Positions 1-64,000 of a DNA stretch of 64,000 nucleotides are shown here, piece by piece. The stretch is taken from positions 1 to 64,000 of the forward strand of contig PLYO01000042.1 in the NCBI GenBank assembly GCA_003151825.1, given 5' to 3'. A model generated the notes under the pieces. That model worked only from the letters and a program-made list of their open reading frames with translations. It made no database searches and had not been told where the DNA came from. The stretch is from Ignavibacteriota bacterium (GTDB lineage: Bacteria; Bacteroidota; Ignavibacteria; Palsa-1295). A program made the position numbers and the translations under genes. Numbering within the stretch: position 1 is the first letter of the stretch; every line of letters starts with the position of its first letter.

Positions 1-849
1 CAATCGCAACCAGCCGATAGTTTGCCGACAGGTTGTCAATTGCTGTATAATGAAGCTCTCGGATACGGAAATAATTTCCTTTGGCAGATGGAATACGATA
101 CCGCAAAGGAATATATTGAGCATTGCGCTGATAGTAACACTAACGGACTTAGGGCGGAAGCTGGTTTTTTACTGATGCATCAAGCTGCCGGCGAGCTTGG
201 AAACTACAATCCTCTTCGAGCCAACTTCTACGCATGGCTAAAATCCGTACTCTATCTCAATACTACTGATCCGGAATATTTCTGCCAATGCGTGGAAGCA
301 ATCGCAGGCGAATTACCGGTTCCAAACCACATTTATCCAGATACCGGAATCAATTGGGGGCTCGCGGTAATTAATTGGCTCCTTCAAAATACGAAGTGCG
401 ATTCGCTTTCGCTTGCGAGGTATTTTCATAATGGACGGCAGGAACAATATAACGATTGGTCCAATGCTTCAGGCGCTTACGCATTAGACACCACGCTTCC
501 TTCTATCAAAACAATCGATCCGCAGCTCGATTCGCTTTTGAACCTGCATTTACTTAATGCCGATGTGCCGGAGAACTACGTGGGCATTCTTTCCAACGCC
601 ACCGCCAACCCTAACCCCGTGAGCGCGGGAACGGTCATTTCCTTCAGCATTGCAAAGGAGGCGTATGTGAAGATCGAGCTGTTCAATGTTTTAGGGCATG
701 AGGTTTCCTCAGCAGGTTTCGAGAGCTTGTTCGAGCCGGGGAATAAATCGGTTCCGCTCTCGCTTATGGGCCTTCCATCGGGAACCTATTTCGCGCGTAT
801 CCTAACGGCCTACGGGGAAGTTCAATCGGTGAAATTGGTGAAGGAATGA
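1..849 (+). CDS. C-terminal part of a secreted protein with a T9SS sorting domain
   Basis: The reading frame is open from base 1, so the gene starts outside the window; the first in-window start codon is a TTG at 22. The last ~80 residues (from about ATANPNPVSAG) have the type A Por/T9SS sorting-domain layout: a NPNP strand, an IELFNVLGHEV strand, a GLPSGTYF turn and a final basic strand ending KLVKE. Such domains direct export through the type IX system to the outer surface. The upstream ~190 residues contain scattered Cys and aromatic residues and resemble no family I can name. The sorting domain is clear; the function of the rest is unknown. Confidence 0.8.
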   Translation, partial: QSQPADSLPTGCQLLYNEALGYGNNFLWQMEYDTAKEYIEHCADSNTNGLRAEAGFLLMHQAAGELGNYNPLRANFYAWLKSVLYLNTTDPEYFCQCVEAIAGELPVPNHIYPDTGINWGLAVINWLLQNTKCDSLSLARYFHNGRQEQYNDWSNASGAYALDTTLPSIKTIDPQLDSLLNLHLLNADVPENYVGILSNATANPNPVSAGTVISFSIAKEAYVKIELFNVLGHEVSSAGFESLFEPGNKSVPLSLMGLPSGTYFARILTAYGEVQSVKLVKE

Positions 850-910
850 AAACGCTGCTGATATTCACGCTTCTTGCGCCGCCCGTACGGGAGTGAATGA
901 GCGTTTTCAA

Positions 911-951
911 CCCGAAAACCAGAAAATCGCTCAAAGAGGGCAGTTTTCGGG
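911..951 (+). terminator. Possible terminator hairpin after the T9SS gene
   Basis: A perfect 9-bp inverted repeat (CCCGAAAAC at 911-919, GTTTTCGGG at 943-951) with a 23-nt loop is followed by an AT-rich run. The long loop and absence of a clean T-tract make this only a moderate candidate. Confidence 0.35.
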
Positions 952-987
952 ATATTAATAAAATAATGGTAAAAAACGCTGACCTGC

Positions 988-1010
988 TGTAACCTTTTGC
1001 CTTTTCGTGG
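988..1010 (+). promoter_or_regulatory. Candidate ECF-type promoter ahead of the sigma factor gene
   Basis: TGTAAC at 988-993, a T-rich spacer, then CGT at 1006 resembles the AAC/CGT elements of autoregulated ECF promoters, although the 12-nt gap is shorter than usual. A similar TTTGCCTTTT core recurs at 1744-1753 just before the anti-sigma-like gene. If this is a promoter, the sigma factor's translation start would lie at or downstream of 1022. Confidence 0.25.
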
Positions 1011-1021
1011 GTCTTCATAGT

Positions 1022-1723
1022 ATGGGGCGGGTATCGGGTATCGGAAGGATCGCGGGCGGTGCGCGCGTAACGGGAGGATTTCCGAGGGATGTTATTGCCT
1101 TTGAAGCGTCTATTCCGGGGCTTTCCGATCGAATAGACCCCGATAAAGCTCAAGTTCAGGCATTTCTTGCAGGCAGCGACGAGGCATTCCTCAAGCTTTA
1201 CGCGAAATACGAGCATTCGCTTTTCTATTATTGCAAGCGCATGCTGCATAATGAGACGGCCGCCGAGGATGCGTTTCAGGATATTTGGACGCGGATTTTC
1301 GAGCTGCGCGGCCGGAAGGACGCCGTGATCTTCCACTTTCGAGGTCTGCTATTTCATAGCGCGCGGAATTTTTGCCTGAGCCTGCTGCGCACCGAGCTGC
1401 AAGAGGATAGCATCGAAGACCGAGCGTTCGAAGGCGAAGAGCCGGCGGAGTTTATTCTTGCGGAGCCAATGACGCGCGCGGCGTCGGGCCACGAGATTCA
1501 ATCGCTCATGGTGCGGGCGCTTGCCAAGCTGCCGTTCGATCAGCGCGAGACCTTCGTGCTGCACGAATACTCCGGCTTCAGTTTTAGCGAGATCGCGGAG
1601 ATGATGTCGGTGCCCGAAGCGAACGTGAAAGTGCGCGCGCACCGGGCGCGCGCCAGACTCAGAAAATTTATTCAGGGATGGCTCGGCCTCGGCGAAGAGG
1701 ACGATCCGGCCAATTTTATTTAG
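1022..1723 (+). CDS. RNA polymerase sigma factor, ECF subfamily
   Basis: This sigma-70 family factor has region 2 (about residues 40-110, with the core-binding stretch AAEDAFQDIWTRIFE) and region 4 (about 160-215, LPFDQRETFVLHEYSGFSFSEIA then a VKVRAHRARARL recognition helix). Regions 1 and 3 are missing, as in ECF factors. The ORF can extend to a GTG at 1007; the ATG at 1022 is preferred, and the true start may be further in, because about 40 N-terminal residues lie outside the sigma fold. A TM anti-sigma-like gene follows 37 bp downstream, then envelope genes, suggesting control of surface proteins. The family call is firm; the regulon is inference. Confidence 0.9.
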   Translation: MGRVSGIGRIAGGARVTGGFPRDVIAFEASIPGLSDRIDPDKAQVQAFLAGSDEAFLKLYAKYEHSLFYYCKRMLHNETAAEDAFQDIWTRIFELRGRKDAVIFHFRGLLFHSARNFCLSLLRTELQEDSIEDRAFEGEEPAEFILAEPMTRAASGHEIQSLMVRALAKLPFDQRETFVLHEYSGFSFSEIAEMMSVPEANVKVRAHRARARLRKFIQGWLGLGEEDDPANFI

Positions 1724-1760
1724 AATTTACGTCAATAGTTACATTTGCCTTTTTCACATT

Positions 1761-2501
1761 ATGATCACGAAACACGAAGAACAATTGAACCGGTATTTCG
1801 AGCATGCCTTGTCGCCGGCGGAGGAGCAGAATTTTCTCATCTCCGTCGCCGCGAGCGATGAGCTGCGCATTGCGTTTCGCTCGCAACTCGAACTGATGAA
1901 AGCGGTCCGCACGGATAAGGATGCGCTACACTCCGGGATGAACGGCCAGCCGGTCGCGCGCGTGCGCGACCGGACACTCGCTGCGTTGGGACTCTCGGCC
2001 ACCGCCGCAACGCCGTTCATCGAACAGGAGTTGATGCGCGAATCGCGCGGTCAACATGCGGAAACGGCTTCAATGCCGGGCGGCACGGTCATGCCCCCGG
2101 TTTCGTGGATTGGCCGCGCACTTCGGACTCCCGCGCTTACGCTTGCGACTGGGCTTGCTGCCGGTATTCTCTCTACGATGGCTGTGGAGCGGTTTACCGC
2201 CCCGATTGTCCCTCCTGCCGGCATTTCCCACCCATCCCAAACGGTCGAACAGCCCGGGGCGAATGGATCGCCATCCTCGATTGAAACAATACCTGCGCCA
2301 AATGGCTTAGTAAATAGCAGCCATTCGGTGCGAGCGGCTGCACATCATGCCGAGCAAACTCCGGCAACGGGAATGGGGCAAACGTCCGCGAGGGCTGTTG
2401 CTCCCAATGCGATTCCTGAACTGTCGAAGAGCAAGCCGGGCATCGTGGGAACACACAAGGCTAAAATCACTCGACCAAACGATTCGGTGGCAGCGAAATA
2501 A
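1761..2501 (+). CDS. Anti-sigma-factor-like single-pass membrane protein
   Basis: This 246-residue protein has a cytoplasmic N-terminus of short helices (residues 1-70, EEQLNRYFEHALSPAEEQNF, like the helical region of anti-sigma factors), one predicted TM segment at about 118-140 (TPALTLATGLAAGILSTMAV), and a Pro/Ser/Thr-rich periplasmic tail. There is no HxxxCxxC zinc motif, so it would be a zinc-free anti-sigma type. The assignment rests mainly on its position directly after the ECF sigma gene. It probably holds the sigma factor at the inner membrane. Confidence 0.65.
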   Translation: MITKHEEQLNRYFEHALSPAEEQNFLISVAASDELRIAFRSQLELMKAVRTDKDALHSGMNGQPVARVRDRTLAALGLSATAATPFIEQELMRESRGQHAETASMPGGTVMPPVSWIGRALRTPALTLATGLAAGILSTMAVERFTAPIVPPAGISHPSQTVEQPGANGSPSSIETIPAPNGLVNSSHSVRAAAHHAEQTPATGMGQTSARAVAPNAIPELSKSKPGIVGTHKAKITRPNDSVAAK

Positions 2502-2578
2502 GTATCGCGGGGGCGATGCTTAGCATCGTCGGCGATGCGCTCGCATTATTTCGCTCCGTCCCGAATCCTGCTTCTGGG

Positions 2579-4765
2579 ATGAACGGTGTTGCGAAAAAAA
2601 TAAGGGCAAGAAATTATTCGGCCTCTCGCCGCGCGCGGGTTTTTCGAGCGTGGGGCAATGTTGTGCTTTTTTTCGCGGCTGCGTTATGGGTTCCACGTGG
2701 CGCTATTTTCGCGCAGGATCAGAAGCCGTCATTTTTTGTCGGGGTTCCCTTCACTTCCAATATTGCCTCGGCTTCGATCGAAGCTTACGATGGGAGTACG
2801 CAATGCGGAATTTTTCAACATGGAAATGAAGGCACGCCCAGTGTGTTCGGCGGAATTACGTTCCCACTCGGCTCCAAATTTTCCCTCGATGCAAAATTGG
2901 AATACGATAACCTATCGACTTCGTTTACGGATTCCGTTAGTACCCTTCAGAAGAATACGCCGCTCGCATTCAACCTTGTCGGTAACACGTACGATGGGAT
3001 TTGGAGAAACCGGTCGTACGATGCAACGCTTGGGATGGCGGGAGCGGCTGTGCTTGTGTCATACTCCGTTCTACCTCGTCTGAATGTTTCGGCGGGTCCT
3101 TATATGGGATTTCTCATCCAGCATTCCTACGATGAAACGGAAGAATTAGCAGCTCCGACCGACCCCAATGCTCGCTATGCCTCAGACTCTTTGACAACGC
3201 GCACGATTGCGAAGACTACGATAAGTAATGTCAACCTTCTGCAAGCAGGATTTGAATATAGCATCAGTTACGAACTGCCGTTCGAGCCTCACCTTGCGCT
3301 TCGCCCATCGATTGGCGGAATGTTTCCCATAACAGCAATCACCTCGAATGGGAATGGGAACCTTAAAATATATCCCGTTGGCGGTTCGATCTCGCTGGTC
3401 TATCATTTTACGGAGCCGCCGGAGCCGGTTCCTGCCATTGTAAATAATTTCGAGAAACCGCCAGTACCCATCGAGACACAACCCATTGCAACACCGGCTG
3501 CTTCCGCATCCGTGGTTCCCAAACGTGCGATGTTACGCGTGTCCGTCAAAGCATTAGGCATCGAGGAGGACGGTCGGGAAGTATCGGAGCCCGTCGTTTC
3601 CATCGAGCGGACGCATGTGACGGAAGTGTATCCGATGTTGCATTACGTCTTTTTCGAGGATGGCTCGTCCGAAATTCCCGAACGCTATCACCTCGAGACT
3701 GCGGCGACGCGCGCGCGCTTTGACGAGAAGGATTTATTTACCGCGAACGCGCTCGAAATTCATCACCATGTGCTGGATATTCTTGGGCGACGCCTCGCAA
3801 AAAATCCGGAAGCAAGCGTGACGCTCGTGGGGACGCGCAGCGAGCATTCGCCGGAAGATTCGGCACTCGGAAGTTCAGTTGCACTGGCTCGCGCGCGAAG
3901 CGTGCAGGATTATCTCGCAACGGTGTGGGGCATTTCGCGCGAGCGGCTGCGATTGCGCGAGCGCACATTGCCGGAAGCTGCTTCGGACGATCACAATGCT
4001 TTCGGACAAGCGGAGAACCGCCGCGTGGAAATCATTCCCTCCTCGCCGGACATCACCGCGCCGCTGTGGACCGAGCGCATCGAGCGTGTTGCCACGCCGC
4101 CGCGTATTGATTTCGAGCCGGAAATCACGGCAAGCTCCGGCATTCGTGCGGCGACGATCACCGTGCTTCAGCATGGCCGCATTTTGCGCGAGATCGACGC
4201 GCTCACCGATAGCGCCGCCAGCGAATATCTCTGGACGATCGACGAACGCTCCATGCCCGACGATGCTCCCAGCGCCGGGGATTCCCTCCGCTATATTTTT
4301 ACCGCCGTCGATAGCCTGGGCGATACGGCATCCGCCAATGGAGTTATTCTTCTCAAAAAAGAAACGCGGGATACGACAATGCATGCGAGCGATACTTCTC
4401 TGGATAAGCAGGTCGAGCGGTACAGCCTGATCCTGTTCGATTATAGTTCCTCGCAGCTCGATAAGAAGGAATCGGACTTGATTGTGCGTGAAATGGCCTC
4501 GACCGTTCAAGGCCAAACACGCGTGACACTTACCGGGCATACCGATAAAACGGGCGACGATGCCTTTAACGACCGCCTTGCGCGCGACCGCGTCATGCGC
4601 GCGGCAACCATGCTCGAAGCGGAATTAACGCAGCTTAGGAAGACACACGCGCCGCTCACGACGGAATCTCGCGGCTCGCGCGATAATTTATTCGATAATT
4701 CGATACCGGAGGGACGGGTGCTTTCTCGCACCGTCCGCGCAACGATCGAAAATGACATGAAATAA
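2579..4765 (+). CDS. Outer-membrane beta-barrel protein with two OmpA-like domains
   Basis: From the ATG at 2579 the protein is 728 residues. A signal peptide (VVLFFAAALWVPRGAIFAQ, cleavage near AQ-DQ) precedes a probable beta-barrel at about 54-277, a proline-rich linker, a first OmpA-like domain (about 350-480, HYVFFEDGSSEI then RARSVQDYLATVWG and ENRRVEI), an Ig-like stretch, and a second OmpA-like domain near the C-terminus (about 611-725, LILFDYSSSQLD then TGHTDKTGDD). OmpA domains bind peptidoglycan. The longer ORF starts at 2516, but its first residues (MLSIVGDAL) come from a dispersed repeat, so 2579 is preferred. It follows the anti-sigma gene and precedes a T9SS cargo by 3 bp, suggesting a surface-structure operon. 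Confidence 0.75.
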   Translation: MNGVAKKIRARNYSASRRARVFRAWGNVVLFFAAALWVPRGAIFAQDQKPSFFVGVPFTSNIASASIEAYDGSTQCGIFQHGNEGTPSVFGGITFPLGSKFSLDAKLEYDNLSTSFTDSVSTLQKNTPLAFNLVGNTYDGIWRNRSYDATLGMAGAAVLVSYSVLPRLNVSAGPYMGFLIQHSYDETEELAAPTDPNARYASDSLTTRTIAKTTISNVNLLQAGFEYSISYELPFEPHLALRPSIGGMFPITAITSNGNGNLKIYPVGGSISLVYHFTEPPEPVPAIVNNFEKPPVPIETQPIATPAASASVVPKRAMLRVSVKALGIEEDGREVSEPVVSIERTHVTEVYPMLHYVFFEDGSSEIPERYHLETAATRARFDEKDLFTANALEIHHHVLDILGRRLAKNPEASVTLVGTRSEHSPEDSALGSSVALARARSVQDYLATVWGISRERLRLRERTLPEAASDDHNAFGQAENRRVEIIPSSPDITAPLWTERIERVATPPRIDFEPEITASSGIRAATITVLQHGRILREIDALTDSAASEYLWTIDERSMPDDAPSAGDSLRYIFTAVDSLGDTASANGVILLKKETRDTTMHASDTSLDKQVERYSLILFDYSSSQLDKKESDLIVREMASTVQGQTRVTLTGHTDKTGDDAFNDRLARDRVMRAATMLEAELTQLRKTHAPLTTESRGSRDNLFDNSIPEGRVLSRTVRATIENDMK

Positions 4766-4768
4766 TCC

Positions 4769-7700
4769 GTGATCCACGGCAATGCAAGATATGGACCGGC
4801 GCTTCGCGCGATCCTTGTGATCGCTGTGAGCGTGTCGTGCGCGCCTTTGCTGCGCGCGCAGGATTGCTCGCGGAACATGCTCACCATTACGGGCCCTAAT
4901 TCCTATGTTGCGACGCCCGGCGTCCAGGTGCTCAATCTGACGAAAGGTTTTACGATCGAATGCTGGGCCAAAGTGAGCACGGCCGCCACGGGCGCGGCGC
5001 TCATGGATAAAGGCGACTATGGAATCTTTCTGAATAATGATTCTATCCTATACGGGATGGTCCATCGCTCGACTCCATTTCGGGAATTTACTCCACCCAT
5101 CGACTCGCCTGCACATTGGCATCATTACGCATTTGTCTTTACGCCCGGCGACAGCATGAAATTGTATGTCGATACCATCGAAGTAGCGAGCGAGCAAACG
5201 CCGGTCGCATCGCTCGATTCGAATACGGACAGCCTGCGCATCGGCATGAGCATGGCAGGCATTGGCTTCATCGGCTCGATCGACGAGCTGAGAATCTGGA
5301 ATACCCCCCGCACGCTCGCAAACATTAAACAGACTCTCGATCGGACGGTTGCGGGGAATGATTCCGGCCTCGTGCTCTACTATTCGTTCGACGATGTCGC
5401 AGGCTCCGCTCGCGTCCATGATTTTTCCGGACATGGCAGGGATGGCTTCCTGCACGGCGCGAATGCCGAGATCGTGCCTTCGAGTTCGCCGATGCTGAAT
5501 GCATCGCCTGGCTTCGCGCTAGCCACGCGGGAGGCGCGCATTCTCATTCCCGCGCTCCGCTGCGCTTCCTCCTTCGATACCGTGATTCACGTGCGGAATT
5601 TTGGCACCGTGCCGCTCTATGTCGATACCGTTGGATTTCATCTCGGCGTGGTCTTTTCTATCGTTCCCAGCGCGCCGTTCACGCTTCCGGCCGATTCCAA
5701 CATCGTCGATTCACTCCGTTTGCACTTCGAGCCGGATGAAGGAGGGGTCTTCGACGATTCGCTCTACATCGCAAGCTCGACGATCTGCGGCGGCAGAGCC
5801 GTCATCGGATTGCAGGCCTCCTATGACAGCGTGGGCCTTACCAGCAGCCCGGACACCTTGAATTTTGGTTCGCTCATGCAATGTCAGCTGCCCACAACAC
5901 GAAAAATTAGGCTGACGAATACGAGCGTGACCGATTCCGTGACCATCCTGAGTTTTGTTCCGCCGTCCGAATCGGGCCTTCTGGTGCTGGATTCGTTCCC
6001 CATCCATTTGGCCGCGCGTCAGGATACGACCATCGCAGTCGAACTTACGCCCGGCACGCGCGGGCCGCTGACGGTGGCGCTTGGCTTCGATCTGAATAAA
6101 TGTGGACGCGAGGCGATCGTGAACGTCACGGCTGTTCGCGCGCTGGCTGCCTTGTCCATGCCGGATAGCGTAAATTTCGGCAGCACCCCAAGCACGCTCG
6201 CCGGCGTTACGCGCGATACGACGATCATTGTTACGAATTCCGGCGATGTGGCGAATGAAATTATCGCGATTGGCGTGGCACACGATAGCGTACTGGAAAT
6301 TCTCGACGGACGGGTCGGCACATTTATATCGCCTGGCGACACGCTTCAGATGCATGTACGGATGCATGCCGCAACGTGCGGACTTGTGACCGAGCTGCTC
6401 AAGCTCAGAAGTGATTTCTGTTCCGTGGATACCGCGACGGCGCTTTCCATCTCGCTCATGCCGCCCGCACCGCTGACAACCCCGGCGCTGAACATGGGTA
6501 TCTCATGCCTCGCGAGGGATACAACGATTTTTGTTTCCAATCCGAACGATATTCCCGTGCAGCTCGACACGATCATCTTTTCCGCGAATTCCGTTTTTGA
6601 AAATGTTTCATTCTTCCCAGATACGATCGCGGCGCACGATAGTGTTCCGGTGCAGCTATGGTTCAATCCAGCCGGCGATGGGAATTTTTTGGATACCGCG
6701 TTTCTACAAATGTCGCCGTGCGGTACGGGGAGCGCTGTCTTTAAAGGGCAACTGGGTTATGCGGGACTTTCCTTCAGCGCGCCGCAACTGCTGTTTGGGC
6801 GCGGATGCGAGACCGATTCCGTTTTCGAACAGGATACGCTGACCAATAACACATCCGAGACCGTCGCGCTCTGGACCAATACGTACACCGGCTCACTTCG
6901 GTTTTCCGTTACTCCGTTTTCGTTCCCAGTGATTCTTCGACCCGGTCAGTCGCAGATCCTTGGGGTCACGTATTCGCCGGCACTCGACACGCTCGACACC
7001 GCGACGTTCACCTTCTTTTCCTTCGACGGTTGTTCGGCAGATTCGTTCCATTTACGTGGATCGCGTGAGATTGCGAAAGCGGAATGGACGAGTCCCGTGG
7101 GAGAATTCGACACCATCTGCACTGGGAATTCGCTCGGTAAAACATTCGATCTGATCGATCGTGGCATTGATTCGATCGATGTCCTGAGCGCATCCGTGAC
7201 CGGCAGCGGCTTCACGCTGCTGCAAAGTCCACCCAACTTTGGTGACAGCGGGCAATTTCGGATTGTGTTTACTCCGGGCGGTGAGCAAGAGTATTCCGGG
7301 CTGCTCACGGTCACGGTCGATAGCTGTGGGACATCGTTTTCGCTGCCGCTGCATGGCTCCGGCGGGCCCACTCCGCAGATTGTGCTAAGCGACACGCTGT
7401 TCGATTTCGACAGTATTCGCGCCGGCGATTCCGTGAATTATTGCGCGTGGATAACCAATCCAAGCTGCGCGCCAATCGCAGTTGGGATCGATTCCACGGC
7501 TCTTGCAGGAAACCCGTTTACGATCATTCCCGTGTCGAAGCGTTCGCAGCTTGCGCGCGGCGATACCGCGTATTTCTGTATTCAATTTCATCCCACAACG
7601 TTTGGAAATTTCCAGGCATCGCTCGAAATCACCGGCGATAGCGCCGCGGCCAGAACGGTAACATTCCGAGGAGTTGGCCTTGCGCCGGATGTGCGCTTCA

Positions 7701-9313
7701 CTACGCCCATCGTCGATTTCGGTTACGTCTTGCATGGCACGAGTAACACTCTTCCAATCCACGACACCAATATGGGAAATCTCGCCACCTCCATTAGCGA
7801 TACACATAATGATATTGGTGATTTTACAGTCTTTCCTCCCGCAAGTCTACCTCCTTTATCTGGTGGTGTTGACAGCGTCACATTTCACCCACGCAATCAG
7901 ACCGCGCTTGTTTACGACACTGTTCATTACGTTTGGGATGGCCACTCGGACAGCGTAATCCTCAGAGGCTTCGGCGCTGATTCGGGACTTCTGGCGAGCG
8001 CGGTTGGGCTGGACTTTGGCAACGTTCACGTCGGCACCGATTCCACGCTGCCGCTCTATCTGTTTGCAAGGATCGGTTTCCCAACGATCGACAGCATAAG
8101 TATTTATTGGACAAATCCTCCGCCGCGCGATACCTTTTCCAAATATAGTCTCGATACGTTGCCGCACACGATAGCGAACGCGCAAGATTCGCTTACGCTT
8201 CTGGTTACGTATCATGCGCGGTTGGAACAATACGATACCGGCCATCTTGTAATTCATTCCGGCATGGATTCCGCAGTTGTCATTCTCACCGGGCGCGGCG
8301 TGGAGGCCCATCCGTGGAGCAGCCCTGCTTCGTTCGGATTTCAACCTACTCTGCTTAATACATCCGATAAAATATGGTCGGTACAGATCTGGAATACCGG
8401 CGGTTACCCGCTTTATATTGATTCCATGTTCACCACCGATCCTGCATTTACGGCAAGCCCGATCCCTCCGAGCGAGCCCATTCAGCCGGGTGATACGGTC
8501 TTTGATACGGTGACATTCACGCCCACGCGCGCGCGTACCGTTTCAGCAACGCTTGGTTTTGTGACTTCCTATCATGATAGTGTGCTGACCGTGCAACTCA
8601 CGGGAACGGGAATTTATCCTAACGGTCAGGGGCCAAGTTTTGGATACACGGTTGCCGACCGAACCGAAGAACCGGGCCAGAATGATTCCATTCCCGTCAC
8701 CATGAACGGCATTCGTCTCGATAAGATCGACGCCGATAGCGCCGTGCTCGATATTCACTTCGATCCTCAGATGGTCATGATGGCGGGCGCAGACGGAGGC
8801 ACGAGCACGAACTCCGTTTCGAGATTCATGCATCTCAATGATAGCACCATTGAAGTAAGCATTGCACAAAACAACTTTACTAACGGAACGGTCATGCGCC
8901 TTTACACGCAGGCGCTGCTTGGGCCGCATCCGATTTCATATATCCATGTTATCAACTCCGCGCCCGCAGCAGATCAGGCAGAGTCCACAACGGATGGAAT
9001 GTTTACGGTCGAGGATTGCGGCGGCCTCATCAATGGCGTAATTTTCGCCGGGCCGTATTCGACGAACGCTATCGTTCCCAACCCGGCGGGCGATAAAGCA
9101 ACGCTGCAATTTGAATTAGGATTGGATGGCCCCGTCACGATCGATTTTTATAATGCGATTGGCCAGTTGGCGAAGCATCTCGATATGGGAACCGTGAAGA
9201 CCGGCGCGCACACGCTAACGATAGATGTTTCCGGTTTGCCGCAAGGCCGCTATGTCTATCGCCTCACAAGTCTCGATTATCATTCAGAAGGTGCGCTGGT
9301 GATTGTGCGCTAG
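4769..9313 (+). CDS. Giant secreted LamG/choice-of-anchor-D protein with T9SS sorting domain
   Basis: This 1514-residue protein starts at a GTG, with a signal peptide ending near LLRAQ. A LamG/concanavalin-like domain follows (about 35-235: GFTIECWAKV, HWHHYAFVFTPGD, GFIGSIDELRIWN). Next come many ~100-residue Ig-like modules of the choice-of-anchor-D/ASPM-SPD2-HYDIN type (repeated patterns such as LNFGSLMQC, VQLWFNPAGDG, FCIQFHPTTFGNF). The last ~80 residues are a T9SS type A sorting domain (VPNPAGDKATLQFEL to GLPQGRYVYRL). It is a likely cell-surface adhesin or scaffold. Its stop codon overlaps the stop of the convergent gene at 9310 by 4 bp. Confidence 0.85.
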   Translation: MIHGNARYGPALRAILVIAVSVSCAPLLRAQDCSRNMLTITGPNSYVATPGVQVLNLTKGFTIECWAKVSTAATGAALMDKGDYGIFLNNDSILYGMVHRSTPFREFTPPIDSPAHWHHYAFVFTPGDSMKLYVDTIEVASEQTPVASLDSNTDSLRIGMSMAGIGFIGSIDELRIWNTPRTLANIKQTLDRTVAGNDSGLVLYYSFDDVAGSARVHDFSGHGRDGFLHGANAEIVPSSSPMLNASPGFALATREARILIPALRCASSFDTVIHVRNFGTVPLYVDTVGFHLGVVFSIVPSAPFTLPADSNIVDSLRLHFEPDEGGVFDDSLYIASSTICGGRAVIGLQASYDSVGLTSSPDTLNFGSLMQCQLPTTRKIRLTNTSVTDSVTILSFVPPSESGLLVLDSFPIHLAARQDTTIAVELTPGTRGPLTVALGFDLNKCGREAIVNVTAVRALAALSMPDSVNFGSTPSTLAGVTRDTTIIVTNSGDVANEIIAIGVAHDSVLEILDGRVGTFISPGDTLQMHVRMHAATCGLVTELLKLRSDFCSVDTATALSISLMPPAPLTTPALNMGISCLARDTTIFVSNPNDIPVQLDTIIFSANSVFENVSFFPDTIAAHDSVPVQLWFNPAGDGNFLDTAFLQMSPCGTGSAVFKGQLGYAGLSFSAPQLLFGRGCETDSVFEQDTLTNNTSETVALWTNTYTGSLRFSVTPFSFPVILRPGQSQILGVTYSPALDTLDTATFTFFSFDGCSADSFHLRGSREIAKAEWTSPVGEFDTICTGNSLGKTFDLIDRGIDSIDVLSASVTGSGFTLLQSPPNFGDSGQFRIVFTPGGEQEYSGLLTVTVDSCGTSFSLPLHGSGGPTPQIVLSDTLFDFDSIRAGDSVNYCAWITNPSCAPIAVGIDSTALAGNPFTIIPVSKRSQLARGDTAYFCIQFHPTTFGNFQASLEITGDSAAARTVTFRGVGLAPDVRFTTPIVDFGYVLHGTSNTLPIHDTNMGNLATSISDTHNDIGDFTVFPPASLPPLSGGVDSVTFHPRNQTALVYDTVHYVWDGHSDSVILRGFGADSGLLASAVGLDFGNVHVGTDSTLPLYLFARIGFPTIDSISIYWTNPPPRDTFSKYSLDTLPHTIANAQDSLTLLVTYHARLEQYDTGHLVIHSGMDSAVVILTGRGVEAHPWSSPASFGFQPTLLNTSDKIWSVQIWNTGGYPLYIDSMFTTDPAFTASPIPPSEPIQPGDTVFDTVTFTPTRARTVSATLGFVTSYHDSVLTVQLTGTGIYPNGQGPSFGYTVADRTEEPGQNDSIPVTMNGIRLDKIDADSAVLDIHFDPQMVMMAGADGGTSTNSVSRFMHLNDSTIEVSIAQNNFTNGTVMRLYTQALLGPHPISYIHVINSAPAADQAESTTDGMFTVEDCGGLINGVIFAGPYSTNAIVPNPAGDKATLQFELGLDGPVTIDFYNAIGQLAKHLDMGTVKTGAHTLTIDVSGLPQGRYVYRLTSLDYHSEGALVIVR

Positions 9314-9759
9314 AGGAAAATCAATACAACTGCTGCCATCGTTGCCGCGCTTACAACCGCAAGTTGTACCAGAATGAGACATCCCCGCCCACCATTGTCT
9401 ACTATATTTAATAATGCGATCATCATCGCAATACCCCCAACTATGCCCACAAGCAAAAAAGCTAAGAGTGCTGTTGCAACTCCATCCGTTTCACCCGCAA
9501 GTTCCACGCGCTGGACCTGGGAAAGTGGAATAGTTTCGCGCGAACCCAGGATTGTAACTCCCTCGATGATTTTATTTTGGGCATCATACCACCCTAACGC
9601 ATGATTAAATTCAAGAACGGGGCCACCCGTCAACTCGACTTTCTGAATATTCGGGTCAGGAGAAGGACGCAATTCATACGGCAAAACCCAATGAGAGGGG
9701 CTCGAACACGAAGCGAGACAAAACGAAAGAAAGAAGGGATAGAAAAACCTGTGGAACAT
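9310..9759 (-). CDS. Small lipoprotein with two C-terminal membrane segments
   Basis: The 149-residue protein begins with a lipoprotein signal peptide (MFHRFFYPFFLSFCLASC, lipobox LASC). A short soluble region contains VELTGGPVLEFNHALGWYD and IPLSQVQRVEL, reminiscent of small proteins that carry a config-like beta strand pair. Two hydrophobic segments follow (ATALLAFLLVGIVGGIAMMIALL and LVQLAVVSAATMAAVVLIFL). The combination of lipobox and TM segments is odd. It lies 6 bp downstream of rlmN and is probably cotranscribed. No function is recognised. Confidence 0.7.
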   Translation of the reverse strand: MFHRFFYPFFLSFCLASCSSPSHWVLPYELRPSPDPNIQKVELTGGPVLEFNHALGWYDAQNKIIEGVTILGSRETIPLSQVQRVELAGETDGVATALLAFLLVGIVGGIAMMIALLNIVDNGGRGCLILVQLAVVSAATMAAVVLIFL

Positions 9760-9765
9760 ATCTTC

Positions 9766-10878
9766 TCAAATTTTAACATCCAATACTACTGGCTTTTCCT
9801 GCAATTCCGCGAGCGCCAATTGCCCGCAAGCAGCTTCGATGTCCTTGCCGGAACTGGTGCGGACGAGTGCAGTCACGCCGGCTTTGCGAAGCTGCGCAAT
9901 GAAGCGATCGAACGCGGCTTTTGGTGCGGGACGCAATTCGGCGGCAAAGCCGGTTGGGTGTGTAAAGTCAATCGGGTGAAAGGGAATGATATTCACGCGG
10001 CTCGGCACACGCCGCGCGATTTTTGCGAGTCGCGCGGCGTCGGCTGGTGTATCGTTCAGGCCATCAAAGACGATGTATTCGTAGGTCACCGGGCGTCCCG
10101 TGATTTTGTAATATTCTTCCATCGCGGAAAGGACTTCTTCCAGCGGATAGCGTTTGTTGATTGGCATAAGCCGCGTACGCAAATCGTTCGTTGTGGCATG
10201 AAGGCTGAGCGCGAGCTTTACGTTTAGTCCTTCGTTCGCAAAATTTCTGATGCCGTCCGGCAGGCCGCTCGTCGAAACGGTCACGCGTCGCGCGCCAAGC
10301 ATTGCGGTTTTCGGGTCGGTGATGATCCGCAAAGCGCGAACGAGATTATCATAGTTTAACATCGGCTCGCCCATCCCCATGAAGACGAGATTGGTTACCG
10401 CTTCGCCGGTCACGCGTTCTACTTCGAAAATTTGAAGGAGTATTTCCGCCGTCGTCAAATTTCGCTTGAGTTTTAGTGACGCCGTTGCGCAAAATTTGCA
10501 ATCGAGCGGACAGCCGACTTGCGTGGAAACGCACAGCGTCCGGCGTGGCATTCGCTCGCCGCGCATTTCGCTTGGGATAAGGACGGTCTCGATGGAGCGT
10601 CCATCCTCAAGGCCGAACAGAAATTTCTTCGTCCCGTCTGCGCTTTCGGAAACATGCTGTGTGATGAGCGATGGAATTGCAAACCGCTCTTCGAGCGCGC
10701 GCTGCAGCGCACGGGGAAGGTTCGTCATCTCCGCGAACGTCCGCGCACGGCGCGCGTAGAGCCATTCATAAATTTGCGCGGCTCGGAATGGAGCTTCCTG
10801 AGAAAAATCCGAGCGCAAGAGTTCCGCTAACTCTTCACGAGTTCGGCCAAAAAAATCGGGCGTAGCTTCCTTGCGCAT
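9766..10878 (-). CDS. rlmN: 23S rRNA (adenine2503-C2)/tRNA A37 methyltransferase RlmN
   Basis: This radical-SAM enzyme methylates C2 of A2503 in 23S rRNA and A37 in some tRNAs. The 370-residue length fits the family. The [4Fe-4S] motif CxxxCxxC is visible at about residues 122-129 (QVGCPLDCKFC), followed by NLVFMGMGEPMLNYDN and VTVSTSGLPDGI, with the conserved C-terminal stretch near VRTSSGKDIEAACGQL supplying the second catalytic Cys. It is first in a two-gene minus-strand unit with the small lipoprotein. Confidence 0.96.
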   Translation of the reverse strand: MRKEATPDFFGRTREELAELLRSDFSQEAPFRAAQIYEWLYARRARTFAEMTNLPRALQRALEERFAIPSLITQHVSESADGTKKFLFGLEDGRSIETVLIPSEMRGERMPRRTLCVSTQVGCPLDCKFCATASLKLKRNLTTAEILLQIFEVERVTGEAVTNLVFMGMGEPMLNYDNLVRALRIITDPKTAMLGARRVTVSTSGLPDGIRNFANEGLNVKLALSLHATTNDLRTRLMPINKRYPLEEVLSAMEEYYKITGRPVTYEYIVFDGLNDTPADAARLAKIARRVPSRVNIIPFHPIDFTHPTGFAAELRPAPKAAFDRFIAQLRKAGVTALVRTSSGKDIEAACGQLALAELQEKPVVLDVKI

Positions 10879-10936
10879 GGCAGGACAACAGCGAATCCGC
10901 TTTGCAATTCCCGGAAGCCATGAGTTACTGAAAAAG

Positions 10937-11023
10937 CCCCCTCCTTTTCAAGGAGGGGGTTGGGGGGTGGTCAAATCCGCTCATAATAACCACCCCCTGC
11001 CCCCTCCTTGAAAAGGAGGGGGG
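10937..11023. repeat. Inverted pair of CCCCCTCCTT palindromic repeats in the 10879-11179 gap
   Basis: This 301-bp gap between divergent genes holds two head-to-head copies (10937-10972 and 10989-11023) of a GC-rich palindrome, CCCCTCCTTTTCAAGGAGGGG flavour, each with a CCACCCCC tail. Related copies occur at 21095, inside ftsZ (37882), twice inside the PBP gene (56757, 56840) and inside rsmH (58064). The rest of the gap (11040-11179) is AT-rich and presumably carries the promoter of the following gene. Confidence 0.85.
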
Positions 11024-11179
11024 TAATTCAGCGAACTCGCCATTTTCACGGAATAAAGAATGGGGAAATGTGTCAAAAGTGGGCGAAAAATGAAAAATAT
11101 GTGCTTTTCATGATTTTGAACTCATTTGGATGTATATTACTTATCATAGTGGCACAATGGCCGGATTGGGTCCGGCACG

Positions 11180-12199
11180 ATGAACGCAGGCGAGAACATG
11201 GCAATCGCAATCGAACGAGATCCAGCACGCTGGAACGATTCCCGCATGAGCGATCATGCAGGCATGAATCATGCGGGCATGAGCGATCGTGGGGACTCTG
11301 GGCACGTGGATGCCACCGGAGGCGAGCTTGTTGCACGTTCGCTGACGGAGGAAACCAGCTCACGGCCCGCGCGCGTCATCACGCCCAAGCCGCCGCTCGC
11401 GCTCAGCGATCAGGAGTTGCGCGCGCGGGTGCAGTGGGCGCACCGCGCAAGCGGACACTTCCAGCTTGCCTACGATCGCGTGGCTTTTAACGAGAAACGC
11501 GCCGCCATGCTGAACGAATCGCTCGAGATTGCCTACAGCCTTATTTTTCATTTCACCCATGAATCGTTCACGGACCGGTTCCAGGTCTATGCGGTCGATC
11601 AGCGGGCCATCGGGCTGTTAGGACGTAGTGTGTCGCCGCATTTCAATCTCGAAGAACGCGCAATTTATTTAGTCGAGAGTGGGGCGCGAACGGTTCATTC
11701 GGAATTAGCCGGCCTCCTTACGCATGCCATGCGCCTTACGCGTTATGCGAGGCATTATCATGCCACCCCGGGCTGGGCGGCGCTCGAAGAGGGGTTCAGC
11801 ATTTTTTTGAGCGAACGGCTTTCCATCCAGCCCGACATCTTTCCCTTTTATGGCGCCGAACCCGATCTTATCGCGCACCATATTTACCGGAAACACGATC
11901 TCACGCTGCCCGCTGTGTGGAACGCCCCCGCAAGCGCGTTACAACTCCAGCAGCGAATACTTGCGGGAGCGTTTATTCTTTATCTCGGAGATACGTTTAG
12001 CGACGACCGCGTGGTAACATTCTCCAAAAGTGACGATGCCATTACAAGCGAGACGTTCCGCACCTTCTTCAGTGGATCGCTGGTGGATTTGGAAGCCGCG
12101 TGGCTCCAACATCTCCCGCTCACGCTTGTCACACTCACCGGAGACGAGCAGGACACGATGCTCCAGCACTGGGACCGCGCGATGGAGTCGTGCCACTAA
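11180..12199 (+). CDS. Peptidase-MA-like protein with degraded zinc motif
   Basis: This 339-residue protein lacks a signal peptide. Residues 1-60 are low-complexity with a repeated DHAGMNHAGMSD stretch. The middle and C-terminal part resembles gluzincin (peptidase MA-like) folds: VHSELAGLLTHAMRLTRY sits where HExxH is expected, followed by PGWAALEEGFSIFLSERL, which matches the usual PxWLxEGxA/Y segment with the third ligand Glu. The HExxH itself is not intact, so catalytic activity is doubtful. Its stop overlaps that of gatC by 4 bp. The family assignment is tentative. Confidence 0.6.
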   Translation: MNAGENMAIAIERDPARWNDSRMSDHAGMNHAGMSDRGDSGHVDATGGELVARSLTEETSSRPARVITPKPPLALSDQELRARVQWAHRASGHFQLAYDRVAFNEKRAAMLNESLEIAYSLIFHFTHESFTDRFQVYAVDQRAIGLLGRSVSPHFNLEERAIYLVESGARTVHSELAGLLTHAMRLTRYARHYHATPGWAALEEGFSIFLSERLSIQPDIFPFYGAEPDLIAHHIYRKHDLTLPAVWNAPASALQLQQRILAGAFILYLGDTFSDDRVVTFSKSDDAITSETFRTFFSGSLVDLEAAWLQHLPLTLVTLTGDEQDTMLQHWDRAMESCH

Positions 12200-12558
12200 A
12201 ATTCGCCCAACTCATCCTCTTCTTTTTCGGCGGCGACGGGTTTTCCTTCCGTCGCCAGGACTTTGGGGACGAGAAAATAATGATCCGCTGCCTTCGGCGC
12301 GTTCTTTAGCGCCTCTTCGACAGGAAGCGAGTCCCGAAGTACATCCGCGCGAAGAGTGCTTGAACCATTCTCCAACGCGCCCTCAAAAGCTTCATTCAAA
12401 TTTTCCAGCGGCGCGACGTTCGTCACGTCAAGCTCCTTCAATTGATCGATATATCCGAGAACGTTATTGAGTTCGCTCGTGAGCGATTCGAGTTCGCTCG
12501 GAGCGAATTCGAGCTTGGCAAGGTCGGCGACTTTTTGTACTTCTTCTTTGGTGACCAT
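12196..12558 (-). CDS. gatC: Asp-tRNA(Asn)/Glu-tRNA(Gln) amidotransferase subunit C
   Basis: GatC stabilises the GatA-GatB amidotransferase that converts mischarged Glu-tRNA(Gln) or Asp-tRNA(Asn). The 120-residue protein has the family pattern: VQKVADLAKLEFAPSELE at the N-terminus, LNNVLGYIDQLKELD, then the V(A/E)PL and LRADV segments, and FLVPKVL near the end. A charged tail EKEEDELGEF extends past the usual end. It is 1 bp downstream of the DUF1460 gene; gatA and gatB are not in the window. Confidence 0.95.
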   Translation of the reverse strand: MVTKEEVQKVADLAKLEFAPSELESLTSELNNVLGYIDQLKELDVTNVAPLENLNEAFEGALENGSSTLRADVLRDSLPVEEALKNAPKAADHYFLVPKVLATEGKPVAAEKEEDELGEF

Positions 12559-12559
12559 A

Positions 12560-13501
12560 TTAATCGAAGGCGGGTTTGAAGTTACCTATGACTACGTTCA
12601 GTGGACGCGCGATTATAATTCCCGTTTGATGGCTGCTGTGCGTCAGATATTCGTCCAACGATTCTTCGCTAATAATCACTTTCCCCATTAAACTGGATGC
12701 GTGCATAAAATGTATCCGGCCATCCTGCATACGGATTGCGATTCCTGTATGAGAGCAATCGAGGCCTTCAATGTTTGTCGTGATGCCAACAATGTCGCCG
12801 GTTTGGATTTTGAAATCAACGGCTGACACATCGTCTTTGAGGATGTAATCAAAACCTTTTCGTGCGAGAATTTTGCTTTCGACTGTTTGCATCGCGGAAA
12901 ACTCTGCATCATTGTTGGCAAGCTGCTTATAGAGTGAACGATGTGCCGTCATAAAATTGATCTCTCGGCTGTCATGATTCAAATATTTTCCCCCGACGGT
13001 ATAGGTGGCATCGCATAGGATTTCCTTATGGCAGGCATCGTATAAATAATCTATCGTGTAATTTAAGCGAGAGTGAAAGCCATCAATCTTTCCATCGCGG
13101 TAGCGTAAGTGCTTCAGTTCATCTCTTAAATTCTCCATGGTTGGATTTGTATATTTTTTGATGATCCGCGCAAACGCCACCATGTTCTCATAAAAGGTTA
13201 CACAATCGAAGCCGCGAAGATTTATTACTAACTCTTCTTTTGTCGCATCCTCGTCAAGCGTATGGGCCACATACGGCGTGCCCAGAAACAGCTTGCCCAT
13301 CGCGGCCACGCGCTCGCCGATGGGGAGCGTGTCTATTTTCTCCGCCTTTGCTTGCTTGATCTTTGCCGCAAAAATGGAATCGTCCGTGGGAAGTTGCGCA
13401 CGAACGGCAAACGACGAGAGGGACGAAATGGACAAAAATGCGATGAGCGCATATGGGAGAATGCGCTTTCCACTATCAACTTTCCACTTTTCACTATCCA
13501 C
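12560..13501 (-). CDS. Secreted DUF1460 (NlpC/P60-like) amidase
   Basis: This 313-residue protein of the DUF1460 family comprises cysteine-type N-acetylmuramyl-alanine amidase-like enzymes of the periplasm. The signature GFDCVTFYENMVAFARII carries the catalytic Cys, and LDCSHTGIAIRMQDGRIHFMHASS carries the His. The signal peptide is about residues 13-36 (ALIAFLSISSLSSFAVRAQ). The start is a GTG at 13501; residues 1-12 (MDSEKWKVDSGK) are encoded by a low-complexity repeat, and no better in-frame start exists before the hydrophobic segment. It lies 6 bp after yicC and 1 bp before gatC, so all three probably form one operon. Confidence 0.88.
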   Translation of the reverse strand: MDSEKWKVDSGKRILPYALIAFLSISSLSSFAVRAQLPTDDSIFAAKIKQAKAEKIDTLPIGERVAAMGKLFLGTPYVAHTLDEDATKEELVINLRGFDCVTFYENMVAFARIIKKYTNPTMENLRDELKHLRYRDGKIDGFHSRLNYTIDYLYDACHKEILCDATYTVGGKYLNHDSREINFMTAHRSLYKQLANNDAEFSAMQTVESKILARKGFDYILKDDVSAVDFKIQTGDIVGITTNIEGLDCSHTGIAIRMQDGRIHFMHASSLMGKVIISEESLDEYLTHSSHQTGIIIARPLNVVIGNFKPAFD

Positions 13502-13507
13502 TATCTG

Positions 13508-14410
13508 TTATTCGATATTCTGCACCTGCTCCCGCATTTTTTCGAGTTCTTCCTTGATGGAGACGACGTGGTGCGCGACATCCGCCGAATTCGTTTTCGA
13601 TCCCATCGTATTGACCTCGCGGTTCATTTCCTGCAAGATAAAATTCAGTTTTCGGCCCGCTGCGTCCGGGCCGTCCATCGCTTCGAGAAAAAATTTGACA
13701 TGCGAGCGGAAGCGGACAAGTTCCTCCGTGATGTCCAAGTGTTCCGCGATCATGGCGATCTCGAGTTCGAGCCGCTGTTCGGCAAGAACTTGCGTATCCT
13801 TCGTAAGCTCCAGAATTCGTTCTTTCAGCTTTTCATACTCTTCCTGTGCCGCAAGCGCGGCCATACGTTCGATGTCGTTCGTTCTGGCTTCCATGGTGGC
13901 GAGCCGGGCGCGGATGTCGCGCTCGAGTTCGCCACCCTCGGAGCGGCGCATGGCATTCAGCTGCTCGATAGCGTCGTCAATCGCCGCTTGAACGAGTTCC
14001 CATTCAAGCGCGGCGGCTTCCGACCCGCGCTCTTCGGCGGTAAAAATATCGCCGAAGGCCGTGAGATCGCGGAGTTGAATCTCGGCGGTAAGCCCCGTCG
14101 CCGTCCGAAGCTGATCGAGCAATTTGAAATACGCCTTTGCGACCGGCTCATTCACATGCAGCGGAATGTCCTCAGTGCCCTGACGATCGATCGAGACATT
14201 AAGCGAGATTTTCCCGCGTTCGAGCCGCTTGCGGATGAGTTCGCGGCATTCCAGCTCGCGCTCCGAAAGCGTGCGCGGCAGCCGGACGGCGATTTCGATG
14301 AAGCGCGAGTTCACGCTGCGCGCTTCCACGCTCACCGCGATCGTTGCGCCCGTGTTCCCGATGGCGCCTGTGCGCTCGCCGCGGCCAAAGCCGGTCATGG
14401 AAATTAGCAT
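13508..14410 (-). CDS. yicC: YicC/YloC family endoribonuclease
   Basis: The YicC family acts on RNA. The start at 14410 gives the characteristic N-terminus MLISMTGFGRGE; the longer ORF to 14434 adds eight residues with no homology. The conserved N-terminal domain (EARSVNSRFIEIAVRLPRTLSERELECRELI) and C-terminal DUF1732 part (LEIAMIAEHLDITEELVRFRSHVKFF, then GRKLNFILQEMNREVNTMGSKTNS) are both present. The length of about 300 residues is normal. It is the first gene of the yicC-DUF1460-gatC unit. Confidence 0.95.
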   Translation of the reverse strand: MLISMTGFGRGERTGAIGNTGATIAVSVEARSVNSRFIEIAVRLPRTLSERELECRELIRKRLERGKISLNVSIDRQGTEDIPLHVNEPVAKAYFKLLDQLRTATGLTAEIQLRDLTAFGDIFTAEERGSEAAALEWELVQAAIDDAIEQLNAMRRSEGGELERDIRARLATMEARTNDIERMAALAAQEEYEKLKERILELTKDTQVLAEQRLELEIAMIAEHLDITEELVRFRSHVKFFLEAMDGPDAAGRKLNFILQEMNREVNTMGSKTNSADVAHHVVSIKEELEKMREQVQNIE

Positions 14411-14457
14411 GGTGGGTAAACCGCACAGCGCCATACTTTAGTTGGGCAAACTAATTC

Positions 14458-14525
14458 GTAGCCGTGACCTTTAGGTCACGGTCGCGAAGGGTCATATTAC
14501 ACCGTGACCTGAAGGTCACGGCTAC
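14458..14525. repeat. REP pair (BIME), GTAG/CCGTGACC family
   Basis: Two head-to-head REP units (14458-14485 and 14501-14525). Each has a GTAG head, then stem CCGTGACC/GGTCACGG with a 4-nt loop. They lie between ribD and yicC on the minus strand. A further half copy of GGTCACGG follows at 14527. They match the palindromes around the RAYT gene at 19.1 kb. Confidence 0.9.
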
Positions 14526-14529
14526 AAGG

Positions 14530-15654
14530 TCACGGCCGCTTCACTTGGGTGAGCCGAATCACTACGTCATCCAAACCCTCTAGGCGCTCCATGCTCTTGA
14601 GCGAGAGCCTCCGAGCATTTGTGATTGCAGTGAGTTCAAGCGGCCCAACCGAAGGCCGCGCATCCGCGCCAAAAATCATGGGGCCGTAAAAAAGCACAAG
14701 CTCGTCGAAAAGACCCTCCTCGATAATGCTCGCCGCAAGCGTGGGGCCGGCCTCGACGAGAATGCTTACGATGTTCCTCTGGCCAAATTGGCGAAGCATT
14801 TGCACAAGATCGATTCTTTCCCCGCTCCCTTCTATCACCATGATCTCAATTCCCTGTGCCGAGAAAAGATTGCGTTTCGATTCCGGCGCAGCGGGAGTAG
14901 TGATGAGAATCGTCTGCGCTCGGTGCGCATCGGTGAAAAGCTTGAGCCTGGATGGAAGATCGAGCCGCGCATCGAGCACGATTCTTCGCGGCTGGCGGCC
15001 ACTTGCAAGCCGCACCGTAAGTTCGGGATCGTCTAAGAGCGCGGTCCGCGCGCCGATCAGCACAGCATCGTGCTCGGCGCGCATGGCATGAACGACACTG
15101 CGCGAAGCCTCGGAGGTAATCCATTTCGATTTGCCACTCAAAAGCGCGCTCTTGCCATCGAGCGTCATTGCGAGCTTCAGCGTAACGTAGGGAAGGCCCG
15201 TCGTGACGTGCTTGATGAAAAATCTATTTAATTCCCGCGCTTCGGCTTCGAGCAATCCGGCTTCCACTTGGATTCCTGCGTCTCGTAATTCGCGGATGCC
15301 TTTGCCATTCACATTCGGATTCGGGTCTTCCATAGCGATGACACATCTCGCAATTCTTTTCTCGATAAGAAGCTTCGTGCAGGGCGCGGTTTTACCCTCG
15401 TGGCAATGCGGTTCGAGCGTAACATACACGGTCGCGCCACGCACGCTGTGGCCGTTCGATTCCGCGTCACGAATGGCATTCGGTTCCGCGTGCGCGCCGC
15501 CAAAGGCAAGGTGCGCGCCTTCGCCCAGGATTTCGCCATTCGCGTTAGTTATAACGCAGCCCACCATCGGGTTCGGGCTGACTTGGCCCATGCCCAATCG
15601 CGCCAACGCCAGCGCGCGCTGCATCATGCTTCGATCGAATTCGGTGAAAGGCAT
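14530..15654 (-). CDS. ribD: Bifunctional riboflavin biosynthesis deaminase/reductase RibD
   Basis: RibD deaminates the pyrimidine intermediate and then reduces its ribosyl side chain in riboflavin synthesis. The 374 residues comprise an N-terminal deaminase (about 1-150, GGAHAEPNAI with the zinc His and catalytic Glu) and a C-terminal reductase (about 155-374, LKLAMTLDGKSAL, DAVLIGARTALLDDPELTVRL, VEAGPTLAASIIEEGLFDEL). The second zinc segment reads EPHCHEGKTAPC rather than the usual EPCSHxGxTPPC, so one ligand position is His with a Cys moved by one. REP pairs flank the gene on both sides. Confidence 0.95.
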   Translation of the reverse strand: MPFTEFDRSMMQRALALARLGMGQVSPNPMVGCVITNANGEILGEGAHLAFGGAHAEPNAIRDAESNGHSVRGATVYVTLEPHCHEGKTAPCTKLLIEKRIARCVIAMEDPNPNVNGKGIRELRDAGIQVEAGLLEAEARELNRFFIKHVTTGLPYVTLKLAMTLDGKSALLSGKSKWITSEASRSVVHAMRAEHDAVLIGARTALLDDPELTVRLASGRQPRRIVLDARLDLPSRLKLFTDAHRAQTILITTPAAPESKRNLFSAQGIEIMVIEGSGERIDLVQMLRQFGQRNIVSILVEAGPTLAASIIEEGLFDELVLFYGPMIFGADARPSVGPLELTAITNARRLSLKSMERLEGLDDVVIRLTQVKRP

Positions 15655-15693
15655 GACACCTCAACAATCAATTCAGATAATCCTTCCAATCTC

Positions 15694-15776
15694 GTAGTCG
15701 TGACCTTCAGGTCACGGTCGCGGAGCGGGGTCATGCACACCGTGACCTGAAGGTCACGGCTACAGGTCACGGCTAC
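15694..15776. repeat. REP pair upstream of ribD
   Basis: GTAG-headed REP (15694-15727, extended by GCGGAGCG) and an inverted copy (15739-15763), followed by a partial third repeat to 15776. They belong to the same family as those at 14458, 18988 and 19646. Confidence 0.88.
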
Positions 15777-15785
15777 ACCGGCCAA

Positions 15786-15823
15786 CAAAAAAGCCCTTCT
15801 CGTTTCGAGAAGGGCCTTTTTTA
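15786..15823 (-). terminator. Rho-independent terminator of the large T9SS gene
   Basis: A 10-bp perfect stem GCCCTTCTCG/CGAGAAGGGC with a 3-nt loop is flanked by A-runs on one side and T-runs on the other, so it could work in both directions. It lies 25 bp past the stop of the minus-strand gene at 15848. Confidence 0.85.
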
Positions 15824-15847
15824 TTATATGAAAAAGATGCGCATGCA

Positions 15848-18793
15848 CTACTTGAGAAGTATGAGTTCCCTCGTAAGCCGCACATCGCCACTTGTCAGCG
15901 TATAGAAATAGGTTCCGCTGGGGATGCCCTTCGCGTCGATATGGACGATCTGATCGCCCGACGGAAGGCTGCCCGTAAACGCGGTCTCGACGAGCGCGCC
16001 CGTCAGATCGAGCAGGTCGATCTGTACGCGCGCATCTTGCGGCAGCGTAACCATAACGTCCGCCGTCCCATTATTCGGATTCGGATAGCTTTGACCGAGT
16101 ACGAAACCATCCTGCTCCGTTTTGATCGCCACGCCGGCCGAAGTGCCGCTGGCCGTCGCTGCATAGCTGAAGGCAGTAGGAAGCGGCACGGGATTCTCGC
16201 TCGGGAAGGTCAGTGTCATTGACTCCTGACCCGCCGGAGCCATTGTCGGACAGAACTTGATCATCACCACAGCCGTACCGCCACCCGCAGCAACGACTGC
16301 GGGCGTGGGACCGCTCGAAATCGTGAAGTCCCCCGCGTTCGCTCCTGAGATCATCCCGGCGCCCGGCGTCCAGGCGACGTTGCCGTTATTCGTAATCGTC
16401 ACGGCAAAGGAATCGCACATGCCGAGCGTGACCAGCTTGGCAAGACTGCCTGTGGCTGTCGCGGTTACGCCCGCGCCCACGCCGGAGAGCGTATCGGCGA
16501 TCGGCGTTGGGCCGCCCGTTACGGTAAGCATTCCGCTTGCCGCGCCAATGGCGGTGGGTCCAAATTCCACGCAGAATTCCGTCGTGCCGCCGCCGGCAAC
16601 AGAAGCGCTCGGGGATTTGGAAAGCAGCGTGTAGCCCGCGCTCACTAATGCCGCAGTGTAGGATGCTGCAATATCGCCGCAATTCGTTACGGTAATGCAG
16701 GTCGTGTCCATGCTGCCAACGAGGGTCATCTTGGTGGCGCCGAAGGTCGCGTTCATCGGCGCGGCCGAAGCGCAGGTAATCGCGCCAACGCCCGTCAGAG
16801 GCAGCGACGTGGTGAACGGACGCGACGAACTTGCACCCGCGAACGAGAGCGTATCCACCGTCTTGCCTCGTGCCGAGGCCGTGTAGCAATACTGCACCAG
16901 CACATGCGTTCCCGCAGGGATGGTAAGCGGCGTGACGGCATTCACCGTCCAGGCTGCGGTGTTCGGGCCGGTGAGCGTCGCGCTCGTGACCGTCAGATCG
17001 GCAAGCCCCACATTCGCCAGCGTGTCCGTGATGCAATGCGATGTGCCGCCGACAATGGCCGTATCCACAACCGGTCCCGTCACGACAAGCTCTCCATACG
17101 GTACACCGATGCCGGTGATACTGACTATGAACTGGCTCGTATCCACGGGCGGCGTGGTAATCGTCCCCGGGATATTCGTGAAAAAGCGCAGCGTCGCTTC
17201 GCGCGTGCCGACCGCGGCCGGCTTGAAGCAGACATTCACTAATTGTGAAGCCCCCGGAGCGATCAGCGTATCGATGCCCGTCAGAGGATAAAACGTAAAA
17301 TCGTAATCGCCGTAGGTCACGATCTGGTGCGTGATCACCACCGTGTCCGAGCCGGGATTCGTCAGCGTCACTGTCTGGCAAACGGAATCGCCCATCGCAA
17401 CCGAATCGAACGCTACGGTATTGGCCGTGCGGGTATTGCCCGTGCCCGGCGGAGAGATGCCAACCGCCAGATGCGGAAGAATGCCAAAGCCCTCCATCAG
17501 AACCGTATCGGAGGGGATATTGGCCGCGGTCGTGTTGATGACAAGTCGCGCGTCCGGCTCGCCTTCGATTTGCGGCGCGAACCGGATCCCGATCGAATCC
17601 GTCACCCCGGTCGGCAGAGGGTTCTGCGGCAAATACGTGATGATATAACTACTTGGGTTCAGGCCGGCAAAGAAAATGCTCTTGAAGGTCAGCGGCCCAA
17701 CGCCGTTCGAGGTGACATGAACATACTTAACCCCGGAGGTATCCGTGAGTTCGATATGAGTCCCTTGGAAGAGTATCCTCGTGCCATTATACGAGACAGT
17801 CGGAATCGCGCCGATGCCCGTCAATGCAATGGATTGCGTGCCCGAGTCCACGCCATTGGTCGCGAGTGTGAAGGTCGCAGTGACGATGCCGGATGAGAAG
17901 GGCTGAAATTGAATACCATACTGCTGGGGCGGACTGCCCTGCGGAATGCCCGGGGGGCTGATCCCCGGACCGCTAATGACCTTAAAGGACGATGCGCCCG
18001 GTCCCGAAATGCCGTAACCCAAAATGTTCAGCGTCGTGCCTGGCACGCCTACGCTCGCGACCGTCGCGTAAAGCGTATCCGGCGAATTCGGCGTGGCTGT
18101 ACCGAAGTTCATCGTCTTCGGCCAGGCGGCGGGGATCGTCTCGAGCGCAAGCTCCGTGGGTGGCAATAAAAACCCGTTAATCGTCACGTTATCGATGGCG
18201 GGATTCGTGGCACCATAAGGGCCGGCGATACCCTCAAAGGTTATGGTCATGGTCGATGTCCGGTCGGAAATGGGAACCAAAAGGTGATAATGCCGCCAGT
18301 TGCTCGATGATATGGGAGGATTGACGTCGTAGCCGTAAGATGAATTGTTGGAATACGTTTGCAGGGCAGTCGTCGAGCCGGTTAGTAATGCGTCTGAATT
18401 TGCATCAACTTCGAAACCATCATCGCCATAAACCTGGTCCGCCTCGTTATGTTCAAAGCAAAAGTCAAAATCAACCCATATCGAATCAGCGGCAACCCCA
18501 TAAGCGCTCACATTCAGCGACGCAGTTGTAAGTTTATCTTTCCGCCCTTGCGGGGAGTAATAATCATAAATATCGCAGGCCGCCGATCCATTGCTACCGC
18601 CGTTGCCGTTGGCAGAATAATACCAAGAACCGTCATTCGTCCAGGTGGCTGGTATCGCCGAACTAAAAGTTACCGTCGGGAGTGGCGTCGTATAACTTCC
18701 CTGTGCTGTGGCGTTCGATGCGAAGAGCGCCGCAACGCATAGCATAACGAGCGTGCCGAGCCCAAAGCGTAAGAATTTGTTCCAAGTATTCAT
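15848..18793 (-). CDS. Large secreted choice-of-anchor-D protein with T9SS sorting domain
   Basis: The 981-residue protein has a clear signal peptide (FGLGTLVMLCVAALFASNATAQ). About 180 residues with a jelly-roll-like Ser/Gly/Tyr-rich composition follow, including WVDFDFCFEHNEADQVYGDD. Several Ig-like choice-of-anchor-D repeats come next (QYGIQFQPFSSGIVTATF, VNVCFKPAAVGTREATL, EFCVEFGPTAIGAASG, VMIKFCPTMAPAGQ). The C-terminal T9SS type A domain runs from about residue 900 (LGQSYPNPNNGTADVMVTL to GIPSGTYFYTL, ending ELILLK). It is probably an adhesin or surface scaffold and appears monocistronic, with its own terminator and a 350-bp upstream region. Confidence 0.88.
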   Translation of the reverse strand: MNTWNKFLRFGLGTLVMLCVAALFASNATAQGSYTTPLPTVTFSSAIPATWTNDGSWYYSANGNGGSNGSAACDIYDYYSPQGRKDKLTTASLNVSAYGVAADSIWVDFDFCFEHNEADQVYGDDGFEVDANSDALLTGSTTALQTYSNNSSYGYDVNPPISSSNWRHYHLLVPISDRTSTMTITFEGIAGPYGATNPAIDNVTINGFLLPPTELALETIPAAWPKTMNFGTATPNSPDTLYATVASVGVPGTTLNILGYGISGPGASSFKVISGPGISPPGIPQGSPPQQYGIQFQPFSSGIVTATFTLATNGVDSGTQSIALTGIGAIPTVSYNGTRILFQGTHIELTDTSGVKYVHVTSNGVGPLTFKSIFFAGLNPSSYIITYLPQNPLPTGVTDSIGIRFAPQIEGEPDARLVINTTAANIPSDTVLMEGFGILPHLAVGISPPGTGNTRTANTVAFDSVAMGDSVCQTVTLTNPGSDTVVITHQIVTYGDYDFTFYPLTGIDTLIAPGASQLVNVCFKPAAVGTREATLRFFTNIPGTITTPPVDTSQFIVSITGIGVPYGELVVTGPVVDTAIVGGTSHCITDTLANVGLADLTVTSATLTGPNTAAWTVNAVTPLTIPAGTHVLVQYCYTASARGKTVDTLSFAGASSSRPFTTSLPLTGVGAITCASAAPMNATFGATKMTLVGSMDTTCITVTNCGDIAASYTAALVSAGYTLLSKSPSASVAGGGTTEFCVEFGPTAIGAASGMLTVTGGPTPIADTLSGVGAGVTATATGSLAKLVTLGMCDSFAVTITNNGNVAWTPGAGMISGANAGDFTISSGPTPAVVAAGGGTAVVMIKFCPTMAPAGQESMTLTFPSENPVPLPTAFSYAATASGTSAGVAIKTEQDGFVLGQSYPNPNNGTADVMVTLPQDARVQIDLLDLTGALVETAFTGSLPSGDQIVHIDAKGIPSGTYFYTLTSGDVRLTRELILLK

Positions 18794-18987
18794 AAAAAAA
18801 GTCCCCGAAAAAAGTAGTTAAGTTGCCGAAAAAAAGATTAAATTGAATAAAAACGGGAAAACAAAGGTATCCTCAGATTGTATGACACAAACGAACCCCC
18901 AAAAGTTACAACGAGTTCACGAATTTTTTTATTTTTTTTATTCTGTGGGAAAAGTACCGGTTCGCAATGCAATGGGGCCGTATCATC

Positions 18988-19123
18988 GTAGCCGTGACCT
19001 TCAGGTCACGGTCGCGGAGCGCTGGTCGCCATGCATTTATACGACCCTCTCCTGGTTTCGCCGTGACCGGAAGGTCACGGTTTATAATTCGCTCCGCGAC
19101 CGTGACCTGAAGGTCACGGCTAC
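18988..19123. repeat. Triplet of REP palindromes in the 18794-19146 gap
   Basis: Three palindromes (18988-19010, 19060-19080, 19099-19123) of the CCGTGACC/GGTCACGG family, the outer two with GTAG heads pointing inward and GCGGAGCG extensions. They lie just downstream of the RAYT gene. The remainder of the gap (18794-18985) is AT-rich and should contain the promoter of the 981-residue protein; no clear motif was identified. Confidence 0.9.
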
Positions 19124-19146
19124 GGGTCATAGCATCAAATTCGCGG

Positions 19147-19629
19147 TTACAAAATCCCACCGGCCCACGTTTTGAGATCGAACACGGTCGATCCCTTAAA
19201 CGGATAATCCTCCCATCGCTCGCAAATACCTGCTCGCACGGGATTATTCAGAATATACGTGATCAGTTTGGAGAGGTCTTCTTCCTGCCTCAGGATATGA
19301 TCATAAAAATCCTCCTGCCAATGTACCTCACGCTGATTCTTTCCAAACCAAAATCCGGAGTACTGTTTGAACGCTCGCATTGCCGCATACACGTCGGAAT
19401 CGTCGCCGAGTCCGGTAATGATTACGTGAAGATGATCGGGCATGAACAGATATACTTCCGACGCGCAGCGATGTTGCGACAACGCTCGGAGTAAATGCGC
19501 TTCATGAATCTTGAACGCCTGCTCCGTCAGAAAATAATCATGGCGGTTTTCCATGCAGGCGGTGAACGAGGCTCGAACAAATCCTCGATACGCTTCGCGT
19601 GGGAGACGGTGCTTCTTTTCCTTAATCAT
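19147..19629 (-). CDS. REP-associated tyrosine transposase (RAYT, Y1/TnpA-REP family)
   Basis: A single-strand DNA nuclease of the HUH/Y1 superfamily that acts on REP sequences. The HUH-like motif is in YLFMPDHLHVIITG and the likely catalytic Tyr is in KLITYILNNPVRAGI, followed by W(E)DYPFKGST, all typical of RAYTs. The start at the ATG 19629 (MIKEKKHRLPRE) gives 160 residues. The longer ORF to 19737 reads through REP sequence (VTATMAFAER), so the short form is preferred. Fragments of REPs sit on both sides. Intact motifs suggest that it may be active. Confidence 0.9.
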   Translation of the reverse strand: MIKEKKHRLPREAYRGFVRASFTACMENRHDYFLTEQAFKIHEAHLLRALSQHRCASEVYLFMPDHLHVIITGLGDDSDVYAAMRAFKQYSGFWFGKNQREVHWQEDFYDHILRQEEDLSKLITYILNNPVRAGICERWEDYPFKGSTVFDLKTWAGGIL

Positions 19630-19645
19630 GATTGCGGTAACAGCA

Positions 19646-19744
19646 CACCGTAACCTAAAGGTTACGGCTACAAAGTTCGCCGCACATCGCTCGCACTGTT
19701 TTCGCTCCGCGAACGCCATCGTAGCCGTGACCTTCATGTCACAG
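19646..19744. repeat. Diverged REP pair upstream of the RAYT gene
   Basis: An inverted pair: 19646-19671 (stem CCGTAACC/GGTTACGG with a GTAG head on the minus strand) and 19721-19744 (GTAG then CCGTGACCttcatGTCACAG). The first copy carries compensatory changes that keep the stem, indicating selection or pairing-based maintenance. Confidence 0.8.
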
Positions 19745-19906
19745 TGTGCGGATGTACGATGTGGCGTTGCGCACCGCTTCTGTAAAAGTCCTATATGCGA
19801 TTTCTGACGGAAAGTATAATTCTAAATAAAATAGCGAAATTTCTATAAGAAAGCGAAACATTCGTATATTCTATGCGTATAAGGTCGTTGCGAGCGTTGA
19901 GAGTGT

Positions 19907-20071
19907 ATGCAGCCCGCTGAAGTACATGAATGGCTGTCCCTGCACATGGATATGATCGATCATGCAATGATCGCTCATCCACTGAAATCAAATGGCGCAC
20001 TGGGGGCGATCGAAAAGTCCTGGGCGGGTCTACCCTTAGCTTGGGGGACATCGATCGCCGGAGTTCTTTGA
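19907..20071 (+). CDS. Possible 54-residue hypothetical protein
   Basis: A short ORF (MQPAEVHEWLSLHMDMIDHA at the N-terminus, ending WGTSIAGVL) lies in the 19745-20170 region, which otherwise contains no gene. The upstream AT-rich sequence could hold a promoter. The peptide has an amphipathic N-terminal half and no recognised domain. It resembles in style the HAGM-rich N-terminus at 11180, but this may be chance. Coding status is uncertain. Confidence 0.3.
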   Translation: MQPAEVHEWLSLHMDMIDHAMIAHPLKSNGALGAIEKSWAGLPLAWGTSIAGVL

Positions 20072-20170
20072 AAATGTATTGTGGCCTGTTGTGGTGTACT
20101 CTACGACAGGACTAACTAAAATGATAGGCAGACTTTTATTTGTCTTTCCGTCTGGCTGTGAAAACCTCAT

Positions 20171-21061
20171 TTAAAAGGGAGTCTGAAGAGCCACCTCATA
20201 CCCCATCTTCCGCAGTCCGGCAACTAATCCCTCATCGCCCGCGAGATGTCCGGCGCCGACGGCGATAAAGGCATGGTGACGATCGAGAATTTTTGGCAGC
20301 GTATCTAACCATTTGCGGTTCCGGTCATAGAGCAGCGAGGCCATTTCTTTGGGCGAGAACGAGCCGAAGGAGGGGTCGTCTAAAATTTCGGTAATTTTTC
20401 CGGCGCGGTAATCGGCGAGCATAGTATCCATTTGCGCCGTGGCGGATTTGGGATGGCGGACAAGCTCCATCAAGTCCTGCACTTGCTCCCGGATGGGAAT
20501 CGAATCGAGCACCTGCTCCTGGTCATCGGCGCGTTCCAGGCCGATGACGGATTTCCCGCTATCCTTTGCGACTTGCTGAAAATAGAGATCCATCGGCACG
20601 CCGGTCTTGTGATTTTCGGGATGCGACTCAGCGTACATGCCTTCCATAATGATCGCGTAAGCTACAATTGGCTCTGCGTAATTCAAGAGCATCATCGGAA
20701 TGGGCGCATATTTTTTTACTGCTTTTGCAACGAGGCGATACTCAGTTTTAGTCAATACGCTATCGAGCGGCGCAGCGGACAGCAGGCCTTGCAGCGCATC
20801 GCCGGTAACAGCGGAATCCATGACCAACTCCCCGACCACGATGTCAGCATGCCGAAGCGCGGCCATGAGCGTGGGCATGGTATCCACGTAACCGGCTTCG
20901 AGCAGATGGAACGTGCCAAAAAGATAGGAGGTGTCCGTCGAACCGGCGCGTGTGATACGGTAAAATGGCGGGTTCGCGGCGCTCGGTGGATTAGCGTGTC
21001 CATGCCCCAAAGAGGGTAAGAATAGGAATGCTGCGACGATGAAAAAAATCATAGTGGCCAT
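20171..21061 (-). CDS. TraB/GumN family secreted protein
   Basis: TraB/GumN domain proteins are Tiki-like putative metalloproteases or hydrolases. Visible family features are the early SYLFGTFHLLEAGYVDTMP segment (GTxH motif), ADIVVGELVMD (conserved ExE-like Glu), and the C-terminal HHAFIAVGAGHLAGDEGLVAGLRKMGYEV (second GxxH motif). The start at 21061 (MATMIFFIVAAFLFLPSLGHGHA) yields a proper signal peptide. The longer ORF to 21169 runs through a palindromic repeat and is not favoured. It is divergent from secG. Confidence 0.85.
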   Translation of the reverse strand: MATMIFFIVAAFLFLPSLGHGHANPPSAANPPFYRITRAGSTDTSYLFGTFHLLEAGYVDTMPTLMAALRHADIVVGELVMDSAVTGDALQGLLSAAPLDSVLTKTEYRLVAKAVKKYAPIPMMLLNYAEPIVAYAIIMEGMYAESHPENHKTGVPMDLYFQQVAKDSGKSVIGLERADDQEQVLDSIPIREQVQDLMELVRHPKSATAQMDTMLADYRAGKITEILDDPSFGSFSPKEMASLLYDRNRKWLDTLPKILDRHHAFIAVGAGHLAGDEGLVAGLRKMGYEVALQTPF

Positions 21062-21094
21062 CAAACACCCATTTCCGGGGTTCCGTCCGCCGGC

Positions 21095-21130
21095 AACCAC
21101 CCCCTGCACCCGCCTTGGAAAGGCGGGGGT
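21095..21130. repeat. Single CCACCCCC/CGCCTTGG palindromic repeat
   Basis: A copy of the CCCCCTCCTT-type palindrome family, with the stem ACCCGCCTT/AAGGCGGGGGT and the usual CCACCCCC tail, lies in the divergent region between the TraB-like gene and secG. If the longer TraB ORF were used it would be translated as ARTPAFPRRVQGVVAGG. Confidence 0.75.
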
Positions 21131-21195
21131 TCTCGCGATGCGGAATTCTTTCGGGCGGACGTTGTTCATAAGCCACTCAAACCCAAAGGAAATAC

Positions 21196-21594
21196 ATGTT
21201 TACGTTAATCGTGCTTTTAATTGTCCTTGTTTGCATCGTTATGACGCTGGTGGTGCTGGCGCAATCGTCGAAGGGCGATGGTCTTTCGGGCGCGTTAGGC
21301 GCTCCGGGCTCGGTCGGCGCGGTATTCGGCGTGCGGCGTGCCTCCGATTTTTTGCAAAAAACGACGATCGGATTAGGCGTGGCGTTCGTGGTACTCTGTA
21401 TTTTCGCTAATTTATTCTTTCTTCCGACGGAAAAAACCCAGAGCGCGGTTGCAGGCGGCAAAGCGCCGACTCCATCCGCGCAACCCACGCCGCAACAGCC
21501 ACCGGCGGCGGCTCCCTCGGCTCCTGCCGCGCCACCCGCCGGAGCGCAGCCCGGCACGGGACAGACGAACCAGGATAACTCACCGATGAGATAG
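21196..21594 (+). CDS. secG: Preprotein translocase subunit SecG
   Basis: SecG is the small SecYEG partner that assists protein export. The 132 residues include two TM segments (about 3-22 and 56-75) around the conserved cytoplasmic loop LAQSSKGDGLSGALG...VFGVRRASDFLQKTT. A Pro/Ala/Gln-rich C-terminal tail of about 55 residues is an extension beyond typical SecG. It is transcribed divergently from the TraB-like gene. Confidence 0.95.
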   Translation: MFTLIVLLIVLVCIVMTLVVLAQSSKGDGLSGALGAPGSVGAVFGVRRASDFLQKTTIGLGVAFVVLCIFANLFFLPTEKTQSAVAGGKAPTPSAQPTPQQPPAAAPSAPAAPPAGAQPGTGQTNQDNSPMR

Positions 21595-21600
21595 AACCTA

Positions 21601-21776
21601 GATTCCGCAGATTAAAGGGGATTACGCGGACGATTTTTTGGATTTTTTAACACCAACAATATCGTTTTGAGAAACAGGGCTGCGCTTTAGAAAAGATTGT
21701 GATTCAAATCTACTCGCCTAACCAATCCGCTAAATCGTCCGCGTAATCCACACAAATCCGCGTAATCCCGGTTCTC
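21601..21776. repeat. Phrase repeats of the TCCGCGTAATCC type
   Basis: The gap between secG and the aminotransferase contains GATTACGCGGACGATTTT (21623 region) and an inverted series with CGTCCGCGTAATCC and AATCCGCGTAATCCC (21735-21770). This low-complexity direct/inverted repeat extends to the start codon of the next gene. Confidence 0.7.
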
Positions 21777-21778
21777 TT

Positions 21779-22924
21779 ATGGTCGAATTTTATAAGCACC
21801 CGCTCGGCGAGGAGGAGATTGCAGGCCTCGCCGAAGTCATCCATTCGACGTTTCTCACCTCGGGTCCGAAGACGAAGCAATTCGAGACGGAATTCGCGAT
21901 CCTGCTGGGTGCGAAGTATTGCGTGGGCGTCACAAGTTGGACGATGGGCGGTTTTATCGCGCTCAAGGCGCTCGGCATTGGTCCGGGCGATGAAGTCATT
22001 ACGACTCCGATGACCTTCATGGCGACGGGTAATATCATCATCGAATGCGGCGCGACGCCGGTGTTCGTAGATGTCGAGCCGGAGACGGGAAACATCTCGT
22101 GCGATGCAATCGAGAAGGCGATCACGCCGCGCACGAAAGCGATTCTGCCCGTTCATCTCTATGGCCAAATGTGCGACATGCGGCGGATGCGCGAGATTGC
22201 GCGCAAGCATCATATAGCAATCGTCGAGGACTCCGCACATTGCGTCGAGGGCGAGCGCGACGGAATTAAACCCGGTCACGCTTCCGACATGAGTGTCTTC
22301 AGTTTTTACGCGACAAAAAATCTTGCATCCGGCGAAGGCGGAGCTATCACCACGAACAATGAGGAACTTTACGAAAAACTGATGGTGCTCCGGCAGCATG
22401 GCATGAATAAATCCGCCGCCGACCGCTACTCTTCGCGCTTCAAGCATTACGATATGGAAACGCTCGGCTACAAATGCAACATGTTCGACGTGCAGGCCGC
22501 GATGCTTCTGCCGCAGCTTTCCAAACTTCAAGAACGGCTCGCGCGGCGCGAATCTATTTGCCAGCGATATGAAACGGCTTTTCGAAATGCCGAAGGAATT
22601 TCCTTTCCAAGCGTACTGCCTGATTCGGTCCACGCGCGGCATTTGTTTACGATTTGGGTCGATCCAGCGATTCGCGATGCGGTGCTTTCGGATTTGCAGG
22701 ATAGAGGTATTGGCGTTGCCGTTAATTTTCGTTCCATCAATCGCCTCACGTATTACCGCGAGCATTTCCCGATGCCCGAAGGAACCTTCCCCAATGCCGA
22801 GCGCATCGGCGATTCCACCATTACGCTGCCGCTTTATACCAAGCTCACCGATGAGGAAATTGAGTACGTGATCGAGCAGGTGAAGGAATCAGTGTGGCAG
22901 CTTTCTCAACCTTTATTGGCGTAA
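21779..22924 (+). CDS. DegT/DnrJ/EryC1/StrS family sugar aminotransferase
   Basis: This 381-residue PLP enzyme transfers an amino group to a nucleotide-activated keto-sugar for surface polysaccharide or glycoprotein synthesis. Family features are the substrate loop FLTSGPKTKQFE, the PLP-binding VEDSAHCVEG, and SFYATKNLASGEGG with the Schiff-base Lys. The C-terminal domain includes LPLYTKLTDEEIEYVIEQV. The substrate cannot be read from sequence. The following polytopic membrane gene, 28 bp away, may act in the same glycan pathway. Confidence 0.93.
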   Translation: MVEFYKHPLGEEEIAGLAEVIHSTFLTSGPKTKQFETEFAILLGAKYCVGVTSWTMGGFIALKALGIGPGDEVITTPMTFMATGNIIIECGATPVFVDVEPETGNISCDAIEKAITPRTKAILPVHLYGQMCDMRRMREIARKHHIAIVEDSAHCVEGERDGIKPGHASDMSVFSFYATKNLASGEGGAITTNNEELYEKLMVLRQHGMNKSAADRYSSRFKHYDMETLGYKCNMFDVQAAMLLPQLSKLQERLARRESICQRYETAFRNAEGISFPSVLPDSVHARHLFTIWVDPAIRDAVLSDLQDRGIGVAVNFRSINRLTYYREHFPMPEGTFPNAERIGDSTITLPLYTKLTDEEIEYVIEQVKESVWQLSQPLLA

Positions 22925-22952
22925 ACCGGGTTGTAACCCGATCTATACCTAA

Positions 22953-25037
22953 ATGCTAATGAGGAGTTCTCGAAGCACAATCGTCCTCGGTCTTGGGGTT
23001 GCGGGAATTTTTCTCCTCGAGTGCGCGCGCTTTCATTTTCCTGCCGCGACGGGCCTCGATGTCCTTTGGCTTGCGGGGTTGACGGTTTTACCGGGTGTGC
23101 TTGTTGTGCTTTTATTACGGCATTTTTTTTTGCTGGAGCTTGCTTCGCACGAAATTCTTTCTCTTGGCAGTGCCGCGGGGTTTGGGATAACGCCCATTGT
23201 GCTGAGCTTGCTCCGCTGGGCTGGCGTGGGACGGATGGGGCCAACGGGTCCGATTTTGGGGGGATTAACTGTTGCTATTCTCATCTTTCTTTTGGCTTTA
23301 CGGCGGAAACTCGGGCTTGGGTTAGCCGGCCAGCTCCGCGCGATGAACGACTTGTGGATTTTTGCTTTTGGCGCGCTGCTTTTTTTTGCGGCGTATAATC
23401 TACAACAATTTCACTATGGGACGGATGGGTCGATTGTGACGCATGGGCTTTGGGGGGTTGATCTTCCGTTTCTCGCGGGAGAAGTGCATGGCATTCGGGA
23501 TTTCGGCGCGCTGCGCGATCTGCATCAGATGGGCGAGCCGTGGCGCTATCACGACTGGACGTACCAACTCCTCGCGCTGCTGCCGCGCGAGCGAACGCTC
23601 GCCGATCTCGCCTTCGCTGCGCCGCTGGTTGGATATACCCTGCTCGCGTTTTCGATCTATACTATTTCTTTTCGTTTAACAAGCAGCAAGTATATTGCGT
23701 ATGTCTCCGTTGCGCTGTGGTTTCTGGTGAGCAGTCTTCAGGGTGGCGAACTCAGCAGCTATGCGCTAAGCCCTTCATTTGTGTTCGGCAGCATGATTTT
23801 TTTAAATGTGCTGCTCGCAACCTCGCTTCGCGACAGCGCCGATCGCCAAAACGCGCAGTGGGTGTTTTCAGGAATGATTTTTTATCTTCTTGTGGTGCTT
23901 TCGCAGACGAAGCTTTCATCTTTCTTAGCGATGATGGGAGGAATGGGACTAATGGGTCTGGTGGGACTTATTAAAGCTTCGAAAGAGCGGAGAATGCGGA
24001 CGGAGCTTGTTTTTGTGTCCTTTTTGTCCTTGTTGGTCGTTTTGTGGCAAAACACGGGTTCCAATCCGCTTATGCCCAGCGGGGATTTTCTCATCGGCGC
24101 GCCGCTCATGGGATATGCAAATCATCTTGCAACGATGCTGCATATTCCGGTTTCTGCGATTAATCCGGTGTCACATGGCCTCACGCTTCATTGGGGAAGC
24201 CTTCTGATCATTCCATTCTTTGCATTTCACTTTTTGCGCTTTGCGCTCACCGACCCGAAAATCCTTTCCGCGATTATCGTTATCTTTCTTCTTCGAAAAT
24301 TGCCGCTGCAAAATTCGAAAGAAATTGTTTGGCTTCTCGTTATTCTCCTTCCATTGGGTTTTCTTCTTCCCGTGCTTTATTCGCCAGCGTGGTATCCGCT
24401 TGCGCTCTCGTTTTATGCGCCGCTCGTGAGCGTGCAAGCAGCGTTGCTCTTAGTGGTGGTGGGGTTCGGGGTGATTTTGCAAAACAAGATTATGCGGCCA
24501 GCGAAGGCGGGCATGGGACTTATCGGACTGATCTGTTTGGTGGGAATTGCACTCCAAGTTCACACCATTATGAAAGAGGATGCTGCTAAACCCTCCATTG
24601 TTTCAGCCTCGTTCGTCCACGCAATGAATTATCTGCAAGCGAACGCTGGCGACTCGGCGATCGTCGTAACGCGGCGTTTCGATCTCGATTCGACGGGCGA
24701 CGAATCCTATTATTGGTATGGCGCTCTTTCGGGTCGGCGTGTTCTTTCTGAAGGAGCAAAATATGGCTCGCTACTTGCAGCGGTCGCGGATATGAATGCG
24801 GAAAAGGGGCTTCATCGATCGATCGCGGCGGATGAATTGCTTCGCGCGCGCCGAGCGTTGCTCGATACCATTTACCGATCGAAGGAGATGGATCATGTAA
24901 AAGCTGCGCTGGAGCAGTCCTATGCTTGCTATCTAATCGAGACGGGATACGCCGGCGAGCTACTTTCCGTCAATCCCGCCCTGTTTGCGACGCGCGTGTT
25001 TGCCGAAGGTGAATATGAAATTTGGAAAATCCGGTAA
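22953..25037 (+). CDS. Polytopic membrane protein, possibly GT-C glycosyltransferase-like
   Basis: The 694-residue protein has roughly a dozen hydrophobic segments in residues 1-540 and a soluble C-terminal ~150 residues (HAMNYLQANAGDSAIVVTRRFDLDS, then DHVKAALEQSYACYLIETGY). That layout, and its position after a sugar aminotransferase, fit a GT-C-type glycosyltransferase or polysaccharide membrane protein, but I see no definitive motif. Several TM segments coincide with phrase repeats (for example MGGMGLMGLVGLIKAS and FLSLLVVLW), so parts of the protein may derive from repetitive DNA. Confidence 0.7.
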   Translation: MLMRSSRSTIVLGLGVAGIFLLECARFHFPAATGLDVLWLAGLTVLPGVLVVLLLRHFFLLELASHEILSLGSAAGFGITPIVLSLLRWAGVGRMGPTGPILGGLTVAILIFLLALRRKLGLGLAGQLRAMNDLWIFAFGALLFFAAYNLQQFHYGTDGSIVTHGLWGVDLPFLAGEVHGIRDFGALRDLHQMGEPWRYHDWTYQLLALLPRERTLADLAFAAPLVGYTLLAFSIYTISFRLTSSKYIAYVSVALWFLVSSLQGGELSSYALSPSFVFGSMIFLNVLLATSLRDSADRQNAQWVFSGMIFYLLVVLSQTKLSSFLAMMGGMGLMGLVGLIKASKERRMRTELVFVSFLSLLVVLWQNTGSNPLMPSGDFLIGAPLMGYANHLATMLHIPVSAINPVSHGLTLHWGSLLIIPFFAFHFLRFALTDPKILSAIIVIFLLRKLPLQNSKEIVWLLVILLPLGFLLPVLYSPAWYPLALSFYAPLVSVQAALLLVVVGFGVILQNKIMRPAKAGMGLIGLICLVGIALQVHTIMKEDAAKPSIVSASFVHAMNYLQANAGDSAIVVTRRFDLDSTGDESYYWYGALSGRRVLSEGAKYGSLLAAVADMNAEKGLHRSIAADELLRARRALLDTIYRSKEMDHVKAALEQSYACYLIETGYAGELLSVNPALFATRVFAEGEYEIWKIR

Positions 25038-25099
25038 TGTGCCAGCTGTATTTGAACTTCTTACACAGGCCGCCTGTTAACGCGCTACTCTTGCTCAAA

Positions 25100-25129
25100 A
25101 GCACGGTATGAAAGAGCACGGTATGAAAG
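25100..25129 (+). repeat. 15-bp tandem duplication
   Basis: AGCACGGTATGAAAG occurs twice without a gap (25100-25114, 25115-25129) in the leader region between the membrane protein and the RRM gene. The function is unknown; it may be a simple slippage duplication. Confidence 0.85.
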
Positions 25130-25180
25130 CGCTTTTCAACGTTATCAGCGGCGGGATAAGAACATTTTTAACGACAACGA

Positions 25181-25618
25181 ATGGGAAACGAAACGGCTAC
25201 GACTGTAACAAAAACCGCTCCTGCACCGGAGCAGGCTTCTTCTTTAACTAAAGTTTATGTGGGCAGCCTGCCGTATGACTGGACTGCCGAACACCTCGAA
25301 GAAATCTTCAAGCCCTTTGGCCGCTTGACCAGTGCCGCGGTCGTTGCGGATCAACTTACGCATCGATCGAAGGGATTTGGTTTTGTGGAATTCGAGTCCG
25401 CAGAGGATGCGAAGAAAGCGATTGCCGAGGTCAATGGACGCTCCATCGAAGGGCGTAACATACTGGTGCGCGAAGCACGCCCGCATGTCGAGCGCACGAA
25501 TAATGACCGAGGCAACGGATCGCGCGCCCCTCGCGAACGCACGACACTTCCGATCGACAATATTGAATCGACCGACACGTCGGGCCGTTCCTATGGCAAC
25601 CGCCGCGGATGGTGGTAA
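25181..25618 (+). CDS. RRM-domain RNA-binding protein
   Basis: The 145 residues contain one RNA recognition motif at about 24-105. RNP2 reads VYVGSLP and RNP1 reads SKGFGFVEF, both with the aromatic RNA-stacking residues. A basic Arg/Asn/Gly-rich tail follows (NDRGNGSRAPRERT, RSYGNRRGWW). Bacterial single-RRM proteins of this kind are cold-response or mRNA-binding factors. The gene has its own 140-bp leader and a convergent neighbour. Confidence 0.93.
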   Translation: MGNETATTVTKTAPAPEQASSLTKVYVGSLPYDWTAEHLEEIFKPFGRLTSAAVVADQLTHRSKGFGFVEFESAEDAKKAIAEVNGRSIEGRNILVREARPHVERTNNDRGNGSRAPRERTTLPIDNIESTDTSGRSYGNRRGWW

Positions 25619-25625
25619 CCCATCC

Positions 25626-25952
25626 TCATCCCTCATCCTTGTATTTCTGAATCCTCAGCCGCTCCACTGGCTTCCCATTGATGATATGGGATTCCATGAT
25701 TTCCGGCACGTCCTCCGGCGTTACACCGCCATACCAAATTCCTTCGGGGTACACAACGACGGATGGCCCGAACTCACAGGCATCCAGGCAACCGGATTGA
25801 TTTGCGCGCACTATATGGCGTAATCCTCGCTGCTTAATCTCCTGCTTCATAGCCTGACGAATAGCCGCCGAGCCTTTAGCCGAGCAACAGCCTTTGGGGT
25901 CGTCCTCCGGACGAACGTTCTCGCAAACGAAGATATGATGTTGGAACCGCAT
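25626..25952 (-). CDS. Thioredoxin-like [2Fe-2S] ferredoxin family protein
   Basis: The 108-residue protein belongs to the (2Fe-2S) ferredoxin family with a thioredoxin-like fold. Likely ligands are the Cys in FVCENVRPEDDPKGCC and the pair in QSGCLDACEFGP (CxxxC). A terminal GGVTPEDVPEIMESHI segment matches the family's C-terminus. The role is electron transfer with unknown partners. The start codon at 25952 abuts a REP-like palindrome beginning at 25954. Confidence 0.9.
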   Translation of the reverse strand: MRFQHHIFVCENVRPEDDPKGCCSAKGSAAIRQAMKQEIKQRGLRHIVRANQSGCLDACEFGPSVVVYPEGIWYGGVTPEDVPEIMESHIINGKPVERLRIQKYKDEG

Positions 25953-25953
25953 G

Positions 25954-26019
25954 TGTAGCGCAAACTTCAGTTTGCGATCTTCCTATAGTTCATTATCGCA
26001 AACTAAAGTTTGCACTACA
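25954..26019. repeat. Inverted pair of GTAG-headed REPs, CGCAAAC family
   Basis: Copies at 25954-25978 and 25995-26019 in opposite orientation: a GTAG head then stem CGCAAAC/GTTTGCG with a ttca or taaa loop. A further single copy lies at 31700-31724. The shape matches REP/BIME elements, but the stem sequence differs from the RAYT-linked family. Confidence 0.85.
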
Positions 26020-26026
26020 TATTATT

Positions 26027-26719
26027 TTAAGTCCGAACGCCATATCCGACGCCGCGCTCGGAGGTGATGAGGCGGTCTTTCTCGCCACGATCCGTGTCAA
26101 TTTTCTCACGCAGGCGTTTAATATAGACATCGATCACATTCGATCCCATTGTGAACGAATATCCCCATACATGCTGCGTGATGATGGTGCGAGAAAGGAT
26201 ACGGCCTTTGTTGCGCATGAGATATTCGAGCAGCTCGTATTCCTTGACCGTAAGCGGAATATGCTGCTCCTCATCGCTGCCAACCTTTTTGCGGCGAGCC
26301 GTGTGGGTGACAGTATCGAGCACGAGGTCGCGGGAGACGAGTTGCGTCTTCTTTTCAATGTCCGAACGGCGAATGAGCGAGCGCACCCGCGCCGAAAGCT
26401 CCTCGAACAAAAAGGGCTTGGTAAGGTAATCGTCCGCGCCTGCGTCGAGTCCTTCGACTTTTTCGCCGATCTCGGCCTTCGCCGTCAGGCAAAGAATCGG
26501 CACGTTTCGCTTGGCGGCGCGAATTTCTTTAATGACTTCGATGCCAGATTTTTTGGGCATCATGACGTCGGTGATGATGAGATCGTAGGCCTCCGAAAAC
26601 GCGCGCTTAGCGCCTTCTTCGCCGTTGAAGGCGACATCGACATCGTATTCTTCTTCCTTCAAGCCCTGTTCGAGGAAACGGGCTACTTTTTTTTCATCTT
26701 CAATGACCAGTATGCGCAT
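26027..26719 (-). CDS. OmpR-family DNA-binding response regulator (orphan)
   Basis: The 230-residue regulator has a receiver domain (residues 1-120) with acidic pocket EDE, phospho-acceptor Asp in LIITDVMMP, Thr in CLTAKA and Lys in LTKPF. The winged-helix DNA-binding domain (about 130-228) includes LTVKEYELLEYLMRNKGRILSR and SNVIDVYIKRLREKID. It resembles CusR/CopR-type regulators. No histidine kinase lies next to it, which is unusual for this class. It is divergent from the prenyl synthase gene. Confidence 0.95.
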   Translation of the reverse strand: MRILVIEDEKKVARFLEQGLKEEEYDVDVAFNGEEGAKRAFSEAYDLIITDVMMPKKSGIEVIKEIRAAKRNVPILCLTAKAEIGEKVEGLDAGADDYLTKPFLFEELSARVRSLIRRSDIEKKTQLVSRDLVLDTVTHTARRKKVGSDEEQHIPLTVKEYELLEYLMRNKGRILSRTIITQHVWGYSFTMGSNVIDVYIKRLREKIDTDRGEKDRLITSERGVGYGVRT

Positions 26720-26817
26720 ATAGTCGTTTTATTAATTCGATGAGGGTGGCTTTCGGATGACGGAACCCTCTCGATGGGAGGATTTTTACGAATTGCCGAA
26801 TCTCACCTTACATTCCG

Positions 26818-26844
26818 TGTTCATGAACATTACGCTTGTTCATT
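26818..26844. promoter_or_regulatory. Possible operator: palindrome TGTTCATGAACA plus repeat
   Basis: A perfect 12-bp palindrome at 26818-26829 is followed by a third TGTTCATT half-site at 26837-26844 in the 254-bp divergent region between the response regulator and the prenyl synthase. OmpR-type regulators often bind spaced direct repeats, so this could be an autoregulatory site; that is inference. Confidence 0.3.
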
Positions 26845-26892
26845 AAGTTGGTTTCTATAAAATCATGATTCCCGTTACTCAGCCACCCTCGA

Positions 26893-26921
26893 TTGTTGGC
26901 AATTTCTTTTTGGTAATATTG
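26893..26921 (+). promoter_or_regulatory. Candidate Bacteroidetes-type promoter
   Basis: TTG (26893-26895), 18 nt, then TAATATTG (26914-26921) approximates the -33 TTTG/-7 TAnnTTTG pattern of Bacteroidetes sigma factors. It would start transcription about 45 bp before the GTG start of the prenyl synthase. Confidence 0.3.
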
Positions 26922-26973
26922 GTTCTTTGGACTGAATAATGAACACTACGATCCCTACTGTATTCCGAATAAC

Positions 26974-27945
26974 GTGTATCCCGATCTAATAAAAGCAAAA
27001 ATAGAGCAAAACCTTGCTGCGCAAATACCAGCGGAACCTCGCAGCCTTTATGACCCCGTTCGTGCCTCGATTGCATACGGTGGGAAACGTGCTCGTCCTA
27101 CGCTCACCGCGCTTTCGGCTGGAACGAAGGCGCAGGACAGTGATTGGCTACCCGCCGCCCTTGCCGTCGAGTTGCTGCATACGTTCACACTCGTTCATGA
27201 CGATATTATGGATAATGCGGCTATTCGGCGCGGACGGCCAGCAGTCCATATGACCTATGGAGTGAACGCGGCCATTCTCTCGGGCGATGTCATCGTCGCC
27301 CTTGCGATGGGATGCCTTGCACAAGCTCCGAAAGCAGAAGCGATGCTCGCGGAATTTAGCGCGGGTTTTCGCGCAGTCTGCGAAGGACAGGCATTGGACA
27401 AAGATTTTGAAACCCGCGATGATGTGAGCATGGAGGATTATCTCACGATGATCGCACTTAAAACTTCGCGCGTCTTCGAGCTCGCTGCCGTTCTCGGCAC
27501 GATTGCGGGCGGAGTACATTATATCGAAGAGCTGCGCCGATTTGCACGCCAACTCGGATTAGCCTTCCAACTTCAGGACGATCTGCTCGACCTTACCGGC
27601 ACTGCGGAATTTGGAAAAACAATCGGAGGCGATATTCTCGAAGGGAAGCGCACCGCGCTTTTCGTGCTCGCAATGGATCGCTATCACAAATGTTCCGGCG
27701 ACGAGTGCGATTTGCTTGGTCGGCTCCGCGAACGCCGCGCGACTATAGACGATGTGGCGCCGATTCGTGAGCTGTTCGAGCGGCTTGGCGTCCTCGAAGA
27801 GGTTGCAAGGATGGTCTCGAATCATGCGGATAAAGCAATGGAGCAGCTATCCGGTATTGCGGATACGGAAATGCGCGAAAACCTTCTCCAATATAGCAGG
27901 CAGCTGATCGGAGTTGCACACGCTGCTATTCCCGCAAATCGATAA
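26974..27945 (+). CDS. Polyprenyl (trans-isoprenyl) diphosphate synthase
   Basis: It condenses isopentenyl diphosphate with allylic diphosphates to make quinone or lipid prenyl chains. The 323 residues contain the first Asp-rich motif DDIMD (LVHDDIMDNAAIRRGRP) and the second, QLQDDLLDLTG, plus GKRARPTL at the substrate pocket. In the second motif DDLLD replaces the usual DDxxD with intact Asp residues. Product chain length cannot be told. The GTG at 26974 is used, since no in-frame ATG lies upstream. It overlaps the convergent LolA-like gene by 20 bp. Confidence 0.93.
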   Translation: MYPDLIKAKIEQNLAAQIPAEPRSLYDPVRASIAYGGKRARPTLTALSAGTKAQDSDWLPAALAVELLHTFTLVHDDIMDNAAIRRGRPAVHMTYGVNAAILSGDVIVALAMGCLAQAPKAEAMLAEFSAGFRAVCEGQALDKDFETRDDVSMEDYLTMIALKTSRVFELAAVLGTIAGGVHYIEELRRFARQLGLAFQLQDDLLDLTGTAEFGKTIGGDILEGKRTALFVLAMDRYHKCSGDECDLLGRLRERRATIDDVAPIRELFERLGVLEEVARMVSNHADKAMEQLSGIADTEMRENLLQYSRQLIGVAHAAIPANR

Positions 27946-28588
27946 CTTTAGTCGAAGGCTTTGGTTTGAAAATAAAATCCTGCGCGCGAATCTGACGGAG
28001 TGTTTTGATTGCAAGCTTTTCGGCCCGCGCGGTGCCTTTTGAACTGGTTGCAGATGCGTAAATAATTTCCACGTTTTGCTTTTTTATTCGAAGCCCCAGT
28101 GTGATATTCTGAATCTCACCGGCAGACTTTAAAAGCGATTGCAATGCTGGCTTCGGCGTGAGTTCGAGAGGGTATTGAGCGGCTCCGTCCGTTCTTGCAA
28201 TTTCGGCTGTGTAATTATCCGAGAACCGAAACAAGCTTGTCGGATCTTTAAATACGGAACTGGCCGACACATTATCAATCGTTACACGATCCTCGCGTTT
28301 TTGGTAATTCCAAATCGTGTGCCGATCCGAAATAATAAGCATGGATGGACTTTCGATTCGAACATGCCCATCGTGCAAATCCGCCGTAATAGTTACCCGC
28401 CCTTCGTTTTCGAGATCGAACGCAAGGGAAACTCCCGGCGCGCTCAGGAATTGTTCCTGAAGCTTTTTCGCCAACGATGGAGCAGTTTCTTGCGCATGCA
28501 AGGAAAGGATGAAGGATGAAGGATGAAGGATGAAAGCGATGCAGAGGAGTGGGTATCTCCACGGTATCCGCAACGGTTTCGTCAGCAT
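27926..28588 (-). CDS. LolA-like outer-membrane lipoprotein carrier protein
   Basis: LolA-type periplasmic carriers ferry lipoproteins to the outer membrane. Following a signal peptide, SLAKKLQEQFLSAPGVSLAFDLEN and the repeating beta-strand pattern (HVRIESPSMLIISDRHTIWNYQKREDRVTIDNV) match the half-barrel fold, although conservation is weak. The start at 28588 gives MLTKPLRIPWRYPLLCIAFI as the signal peptide; the ORF could extend to 28720 by overlapping the GNAT gene. The hydrophobic core FILHPSSFILS is encoded by a tandem TTCATCC phrase repeat. Confidence 0.72.
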   Translation of the reverse strand: MLTKPLRIPWRYPLLCIAFILHPSSFILSLHAQETAPSLAKKLQEQFLSAPGVSLAFDLENEGRVTITADLHDGHVRIESPSMLIISDRHTIWNYQKREDRVTIDNVSASSVFKDPTSLFRFSDNYTAEIARTDGAAQYPLELTPKPALQSLLKSAGEIQNITLGLRIKKQNVEIIYASATSSKGTARAEKLAIKTLRQIRAQDFIFKPKPSTKVIDLRE

Positions 28589-28635
28589 CCATCCCATTAA
28601 TCTAATAAATCCCATAAATCCTGGTTCAGACAATT

Positions 28636-29259
28636 TCATGGAGCGAATTTCTTTCGCCATTCTTCTTTTCGCTCGATCCATTCTTCGCTGGTAACGGCAT
28701 AGATGTGGGTGTCCTGCCAATGGTCTCCTAAGAACAGGCCGCGCAAGGCCGTGCCTTCGAAGCGCAGCCCAAGCTTGGAAGGTATCTTCAAGCTCGGTTC
28801 ATTCTCGGGAGAAATCCATAGCGTGATGCGGTGCAGCTTCAGCACATCGAACGCAAATTCCATCGCGAGCACAAGCGCCTCCGTTGCATAAGCCTGACGG
28901 ACATACGGCAGGCCAATCCAATATCCGATAAAACACGAATGCGAAACGCCTCGGACGATTTGCGTGAGGCCGATTTGCCCGACGATCTCGCCCGTTTCTC
29001 GGCGGGTAATAAAAAAACGGTAATCCGAGCCATCGTCCCATTTATCGAGCGCCATTAGAATGTGCTCGCGCGCGGCGCGCCGTTCACCCGCTTCCTGCAT
29101 CATTCCGGGCGGCGACCACGGTTCGAGATGGTCTTTGAACGAAACCGCGAGCAGTTCCGCAAGCGCATCGGCATCGGTCGTTCGGTATTGACGGAGGATG
29201 AGTCGCTCGGAGCCAATGGACTTTGGTACACGCTCGGGAACGCGAAAAGCATCGAGCAT
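28636..29259 (-). CDS. GNAT acetyltransferase, RimJ/RimL-like
   Basis: The 207-residue GNAT protein of the RimJ/RimL type acetylates N-termini of proteins or related amines. Features are the opening IGSERLILRQYRTTDADAL, FFITRRETGEIVGQIGLTQI, a pyrophosphate-loop region YVRQAYATEALVLAMEFAF, and LHRITLWISPENEPSLKIPSKLGLRFEG near the C-terminus, where EN.PS is the usual signature. The substrate is unknown. It lies 12 bp downstream of the PrxQ gene on the same strand. Confidence 0.9.
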   Translation of the reverse strand: MLDAFRVPERVPKSIGSERLILRQYRTTDADALAELLAVSFKDHLEPWSPPGMMQEAGERRAAREHILMALDKWDDGSDYRFFITRRETGEIVGQIGLTQIVRGVSHSCFIGYWIGLPYVRQAYATEALVLAMEFAFDVLKLHRITLWISPENEPSLKIPSKLGLRFEGTALRGLFLGDHWQDTHIYAVTSEEWIERKEEWRKKFAP

Positions 29260-29271
29260 ACGAAGCTGGGT

Positions 29272-29733
29272 TTAAGCTTTTCCGAGTGCTTCCAGCACTG
29301 CATCCACATGCCCTGCCACCTTCACCTTTGGAAAAATCTTCGCGAGCTTGCCGTGCTCATCAATGATAAACGTCGTTCGCACCACGCCCATGAATAAACG
29401 GCCATACAACGATTTCTTTTGCCACACGCCGTAGGCATTCACCAATGTTTTATCCTGATCGACGAGGAGCGGAAACGTAAGTTCGAATTTCGATTTAAAT
29501 TTCGTGTGACTTTTTTCACCTTCGGGACTTACGCCCAGCACGATAGCGCCTTTGCGCTGAATGCGAGCAAAATTATCGCGGAAATCGCACGCTTCTTTCG
29601 TGCAGCCGGGCGTATTATCCTTCGGATAAAAATAGAGCACGACTTTCTTTCCACGAAGATCTTTCAACGAAACCTTGTTGCCTTGATCGTCCTTCGTGGT
29701 AAAATCCGGAGCTTTGTCGCCTTCTTTGAGCAT
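29272..29733 (-). CDS. bcp: Thioredoxin-dependent peroxiredoxin, Bcp/PrxQ type
   Basis: This cytosolic peroxidase reduces hydroperoxides with thioredoxin. The 153 residues match the family: GDKAPDFTTKDDQG, VVLYFYPKDNTPGCTKEACDFRD with the peroxidatic Cys in the PxxxTxxC-type motif and a resolving Cys five residues later, GVSPEGEKSHTKFKSKFELTFPLLVD, and RTTFIIDEHGKL. It lies between a lipoprotein gene and the GNAT gene with short gaps, so the three are probably one operon. Confidence 0.96.
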   Translation of the reverse strand: MLKEGDKAPDFTTKDDQGNKVSLKDLRGKKVVLYFYPKDNTPGCTKEACDFRDNFARIQRKGAIVLGVSPEGEKSHTKFKSKFELTFPLLVDQDKTLVNAYGVWQKKSLYGRLFMGVVRTTFIIDEHGKLAKIFPKVKVAGHVDAVLEALGKA

Positions 29734-29744
29734 AAAGCGTTTCT

Positions 29745-30236
29745 CTATCTAAAATTTACTTCCGCTTCGCCTTTGGTTACGATCGCCACTCTCCAGGGCT
29801 TGCCTTCCTGACGGACCATCCAAAAGAACGCTGCATCTTCGCCGGCGTTTGGCGACTCCACCTTGACCATCCCCGTCTCTTCGATGTGGGCCGTATCGAG
29901 CAGCGCACCTTCGAGATCGGTCGTGAGGTTACGGTCAACATCCGCGTCCGCCGCGCCAAGGAACCGCCCGGCCTTATAATCGTAAAACGATCGGAACCAT
30001 GCGAGCATGTCGTGCGCGACGTAAGGATTGGTAAAATAATCCTTGAATTTCTGAGTCGCGATCATGGGATCGCGCCGCGCGGAATCGTTGCGCGTGACGG
30101 CATCGGCGAATTTGCGCGCGACCCCAACCTCTTCGCCCGCGCCGCGATCGCATCCGTTTAGTCCGCTCCCCAAAAGTAATAGCAATGCGGCATTAAGAGC
30201 GTACCATGCCGAAGAAAATTTATTTTTATTTACCAT
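29745..30236 (-). CDS. Hypothetical lipoprotein
   Basis: From the ATG at 30236 a lipoprotein signal peptide (WYALNAALLLLLGSGLNGC, lipobox LNGC) is followed by about 130 residues with DFxNPYVAHDMLAWFRSFYDYKAGRF and FFWMVRQEGKPWRVAIVTKG, a pattern like small NTF2-type or DUF4878-like lipoproteins (final WRVAIV strand). The ORF could extend to 30266. The function is unknown. It is first in the lipoprotein-bcp-GNAT unit and divergent from purD. Confidence 0.75.
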   Translation of the reverse strand: MVNKNKFSSAWYALNAALLLLLGSGLNGCDRGAGEEVGVARKFADAVTRNDSARRDPMIATQKFKDYFTNPYVAHDMLAWFRSFYDYKAGRFLGAADADVDRNLTTDLEGALLDTAHIEETGMVKVESPNAGEDAAFFWMVRQEGKPWRVAIVTKGEAEVNFR

Positions 30237-30378
30237 TCGTAATGTGATGTGAAGTGCTTTCCCCACTTTATGCCAGCGTTCATCGTAATTTTGTTGCTTC
30301 CATTATGGACTATCTTGCAACAAAAGACTGTTAGGAAGGATTGCCTTTATATCTAAACGATACTACTATAAGCACTAC

Positions 30379-31698
30379 ATGCGAATTCTTGTTCTTGGCG
30401 GCGGCGCTCGCGAGCACGCCATCTGTTGGAAATTGAAGCAATCGCCCCGCGTGGCGGCCATCTTTTGCGCGCCCGGTAATGCCGGGATCGCAAACATTGC
30501 GGAAACCGTCGAGCTTATTCCGACGGACGTAAAAGCAGTCCTCGGTTTCGCCATGCGCGAGCGGATCGACTTGGTCGTCGTTGGCCCCGAAGCCCCGCTT
30601 GCCGCCGGCGTTGCCGACGCGCTCGATAAAGAGCACATTCCCGTCTTCGGTCCGCGAAAAAATGCCGCGCTGCTCGAAAGTTCCAAAGCCTTTGCCAAAG
30701 AATTCATGCAGCGGCATGACATTCCAACCGCCCGCTACGCCGTGTTCTCCTTCGAAGATCAAGTCGAGTGCCGAGCCTTTCTGCGCCATGTGAACTATCC
30801 TGCCGTCATCAAAGCCGACGGCCTCGCCGCCGGAAAAGGCGTCATCATTTGCGAAACCGAAGCGGAGGGAACCCACGCGCTCGACGAAATTTTCACCCAT
30901 CGCATCTTTGGCGAAGCCGGTCAGCGCATCGTCATCGAAGAATACATGACGGGCGATGAAGCCAGCATCTTCGCTATCACCGATGGCATCGACTACGACC
31001 TCCTCGCGACCGCGCAGGATCACAAGCGCATCTTCGATGGCGACCGCGGCAAGAATACCGGCGGCATGGGCGCTTACGCTCCAGCCGCGATCGTCACGCC
31101 CGAGATCATCGAGCAGGTCAAGCGCGAGATCATCGAGCCGGCGCTCAAAGGCTTGCGCGATGAGGGCCGCATCTATCGCGGCATCCTCTACATCGGCGTG
31201 ATGATCGCCAATGGCCGCGCTCGCGTCGTCGAGTTCAACGTTCGCTTTGGCGACCCCGAAGCGGAAGTCGTGCTGCCGCTCTTGGATGGCGATCTCGCCG
31301 AGATATTCCTCGCCTGCGCCGAAGGAAGGCTCGCCCCGCTCTTGCCGATCAAGCAGTTCCCGGCTTCGGCGGTAACTATTGTGATGGCCAGCCAGGGCTA
31401 TCCCGATAGTTACCAAACCGGCGAGGTCATCACCGGACTCGACGATTTCGACCAAAAGAAAGAGATCGAGCAGGGCATCGCAGTCTTTCATGGCGCCACC
31501 AAATTGGACGATCGCGGCCGGTTCCTCACCTCCGGCGGACGCGTGCTGTCCGTCACCGCCGTAGGGTACGAAGAGGATCTTCGCCACACCATTACCGCTG
31601 CCTACAATGCCGTCTCGCAGATCAGCTTCAACGGCGCCTACTACCGCAGCGACATCGGCAAAAAAGCCCACCGAACTCCCGAGCCTCGGACTGCATAA
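30379..31698 (+). CDS. purD: Phosphoribosylamine-glycine ligase
   Basis: PurD makes glycinamide ribonucleotide in step two of purine synthesis. The 439 residues show the N-terminal MRILVLGGGAREHAI, the ATP-grasp core (YPAVIKADGLAAGKGVII, NTGGMGAYAPAAIV) and metal-binding VEFNVRFGDPEAEVVLPLL. A C-terminal SGGRVLSVTAVG segment completes the fold. The 479-codon antisense ORF over this gene is a high-GC shadow. A REP-like palindrome begins 1 bp after the stop codon. Confidence 0.97.
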   Translation: MRILVLGGGAREHAICWKLKQSPRVAAIFCAPGNAGIANIAETVELIPTDVKAVLGFAMRERIDLVVVGPEAPLAAGVADALDKEHIPVFGPRKNAALLESSKAFAKEFMQRHDIPTARYAVFSFEDQVECRAFLRHVNYPAVIKADGLAAGKGVIICETEAEGTHALDEIFTHRIFGEAGQRIVIEEYMTGDEASIFAITDGIDYDLLATAQDHKRIFDGDRGKNTGGMGAYAPAAIVTPEIIEQVKREIIEPALKGLRDEGRIYRGILYIGVMIANGRARVVEFNVRFGDPEAEVVLPLLDGDLAEIFLACAEGRLAPLLPIKQFPASAVTIVMASQGYPDSYQTGEVITGLDDFDQKKEIEQGIAVFHGATKLDDRGRFLTSGGRVLSVTAVGYEEDLRHTITAAYNAVSQISFNGAYYRSDIGKKAHRTPEPRTA

Positions 31699-31699
31699 A

Positions 31700-31945
31700 T
31701 GTAGCGCAAACTTCAGTTTGCGATTCGAGCCATGCCAAAAACGAGCTAAAAACGCGAATTCCTCTCCCAAAATATTTTTTTTTGCATTAGGAATTCATAA
31801 ACTGTAGAGTTTTTGAGTCAGTTGCCGCCGATTGTCAATGAACGCTGCACCAAGCATCGCCGACGATGCGCCCCGTTTTCATCCTTCATCCCTCAACCTT
31901 CATCCTTTCCCCGGATAGAGCCTGCCCTGAGCTTGTCGAATGGGT
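31700..31945. repeat. Composite of dispersed repeats in the 31699-32102 gap
   Basis: This 404-bp gap holds four repeat types: the CGCAAAC/GTTTGCG REP (31700-31724), the AGCATCGCCGACGATGCG element (31852-31872), a tandem CATCCTTCATCC phrase (31878-31909) and a CCTGCCCTGAGCTTGTCGAA element (31920-31940, inverse of 36231-36251). No gene is evident; 31950-32102 is AT-rich leader for the next ORF. Confidence 0.75.
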
Positions 31946-32102
31946 GCCCATCAAAGCAAAACCAATATACGGCGTGAAAAACCCAAAAGCAAGCGTTTGG
32001 TGAAAATACATGAAATTTCTTTTGGAAATAGGTGCCGGTTCAAAAGGATTGAGAAAATGGGGTGGAACGGCTCATTAGAAAACGTGTTTCTCACAGCGAT
32101 TT

Positions 32103-32945
32103 ATGAAAAAGAGTATTATTGCTTCCTCGTTATTCTTGCTCGTATTAGTTCCATGGACGGAAATCGCTCCCGCCGTTCAGGGTGGAATCGATGCTGCCCT
32201 TCAAAAGATGAAGATTACTGAGACGGAAGCTACGAATATGATAGATGATTTATTCAGCTATGTTCGTGACAACGATGACCTACCCAACATGCCTGCTGTG
32301 GATATTCTACGTAAATTGAACGACAGAGCTAAAGCCGTTATTGCTCGCGAAATGGTGCAACTTGCACAGGAATATACACTCACTCCAGAGTTCAAGGATT
32401 CGTATGCTAAACAACGAGAGCGGGTGAGACCTAAAACGCCTGAAGAATATTTGAAAGAGGACGAAGCGAATGGCGTAAATAGCTGGAGAAGAGATGAGAA
32501 TGAGTGGATTGCGTATTATGATTCTCTAATAAAAAAGGATACGGTCAATTCTTTGATTTACGCTCGGAAAATTGATAGTATTCGCAATGAATTCGAGTTA
32601 GATAGCGCCGGAGTTATTAACGCGCGTGAACAAGAATATCGACAAGGTTTCGGTGCCTTCAATGAGAGAGATTACCTTAAAAGAGATTCCGCTTGGAGAC
32701 TTGATTTTCCGGAAGACTCAAGGGCGTTCGTTAGATTAAGACTTTCAAAATATCTTGAGCTTCTCAAGACTGTGGATTTCCAAGCTAAGCTTAAACGTTA
32801 CAAGGATGACCCAGGAACTGATTACTTCGCAAATTTAAAGTACGAAGAAAAGAGTCAGAAATGGAAGGCCATATATCGGGCTGGAAAAAGTGCGAATGAT
32901 GCAGCCGCAAAGGCTGTTCGAGAATGGCTAAAGGAAGATAAATAA
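32103..32945 (+). CDS. Secreted hypothetical protein
   Basis: The 280 residues begin with a signal peptide (MKKSIIASSLFLLVLVPWTEIAPA). The rest is strongly helical and charged, with Lys/Glu/Asp/Arg-rich stretches (KTPEEYLKEDEANGVNSWRRD, YEEKSQKWKAIYRAG). No known domain was recognised. Base composition is more AT-rich than the neighbouring housekeeping genes, and the next two ORFs share this feature, suggesting a co-acquired group. The start at 32103 is the first one giving a signal peptide. Confidence 0.7.
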   Translation: MKKSIIASSLFLLVLVPWTEIAPAVQGGIDAALQKMKITETEATNMIDDLFSYVRDNDDLPNMPAVDILRKLNDRAKAVIAREMVQLAQEYTLTPEFKDSYAKQRERVRPKTPEEYLKEDEANGVNSWRRDENEWIAYYDSLIKKDTVNSLIYARKIDSIRNEFELDSAGVINAREQEYRQGFGAFNERDYLKRDSAWRLDFPEDSRAFVRLRLSKYLELLKTVDFQAKLKRYKDDPGTDYFANLKYEEKSQKWKAIYRAGKSANDAAAKAVREWLKEDK

Positions 32946-32964
32946 TTCCGCATTCAATTTTAGA

Positions 32965-34149
32965 ATGACAAAAACGGTTGGTATTCTGGGAGCGGCTAAG
33001 GCAAGGCAGCCATTCATGATTGCCTTGAGCCTTCTTATTTTAACTTTTTTTTATGGTTGTGGCGGCAATTCAGTTAGAACTTTTTCTATCGAAGAAGTAG
33101 ATCGTTTTTTGAATTCTGATCATGGTCCGATAGTTTTTGACCGCTCAGATTCGAGGGATACTTCAAGATGGGAGTGGGTGGATTCTCTCGACAAAAATGG
33201 TATGACTCTTACTTGGAGATCGAAGCCTTCACGCACAATTTTAGGCTCGGACAGCTCTTCGTCGGCCAAATGGCTCCATATGCGTGAAACGATGACTTAT
33301 GACTCGATCCCAAACGTTGCGGAATGCTACGAGGGAAGATTGAGCATTAATTCAAGATTGAAGATTCTCTATCATCTAAACTTTTTGAGATCCCTTCATA
33401 ACTTGGATCCATTGCTTTATAATTGTGACGATGATCTCTTTGCTCAACGCGGTGCACTTATAATGGCAGCGAATAACGAAAGAGGACTCAATCACTTTCC
33501 AGATACTTCCTGGCATTGCTGGACACCCGAGGGGGCTAACGGTACTGCTCAAAGCTGTTTGGCAACAGAAGGCTTTTTCGATGATGAGTTTATGACTGCT
33601 GGCGTGTTCATCACTGAATGGCTTATCGATCTAGGCAGTGATCCCGTAGGACACAGGCGCTGGCTTCTTGATCCTTTTGCTAGAACAGTCGCTTTTGGCC
33701 GTATTGACCTGCCCAAGATTTACAAGAATGGAACCAGTGCGAGCTTTGGAGCCCTTTTGATCCGCGATGACGATGTGCTTGCATCCCCGCTCAAAGTGCA
33801 GTATGTTGCATATCCATTCAAGGACTACCCCGCAGCCCTCTTCGACAAAGAGTGGTTCGCTTCGTTTAGTGTTGTCGCTGACAGTGTAAATTACTGGAAT
33901 AACAATTCCGTTGATTTTAGCCATTCGACTATTGCTATCAGCGATGAGAATGCTGACTCCGTTGCTGTAACCTCCATTGAGTATGATAATCAAAGTTATG
34001 GACTGCCCAACTCCCTGCAATGGAAGATGAAAGCGCTAAAGGTTGGTAGAAAATATGATGTAGGGATAAGGAATGTTCAGATTGATGGAGTCTCCCATAG
34101 TTATGGGTACTGGTTTCGCTTGACTAAGGATCATCCAATTCCCTATTGA
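32965..34149 (+). CDS. Lipoprotein with CAP/SCP-like domain
   Basis: A lipoprotein signal with lipobox YGCG (FFYGCGGNSV) is followed by a probable CAP (SCP/TAPS) domain at about 130-260. Visible signatures are RLKILYHLNFLRSLHNLDPLLYN, a LNHFPDTS segment and GHRRWLLDPFARTVAFGRI, typical of bacterial CAP proteins. A C-terminal Ig-like part follows. The role is unknown; extracellular CAP proteins act as proteases, lipid binders or inhibitors in different systems. It sits 19 bp after the previous secreted protein. Confidence 0.78.
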   Translation: MTKTVGILGAAKARQPFMIALSLLILTFFYGCGGNSVRTFSIEEVDRFLNSDHGPIVFDRSDSRDTSRWEWVDSLDKNGMTLTWRSKPSRTILGSDSSSSAKWLHMRETMTYDSIPNVAECYEGRLSINSRLKILYHLNFLRSLHNLDPLLYNCDDDLFAQRGALIMAANNERGLNHFPDTSWHCWTPEGANGTAQSCLATEGFFDDEFMTAGVFITEWLIDLGSDPVGHRRWLLDPFARTVAFGRIDLPKIYKNGTSASFGALLIRDDDVLASPLKVQYVAYPFKDYPAALFDKEWFASFSVVADSVNYWNNNSVDFSHSTIAISDENADSVAVTSIEYDNQSYGLPNSLQWKMKALKVGRKYDVGIRNVQIDGVSHSYGYWFRLTKDHPIPY

Positions 34150-34188
34150 CTTATATGCACTCAAGAATTTATCAACAACATTCGTACC

Positions 34189-35655
34189 ATGAACAACAAA
34201 AATCGTTACCACTCTTTCTGGAACACCTTAATTCTGGTGATGCTGGCTGGAACTATAGTTTTCTTTTCACGAATTTTTGCCTACGCCGACAATTCGAAAG
34301 TTTCGCATTTTCATACTTCAGACTCAACGAAGGCGAAACCTCAGCCGAGTAGCACAATAATTCAGTCTGGGGCCGAAGTCCCGAGAAATGCAATTGCTGG
34401 CCTTATCGCTTATTACCCATTCAATGGCAATGCGAATGACGAAAGCGGGAACGGTTATAACGGAGTTGTTCACGGAAGTGTGACCTTGATAGCGGATCGA
34501 TTCGGAAATCCTAACAGTGCCTATCAATTTTCAGGATCAGGCTTCATCGACCTTGCCAATACGAGCGGTTTAAACTTTGCGACGGGTGGTTTTTCAGTGT
34601 GTGCATGGACAAGCTTCACAAGTGTCAATGATGAGGCAATTGTTGTCAAGCACAATCCGTGCGGAATCAATAATGGCTACGGCCTTGGCGCTGGAAGATA
34701 TGTGCGCAACGCGATTTCATTCATTACTCCGGGTGGCAGGTGTGGTGGAACAGATAGAATCAATACGCCGAAAGCATACAACGACGGTATGTGGCATTTT
34801 GCTGTGGGTACTTACGATGGCACAACTTCGAGGCTTTATGTTGACGGTGTCTACATCACTTCTTGTAGCAGCCCATACGGACAGAAAGCTATTGGCGACA
34901 TTTTAGTCGGTAGAGCAGGTACATGCGGGATGTTTCATGGAAAAATCGACGACATTCGAATATACAATAGATCATTGAGCGTTTCTGAGATTCAATCGCT
35001 CTACAATGATGGTGGCTATCATCCCATTAACGTTTCAACCGATTTATCTTCTGGTTTCAGCGATTTGGTCGATCTACGGGTTGTTTCTTCTCTTCCGGGT
35101 CAAAATCCATCGGGAGCAAGCATGGTTACTCTTGAGATAAAAAATAAGTCTGATTGGTGGATCGACGTTGACGTGTTTGCACATTCCGGGAATAACATTT
35201 CCATAGCCAAACTTCTTCAACCAGGCGATCTTGCAAACACAACAATCCTTGTCGCTAAGGGAAATCCGACCACCCTCATAATTTCGGGTTTGTCGGATAA
35301 AACTCGTTTGGTAAACGACATAAATTGTCTCTGGGTTGGTGCACTCGGTGCCCCAGCAAACTCAGTCCCTAATGGGCTAGAATGGTTACGCGACCAAATT
35401 TCTGGAATAACAGCCGACTATCTTACTACACATCCAGAGGTCGTAGTTAATGCTTTGTCAGATGCTGGTATTGAGTCTGCACAGACTACGCTCACGCAAT
35501 TCAACGCCGCGCAAGATTTCTTCGGATTCGTTTCGCAAGGTCTGAAAATTTATGGACTTGCTGGAGAAATTCTTAACCTTCCTGGGCGCCTCCGGGCGAT
35601 GCAACAATGGAATGAGCTTACCTTCAAACCAACCGCAACGCTTTCTATCCAATAA
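34189..35655 (+). CDS. Secreted LamG/concanavalin-like domain protein
   Basis: The N-terminus has a hydrophobic signal or anchor (FWNTLILVMLAGTIVFFSRIFAYA). A LamG domain spans about 65-280: GLIAYYPFNGNANDESGNGYNG, ANTSGLNFATGGFSVCAWTSF, WHFAVGTYDGTTSRLYVDG and GKIDDIRIYNRSLSVSEIQSLY. Several Cys probably form disulfides. The C-terminal 200 residues (SLPGQNPSGASMVTLEIKNKSDWWIDVDVF) are unrecognised and lack a T9SS sorting domain. It belongs to the same AT-richer gene group. Confidence 0.85.
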   Translation: MNNKNRYHSFWNTLILVMLAGTIVFFSRIFAYADNSKVSHFHTSDSTKAKPQPSSTIIQSGAEVPRNAIAGLIAYYPFNGNANDESGNGYNGVVHGSVTLIADRFGNPNSAYQFSGSGFIDLANTSGLNFATGGFSVCAWTSFTSVNDEAIVVKHNPCGINNGYGLGAGRYVRNAISFITPGGRCGGTDRINTPKAYNDGMWHFAVGTYDGTTSRLYVDGVYITSCSSPYGQKAIGDILVGRAGTCGMFHGKIDDIRIYNRSLSVSEIQSLYNDGGYHPINVSTDLSSGFSDLVDLRVVSSLPGQNPSGASMVTLEIKNKSDWWIDVDVFAHSGNNISIAKLLQPGDLANTTILVAKGNPTTLIISGLSDKTRLVNDINCLWVGALGAPANSVPNGLEWLRDQISGITADYLTTHPEVVVNALSDAGIESAQTTLTQFNAAQDFFGFVSQGLKIYGLAGEILNLPGRLRAMQQWNELTFKPTATLSIQ

Positions 35656-35682
35656 GCGGTTCGGGAAGTTTTTGTAAGTAGG

Positions 35683-36081
35683 TTAACTGCATTCGAAATA
35701 TTGCCTCGACTGGAACCATTCTGGGAAAGCAAAAGATGCAAACAATGCCCGAGCCCGTCGACCAGTATTCTCGATGTCGGTCGGTGTCAACTTGTCTATT
35801 GCAATGTATTCCGTGGTCAAATGTTCTGCTCCATATTTGGAGGAAGTTGAATAATGTGCATTACCAGCGAGGTATAATCCCCCCTCCTCATCCCGACTCT
35901 TTGTAACTTTAAGACCCCATGACAACGCTCGATCATCTTTTTTGAAAGTGAACTCTATATAAGGTATGGTTCCATTAGAACGAATCCGTGCTGGGTGGTT
36001 GGGACTGCCTTCCTCGTGTTCCTTCTTAAGGCGCTCAAAGGTCGGAAGAATAACCTGCTCAAGGCATTCGGAAAAAGTCAT
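35683..36081 (-). CDS. Hypothetical protein
   Basis: The 132-residue protein (opening MTFSECLEQVILPTFERLKK) is acidic/basic mixed, soluble, with a central beta-rich part (GTIPYIEFTFKKDDRALSWGLKVT). It has no signal peptide and no recognised domain. It is convergent with the LamG gene, the stop codons being 28 bp apart, and lies in the accessory stretch before the MNT/HEPN pair. Confidence 0.6.
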   Translation of the reverse strand: MTFSECLEQVILPTFERLKKEHEEGSPNHPARIRSNGTIPYIEFTFKKDDRALSWGLKVTKSRDEEGGLYLAGNAHYSTSSKYGAEHLTTEYIAIDKLTPTDIENTGRRARALFASFAFPEWFQSRQYFECS

Positions 36082-36152
36082 ATTCGCCGAACGCCCGAAT
36101 TCCTACAGTCGTTCAATTCGCACTTGCGAGCGATGGTGGTGCTTCCATAACA

Positions 36153-36180
36153 CAAAAACCCCGGACTCACGTCCGGGGCT
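36153..36180 (-). terminator. Terminator downstream of the HEPN/MNT pair
   Basis: Stem CCCCGGA/TCCGGGG (7 bp) with a 6-nt loop, followed on the minus strand by a run of T (plus-strand AAAAA at 36154-36158). The same kind of element ends ftsZ at 37357. A second partial GGGGCTG unit and the CCCTTCGGCAAGCTCAGGG repeat lie next to it (36199-36251). Confidence 0.75.
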
Positions 36181-36265
36181 GCAAAAACACCGTTCCTACC
36201 GGGGCTGTCGGGCTGGAAGCGCCGACCCTTCGGCAAGCTCAGGGCAGGCTCTACGCGGATATCAC

Positions 36266-36664
36266 TTACAACGGCAATTCATCCGGTAGATCGAGCGCAG
36301 CGAGCACACTCTTTCGCATTTTTCTGCAAATGCGGATTGCATTTCCAGCAAGTTCTTTCGTTGCGATGCTTCCTGGATAGCGAGCCTCGATAGCATACGA
36401 AGTTAGCCGGGCAGACTCATCGATAAACTGTTCCCACTCCGGTTCGAACTCAGAGCCGAGGTTCAGCAGCCTACGAATATCATGCGTCTTCGAAAATTCA
36501 ATCTCATGCTCGAAAAGATATGCTTTAAGCATTTTCTCGACACATTGTTGTGCATGAAAACACACACCGGCATAATTCGGACGGGTTCTCGCTCGATACT
36601 CTCGCGTCATCGTGGCGAAATCATCTTCGGCCTTATTTACCCACTCAAGCGTTACGGGCTTCAT
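36266..36664 (-). CDS. HEPN-domain protein of a MNT/HEPN pair
   Basis: From the ATG at 36664 (MKPVTLEWVNKAEDDF) this is a 132-residue helical HEPN protein. The signature YAGVCFHAQQCVEKMLKAYL then KTHDIRRLLNLG and AIEARYP matches PF05168. The Rx4-6H RNase motif of active HepT toxins is not obvious, so it may be a MNT-modified partner rather than a nuclease. It overlaps the upstream MNT gene by 20 bp. Probable toxin-antitoxin or defence pair. Confidence 0.85.
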   Translation of the reverse strand: MKPVTLEWVNKAEDDFATMTREYRARTRPNYAGVCFHAQQCVEKMLKAYLFEHEIEFSKTHDIRRLLNLGSEFEPEWEQFIDESARLTSYAIEARYPGSIATKELAGNAIRICRKMRKSVLAALDLPDELPL

Positions 36665-36962
36665 AGAGTACTTGGCCCTTTGCGACAAGATCGCGGAAAA
36701 AATAATCGTTCAGCATTATCCTCTCCTGCACTTCGGAAGCCTTTCGCACCAGAAGATCGCAAGAAAAATCCGGATTAATAGAAGAGAGGATTTCGGCAGC
36801 TTTATGAGGTGCGGGACCATCGTAGTCCATTACTACTAGCACATCGACATCGGAGTCCTTCCCAGCATTACCATTCGCCTGCGACCCAAAAAGAATTATC
36901 TTCTCGGGCGAAAACCGGAGTGCAATTTGATCGGAGAATTTTCGGATTTCGCTCTGAGTCAT
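36645..36962 (-). CDS. MNT-type minimal nucleotidyltransferase
   Basis: The 105-residue DNA polymerase beta-like nucleotidyltransferase carries the full GSx10DxD motif (GSQANGNAGKDSDVDVLVV) and a third acidic residue in SCDLLVRK. In characterised MntA-HepT systems such proteins AMPylate the HEPN partner and block it. It is directly upstream of the HEPN gene, with overlap, which is the standard order. Confidence 0.88.
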   Translation of the reverse strand: MTQSEIRKFSDQIALRFSPEKIILFGSQANGNAGKDSDVDVLVVMDYDGPAPHKAAEILSSINPDFSCDLLVRKASEVQERIMLNDYFFRDLVAKGQVLYEARNA

Positions 36963-37027
36963 ATTGTAATAATGATTACAGATGGAATAGAATTCCTTCG
37001 TTCAAGAAAATGATTCTGGCGGCGCGT

Positions 37028-37264
37028 TCAGCAATTGTTTGCAATAAGCTCGCCATTTGCGTCGCCGAGCATTCCACGTTCCGGCTGAACGAAAAAAAAC
37101 ATTGCGCCACCGCCCACGAACGGCTCGATGTAATTTTTAAAATCGTTCGGAACGACTTTTGAGAGTACGGGGAGCAAGCTACTCTTTCCGCCAGCCCACT
37201 TGAGGATTGGCCGAGCGGTTCTTCGCGCGGTGATAGTTTCAAAATCTAATTGTGCTAAAGCCAT
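37028..37264 (-). pseudogene. Truncated Dam-like DNA adenine methyltransferase
   Basis: The 78-residue ORF matches only the N-terminus of Dam/M.DpnIIA-type methylases: RPILKWAGGKSSLLPVLS (SAM motif I) and NYIEPFVGGGAMFFFVQ, followed by LGDANGELI. Translation stops at LIANNC and the DPPY catalytic half does not continue in any frame before the MNT gene 65 bp downstream. It is therefore a remnant, not an active enzyme. It lies in the 458-bp region between the MNT gene and ftsZ, which contains no intact gene. Confidence 0.8.
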
Positions 37265-37356
37265 TGTTCTATTCTATGACACGTTTCATTGCGACATGGT
37301 GCCCGTAGTTATTCACATAATATAATACAATTTCTTAGCACCCTTCCTAAAAAACG

Positions 37357-37384
37357 CAAAAACCCCGGGCTTACGCCCGGGGCT
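37357..37384 (-). terminator. Rho-independent terminator of the dcw cluster (after ftsZ)
   Basis: A perfect 8-bp stem CCCCGGGC/GCCCGGGG with a TTAC loop, with a 5-nt T-run on the minus-strand side (plus-strand AAAAA). It lies 37 bp past the ftsZ stop and is the natural end of the cluster transcript. Confidence 0.88.
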
Positions 37385-37420
37385 ATAATTACGCTACCAC
37401 GAATTCGAAAGAATCCCGCT

Positions 37421-38980
37421 TCAATCCATGATCCTCTTCAAGAACGCCGGCCTGTCATCGCGATCCTTTTGGGGCGCTGCGATGCGGTCGGTCATGCTCG
37501 TGGCGGTTGCTCCAACAAGTTCCGGTTCCTCGGCGCCTTCATCGATGGGCGGGAGCGAAATGCCGCGGCGGAGATAGGCGGGCTGGTCATAGTCCTTGAG
37601 GTCGCGCGGTCCGCTGGGAACGTGCCGGGAATCGGTGCGCGGAGTGAGGCGTGAGATCTGTCCGGCATGTTCTCTCACGCCATCCCGTTCGGCGGGGGAA
37701 ATAGGCCCCTCGGTGCTTGCGCTTCGCATAGAAGCGCGTTCGAAGGTTTCGTGTCCATCTTTTTCGGTAAGGGTTCCGCGCGGCACATACATCCGCTCGA
37801 TCTTCGGAAGCGGCATGGCTTCTTCGCCGATCTCCGTCATGCTGTTCTCGCGACCTCTCCCAGCATCGCCGACGATGCGCCCCTCTCCTTGGAAAGGAGA
37901 GGGGTTCTCATCTTCCACCGGCTGCAAAATACGTTCGACGCGCGGCTTGGGTTTTCCATTCTCAGCGGAGTCGCGGGCGGGAAGCATGGTGCTACGTGGA
38001 GAAATTCCGCCATTGTATTTCGGTTTGGAATTAAATCCCGTGGCGATCACTGTAACCATAATTTCCTCATCCATCGAGTCATCGAGCACGGCGCCGAAAA
38101 TAATGTTCGCGTCGTCGCCGGCAGCATCGTGAACGATTTGTGTCGCTTCGCTCACTTCGAGCAATGACATCGAGCGTCCGCCCGTGATATTGACAAGCAC
38201 ACCCTGCGCGCCCTGAATCTTTACGCCCTCAAGCAACGGCGAAGCGATCGCCTGTTCGGCCGCAATAGCAGCGCGGTGTTCGCCGCGTCCAATGCCGGAA
38301 CCCATGATGGCGTCGCCCATTTCGCGCATGACGGTTCTTACATCCGCGAAATCCACATTGATGTAACCGTGCCGCGTGATAAGTTCCGAAATTCCGCGCG
38401 TCGCGTTGTAAAGCACTTGATTGGCAAGCGAAAATCCGTCGAGGAACGAAGTTCCGTTCTCGACGAGCGCGAGCAATTTTTGATTTGGTATGACGATGAG
38501 CGTATCGACGTTCTGACGAAGTTCCTCGATGCCCTCCTCGGCTTGCTTCGCGCGGCGTTTGCCTTCGAACTGAAACGGCTTCGTCACAATGCCGACAACG
38601 AGCGCGCCCGCTGCTTTCGCGATGCCCGCAACCGTTGCCGCGCCGCCGGTTCCCGTGCCGCCGCCCATGCCGGCCGTAACGAAAACCATATCGCACGAGG
38701 CGATCATGCGCCCGATTTCTTCATGGTCTTCCTCCACGGCTCTGCGCCCGATTTCGGGATCGGCGCCGGCGCCGAGGCCTCTCGTTAGGTTTTTACCGAT
38801 CTGCAATTTTATCGGCGCGGTGCTTTTTTCAAGCGCCTGCACGTCGGTATTGAGGACGCAAAATTCCACGCCTTCGAGTCCTTTGTTAATCATCGAGTTC
38901 ACTGCGTTCGATCCGCCGCCGCCGATGCCGACGATCCTGATCTTCGCGCCATATTCCTGTTTGGTGTCGAGTTCTATCAT
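37421..38980 (-). CDS. ftsZ: Cell division GTPase FtsZ
   Basis: FtsZ polymerises into the division ring. The start at 38980 (MIELDTKQEYGAKIRIVGIGGGGSNAV) is chosen because the extra 25 residues of the longer ORF come from a TGCTAAG repeat. The tubulin signature GMGGGTGTGGAATV and the T7-loop side NVDFADVRTVM are intact. The C-terminal linker is long (about 190 residues) and contains a translated palindromic repeat (NPSPFQGEGRIVGDAGRGRE). Two conserved-C-terminal-peptide-like motifs exist: DQPAYLRRGI and, at the very end, DRPAFLKRIMD. It is last in the cluster. Confidence 0.97.
   Translation of the reverse strand: MIELDTKQEYGAKIRIVGIGGGGSNAVNSMINKGLEGVEFCVLNTDVQALEKSTAPIKLQIGKNLTRGLGAGADPEIGRRAVEEDHEEIGRMIASCDMVFVTAGMGGGTGTGGAATVAGIAKAAGALVVGIVTKPFQFEGKRRAKQAEEGIEELRQNVDTLIVIPNQKLLALVENGTSFLDGFSLANQVLYNATRGISELITRHGYINVDFADVRTVMREMGDAIMGSGIGRGEHRAAIAAEQAIASPLLEGVKIQGAQGVLVNITGGRSMSLLEVSEATQIVHDAAGDDANIIFGAVLDDSMDEEIMVTVIATGFNSKPKYNGGISPRSTMLPARDSAENGKPKPRVERILQPVEDENPSPFQGEGRIVGDAGRGRENSMTEIGEEAMPLPKIERMYVPRGTLTEKDGHETFERASMRSASTEGPISPAERDGVREHAGQISRLTPRTDSRHVPSGPRDLKDYDQPAYLRRGISLPPIDEGAEEPELVGATATSMTDRIAAPQKDRDDRPAFLKRIMD
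37850..37908. repeat. Palindromic repeat composite translated inside ftsZ
   Basis: An AGCATCGCCGACGATGCGC element (37862-37880) next to a CCCCTCTCCTT/AAGGAGAGGGG palindrome (37881-37905) inside the linker of FtsZ. The frame stays open, encoding SPFQGEGRIVGDAGRGR. Intergenic relatives are at 10937, 21095 and 31852. Confidence 0.85.
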
Positions 38981-38986
38981 GTTTGT

Positions 38987-39115
38987 AAGTGCTAAAGTGC
39001 TAAGTGCTGAAGTGCTAAAGTTTAAATGCGATTGCTGTTGTGTGCTAAGAGCCAAGTTGTTAGTGCGGGATATTATCTAATCCTTAGCACTAAGCACTTT
39101 AGCACTTAGCACTTT
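38987..39115. repeat. Inverted TGCTAAG phrase repeats between ftsA and ftsZ
   Basis: AGTGCTAA is repeated in tandem at 38987-39020 and, inverted, at 39083-39115 as AGCACTTTAGCACTTAGCAC, giving a potential long hairpin in the ftsA-ftsZ spacer. It ends exactly at the ftsA stop codon region. Confidence 0.8.
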
Positions 39116-40489
39116 CTAAAGTTGTTCGAACCACTCCTTCATTCGGGAGAAAATGTTCCCAGCCTGGCCGTTCAGGCCGTGATCATCCTGAAATTCTGAA
39201 GTGGCTTCTGCTGGAACTTCTTCCTGCACGTAAGAGGCCGGCGCGTGGTGTTTGAATGCGTAGAGCACAAGGCCCACCGCCGTCGAAAACACCGGTGACT
39301 CGACTTCTTTGACGAGCCCCGCGCCAAAGCCCATCGGCATTCCAATCTTGACGGGCATCTGGAAAATTTCTTCGGCAAGTTCCCGTGTGCCGTTCGTCAT
39401 CGAGCCGCCGCCCGTGAGCACCACGCCCGCCGAAAGATGCCGCGCATAGCCGGAGCGCTTGATTTCAGCGAGTGCGAATTCTAAAATCTCTTCCATGCGT
39501 GGCTGAATGACCCGCGCGAGCACGGACTTTGCGATCTCTCGCGGTTTCCTTCCCGCAAGGCCCGGAAGCTGGATTACTTCGTCGCGTAAAATGTGCGAAA
39601 CGACGGCGCATCCATATTCGCGCTTCAATCGTTCTGCCTGATCGCCCAAAATGCCGAGACCCTTGCGAACGTCGTCGGTAACTTTTTGTCCGGCAATACC
39701 GATGACGGCCGTGTGCCGAATGGTGCGTTCTTCGAAGACGGCAATGTCTGTCGTGCCGCCGCCAATATCGACGAGCGCAACGCCCACTTCTTTTTCTTCA
39801 TCGTCGAGCACGGCGTAACTCGATGCGAGCGGTTCGAGCACGATGTCGCGCACACGTATTCCCGCGCGCTCCACGCAATTATGAATGTTCTGCACCGCCG
39901 TCACAAGGCCGTTAATGATATGCACGCTCGCTTCCAAGCGCACGCCCGACATGCCGATCGGTTCGTAAATGCCGTCCTGACCGTCCACGATATATTCCTG
40001 TGGAATGACGTGGAGAATTTTACGATCTAAGGGTAAGTGAACTTTTTTCGTATCATCGATGAGGCGTTGAACATCGTCTTCGGTGATGGTTCGCTCGGCA
40101 TTCGAGATGGTTACCACGCCGCGCGATTGAAACGATTGAATGTGATCGCCCGCAATGCCGACAACGACCTCGCGTATCTTCACACCAGACTGCGCCTCGG
40201 CCTCGGAGATTGCGCGCTCGATCGAACGGACGGTCTTCTCGATATTCGTTACGACGCCGCGCGAAAGCCCATCCGCCGGCGCGTGGCCTACGCCGAGGAT
40301 CGTCATCGTGCGCGGCTCTCGAAGCGAGAGCGCCGCGACGATGGCGCAGACTTTCGTCGTGCCCACATCCAAGCCGACAATAATGCGGCCAGGGTCGAGC
40401 GAGCTTGGCACGCCGATCATGGGCGCGGAATTCATGGGAGTGGAATAGGTAGAATCACTGGATGGATCGCTTATTCGCGTTCGTTGCAT
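39116..40489 (-). CDS. ftsA: Cell division protein FtsA
   Basis: This actin-like ATPase tethers FtsZ to the membrane. Features are the phosphate-1 loop IIVGLDVGTTKVCAIV, the SHS2/1C region, LVDIGGGTTDIAVFEE (phosphate 2), GVVLTGGGSMTNGTRELAEEIF (adenosine motif), and a C-terminal amphipathic helix IFSRMKEWFEQL for membrane binding. The start is uncertain: an ATG at 40489 overlaps ftsQ by 35 bp, an ATG at 40435 does not, and the open frame reaches 40555. Either start precedes the first strand. Confidence 0.96.
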   Translation of the reverse strand: MQRTRISDPSSDSTYSTPMNSAPMIGVPSSLDPGRIIVGLDVGTTKVCAIVAALSLREPRTMTILGVGHAPADGLSRGVVTNIEKTVRSIERAISEAEAQSGVKIREVVVGIAGDHIQSFQSRGVVTISNAERTITEDDVQRLIDDTKKVHLPLDRKILHVIPQEYIVDGQDGIYEPIGMSGVRLEASVHIINGLVTAVQNIHNCVERAGIRVRDIVLEPLASSYAVLDDEEKEVGVALVDIGGGTTDIAVFEERTIRHTAVIGIAGQKVTDDVRKGLGILGDQAERLKREYGCAVVSHILRDEVIQLPGLAGRKPREIAKSVLARVIQPRMEEILEFALAEIKRSGYARHLSAGVVLTGGGSMTNGTRELAEEIFQMPVKIGMPMGFGAGLVKEVESPVFSTAVGLVLYAFKHHAPASYVQEEVPAEATSEFQDDHGLNGQAGNIFSRMKEWFEQL

Positions 40490-41630
40490 ATTGGGCGTGG
40501 TTGAGTTCTGGTTGCGGAACGGTTCCCGTGCTTCGCACAGGAAGAGCCGTTCCATTTTGGAATCGTTGCTTTAAAATTATTTGGCCGTTGAAGCGGGCAT
40601 CGGCGTAGAGCGCGTGACCGGCGCGGAGTTCGTTATGCAAGTGCCCTTTCCACACTCGCGCAAGGAGTTGCAATTGCCGGTAGAAGAGCGAAACTTGGTT
40701 GTTTGGCACGACGGAGTCCCGTTGTTCTTCCAGCGCGGTGTGGAACTCACGATCGAACGGCGAGCCGAGGAAAATCGGCGTTTCGGTTTCGGATGTATAG
40801 ATCACATACGCGCCCGTTGGCGTGCGGTGGAATTCGCCGATGGCGCCCGCCAGCGCGCCGGAATCGAGCGCGGCGATCATGGCCACCATTTTTGCCATCG
40901 CCTGAAAGCTTGCCGTATCATGCGCGCTTACGCCGGAAAGCAGCGGCACTTGCAACAGCTTCGCCGGATCGCGAAGGCCTGCGATGAGCTTGGGCCGCAG
41001 GAGAAGGCCATCGCGGTCGATGATGAAAGTTTCACCCGCCGAAGTGCCGCTCGTGGAATCTGAGCTAAGCAAAGCCACCGGCTGCCGTTCTTCGATGAAA
41101 AGCACGAGCGTTGCAGGACCCACTTCGCGCCGAACATGCGCCGCGCGGATAAGCGAATGCGTGAGCAGACGATGCTCGATTGCTTTTAAATTGATAGTGT
41201 AAAACGGCACGGAGCGGTCGATAGCCGCAAGCTGGATCACTTCTTCGTTCGAAAGAAGATTCGCGCCCTCGATCTTCACCCGCGTGAGATGAAGCCCGCC
41301 ATCCGAACGCGAAGCAAGATACCAGACGGTGCCAAGCACGACAATCGCTGCGAGCAACAGCACGCTCGGCCACCGGGAATGCTTCCAGGAAGCATCCGGA
41401 TCAGTTTCCAGCGATTCGATTTCGTCGGTGTCACCATCCGAAAGGAAATCCGCGAGATAATCCCGCGAATCCATCGCTTCTTCCGGTTCTGCGCGGAGCG
41501 TTTGGCCCAGAAGCGCGCGCGTGGGAACCGGCTCCTCTGAGAGCGGTTCGCGCGGTGAATCCTCCGGCTCCCATTCGGGGAGATGGACGAATTCGTTCCG
41601 CTCTATTGGCGGCTGAAAATTGAACTTCAT
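40455..41630 (-). CDS. ftsQ: Cell division protein FtsQ/DivIB
   Basis: This bitopic divisome protein links early and late division proteins. A 110-residue acidic cytoplasmic N-terminus is longer than usual. One TM segment (SVLLLAAIVVLGTVWYLAS) is followed by a POTRA domain (LHLTRVKIEGANLLSNEEVIQLAAI, then the conserved RAAHVRREVGPATLVLFIEERQPVALL) and the beta domain (FIDRDGLLLRPK, PLLSG). Its position before ftsA supports the call. Confidence 0.92.
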   Translation of the reverse strand: MKFNFQPPIERNEFVHLPEWEPEDSPREPLSEEPVPTRALLGQTLRAEPEEAMDSRDYLADFLSDGDTDEIESLETDPDASWKHSRWPSVLLLAAIVVLGTVWYLASRSDGGLHLTRVKIEGANLLSNEEVIQLAAIDRSVPFYTINLKAIEHRLLTHSLIRAAHVRREVGPATLVLFIEERQPVALLSSDSTSGTSAGETFIIDRDGLLLRPKLIAGLRDPAKLLQVPLLSGVSAHDTASFQAMAKMVAMIAALDSGALAGAIGEFHRTPTGAYVIYTSETETPIFLGSPFDREFHTALEEQRDSVVPNNQVSLFYRQLQLLARVWKGHLHNELRAGHALYADARFNGQIILKQRFQNGTALPVRSTGTVPQPELNHAQYATNANKRSIQ

Positions 41631-41740
41631 TTTTCTTTTACTAACCTCACGGCTCGCTTAACGGCAAAGCCGATCCGCGAACCGTTTGCGGCTCGTTCGC
41701 TGAAAAATGAAATGTAGTGAGGAGCTTTAAGTTAGGCCAA

Positions 41741-43033
41741 TCACTCAAGGCGCAAACTCATCGTGCGGAAGTCCAGCGTGGTAGCGCTGAACTGTTTCGT
41801 CGCATCGCGCCCAAGATTGCCGTAGAAAAATTCTGCGGTTTCGTTCACACGATCGGTGACGGCTTTTACGGAATCGAAGGAAATCGTTTTCCCATCGAGT
41901 TGAAGTTGAAGATTGCGGAGTTTGTATGCCTTCGCATTTATTAACTCTCCTCCTGCGCCGCTGAATTTGTGTGTAGATGTATCCGCATTCGTAAGAACGC
42001 TGGGAAATCTCCGAAGAAACGGAGGGTAAAACATCGTCGCATCGGCACCGGTATCGTAATGTAAAGGAATGAGTTGATTCAAATATGAAGCTTCGACAAC
42101 GAGATTCAGTCCATCGAGTGCAAGGTTGGGTCGCATCGTTGAAGAGGTCTTCCGTTGCCGGATTGAGGCCTCGATATGTCCATCGCTCGTGAATGTCACT
42201 GTGCCGAGTGCTTCGATAACCGGAAAACCAATGGCGCCTGTCACATGATAATGAATGGAAGGAAAACTTAAATCGGCATCCTGAAAAACGAGGACGACTA
42301 CGTTTCTCAAGGAGATCATTCCTATATCCAATTTGTCAATAACGCCCACATGCGCAGTAGTCGGGTTCCCGGTGAGGCTTCCCACGGAGATAGTGCCATC
42401 GAGAAGCTTGACATGGCAAGACGCGGCGGTCGTGGAATCAAGAATCGAAAAATTGGCGCCTGTATCGAAGATAAGATCGGAATCGACCACTTCATCATTC
42501 ATTTTCACGCTGATCTGATACTTGCCTGCCTTGCTTGGAAGTATGTGGGCTTGGCCGGTCGATTCTGCCATAATTTGCTGATGAGGAGCGCCGCTAAGTA
42601 TTTCTCCTAACCGAGCGGAGTTTTCAAAATCTAATCGCTGGCTTGAGTCTATCTCGTCGCCGAGCCTCCGGATGGCCTCGCGATATGTCTTGGCAGCATC
42701 AGCATATTGATAGAGTCGAAAGTAGCTTGTACCGAGAACATCGAAGGCATTGCCAAGCCGAGAGACAGAATCAGTGTGCGATGTGTGGTCGAGATAGGCA
42801 GTGAGGTCTTTAACAGCCTTCGATGGCTGATTGAATACGGCCTCGGCGAGACCTCGAAAATATCGATGTTCGGGACTGGGCGATTCCTGCCAATCAAGAA
42901 CGGAATCTCGAAACTCGAAGAACTGCTTGGTTTGATAGAGCGAATCGCAGTTATGGGTTCGATTCAAATCCTGACCCTTCACATTCTGGCTTATTACGAT
43001 TAGTACGATAGAAAAAATTCCTGCGCGTTTCAT
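41741..43033 (-). CDS. Secreted twin retropepsin-like aspartic protease within the dcw cluster
   Basis: A signal peptide (MKRAGIFSIVLIVISQNVKGQ) is followed by a TPR-like helical part (about 35-135, AFDVLGTSYFRLYQYADAAKTYREA) and two retropepsin-like halves. Active-site motifs are FDTGANFSILD at about 190 and YDTGADATMFY at about 327, each followed by a Gly-containing flap region (GAIGFPVIE; the second half ends FYGNLGRD). Two DTGA motifs in one chain suggest an internally paired protease. It occupies the place where murB or ddl usually lies and overlaps the next gene by 4 bp. The substrate is unknown. Confidence 0.82.
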   Translation of the reverse strand: MKRAGIFSIVLIVISQNVKGQDLNRTHNCDSLYQTKQFFEFRDSVLDWQESPSPEHRYFRGLAEAVFNQPSKAVKDLTAYLDHTSHTDSVSRLGNAFDVLGTSYFRLYQYADAAKTYREAIRRLGDEIDSSQRLDFENSARLGEILSGAPHQQIMAESTGQAHILPSKAGKYQISVKMNDEVVDSDLIFDTGANFSILDSTTAASCHVKLLDGTISVGSLTGNPTTAHVGVIDKLDIGMISLRNVVVLVFQDADLSFPSIHYHVTGAIGFPVIEALGTVTFTSDGHIEASIRQRKTSSTMRPNLALDGLNLVVEASYLNQLIPLHYDTGADATMFYPPFLRRFPSVLTNADTSTHKFSGAGGELINAKAYKLRNLQLQLDGKTISFDSVKAVTDRVNETAEFFYGNLGRDATKQFSATTLDFRTMSLRLE

Positions 43034-44319
43034 GATAGTAACAACGCCCCTTCAGGGCTTCCCATTCTCTTTTTTTCCTCGGTGTTGACTTTGACATCGT
43101 TCCCATTCACATGCGCTCGATAATTCATCCCATAGGTCCATCCTTCGAGCTGCACTTGCGGATCGCTATAAATCGTGGGGCTATAAAACCGTATCGGGTA
43201 TCGGCTGCGGCTCAAGCGCAGCTCGGTTTTTACGATGCCGAGCAGCGTGAAGAGCACCTGCTGCGCATGGATGCTTTTTTCCGCGCTTCGCTGACTTTCA
43301 GCGGGAATGTGCCATCCTGCGTCTTCATAATTGGCAAACAGGGTTCCCATTGCATCGGCTTTGATCTGTTTTCCTTCGGTAAAAAGCCAGGGGAGCGCTT
43401 CGACAATGGTAAGCTTTTTCAGTTCCATCATCGGCCAGATGGAAAGGTTGTCGCGGCCCGACTCGATCAGTTGGCCAAGCATGGCCATTCCAAGGAGCGC
43501 GTCGCGGCCGCGGCTGTTGCCGTTAAATTCGTACCGCTCGGTCAAACGGTTGTATCCGATCTGGATGGTGCTAAGCGTATCGCGCCCGACCGATGCAATC
43601 AGCGGCAGGTCCGTGCGGCGCAGCCGCTCGGCCATCGAATGCTGTTCGTGCGGTGCGGGCTTCTCAGGCTGAATATTCCATTCACGGTTCTCGGTGCGCC
43701 GCGCACTTCGCGGACGAATGCTTGGCATATCGGGATCGAGATAGGCTTCCCGGTAACGGGCCATTCGCTCGACCCACCGGCGTGCGCCATCATCGACATT
43801 TTTTTTGAGGTCTTCGCGGATGGTTCTAACCATTCCGCGCCAATCCGTAATTCCTTCGGCGGATAACGATTCCAAAAACGGAGCCGGAAAACTAAAATTA
43901 AAATCGAGCGCAACTAAGGCGGAGTCCAAAGCGAGAATGCGTTCCAAGATTTCCTTTCGCGTACGGACCCTTCCAAGTTCCTGAACGACGACCCACTCGC
44001 CCTCGATCGTTGCTTCGGCCCACCATAAATCGCTGGCCGGTTCGCGCTCGCCGGACCAAGCAATGACGACGATGCGGCGAAAAACACTTGGCCTTCGTAA
44101 AGCTGGTGGGCACGATGTTTTTTGCTCTCGTTTTCGGCCCTTTGGAGGTCTTCCATTCTTTTGGGACGGCTTGCCGTTTCGTTGTGCCGGAACGGGTTCC
44201 GATCCGGATTCCACGGCGATTGCTTCCTGCACGATGGGATCGCTACCGGCTGCAACTTCGGAGTCGCCCTGAGGCTCCTCGTGCTGCATTACTTCTTTAT
44301 CCTGCTCAGATTCGTTCAT
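43030..44319 (-). CDS. Hypothetical protein, possibly DUF429-like RNase H fold
   Basis: The soluble protein has about 85 charged, low-complexity N-terminal residues (GKPSQKNGRPPKGRKREQK) and then a domain starting RRIVVIAWSGEREPASDLWWAEA with LVALDFNFSFPAPFLESL. These resemble DUF429-type RNase-H-like proteins (acid residue at the end of strand 1, D/FP loop). Later LPLIASVGRDTLSTIQIGYNRL and KLTIVEALPWLF also fit weakly. The ATG at 44319, 4 nt past the murC stop, is preferred over upstream ones. It is tightly coupled to murC and the protease gene. Confidence 0.6.
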   Translation of the reverse strand: MNESEQDKEVMQHEEPQGDSEVAAGSDPIVQEAIAVESGSEPVPAQRNGKPSQKNGRPPKGRKREQKTSCPPALRRPSVFRRIVVIAWSGEREPASDLWWAEATIEGEWVVVQELGRVRTRKEILERILALDSALVALDFNFSFPAPFLESLSAEGITDWRGMVRTIREDLKKNVDDGARRWVERMARYREAYLDPDMPSIRPRSARRTENREWNIQPEKPAPHEQHSMAERLRRTDLPLIASVGRDTLSTIQIGYNRLTERYEFNGNSRGRDALLGMAMLGQLIESGRDNLSIWPMMELKKLTIVEALPWLFTEGKQIKADAMGTLFANYEDAGWHIPAESQRSAEKSIHAQQVLFTLLGIVKTELRLSRSRYPIRFYSPTIYSDPQVQLEGWTYGMNYRAHVNGNDVKVNTEEKKRMGSPEGALLLS

Positions 44320-44323
44320 GGGG

Positions 44324-45790
44324 TCAATTGTCATGCTCTGGCGCCAGTTCAAGCGTTTGGAGTTCCGTCATCGTATGAAGGATGGCCGGAGCTGCCTCCG
44401 TAATAGTGCCGGCGCCGATGGTGAGCACAACATCGCGCTCACGGAGAATAGCCGCAAGTAGTTTGGGAAGTTTATTCGGTGCGCTGGCCGTGTAAATCTC
44501 CGTCAATCCAGATTTCTTTGCGGACTCCATAATAAGCTCGCTCGTCACGCCCGGAATCGGAGTCTCGCGCGCGGGATAAATATCGAGCAAGACGAGCACG
44601 TCCGCGTTCGCGGCAAACACTTCGCCAAAAGCTTCGGCAAAATCGCGGGTGCGCGTAAACGTGTGCGGCTGAAAACACGCTACGATTCTCCTTCCGGGAT
44701 AAGCAGCCCGCGCCGTCATCAGCGTGGCACGAACTTCAGTTGGATGATGCGCGTAATCGTCGATTACGAGCACGCCGCCAGCTTCGCCAATGATCTCGAA
44801 CCGTCGTTCCGCGCCGCAAAAGCGTTTGAGCGCCCGAAGCGTGATGTCGAGCGGAATGGAAAGCACATCCGCCGTGGCAATGGCGGCCAGCGCGTTCAGC
44901 ATATTGTGTTTGCCGGGGACGCGCAGCTCGATTTCACCGGCAGCTTCGCCGGAGCGCACGAGCGTGGCGTGCATTCGTTGCGGGGTCTGCATAAGATTCG
45001 CAACTCGATATTTTGTTTCGGGCGAATCGACCCCATACGTCACAATGCGCTTGCGCAATCGAGGAGTTATCTCCCGGAGCATCAGATCGTCAATGGAAAC
45101 GATAACAAATCCATTGTGAGATGTCTGGTAACCGTTCCTCAAAGGATCGCTCACGGATGAGTGCTGACTTGTGGATGGTGCTTGATTTGCGAATTGCACA
45201 AACGCATCTTTGAGCGCAGCTACATCGCTATACGTATCCATGTGTTCGGCTTCCAGCGAAGTCATAATCGCGATATACGAGCCTCCGAGCGCGAGAAAGC
45301 TGCGGTCATATTCGTCGGCTTCGACGACGGCGATTTTTCCGGCCCCGGCGCGGGAATTTTTGCCGCCTAATTCCCGGACGCTCGCACCCACGAGCACGAG
45401 TGGGTCAAGCCCCGCCTCAATAAGTACCGATGCGATCATGCCGGTCACGGTCGTTTTGCCATGCGTGCCGGCCACAGCGATTACGACATGATCGCGCACG
45501 ATCTCGCATAAGAACTCGGCGCGACGCACGAGCCGAATGCCGCGACGTTGTGCTTCCACGCGCTCGACATTGTCATCGGCAATAGCAGAAGAATAGACGA
45601 CGACGTCCGCGCCATCAACATTTTTTGCATCGTGCCCGATGGAGATCGTTGCGCCGAGCACTTCCAGTTCGTCCATCTTTTTATTTTGCACGGCATCGCT
45701 GCCACTGACGGCGATGCCGCGCAGCAGCAATATTTCCGCCAGCCCGCTCATGCCGGCTCCGCCGATACCAATAAAATGGACGTGACGCAA
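44324..45790 (-). CDS. murC: UDP-N-acetylmuramate-L-alanine ligase
   Basis: MurC adds L-Ala to UDP-MurNAc in the cytoplasm. The 488 residues show the N-terminal HVHFIGIGGAGMSGLAEIL, ATP loop VAVAGTHGKTTVTGMIA, EADEYDRSFL, and GVLVIDDYAHHPTEVRATL with RRIVACFQPHTFTRTRDF. The only start that keeps the N-terminal strand is a TTG at 45790. It is followed directly by two unrecognised genes. Confidence 0.97.
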   Translation of the reverse strand: MRHVHFIGIGGAGMSGLAEILLLRGIAVSGSDAVQNKKMDELEVLGATISIGHDAKNVDGADVVVYSSAIADDNVERVEAQRRGIRLVRRAEFLCEIVRDHVVIAVAGTHGKTTVTGMIASVLIEAGLDPLVLVGASVRELGGKNSRAGAGKIAVVEADEYDRSFLALGGSYIAIMTSLEAEHMDTYSDVAALKDAFVQFANQAPSTSQHSSVSDPLRNGYQTSHNGFVIVSIDDLMLREITPRLRKRIVTYGVDSPETKYRVANLMQTPQRMHATLVRSGEAAGEIELRVPGKHNMLNALAAIATADVLSIPLDITLRALKRFCGAERRFEIIGEAGGVLVIDDYAHHPTEVRATLMTARAAYPGRRIVACFQPHTFTRTRDFAEAFGEVFAANADVLVLLDIYPARETPIPGVTSELIMESAKKSGLTEIYTASAPNKLPKLLAAILRERDVVLTIGAGTITEAAPAILHTMTELQTLELAPEHDN

Positions 45791-45799
45791 TGGAAAAAT

Positions 45800-46291
45800 T
45801 TATGATAGCTGTTCCGGGCGGGCGCCGCGCGATGCCGCAAGCGGTCCGGCCCATTCGCGGAGATCGTCAAGCAATTTATGACTTTGCTCGAAATTTGCAA
45901 GGCGAATGCGTACCGGGCGTCGCTCCGTTTTTAGACGGATTCTGACCGAACGAACCCGCTGCACAGCGCGCCCGTCGGGAGGACCAATTTGAACAGACGC
46001 GACATCGGACCGCGCAATTTTTCGGCTGCGCGCGCGGCTCGTGAAAAAAATGGTGTCGCCCTCGATCTCGATTTGACGCCGCATGAAAAGATTATAGAGC
46101 AGCGCGATCACGCCGAGAAGGGTGATCGCGGAAAGCAAGAGCAAGAGCGGGTCTTGCCAGAGCGTCGGAAACGATTGCCACTCAATGATCGAGCGAACGA
46201 CGAGATAGAGCAGCAGCGTCGCCGCATAGAGGGCGATTGACTGATAGAGGAAATCGAGCCTTGCGCGATAAATGTGTTTCTCGTCGTCCAT
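45800..46291 (-). CDS. PH-domain-like membrane protein
   Basis: From the ATG at 46291 the 163-residue protein has two TM segments (SIALYAATLLLYLVVRSII and DPLLLLLSAITLLGVIALLYNLF) and a C-terminal bacterial-PH-like region (RQIEIEGDTIFFTSRARSRKIARSDVASVQIG ending FEQSHKLLDDLREW). The function is unknown. It is set 14 bp after murG and 9 bp before murC, so it is part of the dcw transcript. Similar PH-like membrane proteins are not standard dcw members. Confidence 0.75.
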   Translation of the reverse strand: MDDEKHIYRARLDFLYQSIALYAATLLLYLVVRSIIEWQSFPTLWQDPLLLLLSAITLLGVIALLYNLFMRRQIEIEGDTIFFTSRARSRKIARSDVASVQIGPPDGRAVQRVRSVRIRLKTERRPVRIRLANFEQSHKLLDDLREWAGPLAASRGARPEQLS

Positions 46292-46305
46292 ATTGTACAA
46301 GGTTC

Positions 46306-47409
46306 CTAACGAGTTGCTGCGATCAACCATTCAGCCACGAGCTTCGCGGCGTTGGGATTATCTCTTTGCTTCATTGCTTTCGACATGGCGATCAAACGTT
46401 CTGGTTCTCCGAGTAATGCGAAAATTGTTTGAGCAAGCATTGTCTTTAACTGGCTATCGCGGAGCACCACCGCCGTACCGTCTCGCTCAAAGGATCGAGC
46501 ATTGTGCTCCTGATGGTCCGCCGCTGCGAATGGATAAGGAATAAGTATCGCCGGTTTTCCCAGATGCACCAGCTCCGCAAGCGAAGATGCGCCTGCGCGG
46601 CAGACAACTAAGTCCGCCGCGCGATAGGCTCGCTCCATATCGTAAATGTAGTCTATGACGCGAACGTTCGGTATGTTTGCAAATTGATTCTGAAGTTCTA
46701 CGACATTCGCGCTGCGTCCCGTTTGCCATAACACATTGTATCCCCGCTCGGCAAGTGTTCCGGCGCACTCACGCATCGCTTCGTTGATGGCGCGCGCGCC
46801 GAGCGAGCCGCCAAACACGAGAACGGTAGTGCGCGAGGCGTCAAGCCCAAAAGACTGCCGCGCTTCTTCCCGCGAAATGATTTGCCGTCCGAGTCCAGCG
46901 CGCACTGGAGTTCCGCTAACAGTTGCGGTTCTCGAAATTCGCTTTGGAAATTTCACCGCCGCTTCGGGATATGCGAGAAATAATTTATCGGCCATGCGCG
47001 AAAGCAATGTATTCGCGCTTCCGGGGATGGAATTAATTTCTAAGAGCGCGGTCGGCACGCGAAATGCCCACGCCGCAATTCCCACGGGCACGCTCAGATA
47101 CGCGCCCGCGCCAAGCATCGCGGATGGCCGTTCTTTCGCAATAAGACGCATGCAATCTATAAGCGCGCTCGCAAATTTCCATGGAAAAGTCAAAAGCGAC
47201 GAAACGGACTTTCGCTGCGCGTGAATGTCGATCGGCATGAAGGGAAAGCCTGCTCGCGGAACTTCCTTTGCTTCAATGCGATCTCGTGTGCCGATAAAAA
47301 TAATATTTATGTCCGGCCGCTCGCGCCGGATTTCTTCCGCGACGGCGAGCGCGGGATAGAGATGGCCGCCCGTTCCGCCGGCGGCGATGAGGATGGTCTT
47401 GTTAGGCAA
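46306..47409 (-). CDS. murG: UDP-GlcNAc-undecaprenyl-PP-MurNAc-pentapeptide transferase
   Basis: MurG forms lipid II from lipid I on the inner face of the membrane. The 367 residues have the glycine-rich loop AAGGTGGHLYPALAVAEEI, NVLWQTGRSAN and the donor-binding ADLVVCRAGASSLAELVHLGKPAILIPYPFAAADHQEHNA motif. The start is a TTG at 47409 overlapping the ftsW end by 8 bp; no closer ATG exists. Confidence 0.97.
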   Translation of the reverse strand: MPNKTILIAAGGTGGHLYPALAVAEEIRRERPDINIIFIGTRDRIEAKEVPRAGFPFMPIDIHAQRKSVSSLLTFPWKFASALIDCMRLIAKERPSAMLGAGAYLSVPVGIAAWAFRVPTALLEINSIPGSANTLLSRMADKLFLAYPEAAVKFPKRISRTATVSGTPVRAGLGRQIISREEARQSFGLDASRTTVLVFGGSLGARAINEAMRECAGTLAERGYNVLWQTGRSANVVELQNQFANIPNVRVIDYIYDMERAYRAADLVVCRAGASSLAELVHLGKPAILIPYPFAAADHQEHNARSFERDGTAVVLRDSQLKTMLAQTIFALLGEPERLIAMSKAMKQRDNPNAAKLVAEWLIAATR

Positions 47410-48574
47410 TGGCTTCTTCCTGAGGCGGTTTCAATAAACGGGATAGTCTCTCGCCAAACGAAACGCGCGGTGGTTTTGGTAGCGTCACCGCGTATTTCGA
47501 AATGTTGAGCAGTACACCGATGGCCGCAGCACTAAAGATCATGCTCGTGCCGCCGTAGCTGACGAACGGCATCGGCAGCCCCGTCACCGGCATCAGTCCA
47601 ACGTTGACGAAGGCATTGATTAATACATAGATCGCGACCGTCAGCGTAATTCCGAATGCGGTATAGCGGCCAAAAGCATCCGGAGCATGTTTAGCAATTT
47701 GCACGCCACGAATAACGATAAATCCAAAAACCACCAGCAGCAACCCAGCGCCGATAAAACCATATTCCTCGCCAATAACGGAGTAGATAAAATCGCCGTA
47801 TGACTCCGGGAGAAAAAACATGCTCTGCCGCGATTGTCCGATACCCACTCCGAAAATTCCGCCATTACCAAATGCAAGAAGTGCCTGATCGGTTTGATAC
47901 GCGACCTGACTCGTATGCGTTGTGTGATGCCCGACAAACGCTAACATGCGTTGAACACGATAACTTGCGGTAAGTGCAAAGATCCCTCCGCCGAAGAGCG
48001 CGAGAACGCCGCTCGTTATCATATACTTCAGCGGCACCTGCGCGACGTACATAATCCCGAATGTGATAAGTAAGAGCACGCTCGCCGTTGACATATTCGG
48101 CTGCTTCGCAATCAGCGCGGCGGCAGCAATCGCCCAGAACATGATCGGCAGAAATGCTTTCTTGAAATCGCCGATGATTTCCTGTTTCGCCGCGCAAAGC
48201 GCGGCGACATGCAACACCAGCGCGAACTTCGCAAATTCTGCCGGCTGAAAACTGAACGGCCCAAGCGCCAGCCAGCGCCGCGCGCCAAGTTCCCGAGTTC
48301 CCACAAAGAGCACGGCAACAAGCAGAAGCAGCGATGAGAGCATGATCCATTTCGTCTGCTTCTCGAATTTGTGATAATCCATTTTCGTGAATACGATCAT
48401 CGCCACGAGCGAGAGAAATACTTTCTTAGCGTGATTGAAGAGCATGGATTCGCTCGCGCCCATCTTCACTGCGCTGAACGAGGCACTCGCCGTATAAACG
48501 AACGCCAGCGAAGCGAGCAAAAGACCGGTGACGGTCAAAAACAGGCTAAGATCGGCAGTACGTTTGGGTTTCAT
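47402..48574 (-). CDS. ftsW: Peptidoglycan glycosyltransferase FtsW
   Basis: This SEDS-family polymerase makes septal glycan strands. The 390 residues comprise about ten TM segments, with the conserved ARRWLALGPFSFQPAEFAKFALVLH loop, the VIGEEYGFIGAGLLLVVFG region and the C-terminal VGLMPVTGLPMPFVSYGGTS. It lies between murD and murG, as is usual. Confidence 0.96.
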   Translation of the reverse strand: MKPKRTADLSLFLTVTGLLLASLAFVYTASASFSAVKMGASESMLFNHAKKVFLSLVAMIVFTKMDYHKFEKQTKWIMLSSLLLLVAVLFVGTRELGARRWLALGPFSFQPAEFAKFALVLHVAALCAAKQEIIGDFKKAFLPIMFWAIAAAALIAKQPNMSTASVLLLITFGIMYVAQVPLKYMITSGVLALFGGGIFALTASYRVQRMLAFVGHHTTHTSQVAYQTDQALLAFGNGGIFGVGIGQSRQSMFFLPESYGDFIYSVIGEEYGFIGAGLLLVVFGFIVIRGVQIAKHAPDAFGRYTAFGITLTVAIYVLINAFVNVGLMPVTGLPMPFVSYGGTSMIFSAAAIGVLLNISKYAVTLPKPPRVSFGERLSRLLKPPQEEAIA

Positions 48575-48601
48575 GCGTTCTGTTATTTAATTTCGTTCCT
48601 G

Positions 48602-48681
48602 TCCCAGGGTTTCATTTCATTCCACCCTGGGCTATTTTAGTAGGTCATTAGCCCAGGGTGCAGCGAAGCGGAACCCTGGGA
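48602..48681. repeat. Inverted CCCAGGGT repeats between murD and ftsW
   Basis: TCCCAGGGTTTCATTTCATT...CCACCCTGGGCT (48602-48633) and AGCCCAGGGTGCAGCGAAGC...GGAACCCTGGGA (48650-48681) form nested inverted repeats. This family differs from the GTAG REPs and fills most of the 131-bp spacer. Confidence 0.85.
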
Positions 48682-48705
48682 GTCAGGAATAGATACCAGC
48701 GGATT

Positions 48706-50058
48706 TTATTTCAATTGATTTACTAATTCCTTAAACACTCTCCCGCGCTGTTCATAATTATCGAACATATCGAAGCTCGCGCAGGCGGGCGACAGGAGCA
48801 CGATGTCTCCGGGCGCGGCGGCTTCTTTGGCTAATCGCACGGCTTCTTCCATCGACATGCCGGCGGAGTGTATCGGCTTCATGCCATCGAAAAATTTCTC
48901 GATCTTCTCGGCACCCTTGCCGACCGTTACGATGGCTTTCACATGTTCCTTAACTAAGTCGGCTATTTTCGAATAATCATTACCTTTGTCCTTGCCTCCG
49001 GCGATGAGAATGATCGGCTCCTTGAAACTTCCAAGTGCATAATACACCGAATCCACGTTCGTTGCTTTCGAATCGTTGTAATACTTCACGCCATTTAGCT
49101 CACGCACGAATTCGATGCGGTGCTCCACGCCTTTGAATGTGCGAAGCGTTTCACGAATTGCATCGTATTCGACGCCCATTGTTCGTGTCATTAGCGCCGC
49201 AGCCATGGCATTCATCAGATTATGTGGGCCGGGAATGCCGATCTCATTGCGGTTGATGAGAACTTCTTTTTCACGGCCAATGCGGAGAACGATGTCATCG
49301 CCAACGAGATAGGAGCCCTGCTTCAACTCTTCTTTCAGCGAAAAACCGATCGTTCGGATATTCACGGTGTCCGCACAATTGCGGGCGTTCTCATCATCGT
49401 GATTATAGACGAAAATGTCGTAACCCTTCTGGTTTTCGACGATGCGGTATTTCGATTGAATATAGGCTTCGTAATTTTTGTAGCGGTCGAGATGGTCGGG
49501 CGCGATATTGAGCAGCGCTGAGACCTTCGGACGAAATTCGTCAATGGCATCCAGTTGAAAGCTCGATACTTCCAACACTACAATCGCTTTTTCGCCCTTC
49601 GCTTGGTCAACAATTTCCGAAAAGGCAATTCCAATATTCCCGGCAACGAACGTATTCCATCCGGCGCGTTTGAAAATCTCTCCTACAAGCGTCGTCGTCG
49701 TCGTTTTGCCATTTGTGCCGGTGATGGCAACGATGGGCGCTTCGCATTGATCAAATGCAATTTCGATCTCGCTTAAAATTTTTATTTGCTGCGTGCGCGC
49801 AAGCTTTACAATGGGCGCGTCGAGCGGTACACCGGGGCTAAGCACGATGTAATCGGCTTCGAGCACGCGGTGGGTGTTATCGCCTAACTCAAATTCCACA
49901 CCGATTTCCTGCAATTCCTTCGCGGCATCCTCAAACTTATTTTGCTTTCCTTTTTCCGATAGGAACACTTTCGCCCTACGTGTCTTGAGCAAACGCGCGA
50001 CGGCAAGGCCGGATTTTCCGGCCCCTAAAATCGAAAAGCGTTTACCTCTGACTTGCAT
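48706..50058 (-). CDS. murD: UDP-N-acetylmuramoyl-L-alanine-D-glutamate ligase
   Basis: MurD adds D-Glu. The 450 residues have the Rossmann N-terminus KRFSILGAGKSGLAVARLL, ATP loop VAITGTNGKTTTTTLVGEI, LNIAPDHLDRYKNYEAY and the C-terminal YYNDSKATNVDSVYYALGSF and LLSPACASFDMFDNYEQRG, all standard. Inverted repeats fill the gaps on both sides. Confidence 0.97.
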   Translation of the reverse strand: MQVRGKRFSILGAGKSGLAVARLLKTRRAKVFLSEKGKQNKFEDAAKELQEIGVEFELGDNTHRVLEADYIVLSPGVPLDAPIVKLARTQQIKILSEIEIAFDQCEAPIVAITGTNGKTTTTTLVGEIFKRAGWNTFVAGNIGIAFSEIVDQAKGEKAIVVLEVSSFQLDAIDEFRPKVSALLNIAPDHLDRYKNYEAYIQSKYRIVENQKGYDIFVYNHDDENARNCADTVNIRTIGFSLKEELKQGSYLVGDDIVLRIGREKEVLINRNEIGIPGPHNLMNAMAAALMTRTMGVEYDAIRETLRTFKGVEHRIEFVRELNGVKYYNDSKATNVDSVYYALGSFKEPIILIAGGKDKGNDYSKIADLVKEHVKAIVTVGKGAEKIEKFFDGMKPIHSAGMSMEEAVRLAKEAAAPGDIVLLSPACASFDMFDNYEQRGRVFKELVNQLK

Positions 50059-50061
50059 ATC

Positions 50062-50139
50062 GTAGGGACGTGCTGCGCACGTCCAATCCCGCAGGTTAAT
50101 CGTGCGGCGCAGAAGGACGTGCGCAGCACGTCCCCCTAC
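50062..50139. repeat. Inverted pair of GTAG-headed REPs, GGACGTGC family
   Basis: GTAG then stem GGACGTGC/GCACGTCC (50062-50084) and an inverted copy (50115-50139) fill the mraY-murD spacer. The GTAG head and hairpin match REP architecture; it is a third stem family in the window. Confidence 0.88.
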
Positions 50140-50143
50140 AAAT

Positions 50144-51271
50144 TCAGCGCACCTTGAACGTCGTCAGCGCGAGAATTGCGAGAATGATTGCCACAATATA
50201 AGCGCGCGTGACGATTTTGGACTCGGCCCAGCCGAGCAGTTGAAAATGGTGATGGATCGGGGCCATGCGGAAAATCCGGCGGCCCTCGCCATATTTCTTT
50301 CGCGAGTATTTAAAATATCCGGTCTGCAAAATCACCGAGATCGATTCCAAAAAAAAGATCCCGCCCACAATCGGCAGCACAAACTCTTTTTTGCAAAGGA
50401 CCATAAGTGTTCCCATTGCGCTGCCGAGCGCCAGCGATCCGGTATCGCCCATGATAACTTCCGCCGGATGCGCATTATACCACAGGAACCCGAGCACCGC
50501 CCCAATGAGCGCCGAGCAAAAAACGGTTAGCTCTCCCGCGCCGCGCAAGTACGGAATGTTCAAGTAATCGCTTAATTGAAGATTGCCGGAGAAATAGGCA
50601 ATCGCGCCGATTGGAATGAACGCGATGGCCACGGTGCCGGCGCTTAGTCCATCTAATCCATCTGTCAAATTGACGGCGTTCGAAGTCGCCGTGATGACGA
50701 GGATTACGAAAATCACATAAAGGATCGGCCCGAACTCGAAGACAAGATTCTTAAAAAATGGTACCGTTGTTGCCGTTCGAATATCGACGCCGGCATATTT
50801 GAAAAGATTTGGCTCGAAAATAATCGTGAGCGCAATAAGAAGCCCGACTGAAATTTGCCCCGCGATTTTATACCGCCCTATCAGACCTTTTTTCTTCTTT
50901 TTTACTACTTTTAGATAATCGTCCAAAAATCCGACACCGCCCAGAAGCAGCGTGGCAAGAAGAACGAGCACGATAAAAAGATTCCCCAAGTCTGCCCATA
51001 ACAACGTAGGTACAAGAATAGAAATCAGGATGATGATGCCGCCCATCGTCGGCGTGCCGACTTTGGCAAGGTGCTCCTTCGGCGCTTCCACTTTGCCGGT
51101 GTCGCCGATTTGAAGCTGTTTCAGACGGGCGATAATCTTCGGGCCACTCCAAAGGCTGAGGGCCAGCGCCGACATTGCCGCGAGCGCGCTTCGGACCGTC
51201 AGATAGCGAAACAAATCGCCGCCTGGCGGGCTGAACGCTCGGTTGATCCAGTTAAAAAGATAATAGAACAT
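50144..51271 (-). CDS. mraY: Phospho-N-acetylmuramoyl-pentapeptide-transferase
   Basis: MraY makes lipid I at the membrane. The start at 51271 (MFYYLFNWINRAF) is favoured over the ORF start at 51292, whose extra residues come from a repeat. Signatures: KEHLAKVGTPTMGGIIIL, LDDYLKVVKKKKKGL, AVNLTDGLDGLSAGTVAI and the HHHFQLLGWAESKIV segment. About ten TM helices. Confidence 0.97.
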   Translation of the reverse strand: MFYYLFNWINRAFSPPGGDLFRYLTVRSALAAMSALALSLWSGPKIIARLKQLQIGDTGKVEAPKEHLAKVGTPTMGGIIILISILVPTLLWADLGNLFIVLVLLATLLLGGVGFLDDYLKVVKKKKKGLIGRYKIAGQISVGLLIALTIIFEPNLFKYAGVDIRTATTVPFFKNLVFEFGPILYVIFVILVITATSNAVNLTDGLDGLSAGTVAIAFIPIGAIAYFSGNLQLSDYLNIPYLRGAGELTVFCSALIGAVLGFLWYNAHPAEVIMGDTGSLALGSAMGTLMVLCKKEFVLPIVGGIFFLESISVILQTGYFKYSRKKYGEGRRIFRMAPIHHHFQLLGWAESKIVTRAYIVAIILAILALTTFKVR

Positions 51272-51282
51272 TCGGGTAATTA

Positions 51283-51360
51283 CGAATGACAAATGACAAA
51301 TGACGAATGAGGGATATGCTACCAGTTTGAATAATCATAATTTGTCATTTGTCATTATGT
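51283..51360. repeat. TGACAAATGACAAA phrase repeats between murF and mraY
   Basis: A tandem ATGACAA series (51283-51310) and an inverted one (51339-51360) form the spacer. The same phrase appears between mraZ and rsmH at 58381-58438. Confidence 0.8.
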
Positions 51361-51361
51361 A

Positions 51362-52771
51362 CTACCCTCGTTGTAACATGTCTATCAATTCTTCCATTTT
51401 CATTCCACGCGAGCCTTTGATGAGAAGGGCGTCGCCGGGGCGCAGCGCGTCGCGCAACGCGGCGGCAAGTTCTTCCCTTTCGCTAAAATAGGAATGCTTC
51501 GACTTGCCATTCGAGCCTTTGGAAGCAGCTTTATAGGATTGCAAGGCATTCGTTCCGGTAAAATAGACGTGATGAAGTTGGAACTCCGCAACTTTCATCC
51601 CAAGCGCGCGATGTTCCCGCTCGGAGGCGCTGCCAAGTTCAAACATATCGCCAAGTACCGCGAATCGTCTGCCTTCGACGGGAAATTCCTTCAGCGTTCT
51701 TAGTGCCGATTCCATGGAATCAGGATTGGCATTGTAGGTATCGCTGAGCACGGTGATGCCATCTAAGTGAACGATTTCGAGCCGATTGGAATGAGGCCGG
51801 AACGATTCGATCTGCGTCTTGATCTCCGAGCGGCGCATGTGAAAGTGCATCCCAACGGCTACTGCGGCGGCGATCATATTCGGGGCATAGTCGGCGATAA
51901 GATGAGTACGGATGCGAAACGGCTTGCCTCCATGAGAGATCCGGAGTTCGATGCGACCGTCCTTTCCGTAGCTCACTTTCTCGGCATGAATGGACAGACC
52001 ATCCTTTTCGCGCGCGGAGCCGTAGGTCATCGCGCGAGCGCCAAAGGTATCGAGTGCCGACGCGAGAAACGGATCGTCCAAATTGATAAACGCAAAGCCG
52101 CCATGCCCGAGAACATATTCGAAAGCGACCTTTTCTTCCTTCGCGACGCCTTTCAAATCCTTGAAGAATTCGAGGTGTTCGCGGCCAATATTCGTGATGA
52201 GCGCGTGCGTCGGCTGCGCAATTTTACAGAGCCATGCGATTTCTCCCGGATGATTGGTGCCAATCTCGATCACAGCCGCCTCATGCCCACCGCGAAGCTG
52301 GAAAAGCGTATGCGGCACACCGATCTGATTGTTATAATTCGCCTCGGTCTTCAGCACATCGAGCGAACCGGAGAGCACTTGCGCGATCAGCTCTTTCGTC
52401 GTCGTCTTGCCGTTCGAGCCGGCGATGACGAGAACGGGAATATTAAATTTCCTGCGATATATTTTTGCCAACTCGCCTAAGGACCTAAGCGGATCGTTCA
52501 CGATAAGGAGTGGCAATGGAGGATGCCGCAGCTTGTGGGCCTCGAACCATTCCGCGCTGACCATGGCAGCGACGGCGCCTTCTTTAGCGACTCGCGCAAG
52601 GTATTGATGTCCATCGAAACGCTCGCCCTTGAGCGCGACGAAAAGGTCGTCGCGCTTTAACGTGCGTGAATCGGTCGAGACATCTCGAACGGTGTGCGCA
52701 AGCCCCAACTCCCCCATGCCCTGTTCATGGGTGTGTTCGACGCCGAGAAGTTCCTGGACGGTAAGATTCAA
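51362..52771 (-). CDS. murF: UDP-N-acetylmuramoyl-tripeptide-D-Ala-D-Ala ligase
   Basis: MurF adds D-Ala-D-Ala. The 469 residues show the N-terminal RDVSTDSRTLKRDDLFVALKGERFDGH, ATP loop VIAGSNGKTTTKELIAQVL, EIGTNHPGEIAWL, and DTYNANPDSMESALRTL. The start is a TTG at 52771; the next Met lies beyond the conserved N-terminal domain, so the TTG is likely real. Confidence 0.96.
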   Translation of the reverse strand: MNLTVQELLGVEHTHEQGMGELGLAHTVRDVSTDSRTLKRDDLFVALKGERFDGHQYLARVAKEGAVAAMVSAEWFEAHKLRHPPLPLLIVNDPLRSLGELAKIYRRKFNIPVLVIAGSNGKTTTKELIAQVLSGSLDVLKTEANYNNQIGVPHTLFQLRGGHEAAVIEIGTNHPGEIAWLCKIAQPTHALITNIGREHLEFFKDLKGVAKEEKVAFEYVLGHGGFAFINLDDPFLASALDTFGARAMTYGSAREKDGLSIHAEKVSYGKDGRIELRISHGGKPFRIRTHLIADYAPNMIAAAVAVGMHFHMRRSEIKTQIESFRPHSNRLEIVHLDGITVLSDTYNANPDSMESALRTLKEFPVEGRRFAVLGDMFELGSASEREHRALGMKVAEFQLHHVYFTGTNALQSYKAASKGSNGKSKHSYFSEREELAAALRDALRPGDALLIKGSRGMKMEELIDMLQRG

Positions 52772-52877
52772 AGTAAGTCCGACTTGTAATGTGTTAGAAA
52801 CCCCGCTCCGCGAAAATTAAATGTGACCGGTGTAACAGCTATCGCGGCGCGTAGTGCTCCCGATCTTGTCCTTTATT

Positions 52878-54422
52878 TTAGAGGGTTGAATCGTATTTCA
52901 AGACTTCTTCGCGATCGTCGAAATGGAGTCGCTCATTGCCGATAACTTGATAATTTTCATGTCCTTTTCCGGCCAGAAGCACAATATCGCCGGTTTTTGC
53001 ATTGGAAAGCCCCATTCGGATAGCTTTTGCTCTATCCGGCTCAATTTCGATGATTTTTCGCTTAGGACCAGAGATTCCAGACAAAATATCATCAATAATA
53101 GCAAGTGGGTCTTCGGAGCGGGGATTGTCACTCGTAACGATAACCCGGTCTGATAAATTGGATGCAATTTCGCCCATTTGTGGTCGTTTTCCTTTGTCTC
53201 GGTCGCCGCCGCAGCCGAAAATCGTTATGATTCGTGCTGTCGCAGGGATTATCGCCCGAATGGCCTCGATCACATTTCGGAGGGCATCGGGAGTGTGCGC
53301 GTAATCTATAATCGCCTGAATCCCATTCTTTAGTGCAATGCGCTCGAAGCGTCCGCGAACCGGCTGAATTTTTGGAATTAATCCGGCAACCACATCGAGC
53401 GAACAACCCTCGACTCCAAAATAAAGAGCGCTCGTGGCCGCCAGAATATTTTCGACATTGATTGTCCCGGCAAGCGGAGAGTCGAAAATTGCGCGCTCAT
53501 CGGAATAACGTTTCTCGATTCGAAACCGCGTCCCTTCCGCCGATAGCTCCACATCGTAAGCCATTAAGTCGGCATGGGCTGGCGTGCCATTGGGGCGGAT
53601 GCCATAAGAGTGAATGTTTGCTCGTGTGTCCGCGACAATATCGAGTCCATTCGGATCGTCCACATTCGTAATCGCAATGGCCGTATCCTTCAGATGATCG
53701 AAGAGTTTTTTCTTGGTCGCAAGATATTCTTCCATCGTGTGATGAAAATCCAAATGGTCGCGCGTAAGATTAGTGAAAATTGCAATGTCAAAATCGAGCG
53801 CGGCGACACGCTCCAGCGCGAGTGCGTGGGAGCTGACTTCCATCACACAGGTCGTTACATTTTCATCCACCATGCGGGTAAGCAATTCCGAAAGATCGCG
53901 CGATTCGGGCGTGGTATGTGTTGCCGGAATTTCTTCTTCGCCGACCCAATTGCCAATCGTGCCGATGAGTCCCACTTTCTCACCGCGCATCGTGAGGAGC
54001 TGGCGGATAATGCTTGCCACCGTCGTTTTACCGTTCGTGCCGGTCACGCCGATCATGCGGAGCTTCGCGCTGGGCGAGCCAAAGGCCCATTCGGAAATAA
54101 ACGCCAGCGCGCGGCGGGAATTTTTCACGAGCAGGCGCGAAACATTTGCTTGCTTCGCATCTTCACGCGTGAATGCGGAATCTTCTTCGAGGACGATAAC
54201 CGTTGCACCATTCGCAATGGCCTTTGCGATGAATTGGTGTCCATCGGTTTCGTAGCCGCGAATGGCGAAAAACGCATCGCCCGATCGGACGCTGCGCGAA
54301 TCGTATTGCGGCCGCGAGAGATCGGCCTCCCCGGCCTCATAGAGGTCGAGAAGGCCGATCTTCTCACGCCGCGCATCGCTCTCGATCATAGAGAGCGAGC
54401 TTCTTTGCTCACTAAATTTCAT
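52878..54422 (-). CDS. murE: UDP-MurNAc-tripeptide synthetase (meso-DAP adding)
   Basis: MurE adds the third residue of the stem peptide. The 514 residues include YDSRSVRSGDAFFAIRGYETDGHQF, ATP loop GVTGTNGKTTVASIIRQLL, NLTRDHLDFHHTMEEYLATKK and the specificity motif DNPR (VTSDNPRSEDPLAIIDDI), which marks enzymes using meso-diaminopimelate. The C-terminal AGKGHENYQVIG is also typical. A 106-bp repeat-free gap separates it from murF. Confidence 0.97.
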   Translation of the reverse strand: MKFSEQRSSLSMIESDARREKIGLLDLYEAGEADLSRPQYDSRSVRSGDAFFAIRGYETDGHQFIAKAIANGATVIVLEEDSAFTREDAKQANVSRLLVKNSRRALAFISEWAFGSPSAKLRMIGVTGTNGKTTVASIIRQLLTMRGEKVGLIGTIGNWVGEEEIPATHTTPESRDLSELLTRMVDENVTTCVMEVSSHALALERVAALDFDIAIFTNLTRDHLDFHHTMEEYLATKKKLFDHLKDTAIAITNVDDPNGLDIVADTRANIHSYGIRPNGTPAHADLMAYDVELSAEGTRFRIEKRYSDERAIFDSPLAGTINVENILAATSALYFGVEGCSLDVVAGLIPKIQPVRGRFERIALKNGIQAIIDYAHTPDALRNVIEAIRAIIPATARIITIFGCGGDRDKGKRPQMGEIASNLSDRVIVTSDNPRSEDPLAIIDDILSGISGPKRKIIEIEPDRAKAIRMGLSNAKTGDIVLLAGKGHENYQVIGNERLHFDDREEVLKYDSTL

Positions 54423-54479
54423 TTTTCAACGAACGCCGCTTGGCTTCGAAGTGGTCACGGTTGGAAATTCTGAATTGCA

Positions 54480-54543
54480 AACGATGAATTATGATAGAGG
54501 AAACAAATCCTCGTCATCATTCATCATTCATAATTCATCATTG
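54480..54543. repeat. Inverted ATTCATCATT phrase repeat between murE and the PBP gene
   Basis: GATGAATTATGATAGAGG faces a run of CATCATTCATCATTCATAA inverted to it. It is short and low-complexity. Confidence 0.6.
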
Positions 54544-54545
54544 CC

Positions 54546-56936
54546 CTATTGTTCTTCTCCAAAGAGCGTAAGCGTCGGACTTCCCGTTGCTACGTTTGCA
54601 CTGAGTCGTGCGCCGGCGTCCGGAAATTGTTTTGCAACAGATCCAGAGCCATCGGCACGGACGCGGAAGCCATCGGCGGAAGCGAGTTTGATCGCGCGCG
54701 CCATCGGAAGCCCCACTAAATTGGGTGCTACTTCGGCTGTTGTTTGCGCATCGCCTTCTTCTGCCTTTGGCTTTGCCAATGCAAAGCGAACGGTATCTCC
54801 TCCACACTTTATGACATCGTCGATGACGCCTTCCGGGTCCAATTGCGCGCTCTTCGTCATGCTTACGACGAACCCCTGACTCGCTAACAGCGAGCGCCCT
54901 TGCTCGGCCGTCATTCCGCGCACGTCCCACACCGGTCGGGAATCTTTATCGTTGAGCGGAACCGGCATCCCGTCGATATCGACAACTCCTTCGGTGACGG
55001 CCGGTACTGCCAATGGCTTCGGAGTGGTGCGCGCTTCGGGCGGGAGCTTGCCCGTCATCTCCAAAATATTCATTGCGATCTCGCGGAAGATCGGCCCGCT
55101 TACGACTCCGCCATAATATCCGTTTTTCGGCGAGCGAAGAATGACGCTAATGAGATATTCCGGCTTCTCTGCCGGGAAAAATCCGGTGAAGCTCGAAGTG
55201 TAATGCTCTTTGGACCAATGCCCGCCGACGAGTTGCTGTGCCGTTCCCGTCTTGCCCGCGATGCGGACGCCCGGAATGCGGGTGAGCGTGCCCGTGCCTG
55301 AATCGACAACGCCTTCCATAATACCAATCAACGTGCGGCAGGTTTGTTCGCTGACGACGCGGCGGATTTCCTGCGGCTCGGTAATAATCATTCCATTCGC
55401 CCCCTCGCGTTTTGCGATGATATAGGGTTTCATCAGCATTCCCATATTTGCAACGGCTCCATACGCGGTCGCCATTTGGATCGGCGTGGCCGTGAGTTCA
55501 TAACCGAACGCCATGTATCGCTTGGAATTCGCGCCCCACTGAGTAGGCGTGTGAAGCACCCCGCGCACTTCGCCCGGCAAGTCGATGCCCGTATAATTCC
55601 CAATCCCGAAATCGCGGAGATATTTATAAAAGCGGCGCTTATCGAGCTTGTCCGAAATTTTTGCGAAGGAAATGTTACTCGATTTTTCAAGCGCCTGCCG
55701 AAACGTCAGGATGCCATACTCATGCGTGTCAGTGATTTTGACTCCCGGTTCGGGATTCCAGTGGCCGTGCTCGGCGTCAATCTTGTCGTCGGGCTTCCAC
55801 GCACCATCTTCGAGCGCGGCGGAGGCAATTAGCACTTTGATCGTCGAGCCAGGTTCGTATGCATCCGTGATCGCGCGATTGCGGAGCATATCGTTCGTCG
55901 CCTTGCTGAATCCATTCGGATCGAAATCCGGCACATTAGCCAGCGCGAGTATTTCGCCCGTGGAAGGACGCATCACGATGGCAATGCCGGCTTCCGCTCC
56001 CGCTGTTGCCACGCCAGCCTTGAGCGCGGATTCCGTTACAGACTGAATGGCCTCATCGATCGTGAGCGTAAGATTTTCACCGTCGGCGGCTGGAACTTTC
56101 TCGTAATCGACATCGGGCCGCAGCGCACCGCGCCCGTCACGCTGCATGATTTGCTCGCCATCGCGGCCCGCAAGCGCGCGATTATCGATCAATTCGATGC
56201 CTGCCAGCCCTCGGCCATCGTTGCTCGCAAAGCCCAGCACATGCGCGGCGCGTTCGCCGAAGGCATAATTTCGGCGCCAATCCATTTGCCGCAGCAAACC
56301 ATGATCCTTCACCGAATCGAGCCGGGAAGCAATTTCGAGCGGGACTTCCCGCTCGATGACAATATATCTGCGCGACGTATCGCTAAACATTGTCTCATAA
56401 TAGGTGGCGGGCTTTCCGAACGTCTCCGAAAATATGGCGGCAAGCTGGTCGCGATGCTGAATGGATTTGGGATCGACTGCAAACTTGACGACAAAAGCAT
56501 TGGCCGCAAGGATAATCCCGTTACGGTCGCGAATAAGTCCGCGTCGTGCCTCGATCGGCACTTCTGTTTTATATTGCTCCGAAGCTTCGAGCGAGAACGC
56601 ACCGTGATCGAGAACTTGCAGTTTAAAAAGCTTTCCTCCGACCAGCGCAAAGGCAAGAAGGAAAAGGGCAAGCACGGTGTACAGCCTGCCATTTTTTTTC
56701 AGCGGATCGACGCGGGGGGGCGCGGCAAAGAAGCGTTCGATGAGACGTTCGTGCCGGACCCCCCTCTCCTTACCAAGGGGAGGCGTTGCAACCGTATTAG
56801 ACGTCGCAGTCGCAGAAGCTGGTGAGCTAAATCTTAAACGACCTCTCCCCTGCCCCTCTCCTTGGATAGGAGGGAGGTTTTGGGGCCGCTCGGCGGCCCC
56901 ATCAAACGGCAATTCGTCCTGATCTCTGTATCTCAC
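54546..56936 (-). CDS. ftsI: Division penicillin-binding protein with C-terminal PASTA domains
   Basis: This transpeptidase crosslinks septal peptidoglycan. The 796 residues have an N-terminal cytoplasmic tail, a TM segment (LYTVLALFLLAFALVGGKLF), a PBP dimer domain (RGLIRDRNGIILAAN), and a transpeptidase domain with SxxK (PGSTIKVLIA), SxN (SSNISF) and KTG (AGKTGTAQQLV). C-terminal PASTA-like domains follow (DVRGMTAEQGRSLLASQGFVV, and PNLVGLPMARAIKLASADGF), giving a SpoVD/FtsI-PASTA layout. The only plausible start is the GTG at 56936, so two palindromic repeats in the cytoplasmic tail (about residues 15-60) must be translated. Confidence 0.95.
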   Translation of the reverse strand: MRYRDQDELPFDGAAERPQNLPPIQGEGQGRGRLRFSSPASATATSNTVATPPLGKERGVRHERLIERFFAAPPRVDPLKKNGRLYTVLALFLLAFALVGGKLFKLQVLDHGAFSLEASEQYKTEVPIEARRGLIRDRNGIILAANAFVVKFAVDPKSIQHRDQLAAIFSETFGKPATYYETMFSDTSRRYIVIEREVPLEIASRLDSVKDHGLLRQMDWRRNYAFGERAAHVLGFASNDGRGLAGIELIDNRALAGRDGEQIMQRDGRGALRPDVDYEKVPAADGENLTLTIDEAIQSVTESALKAGVATAGAEAGIAIVMRPSTGEILALANVPDFDPNGFSKATNDMLRNRAITDAYEPGSTIKVLIASAALEDGAWKPDDKIDAEHGHWNPEPGVKITDTHEYGILTFRQALEKSSNISFAKISDKLDKRRFYKYLRDFGIGNYTGIDLPGEVRGVLHTPTQWGANSKRYMAFGYELTATPIQMATAYGAVANMGMLMKPYIIAKREGANGMIITEPQEIRRVVSEQTCRTLIGIMEGVVDSGTGTLTRIPGVRIAGKTGTAQQLVGGHWSKEHYTSSFTGFFPAEKPEYLISVILRSPKNGYYGGVVSGPIFREIAMNILEMTGKLPPEARTTPKPLAVPAVTEGVVDIDGMPVPLNDKDSRPVWDVRGMTAEQGRSLLASQGFVVSMTKSAQLDPEGVIDDVIKCGGDTVRFALAKPKAEEGDAQTTAEVAPNLVGLPMARAIKLASADGFRVRADGSGSVAKQFPDAGARLSANVATGSPTLTLFGEEQ
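56757..56885. repeat. Two palindromic repeats translated in the PBP tail
   Basis: Copies of the CCCCTCTCCTT family at 56757-56786 and 56840-56885, giving peptides TPPLGKERGVRH and NLPPIQGEGQGRGRLRF. Both keep the frame open upstream of the TM segment. Confidence 0.85.
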
Positions 56937-56945
56937 GATAAAAAA

Positions 56946-57371
56946 CTATTTTACGATCACCACATCTTGCCCATTGGCCTCGATCATGCCGAGTTTGGTC
57001 TCGGCTATGGGCCGAATGTGATCCGGCGAGGAAAGCTGCATCTCCTCGGCCCGCAAGCGGATGAGGCGCTGCTCGCTTTGGGTGATTTGATCGTCGAGCT
57101 TCGTTCGCTCGGCGGTCAGCTTATTCACTTGCAGGGTGTTCCAGATAATCATTACCGCCGAAAGCACGACCACTCCAAAAAATGCGATGACGTAAAGCGT
57201 CGGCATTCTCCGGACGGCCTTTTCGATTTCGCTCGGTGCCGCTTTCGACATCGCAGCCGCGTTCGGTTCGAACCCGGCAATGGGATCTTCTCTCGAAGGC
57301 GATGCTCCGAGCAGTTCACCGTCCCGATTATTTCCAAACGCCGCGCGCGGCGCAAAGGCAATCGTAGTCAT
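56946..57371 (-). CDS. ftsL: FtsL-like divisome protein
   Basis: The 141-residue bitopic protein sits between rsmH and the PBP gene, the usual ftsL locus. It has a cytoplasmic N-terminus (about 55 residues), one TM segment (LYVIAFFGVVVLSAVMIIW) and a coiled-coil region (NTLQVNKLTAERTKLDDQITQSEQRL) followed by SPDHIRPIAETKLGM, where FtsL-type proteins have RI(E/A)xxAxxxLGM. The sequence is poorly conserved, so the call rests on layout and context. Confidence 0.88.
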   Translation of the reverse strand: MTTIAFAPRAAFGNNRDGELLGASPSREDPIAGFEPNAAAMSKAAPSEIEKAVRRMPTLYVIAFFGVVVLSAVMIIWNTLQVNKLTAERTKLDDQITQSEQRLIRLRAEEMQLSSPDHIRPIAETKLGMIEANGQDVVIVK

Positions 57372-57411
57372 GTTTTCGATTTCAAATGTGGGGCAAGCCT
57401 ACAGGCTGGCC

Positions 57412-58368
57412 CTACACTTTTTCTGCGGCGCGGAGCTTTGCGCTTCGCGCCCGTGGATTTCGTTCGATTTCTTCGGCGCTTGGCGTGACGGCTTTTTTTG
57501 TCAGCACTTTCAGCCGCGCGCTGGAGAGATCGATTCTCTCTTTTAATGCCCCCAGAGAGCCGGCCGCAAATTCCGGCCTGCTCTCGTTCTTAAAAAAATC
57601 TTTTACAATCCGGTCTTCCAGCGAGTGATACGCCACGACGACGATTCTTCCTCCAGGCCGCAGAATCCCGACCGCTTGCGCAAGCGACGATCGCAGGTTT
57701 CCAAGCTCATCGTTCACCTCGATGCGCAGAGCCTGAAAGATGCGCGAGAGGGTTTCATTCTTTTTGTCCTCACGAATCCCTTGTGTGACAATCGCAGCCA
57801 ATTCTGCGGTTGTTTCGATGGCTCCTGCCATTCGTGCCTGAACGATCTTTCTCGCGATCGGTCCGGCATAAGGCTCTTCGCCATAGTTGCGAAAAATTTC
57901 CTTGAGCTTCGTTTCGTCATAGTTCGATATTATCTCTTTCGCTGATGTTTTTAGTCGTGGATCCAACCGCATATCGAGCGGCGCATCCACACGATAGCTA
58001 AGGCCCACCGAAGCAGTATCCAATTGATGGCTGCTCACGCCGAGATCATAGACGATGCCGTCTAACCACCCCCCAGCCCCCTCCTTCTTAAGGAGGGGAT
58101 GATCGCGCATTGCATCGTACAATTTTGCAAAATTCTCTTTGACGAGCACAAATTGCTCGCCGAATTTTGCAAGGCGCGCCGAAGCAACGTGCCACGCCGC
58201 AAGATCGGTATCGAATCCGAAGACATGCGCACCAGCGGCGAGCATCGTCTCGGCGTATCCTCCGCCGCCCAGCGTGGCATCGACATACACGCCGCCCGCG
58301 CGCGCCGCAAGAAGCTCCATCGCCTCATGCAGCAGAACCGGCCGGTGATATTCATTCTCCGTTTTCAA
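57412..58368 (-). CDS. rsmH: 16S rRNA m4C1402 methyltransferase RsmH
   Basis: RsmH (MraW) methylates N4 of C1402 in 16S rRNA. The 318 residues have the SAM motif VYVDATLGGGGYAETML, VYDLGVSSHQLDTASVGLSYR, GPLDMRL and C-terminal GGRIVVVAYHSLEDRIVKDFF. A palindromic repeat (58064-58099) is translated just before IVYDLGVSS as PLLKKEGAGGWL, inserted into a surface loop. The start is a TTG at 58368, as no ATG precedes the first strand. Confidence 0.95.
   Translation of the reverse strand: MKTENEYHRPVLLHEAMELLAARAGGVYVDATLGGGGYAETMLAAGAHVFGFDTDLAAWHVASARLAKFGEQFVLVKENFAKLYDAMRDHPLLKKEGAGGWLDGIVYDLGVSSHQLDTASVGLSYRVDAPLDMRLDPRLKTSAKEIISNYDETKLKEIFRNYGEEPYAGPIARKIVQARMAGAIETTAELAAIVTQGIREDKKNETLSRIFQALRIEVNDELGNLRSSLAQAVGILRPGGRIVVVAYHSLEDRIVKDFFKNESRPEFAAGSLGALKERIDLSSARLKVLTKKAVTPSAEEIERNPRARSAKLRAAEKV
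58064..58099. repeat. Palindromic repeat translated inside rsmH
   Basis: A CCACCCCCCAGCCCCCTCC head with CCTTCTTAAGGAGGGG stem, the same family as at 10937. It sits in the loop before the DLGVSS motif and does not break the frame. Confidence 0.88.
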
Positions 58369-58380
58369 TGAACCATATCA

Positions 58381-58438
58381 ATGACAAATGACAAATTGGG
58401 AATTGTGCTTCATTTTTCTAATTCGTCATTTGTCATTT
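58381..58438. repeat. TGACAAATGACAAA inverted phrase between mraZ and rsmH
   Basis: ATGACAAATGACAAAT (58381-58396) and its inverse ATTCGTCATTTGTCAT (58421-58436) can form a hairpin in the spacer. It is related to 51283-51360. Confidence 0.75.
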
Positions 58439-58882
58439 CTTCTGCCCCATCACGTGTTCCACGACCTTTTCATAACTTTCTTTTCGCGATTCGATATATT
58501 TTTTAAAATGCGCGGGTTTCCATAATTCAATATGATCGATGACGCCGATAAAAAAAACTTCCTTGGAAATTTCCGCAAAGTCCAGGAGCGTTTTCGGGAT
58601 GAGCAGCCGGAATTGCGAATCGAGTTGTACCTCTTCGCTCCACTGCATAAGCGTTCGCGCAAAGAAGCGGTCCTTCTCGTTTGCAGACGAGAGCAAGCGA
58701 ATCGACATCTCCATGCGCTGCCACTCGTCGAGCGGATACGCATAGAGACATTTTTCGATGCCGCGCGTGACGACGAACGTCCGGCGTGCTTGCGGCTCGA
58801 GATTCTTGCGCATCTTCGAAGGGATGCTCGCGCGTCCCTTCGCATCGACGACGTAGGTGTCGCTTCCTTTAAATGATGACAT
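58433..58882 (-). CDS. mraZ: Transcriptional regulator MraZ
   Basis: MraZ is a ring-forming double-AbrB-fold regulator of the dcw cluster. The start at 58882 gives MSSFKGSDTYVVDAKGRASIPSKMR, the canonical N-terminal SpoVT-AbrB half. The second half includes QLDSQFRLLIPKTLLDFAEISKEVFFIGV. Two TGGGN boxes lie upstream, where autorepression would act. First gene of the cluster. Confidence 0.95.
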   Translation of the reverse strand: MSSFKGSDTYVVDAKGRASIPSKMRKNLEPQARRTFVVTRGIEKCLYAYPLDEWQRMEMSIRLLSSANEKDRFFARTLMQWSEEVQLDSQFRLLIPKTLLDFAEISKEVFFIGVIDHIELWKPAHFKKYIESRKESYEKVVEHVMGQKK

Positions 58883-58910
58883 GTATGAAATCGGGAGAAA
58901 CGACAAATTA

Positions 58911-58941
58911 TCCCACTTCCCCCCACTTTCCTACAAATATA
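58911..58941 (-). promoter_or_regulatory. MraZ boxes with a -7-like element upstream of mraZ
   Basis: On the minus strand two boxes TGGGG and TGGGA are separated by 5 bp (plus 58911-58925: TCCCA-CTTCC-CCCCA), the consensus TGGGN-N5-TGGGN for MraZ. A degenerate third box (TGTAG) is at the same 10-bp spacing (58931-58935). TATATTTG (58934-58941) matches the TAnnTTTG promoter element, placing the boxes just downstream of it, where a repressor would block transcription. Confidence 0.8.
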
Positions 58942-59089
58942 ACTACAATTCCATCTACATAGGTTGCGATTTATTAAAAGAATCGACATAATTTTAAAAG
59001 AAAAGCGCATTCTCTGAGAAAACTACGTCTCGCTTCATCGGCACTTCGAAGGCGAACCAATCCTTTGCGCGCGTGTTGAAATGAGTAAA

Positions 59090-59110
59090 CTAACGGTTGT
59101 TAGTCTAACG
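59090..59110. promoter_or_regulatory. Operator for the TetR/PaaR-like regulator
   Basis: CTAACGGTTGTTAG (59090-59103) is a pseudopalindrome 10 bp before the regulator's start codon, with an extra half-site TCTAACGA (59104-59111). It closely resembles the CNAACGNNCGTTNG site recalled for Thermus PaaR, with one mismatch. Autoregulation of the paa operon is inferred. Confidence 0.65.
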
Positions 59111-59112
59111 AG

Positions 59113-59685
59113 ATGAAAGTATTCGCACGCAAGGATCAAATTCGGCTCAAAGCTCAGACGCTCTTTCGGGAGCGCGGCTACAGCGCGACTTCGATGCGCG
59201 ATCTTGCGGATTCGCTCGGCATTGAGGCGGCAAGCCTTTATAATCACATCTCATCGAAAGAGGAAATCCTTCAGGAAATTTGCTTTTCGATGGCCGATTC
59301 TTTTTTTTCCGCCATCGAGCCGATTGTCGAAAGTGGGCTTGGACCAAAGGAAAAACTTCGCGCTGCCACCGAAGCACATCTCGCAGTCATTGCTGCTAAT
59401 TCGGACGCATCCGCTGTGTTCCTGCATGAGTGGCGACATTTGGGCGAGCCATTCCTAAGCGATTTCAAGCTCATGCGCCGCCGCTACGAACAAATTTTTC
59501 GGAAGATAATAGAAGAGGGAACTCTCAAAGGAATTTTTAGGAACATCGATGCGGCTATCGCAGCACGCACCCTGCTTTCAGCAACCAATTGGACCTATGA
59601 GTCCCATAAGTCCCACCGAAAGACTTCGGCTGAAGAGCTAAACGAGATTACCACAATCCTAATCGAAGGAATAATCACCAGATAA
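59113..59685 (+). CDS. TetR-family regulator (PaaR-like) of the paa operon
   Basis: The 190-residue TetR protein has an N-terminal HTH (residues 8-55, [37 protein letters not shown]). The C-terminal ligand domain includes [25 protein letters not shown], a TetR_C (KstR2/PaaR-type) pattern. It is 2 bp upstream of paaA and has a pseudopalindrome at its own start, so phenylacetyl-CoA is the likely inducer. Part of helix 8 ([12 protein letters not shown]) coincides with a CCCATAAGTCCCA phrase repeat. Confidence 0.9.
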
Positions 59686-59687
59686 CC

Positions 59688-60674
59688 ATGTACGGAAACG
59701 CTTACATAGAACCAGACGCAAAACCGGTCGCAACAATTGACGAAGACCCGGAAAAATTAGCCGAATTCGAAGCACGCATTGCGCGCGGCGAAAAAATCGA
59801 GCCGGATGACTGGATGCCTGCCGAATACCGCCGCCAGGTTCTGCGTATGATCGAGCAGCACGCGCACTCCGAAATAATCGGCGCGCTGCCGGAGGGAACG
59901 TGGATAACGCGCGCGCCAACGCTTCGCCGCAAGCTCGCGCTTATTGCGAAAGTGCAGGATGAAGTCGGTCACGGGCATTTGCTATACAGCGCAGCGGAAA
60001 CACTCGGCAAAACGCGCGAGGCGATGATCAACGATCTCATCAACGGCAAATCGAAGTATAGCAATATCTTTAATTATCCTGCGAAGTCGTGGGCCGATAT
60101 TGCGGTCATCGGATTTTTGGTAGATGCCGGAGCTATCGTCAATCAGCTTGCGAACGCGAAGGGAAGTTACGGCCCATATTGCCGGGCGCTCGAAAGAATT
60201 TGCTATGAGGAATCGTTCCATTTGAAGCAAGGGTACGATGCATTCGTCGCGCTTGCAGTTGGGACGCCTGCGCAGCGCGCGATGCTTCAGGATGCACTCA
60301 ACCGATGGTGGTTTCCGCCGATGATGCACTTTTTCGGTCCGCCGGACACGATCTCGGTCCACACCGAAAAGCTGATGCGCTGGAAAGTCAAGATGGCGCG
60401 CAACGAAGAAATGCGTCAGGACTTCATCGAGCAATACGTTCCAAAGATCTGGGAGCTTGGAATGACGCTGCCCGACCCTGCGCTAAAACGGAACGAAGAT
60501 GGCACTTGGGAATACACCCAGCCCGACTGGGACGAATTCTTCCGCGTCATAAATGGCGATGGCCCCTGCAACAAAGAGCGCCTCGCCGTCCGCCGCTATG
60601 CCGAAGAAAATGGCCGCTGGGTGCGGGAGGCGATGATGAATACGGCGATGAAGAGGATGGTGCCGTATGCTTAA
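59688..60674 (+). CDS. paaA: Phenylacetyl-CoA 1,2-epoxidase subunit A (oxygenase)
   Basis: PaaA is the catalytic di-iron subunit that epoxidises the ring of phenylacetyl-CoA. The 328 residues have helix iron ligands in [35 protein letters not shown] (ExxH) and [16 protein letters not shown] (ExxH), plus [14 protein letters not shown]. This is a close match to the family. It is 2 bp after the regulator. The next paa gene is 537 bp away because of mobile elements. Confidence 0.97.
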
Positions 60675-60706
60675 ATTGTATACCTACTGTTTAGCACAAG
60701 CTTTAA

Positions 60707-60800
60707 TGTCATTCCCGCGAACGCGGGAATCCATAACTTGAATGAAACAAAACTATTACGTTCCAGCAGATGATGGATTCCCGCGTTCGCGGGAATGACA
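60707..60800. mobile_element. Non-autonomous 94-bp element with TIRs (GIY-YIG family relative)
   Basis: It has terminal 24-bp inverted repeats (TGTCATTCCCGCG... and ...CGCGGGAATGACA) around about 46 bp. The inner left part (ATAACTTGAATG then AACTATTACGTT) matches the start of the GIY-YIG ORF unit at 61786, and the right inner ATGATGG matches its end. This is the structure of a deletion derivative of that unit. Confidence 0.85.
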
Positions 60801-60837
60801 CTTAAACTTTTTTTGATCTGAAAGCACGATTTTTTCG

Positions 60838-61203
60838 ATGCAACACAACTATTACGTTTACATTATGGCAAGCCAGCCCAATGGTACGCTATACATAGGC
60901 GTGACAAATGATATTGAACGACGTGTGGCTGAACATAAGCAGGGTTTAACGGAAGGATTCACTAAGGAATATAAAGTTAATCGTTTGGTGTATCTCGAAT
61001 ATTATTCCGACATTAAAGATGCAATTCGTAGAGAGAAACAATTAAAGAAGTGGAACCGGGAATGGAAAGTTGATTTGATTCAAAAGCGAAACCCCGAGTG
61101 GATCGATCTTTCAACTATAGGTTTTAAAGCACCCTTCTTAGACCCTCAAATGATGGATTCCCGCGTTCGCGGGAATGACAAACAAAATTCAGCGATAATA
61201 TAA
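60838..61203 (+). CDS. GIY-YIG endonuclease-like protein, copy 1 (between paaA and paaB)
   Basis: This 121-residue protein of the small stand-alone GIY-YIG class (COG2827-like) has YYVYIMASQ (GIY equivalent), LYIGVTNDIERRVAEHKQG (YIG and catalytic Arg), and AIRREKQLKKWNREWKV. The last ~20 residues (QMMDSRVRGND and beyond) are encoded by a palindromic repeat at 61156-61180. It shares 100 of 114 residues with copy 2. There is no left terminal repeat directly at its start; a 94-bp element lies 37 bp upstream. It is 8 bp before paaB. Probably a mobile passenger, not a paa function. Confidence 0.85.
   Translation: MQHNYYVYIMASQPNGTLYIGVTNDIERRVAEHKQGLTEGFTKEYKVNRLVYLEYYSDIKDAIRREKQLKKWNREWKVDLIQKRNPEWIDLSTIGFKAPFLDPQMMDSRVRGNDKQNSAII
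61156..61180 (+). repeat. Right terminal palindrome of GIY-YIG copy 1
   Basis: GATTCCCGCG/CGCGGGAATGACA-type palindrome forming the 3' end of the copy 1 ORF, identical in form to 62139-62163. Confidence 0.9.
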
Positions 61204-61211
61204 AAATTGTA

Positions 61212-61613
61212 ATGGAAAGTTTAGACCCTCGCATCCGCCGCGCCGATCTCGAAGCATCCCCTGCTTCGGACGGTCTCGCGCAAAACGAAGAGTGGGAGAC
61301 CTTCGCGGTTTTCCATCAGGATAAGCGCGGCGAGCAGCATGTTTTTGTGGGAATCGTTCACGCGCCGGACCCGGAGCTTGCTCTGCTATTCGCGAAGGAG
61401 CAATTCGGCCGCCGCAAGAAGACCGTGAATTTATGGGCTGTCCGCTCCACCGATATTTTTACGTTCCAGCACGAGGACGACGATATGTTTTCGACCATCC
61501 CCGATAAAACATACCGCGAAGCCTCCGGCTATCCCGTTCGGAAGCGCATTAATAAATATCTCGATGAACTCAAGAATGTAGTGGAGCACCGGACGGAGGA
61601 AGTGGATACCTAA
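61212..61613 (+). CDS. paaB: Phenylacetyl-CoA 1,2-epoxidase subunit B
   Basis: PaaB is a small structural subunit of the PaaABC(D)E monooxygenase. The 133 residues are slightly longer than the usual ~95 at the N-terminus. Core features are WETFAVFHQDKRGEQHVFVGIVHAPDPELALLFAKEQFGRR and LWAVRSTDIFTF, then FSTIPDKTYREASGYPVRKRI. GIY-YIG copy 1 ends 8 bp upstream and a 94-bp element starts 7 bp downstream. Confidence 0.95.
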   Translation: MESLDPRIRRADLEASPASDGLAQNEEWETFAVFHQDKRGEQHVFVGIVHAPDPELALLFAKEQFGRRKKTVNLWAVRSTDIFTFQHEDDDMFSTIPDKTYREASGYPVRKRINKYLDELKNVVEHRTEEVDT

Positions 61614-61620
61614 TTTTCAA

Positions 61621-61714
61621 TGTCATTCCCGCGAACGCGGGAATCCATAACTTGAATGAAACGTAACTTTTACATTCCAGCAGACGATGGATTCCCGCGT
61701 TCGCGGGAATGACA
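61621..61714. mobile_element. Second non-autonomous 94-bp element with TIRs
   Basis: The same terminal repeats and length as 60707-60800, with point differences in the central part (GTAACTTTTACATT against AAAACTATTACGTT). Located between paaB and GIY-YIG copy 2. Confidence 0.85.
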
Positions 61715-61785
61715 ACAACATTTTACCATACTAAACCTGAACGACACTCAATCTAATCCGATAATAGAAATACAGTGATTTATCA

Positions 61786-62163
61786 TGTCATTCCCGCGAA
61801 CGCGGGAATCCATAACTTGAATGCAACACAACTATTACGTTTACATTATGGCGAGCCAACGAAATGGAACGCTGTACATCGGTGTCACGAATGATATAGA
61901 ACGTCGTGTTGCCGAACATAAACAAGGACTAATTGAAGGGTTTACAAAAGAATATGGTGTCAATCGTCTGGTACACCTTGAACTCTTTTTCAATATTAAC
62001 GATGCTATTCGTCGGGAGAAACAACTTAAGAAGTGGAAACGAGAATGGAAAGTAGATTTGATCGAAAAACTAAATCCCGATTGGATCGACCTTTCGACCA
62101 TCGGTTTTAAAGCACCCTTTATTGATCCGCAAATGATGGATTCCCGCGTTCGCGGGAATGACA
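61786..62163 (+). mobile_element. Complete GIY-YIG unit with perfect 24-bp TIRs
   Basis: This 378-bp unit is bounded by perfect inverted copies of a 24-bp end beginning TGTCATTCCCGCG, each containing the palindrome ATTCCCGCG-aa-CGCGGGAAT. The left TIR ends 11 bp before the ATG of copy 2; the right TIR is inside its 3' coding end. No obvious target duplication was found. It is inserted between paaB and paaC. Confidence 0.8.
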
Positions 62164-62180
62164 ATTTAAAAATTTTATGA
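61821..62180 (+). CDS. GIY-YIG endonuclease-like protein, copy 2 (between paaB and paaC)
   Basis: The 119-residue homologue of copy 1 has 14 differences over the first 114 residues. The same motifs are present (YYVYIMASQ, LYIGVTNDIERRV, AIRREKQLKKW). It ends with DSRVRGND from the right TIR, and its stop codon overlaps the paaC start (ATGA at 62177-62180). That overlap suggests translational coupling of paaC to the inserted ORF. The endonuclease fold is certain; its DNA target and whether it moves the unit are unknown. Confidence 0.87.
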   Translation: MQHNYYVYIMASQRNGTLYIGVTNDIERRVAEHKQGLIEGFTKEYGVNRLVHLELFFNINDAIRREKQLKKWKREWKVDLIEKLNPDWIDLSTIGFKAPFIDPQMMDSRVRGNDNLKIL

Positions 62181-62935
62181 ACGACGTAGCAATCAAAGAC
62201 CTCCTCTACCGAATGGCCGACGACGAACTCATCATCGGTCACCGCAACAGCGAGTGGACCGGCCTCGGCCCGATTCTCGAAGAAGACATTGCTTTTAGTT
62301 CCATCGCGCAGGACCAGATCGGCCACGCGCTGGCAAATTATGGATTGCTGAACGCGGAATTTGGCGAGCCGATACCTGACATCATCGCATTCAGCCGAAA
62401 CGAAAAGGATTTTCATTCATCGCACTTCGTCGAGCTTCCAATTGGCGATTACGCATTCAGCCTAATGCGCCATTTCCTCTTCGATCATGCAGAAAGCATA
62501 AGATATTCGATGCTCACGGTTTCGTCCTTTGCGCCCCTTGCATCCCTTGCCAAAAAAATAAAAGGTGAACTAAAATACCACGTACTCCACGCAGATATGT
62601 GGGTTGCAAAACTCGGCAAAGGCACCGAAGAAAGCCATGCGAAAATGCAATCTGCATTGAATGAAGCTTTTCCGTATGCGCTTGGAATGTTCGAGCCATC
62701 GAAGCTCGATAAGGAATTGAAAAGCGAAAATATTTTTGAAGGTGAGACAGCGCTACAAACTAAGTGGCTCGAAGCTATCACGCCCATACTGGAACGCGCT
62801 AACCTGCAATTGTCGAACCTTCCAATCAAGGAACGAATGTACGGCGGCCGGCAAGGCTACCATACCGAGTATCTGCAACCACTCCTCGACGAGATGACGG
62901 AAGTTTATCGTTTAGATCCGGCTGCCACATGGTAA
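62177..62935 (+). CDS. paaC: Phenylacetyl-CoA 1,2-epoxidase subunit C
   Basis: PaaC is the structural ferritin-like partner of PaaA. The 252 residues have DELIIGHRNSEWTGLGPILEEDIAFSSIAQDQIGHA, SLMRHFLFDHAESIRYSML and KYHVLHADMWVAKLGKGTEESHAKMQSAL, with MYGGRQGYHTEYLQPLLDEM at the end, all typical. It starts in the stop of GIY-YIG copy 2 and overlaps paaD by 7 bp. Confidence 0.96.
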   Translation: MNDVAIKDLLYRMADDELIIGHRNSEWTGLGPILEEDIAFSSIAQDQIGHALANYGLLNAEFGEPIPDIIAFSRNEKDFHSSHFVELPIGDYAFSLMRHFLFDHAESIRYSMLTVSSFAPLASLAKKIKGELKYHVLHADMWVAKLGKGTEESHAKMQSALNEAFPYALGMFEPSKLDKELKSENIFEGETALQTKWLEAITPILERANLQLSNLPIKERMYGGRQGYHTEYLQPLLDEMTEVYRLDPAATW

Positions 62936-63408
62936 CGCAGCAACAAATATATGACGTGCTCGCGACCGTGATGGATCCGGAAATCCCCACGCTGAGTGTG
63001 CTCGATCTTGGAATGATAATGGGCGTGACGATGAGCGACGATGGCGTGTGCGTCCGCTTGCTGCCGACGTTTGTCGCGTGCCCTGCGACAAGCTACATCC
63101 GGGCAAATATCACGGACGCGCTCGCGAAATCCGGTTTTGCGAATTCGAAAGTCGAGATGGAAACGGAACTTTCGTGGTCGAGCGACCGAGTGACAGAACA
63201 TGGACGCAAGCTGCTGGAAGAATTCGGTCTCGGCGCGCCGGTTCAGATAGATGGCATTCTCTCTCTCGATATGATCGAGCATGTGAACTGCCCGCATTGC
63301 GGCAGCGCGAATACGACGCTCCGCTCTATGTTCGGCAGCACATTATGCCGCTCTATCCATTATTGCGAGGATTGCAGGCAGGGATTTGAGCGGTTCAAGC
63401 CGTTATGA
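62929..63408 (+). CDS. paaD: Phenylacetate degradation assembly protein PaaD (MIP18 family)
   Basis: PaaD supports iron-sulfur/di-iron maturation of the epoxidase. The 159 residues have the MIP18/DUF59 part (TVMDPEIPTLSVLDLGMIMGV, LLPTFVACPATSYIRANI) and a C-terminal zinc-ribbon-like region NCPHCGSANTTLRSMFGSTLCRSIHYCEDCRQGFERFKPL. Length and motifs are normal. No paaE (reductase) follows; the next gene is the convergent sucC group. Confidence 0.95.
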   Translation: MVTQQQIYDVLATVMDPEIPTLSVLDLGMIMGVTMSDDGVCVRLLPTFVACPATSYIRANITDALAKSGFANSKVEMETELSWSSDRVTEHGRKLLEEFGLGAPVQIDGILSLDMIEHVNCPHCGSANTTLRSMFGSTLCRSIHYCEDCRQGFERFKPL

Positions 63409-63418
63409 GCGCGCGCGA

Positions 63419-63595
63419 TTATGAACTCGTAAACCAAACCACAATAAGAGCGCACCATAGCAAAATAAAAGCCATGATGCCGAGCCAGACGTAAACGAAT
63501 TTCTGCTCCTGCGCGGGCGTCGCGTCCTTTGGGAGTGTGCTAACGCCGATTGCAGTGTTTACGCCGCGAAAAAATCGCGCAAGAAGTCCAATCAT
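63419..63595 (-). CDS. Small membrane protein downstream of sucC
   Basis: A 58-residue ORF (MIGLLARFFRGVNTAIGVST, one TM segment VYVWLGIMAFILLWCALIVVWF) starts 1 nt after the sucC stop codon, so it is probably coupled to it. No homology is recognised. Single-TM microproteins of this size near succinyl-CoA synthetase are not commonly described, so this could be a small accessory protein; the evidence is the tight coupling and clean TM. Confidence 0.55.
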   Translation of the reverse strand: MIGLLARFFRGVNTAIGVSTLPKDATPAQEQKFVYVWLGIMAFILLWCALIVVWFTSS

Positions 63596-63596
63596 A

Positions 63597-64000
63597 TTAT
63601 GCCGCCAGCGCCTGTGTCACCTTCTTCGCCGCATCCGCCATGCCTTTGGCCACGAGGAAATTTAGTCCGCTCTTTTGTAGAATCACGCCCGCTTCTTCCG
63701 CATTCGTTCCCTCCAATCTGACGACAATCGGAACTGTTGGGTGTACCAAATGCGAGGCTTCGACCACCCCCGTCGCAACGCGGTCGCAACGGACTATGCC
63801 GCCGAAGATATTTATGAGTATTGCCTTCACATGCGGGTCGCTCAGGATAATTCGGAAGCCCTCCGCGACGGTGTCCTTGTTTGCGCCGCCGCCGACATCC
63901 AAGAAATTCGCAGGCTCGCCGCCTGCGAGCTTGATGATGTCCATCGTTGCCATCGCAAGGCCGGCGCCGTTGACCATACAGCCGACGTTACCATCCAGCT
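63597..64000 (-). CDS. sucC: Succinyl-CoA ligase subunit beta, 3' part
   Basis: The TCA-cycle enzyme subunit runs past the right edge; the open frame continues upstream of 63977. The visible part is the C-terminal domain with [64 protein letters not shown] and [20 protein letters not shown], which contains the CoA/phosphate-histidine interacting surface. The identification is clear despite truncation. Confidence 0.95.

Follow-up and report, generated by a model that had tools for sequence, protein, structure and literature searches.

The 64,000-nucleotide stretch of DNA analysed here (the window), which is part of contig C33 in a genome of 3.59 Mb, carries one copy of a gene for a RAYT (REP-associated tyrosine transposase), surrounded by the REPs that its product would recognise, with a population of REPINs (pairs of inverted REPs with GTAG facing outward and a short spacer) that it would disperse, or would once have dispersed, in trans. 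Such an arrangement constitutes a REPtron, and the probability of this reading is put at about 0.9. Binding, cleavage and movement of the REPs by the RAYT are inferred, and the system may still be active. The earlier note, made from the DNA letters of the window, had proposed a RAYT with its own REP family, and this proposal holds on account of sequence and fold likeness to the E. coli TnpA_REP structure 4er8, the protein motifs and the genome-wide GTAG doublets.

The RAYT gene and its product

The gene, its flanking hairpins and the two doublets near ribD are arranged in the window as follows.

14458 to 14525, unstranded: REPIN in the space separating yicC and ribD, with REPs at 14458 and 14502
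15694 to 15763, unstranded: REPIN upstream of ribD, with REPs at 15694 and 15740
18988 to 19011, plus strand: REP copy with the exact consensus GTAGCCGTGACC(TTCA)GGTCACGG, forming the outer end of the doublet downstream of the RAYT gene
19061 to 19080, minus strand: headless hairpin of the family, with no GTAG and with a loop reading TTCC on the minus strand
19100 to 19123, minus strand: REP copy with the exact consensus
19150 to 19629, minus strand: RAYT (TnpA_REP) gene encoding a Y1 transposase of 160 amino acids, start at about 19629, last codon at 19150
19648 to 19671, minus strand: REP copy carrying GTAACC/GGTTAC as a paired change and lying 18 nt upstream of the RAYT start codon
19721 to 19744, plus strand: degenerate REP copy with 6 of 8 stem pairs and a folded energy of -2.9 kcal/mol

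A longer reading frame extends up to 19737 and passes through the upstream REPs, and homologues start at about 19629. The match of the protein to the Pfam Y1_Tnp family lies barely above the cut-off (23.5 bits against 23), and a profile built from 11 homologues matches E. coli TnpA_REP (4er8) at 7.6e-13. The predicted model, with a mean pLDDT of 92.6, has 4er8 as its best fold match (E 3.6e-9, TM 0.76, 24% identity in the fold alignment), followed by IS200/IS605 transposases, the HuH/Y1 fold being shared with IS608 and ISDra2. The HuH motif reads PDHLH, the tyrosine motif YILNNP, and a W-Q-x4-D-H-x2-R segment is present, in which WQEDFYDHILR places W, Q, D, H and R with the spacing of E. coli TnpA_REP, where W94, Q95, E/D100, H101 and R104 read the GTAG foot, as described in passages of PMC6006769. 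H66 and H68 are invariant and Y125 is found in 10 of 11 sequences of the first alignment, while in a set of 81 proteins (80 relatives and the RAYT of the window) the HuH motif occurs in 80, Y-x3-NP in 78 and WQ-x4-[DE]H-x2-R in 69.

The protein combines the HuH motif with the Y-x3-NP tyrosine motif and the identically spaced GTAG-reading residues by which RAYT/TnpA_REP proteins (TnpA_Y1 class 2) are recognised; hairpins with a GT[AG]G foot flank its gene and recur elsewhere in the genome, and the low transposase copy number expected of such proteins is seen in a single RAYT copy, the remaining matches in the same genome being only 27-33% identical. Its assignment to TnpA_REP/RAYT is supported by the Pfam match, the 4er8 profile match, the predicted fold and the motifs. 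The nearest named relative is found in Bacteroidetes bacterium Centralia_MAG_334. Relatives in viral contigs and phage records were sought and none was found, and plasmid relatives are distant (below 32% identity among the 10 of 18 matches listed).

Hairpins in the window

Arms of the type CCGTGACC/GGTCACGG, or variants of them, form five hairpins round the RAYT gene and two inverted pairs flanking ribD. Searching the window for the core CCGTGACC-N-GGTCACGG gives 6 occurrences as compared to 0 in 100 shuffles, and 9 when up to 2 mismatches are allowed (shuffled mean 0.94, maximum 4). The pairs previously reported beside ribD (14458/14502 and 15694/15740) lie, as claimed, on either side of this gene. 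Five hairpins do bracket the transposase gene, of which only four are GTAG-headed as had been stated for all five: the one at 19061-19080 is flanked by TTCG and TAAA and its loop reads GGAA, and the GTAG-headed copy at 19721 is degenerate. The exact copies at 18988 and 19100, together with their flanks, form a perfect 35-nt inverted repeat (18987-19021/19090-19124). The copy at 19648, in which a compensatory change (GTAACC/GGTTAC) had been noted, indeed keeps all 8 of its stem pairs; since this variant is also found around the RAYT in the sister species G004 (L131), it may have been inherited as a RAYT-side variant and need not be a fresh change in this copy.

Additional half copies are present near ribD. 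A half REP at 14526-14537, after the yicC/ribD REPIN, supplies the ribD stop codon, another one (15764-15776) comes after the REPIN upstream of ribD, and similar half copies trail doublets in the genome stretches L239 and L247. The window also contains a second, unrelated family of hairpins (CCTCCTT or CCGCCTT/AAGGAGG or AAGGCGG, with a 3-base loop) at 10940-10956, 11003-11019, 21110-21126 and 58080-58096, with 5 matches at up to 2 mismatches against 0.3 by chance, one of which (39895) is doubtful. Copies of 25-41 bases with 87-100% identity to 21092-21134 are found in the congeners G001, G002, G003, G005 and G006. A short stretch at 13457-13513, rich in TTTCCACT/CACTATC units, likewise recurs in other genomes of the genus.

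The REP and REPIN family across the genome

Genome-wide mapping, which the earlier note had suggested, revealed, in 3.59 Mb, 73 copies that differ from the 24-base consensus at no more than 3 positions, as against 0 for the reversed-pattern control; 28 of the copies match the consensus exactly, and hairpins with unaltered arms round a short loop number 51 (reversed control 0). Hence the family is present among the neighbouring genes, across which it had been said to spread, without being confined to them, the 73 copies being distributed over many contigs.

A survey by a looser rule of 37 fetched genome stretches and two pieces of the window gave 79 hairpins, with a TTCA or TTTA loop in 75 and a GTAG head in 72. 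Neighbours within 150 bp form 34 GTAG-outward mirror-image doublets, 2 tandem pairs and one tail-to-tail pair, the latter consisting of the two copies upstream of the RAYT gene, and 7 hairpins lack a partner of the same family, at least one of which (in metG) has a diverged partner. Among 632 stem cells, 14 carry double-sided changes that keep pairing, 12 are G-T and 10 are unpaired. Conservation stops sharply two bases before GTAG; position -2 is T in 46 of the 79 hairpins, and position -1 a pyrimidine in 73. Inverted doublets are over-represented, as is characteristic of REPINs, and so is folding into one hairpin, for which computed DNA folding of three doublets gave z values of -8.6 to -13.5. 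A fixed CT or CA dinucleotide near the REPs, the cleavage site of other RAYTs, was searched for, and none stands out at a constant position.

Two recurrent tails follow the stem, TCGCGRAG and a TGTG-like one. In 18 of the 34 doublets one tail of each kind is combined (shuffled p 0.0004, nominal since the tail classes were defined after inspection of the sequences; for this count the doublet 18988/19061 was replaced beforehand by 18988/19100), and an excess of mixed tails would follow from movement of the doublet as a whole. Two TCGCGRAG tails are combined only once, in the doublet downstream of the RAYT gene.

Occupied and empty sites

The comparison of occupied and empty sites, also called for in the earlier note, covered three occupied sites, two of them within genes, and found all three empty in every relative compared, the comparison being one between species. 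The yicC/ribD doublet is absent from 7 of 7 relatives with identical gene order, the spacer being too diverged to define a precise empty site. Stretches upstream of ribD from 7 relatives, which may miss part of the homologous spacer, contain no copy even when 6 mismatches are allowed. Within the methionyl-tRNA synthetase gene (L216:1546-1620), a REPIN that keeps the reading frame forms the linker ahead of the C-terminal tRNA-binding domain and is absent from 8 of 8 relatives. Another, likewise in frame, occupies a variable loop encoded by a TMEM260-like O-mannosyltransferase gene (L237:1500-1576) and is missing in 7 of 7 relatives with a full-length match, G006 having no full-length match. The neighbours of the RAYT gene in G004 differ from those in the window, so that the gene or its surroundings have moved.

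REP number and RAYT presence in relatives

Copies of the consensus with up to 3 mismatches were found in 9 of the 149 genomes scanned. The outcome named beforehand as counting against the proposal, REPs equally common in relatives without the RAYT, is not what the genus exhibits: the two members with a close RAYT contain 73 copies (the genome under study, RAYT identity 100%) and 41 copies (G004, 65%), as compared to 3, 1, 7, 1 and 12 in G001, G002, G003, G005 and G006, whose best RAYT matches are distant (E 1e-10 to 1e-16). The exact rank p for this difference is 0.048, and the assembly with 12 copies (G006) is 92% complete in 350 contigs. In six other members of the taxonomic family (G007-G012), no copies were found at up to 3 mismatches.

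With a wider pattern (GTAG-n-CG-n4-CTTYA-(n)-G-n4-CG) and a close RAYT defined by E below 1e-30, at least 6 copies are present in 10 of 11 genomes with a close RAYT and in 11 of 138 others (Fisher p 3e-9), and at least 3 copies in 10 of 11 and 13 of 138 (p 1e-8); these class-level tests disregard phylogeny, and the 6-copy threshold was picked after the counts were seen. These counts support a dependence of REP number on RAYT presence at the level of both genus and class. By contrast, G034, whose RAYT is 43% identical, contains zero REP copies. The link is not absolute, since G135 (99% complete) has 378 REPs by the wider pattern, 31 by the narrow consensus, and a search for a close RAYT in it found none. 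The guide residues are missing from its lone Y1 match, whose locus contains no tagged hairpin, and the REPs of G135 (e.g., L273, L275 and L277) are mixed doublets of the GTAGCCGCGACC and GTAGCCGCAGCC types. This case could be due to a RAYT locus, rich in repeats, that fell into an assembly gap.

RAYTs beyond the genus

A scan of species genomes yielded 117 relatives of the RAYT, of which the best 80, from about 20 phyla, were kept. At least one strict GTAG hairpin lies within about 600 bases of the gene in 73 of these best 80, as against 8 of 400 shuffled sets, and 58 have such hairpins on both sides. Among the flanking-hairpin loops of these best 80, 239 of 251 are TTYA or TTYA plus one base, and the common arm is CGCARSC, with respect to which CGTGACC of the window is unusual at two positions. 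Outward-facing REPs enclose the gene in 48 of the best 80, and where the nearest REP faces outward the median gene-REP distances are 26.5 and 28 bases. No strict GTAG hairpin was found in the loci of two of the 11 closest homologues (L063 and L064). Two adjoining RAYT-like Y1 genes of the genome under study (L016 and L017, G000:C43:50886-53003) carry separate GTAG hairpin classes, of the CCGGTGAC and CCCGGCGT types, in agreement with one REP class per RAYT; the CCGGTGAC type recurs as about 3 doublets elsewhere and the CCCGGCGT type occurs only beside its gene.

The RAYT tree requires 34 changes of phylum label for 21 groups (minimum 20, shuffled mean 47.6) and contains several mixed groups, which would fit transfer between phyla on top of vertical descent, with mis-binned contigs and paralogues as further possible sources. 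The correlation between protein and REP-arm distances is weak (Mantel rho 0.18, 4 of 2000 permutations as high). It is conceivable, though quite unlikely, that one RAYT subfamily reads a near-fixed GTAG-n-CGCA[A/G][G/C]C-TT[T/C]A in about 20 phyla, having crossed between them, and that REPs in some genomes, chiefly the 378 of G135, have multiplied without their own RAYT or outlived it. If true, REP spread would be separable from the resident enzyme.

Proposed mechanism and alternative explanations

In the REPtron reading, the two REPs of a REPIN would fold on single-stranded DNA, for example on the lagging-strand template, and the single strand GTAGCCGTGACCTTCAGGTCACGG is a candidate substrate of the RAYT. 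The W-Q-x4-D-H-x2-R segment is predicted to read the GTAG foot, and the hairpin tip T-T-Y-A would be read as well. The tyrosine of YILNNP, together with the HuH site, would cut adjacent to the REP, and the RAYT may then move or copy the doublet to a new site. A base-specific reading of the TTYA tip is suggested by analogy, the Marinomonas loop data described below serving as support and not as proof. Against the REPtron reading stand the REPs of G135, G003 and G006, where close RAYTs were not found, the weak correlation of REP arm and protein, the lack of a constant CT or CA site and the two homologue loci (L063 and L064) without a strict hairpin.

Since the HuH/Y1 fold is common to the IS608 and ISDra2 transposases and hairpins flank the gene on both sides, the locus might be taken for an ordinary IS200/IS605 insertion sequence, with the hairpins as its subterminal ends or remnants. 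This is extremely improbable, given one gene copy with other matches in the genome at 27-33% identity, a tyrosine motif YILNNP and not the Y-x3-Q listed in the table of PMC6006769, and 73 hairpins most of which have no such gene alongside; membership in IS200/IS605 was rejected on copy number and tyrosine motif. The hairpins could also be RNA or DNA elements that serve the host (terminators, mRNA stabilisers or protein-binding sites) and are kept by selection, the RAYT being incidental or domesticated. Most of them do lie at gene ends, often between genes of the same direction, as judged by crude longest-ORF gene calls, and REPs persist in G135 and in congeners without the RAYT; this explanation is nevertheless very unlikely, as the compared sites are not conserved between species, two REPINs are inside protein-coding genes and REP numbers track the RAYT in genus and class.

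An old and immobile REP family with a relic RAYT, whose spread predates the species and was followed by losses in the relatives, is an unlikely explanation too. It would account for the degenerate copies, including that at 19721, and has against it the 28 exact-consensus copies, an intact RAYT reading frame with all its motifs, and sites that are empty in all relatives compared.

Relation to known systems and significance

The E. coli REPtron (TnpA_REP, PDB 4er8) resembles the REPtron described here in the HuH/Y1 fold, the W-Q-[DE]-H-R guide residues, Y-x3-NP, the GTAG foot and the inverted REPs round the gene, whereas the REPs of the window family are perfect 8-bp palindromes with a TTYA tip and no stem bulge. 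Perfect-palindrome REPs are shared with Group 3 REPtrons of Stenotrophomonas and Marinomonas, as described in the parts of PMC8266576 devoted to them. In Marinomonas REP_Mb, with a TTTA loop, T12, T13 and A15 are required and the third base is free, which matches the natural TTYA loop, but its stem of 5 bp stands 2 bases off GTAG, and the 8-bp stem of the present family is joined to it directly (PMC8266576). Going by the motif and length descriptions of TnpA_Y1 subclass 2.7 (Quentin et al. 2018, PMC6006769), YI[LR][NQ]NP, WQ, long canonical GT[AG]G REPs and an occurrence in scattered phyla are common to both, while the HuH motif is DHLH here and [ND]HVH there, and the length is 160 amino acids against a median of 213. 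As in the Pseudomonas fluorescens SBW25 REPINs covered in PMC3116915, the inverted doublet appears to be the mobile unit, with tens of doublets instead of hundreds and two tail types joined in many of them. The GTAG REP families of Di Nocera et al. 2013 (PMC3733652) have in common with it the GTAG tag, short TY-type loops, head-to-head dimers, intragenic REPs and REP-borne stop codons; those reported in the relevant passages are from Proteobacteria, Cyanobacteria, Chloroflexi and PVC, and the present family is from Bacteroidota.

GTAG REPs, REPINs, REPtrons, REPs within genes and REP-borne stop codons are already in print. The string GCAGGCTTTAGCCTGC was not found in the literature text searched, a weak negative because figures lay outside that search, and a search for RAYT/REPIN with Bacteroidetes, Ignavibacteria or phyla, for intragenic REPs and for domesticated RAYTs returned nothing relevant beyond the works cited and related REP papers. 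What is added here to this known kind of selfish or domesticated bacterial repeat system is a member from a Bacteroidota genus, the count of REPs with and without the RAYT, clean intragenic empty sites, the wide range of the TTYA subfamily and the orphan REPs of G135.

REPtrons have been studied mostly in Proteobacteria, and the present one belongs to a soil bacterium of an uncultured Bacteroidota lineage, whose congeners with or without the RAYT allow the link between the enzyme and REP number to be counted directly. In many phyla the tip is nearly fixed as TTYA, in agreement with the loop bases that proved essential in one laboratory system; this suggests that a rule of recognition is held in common.
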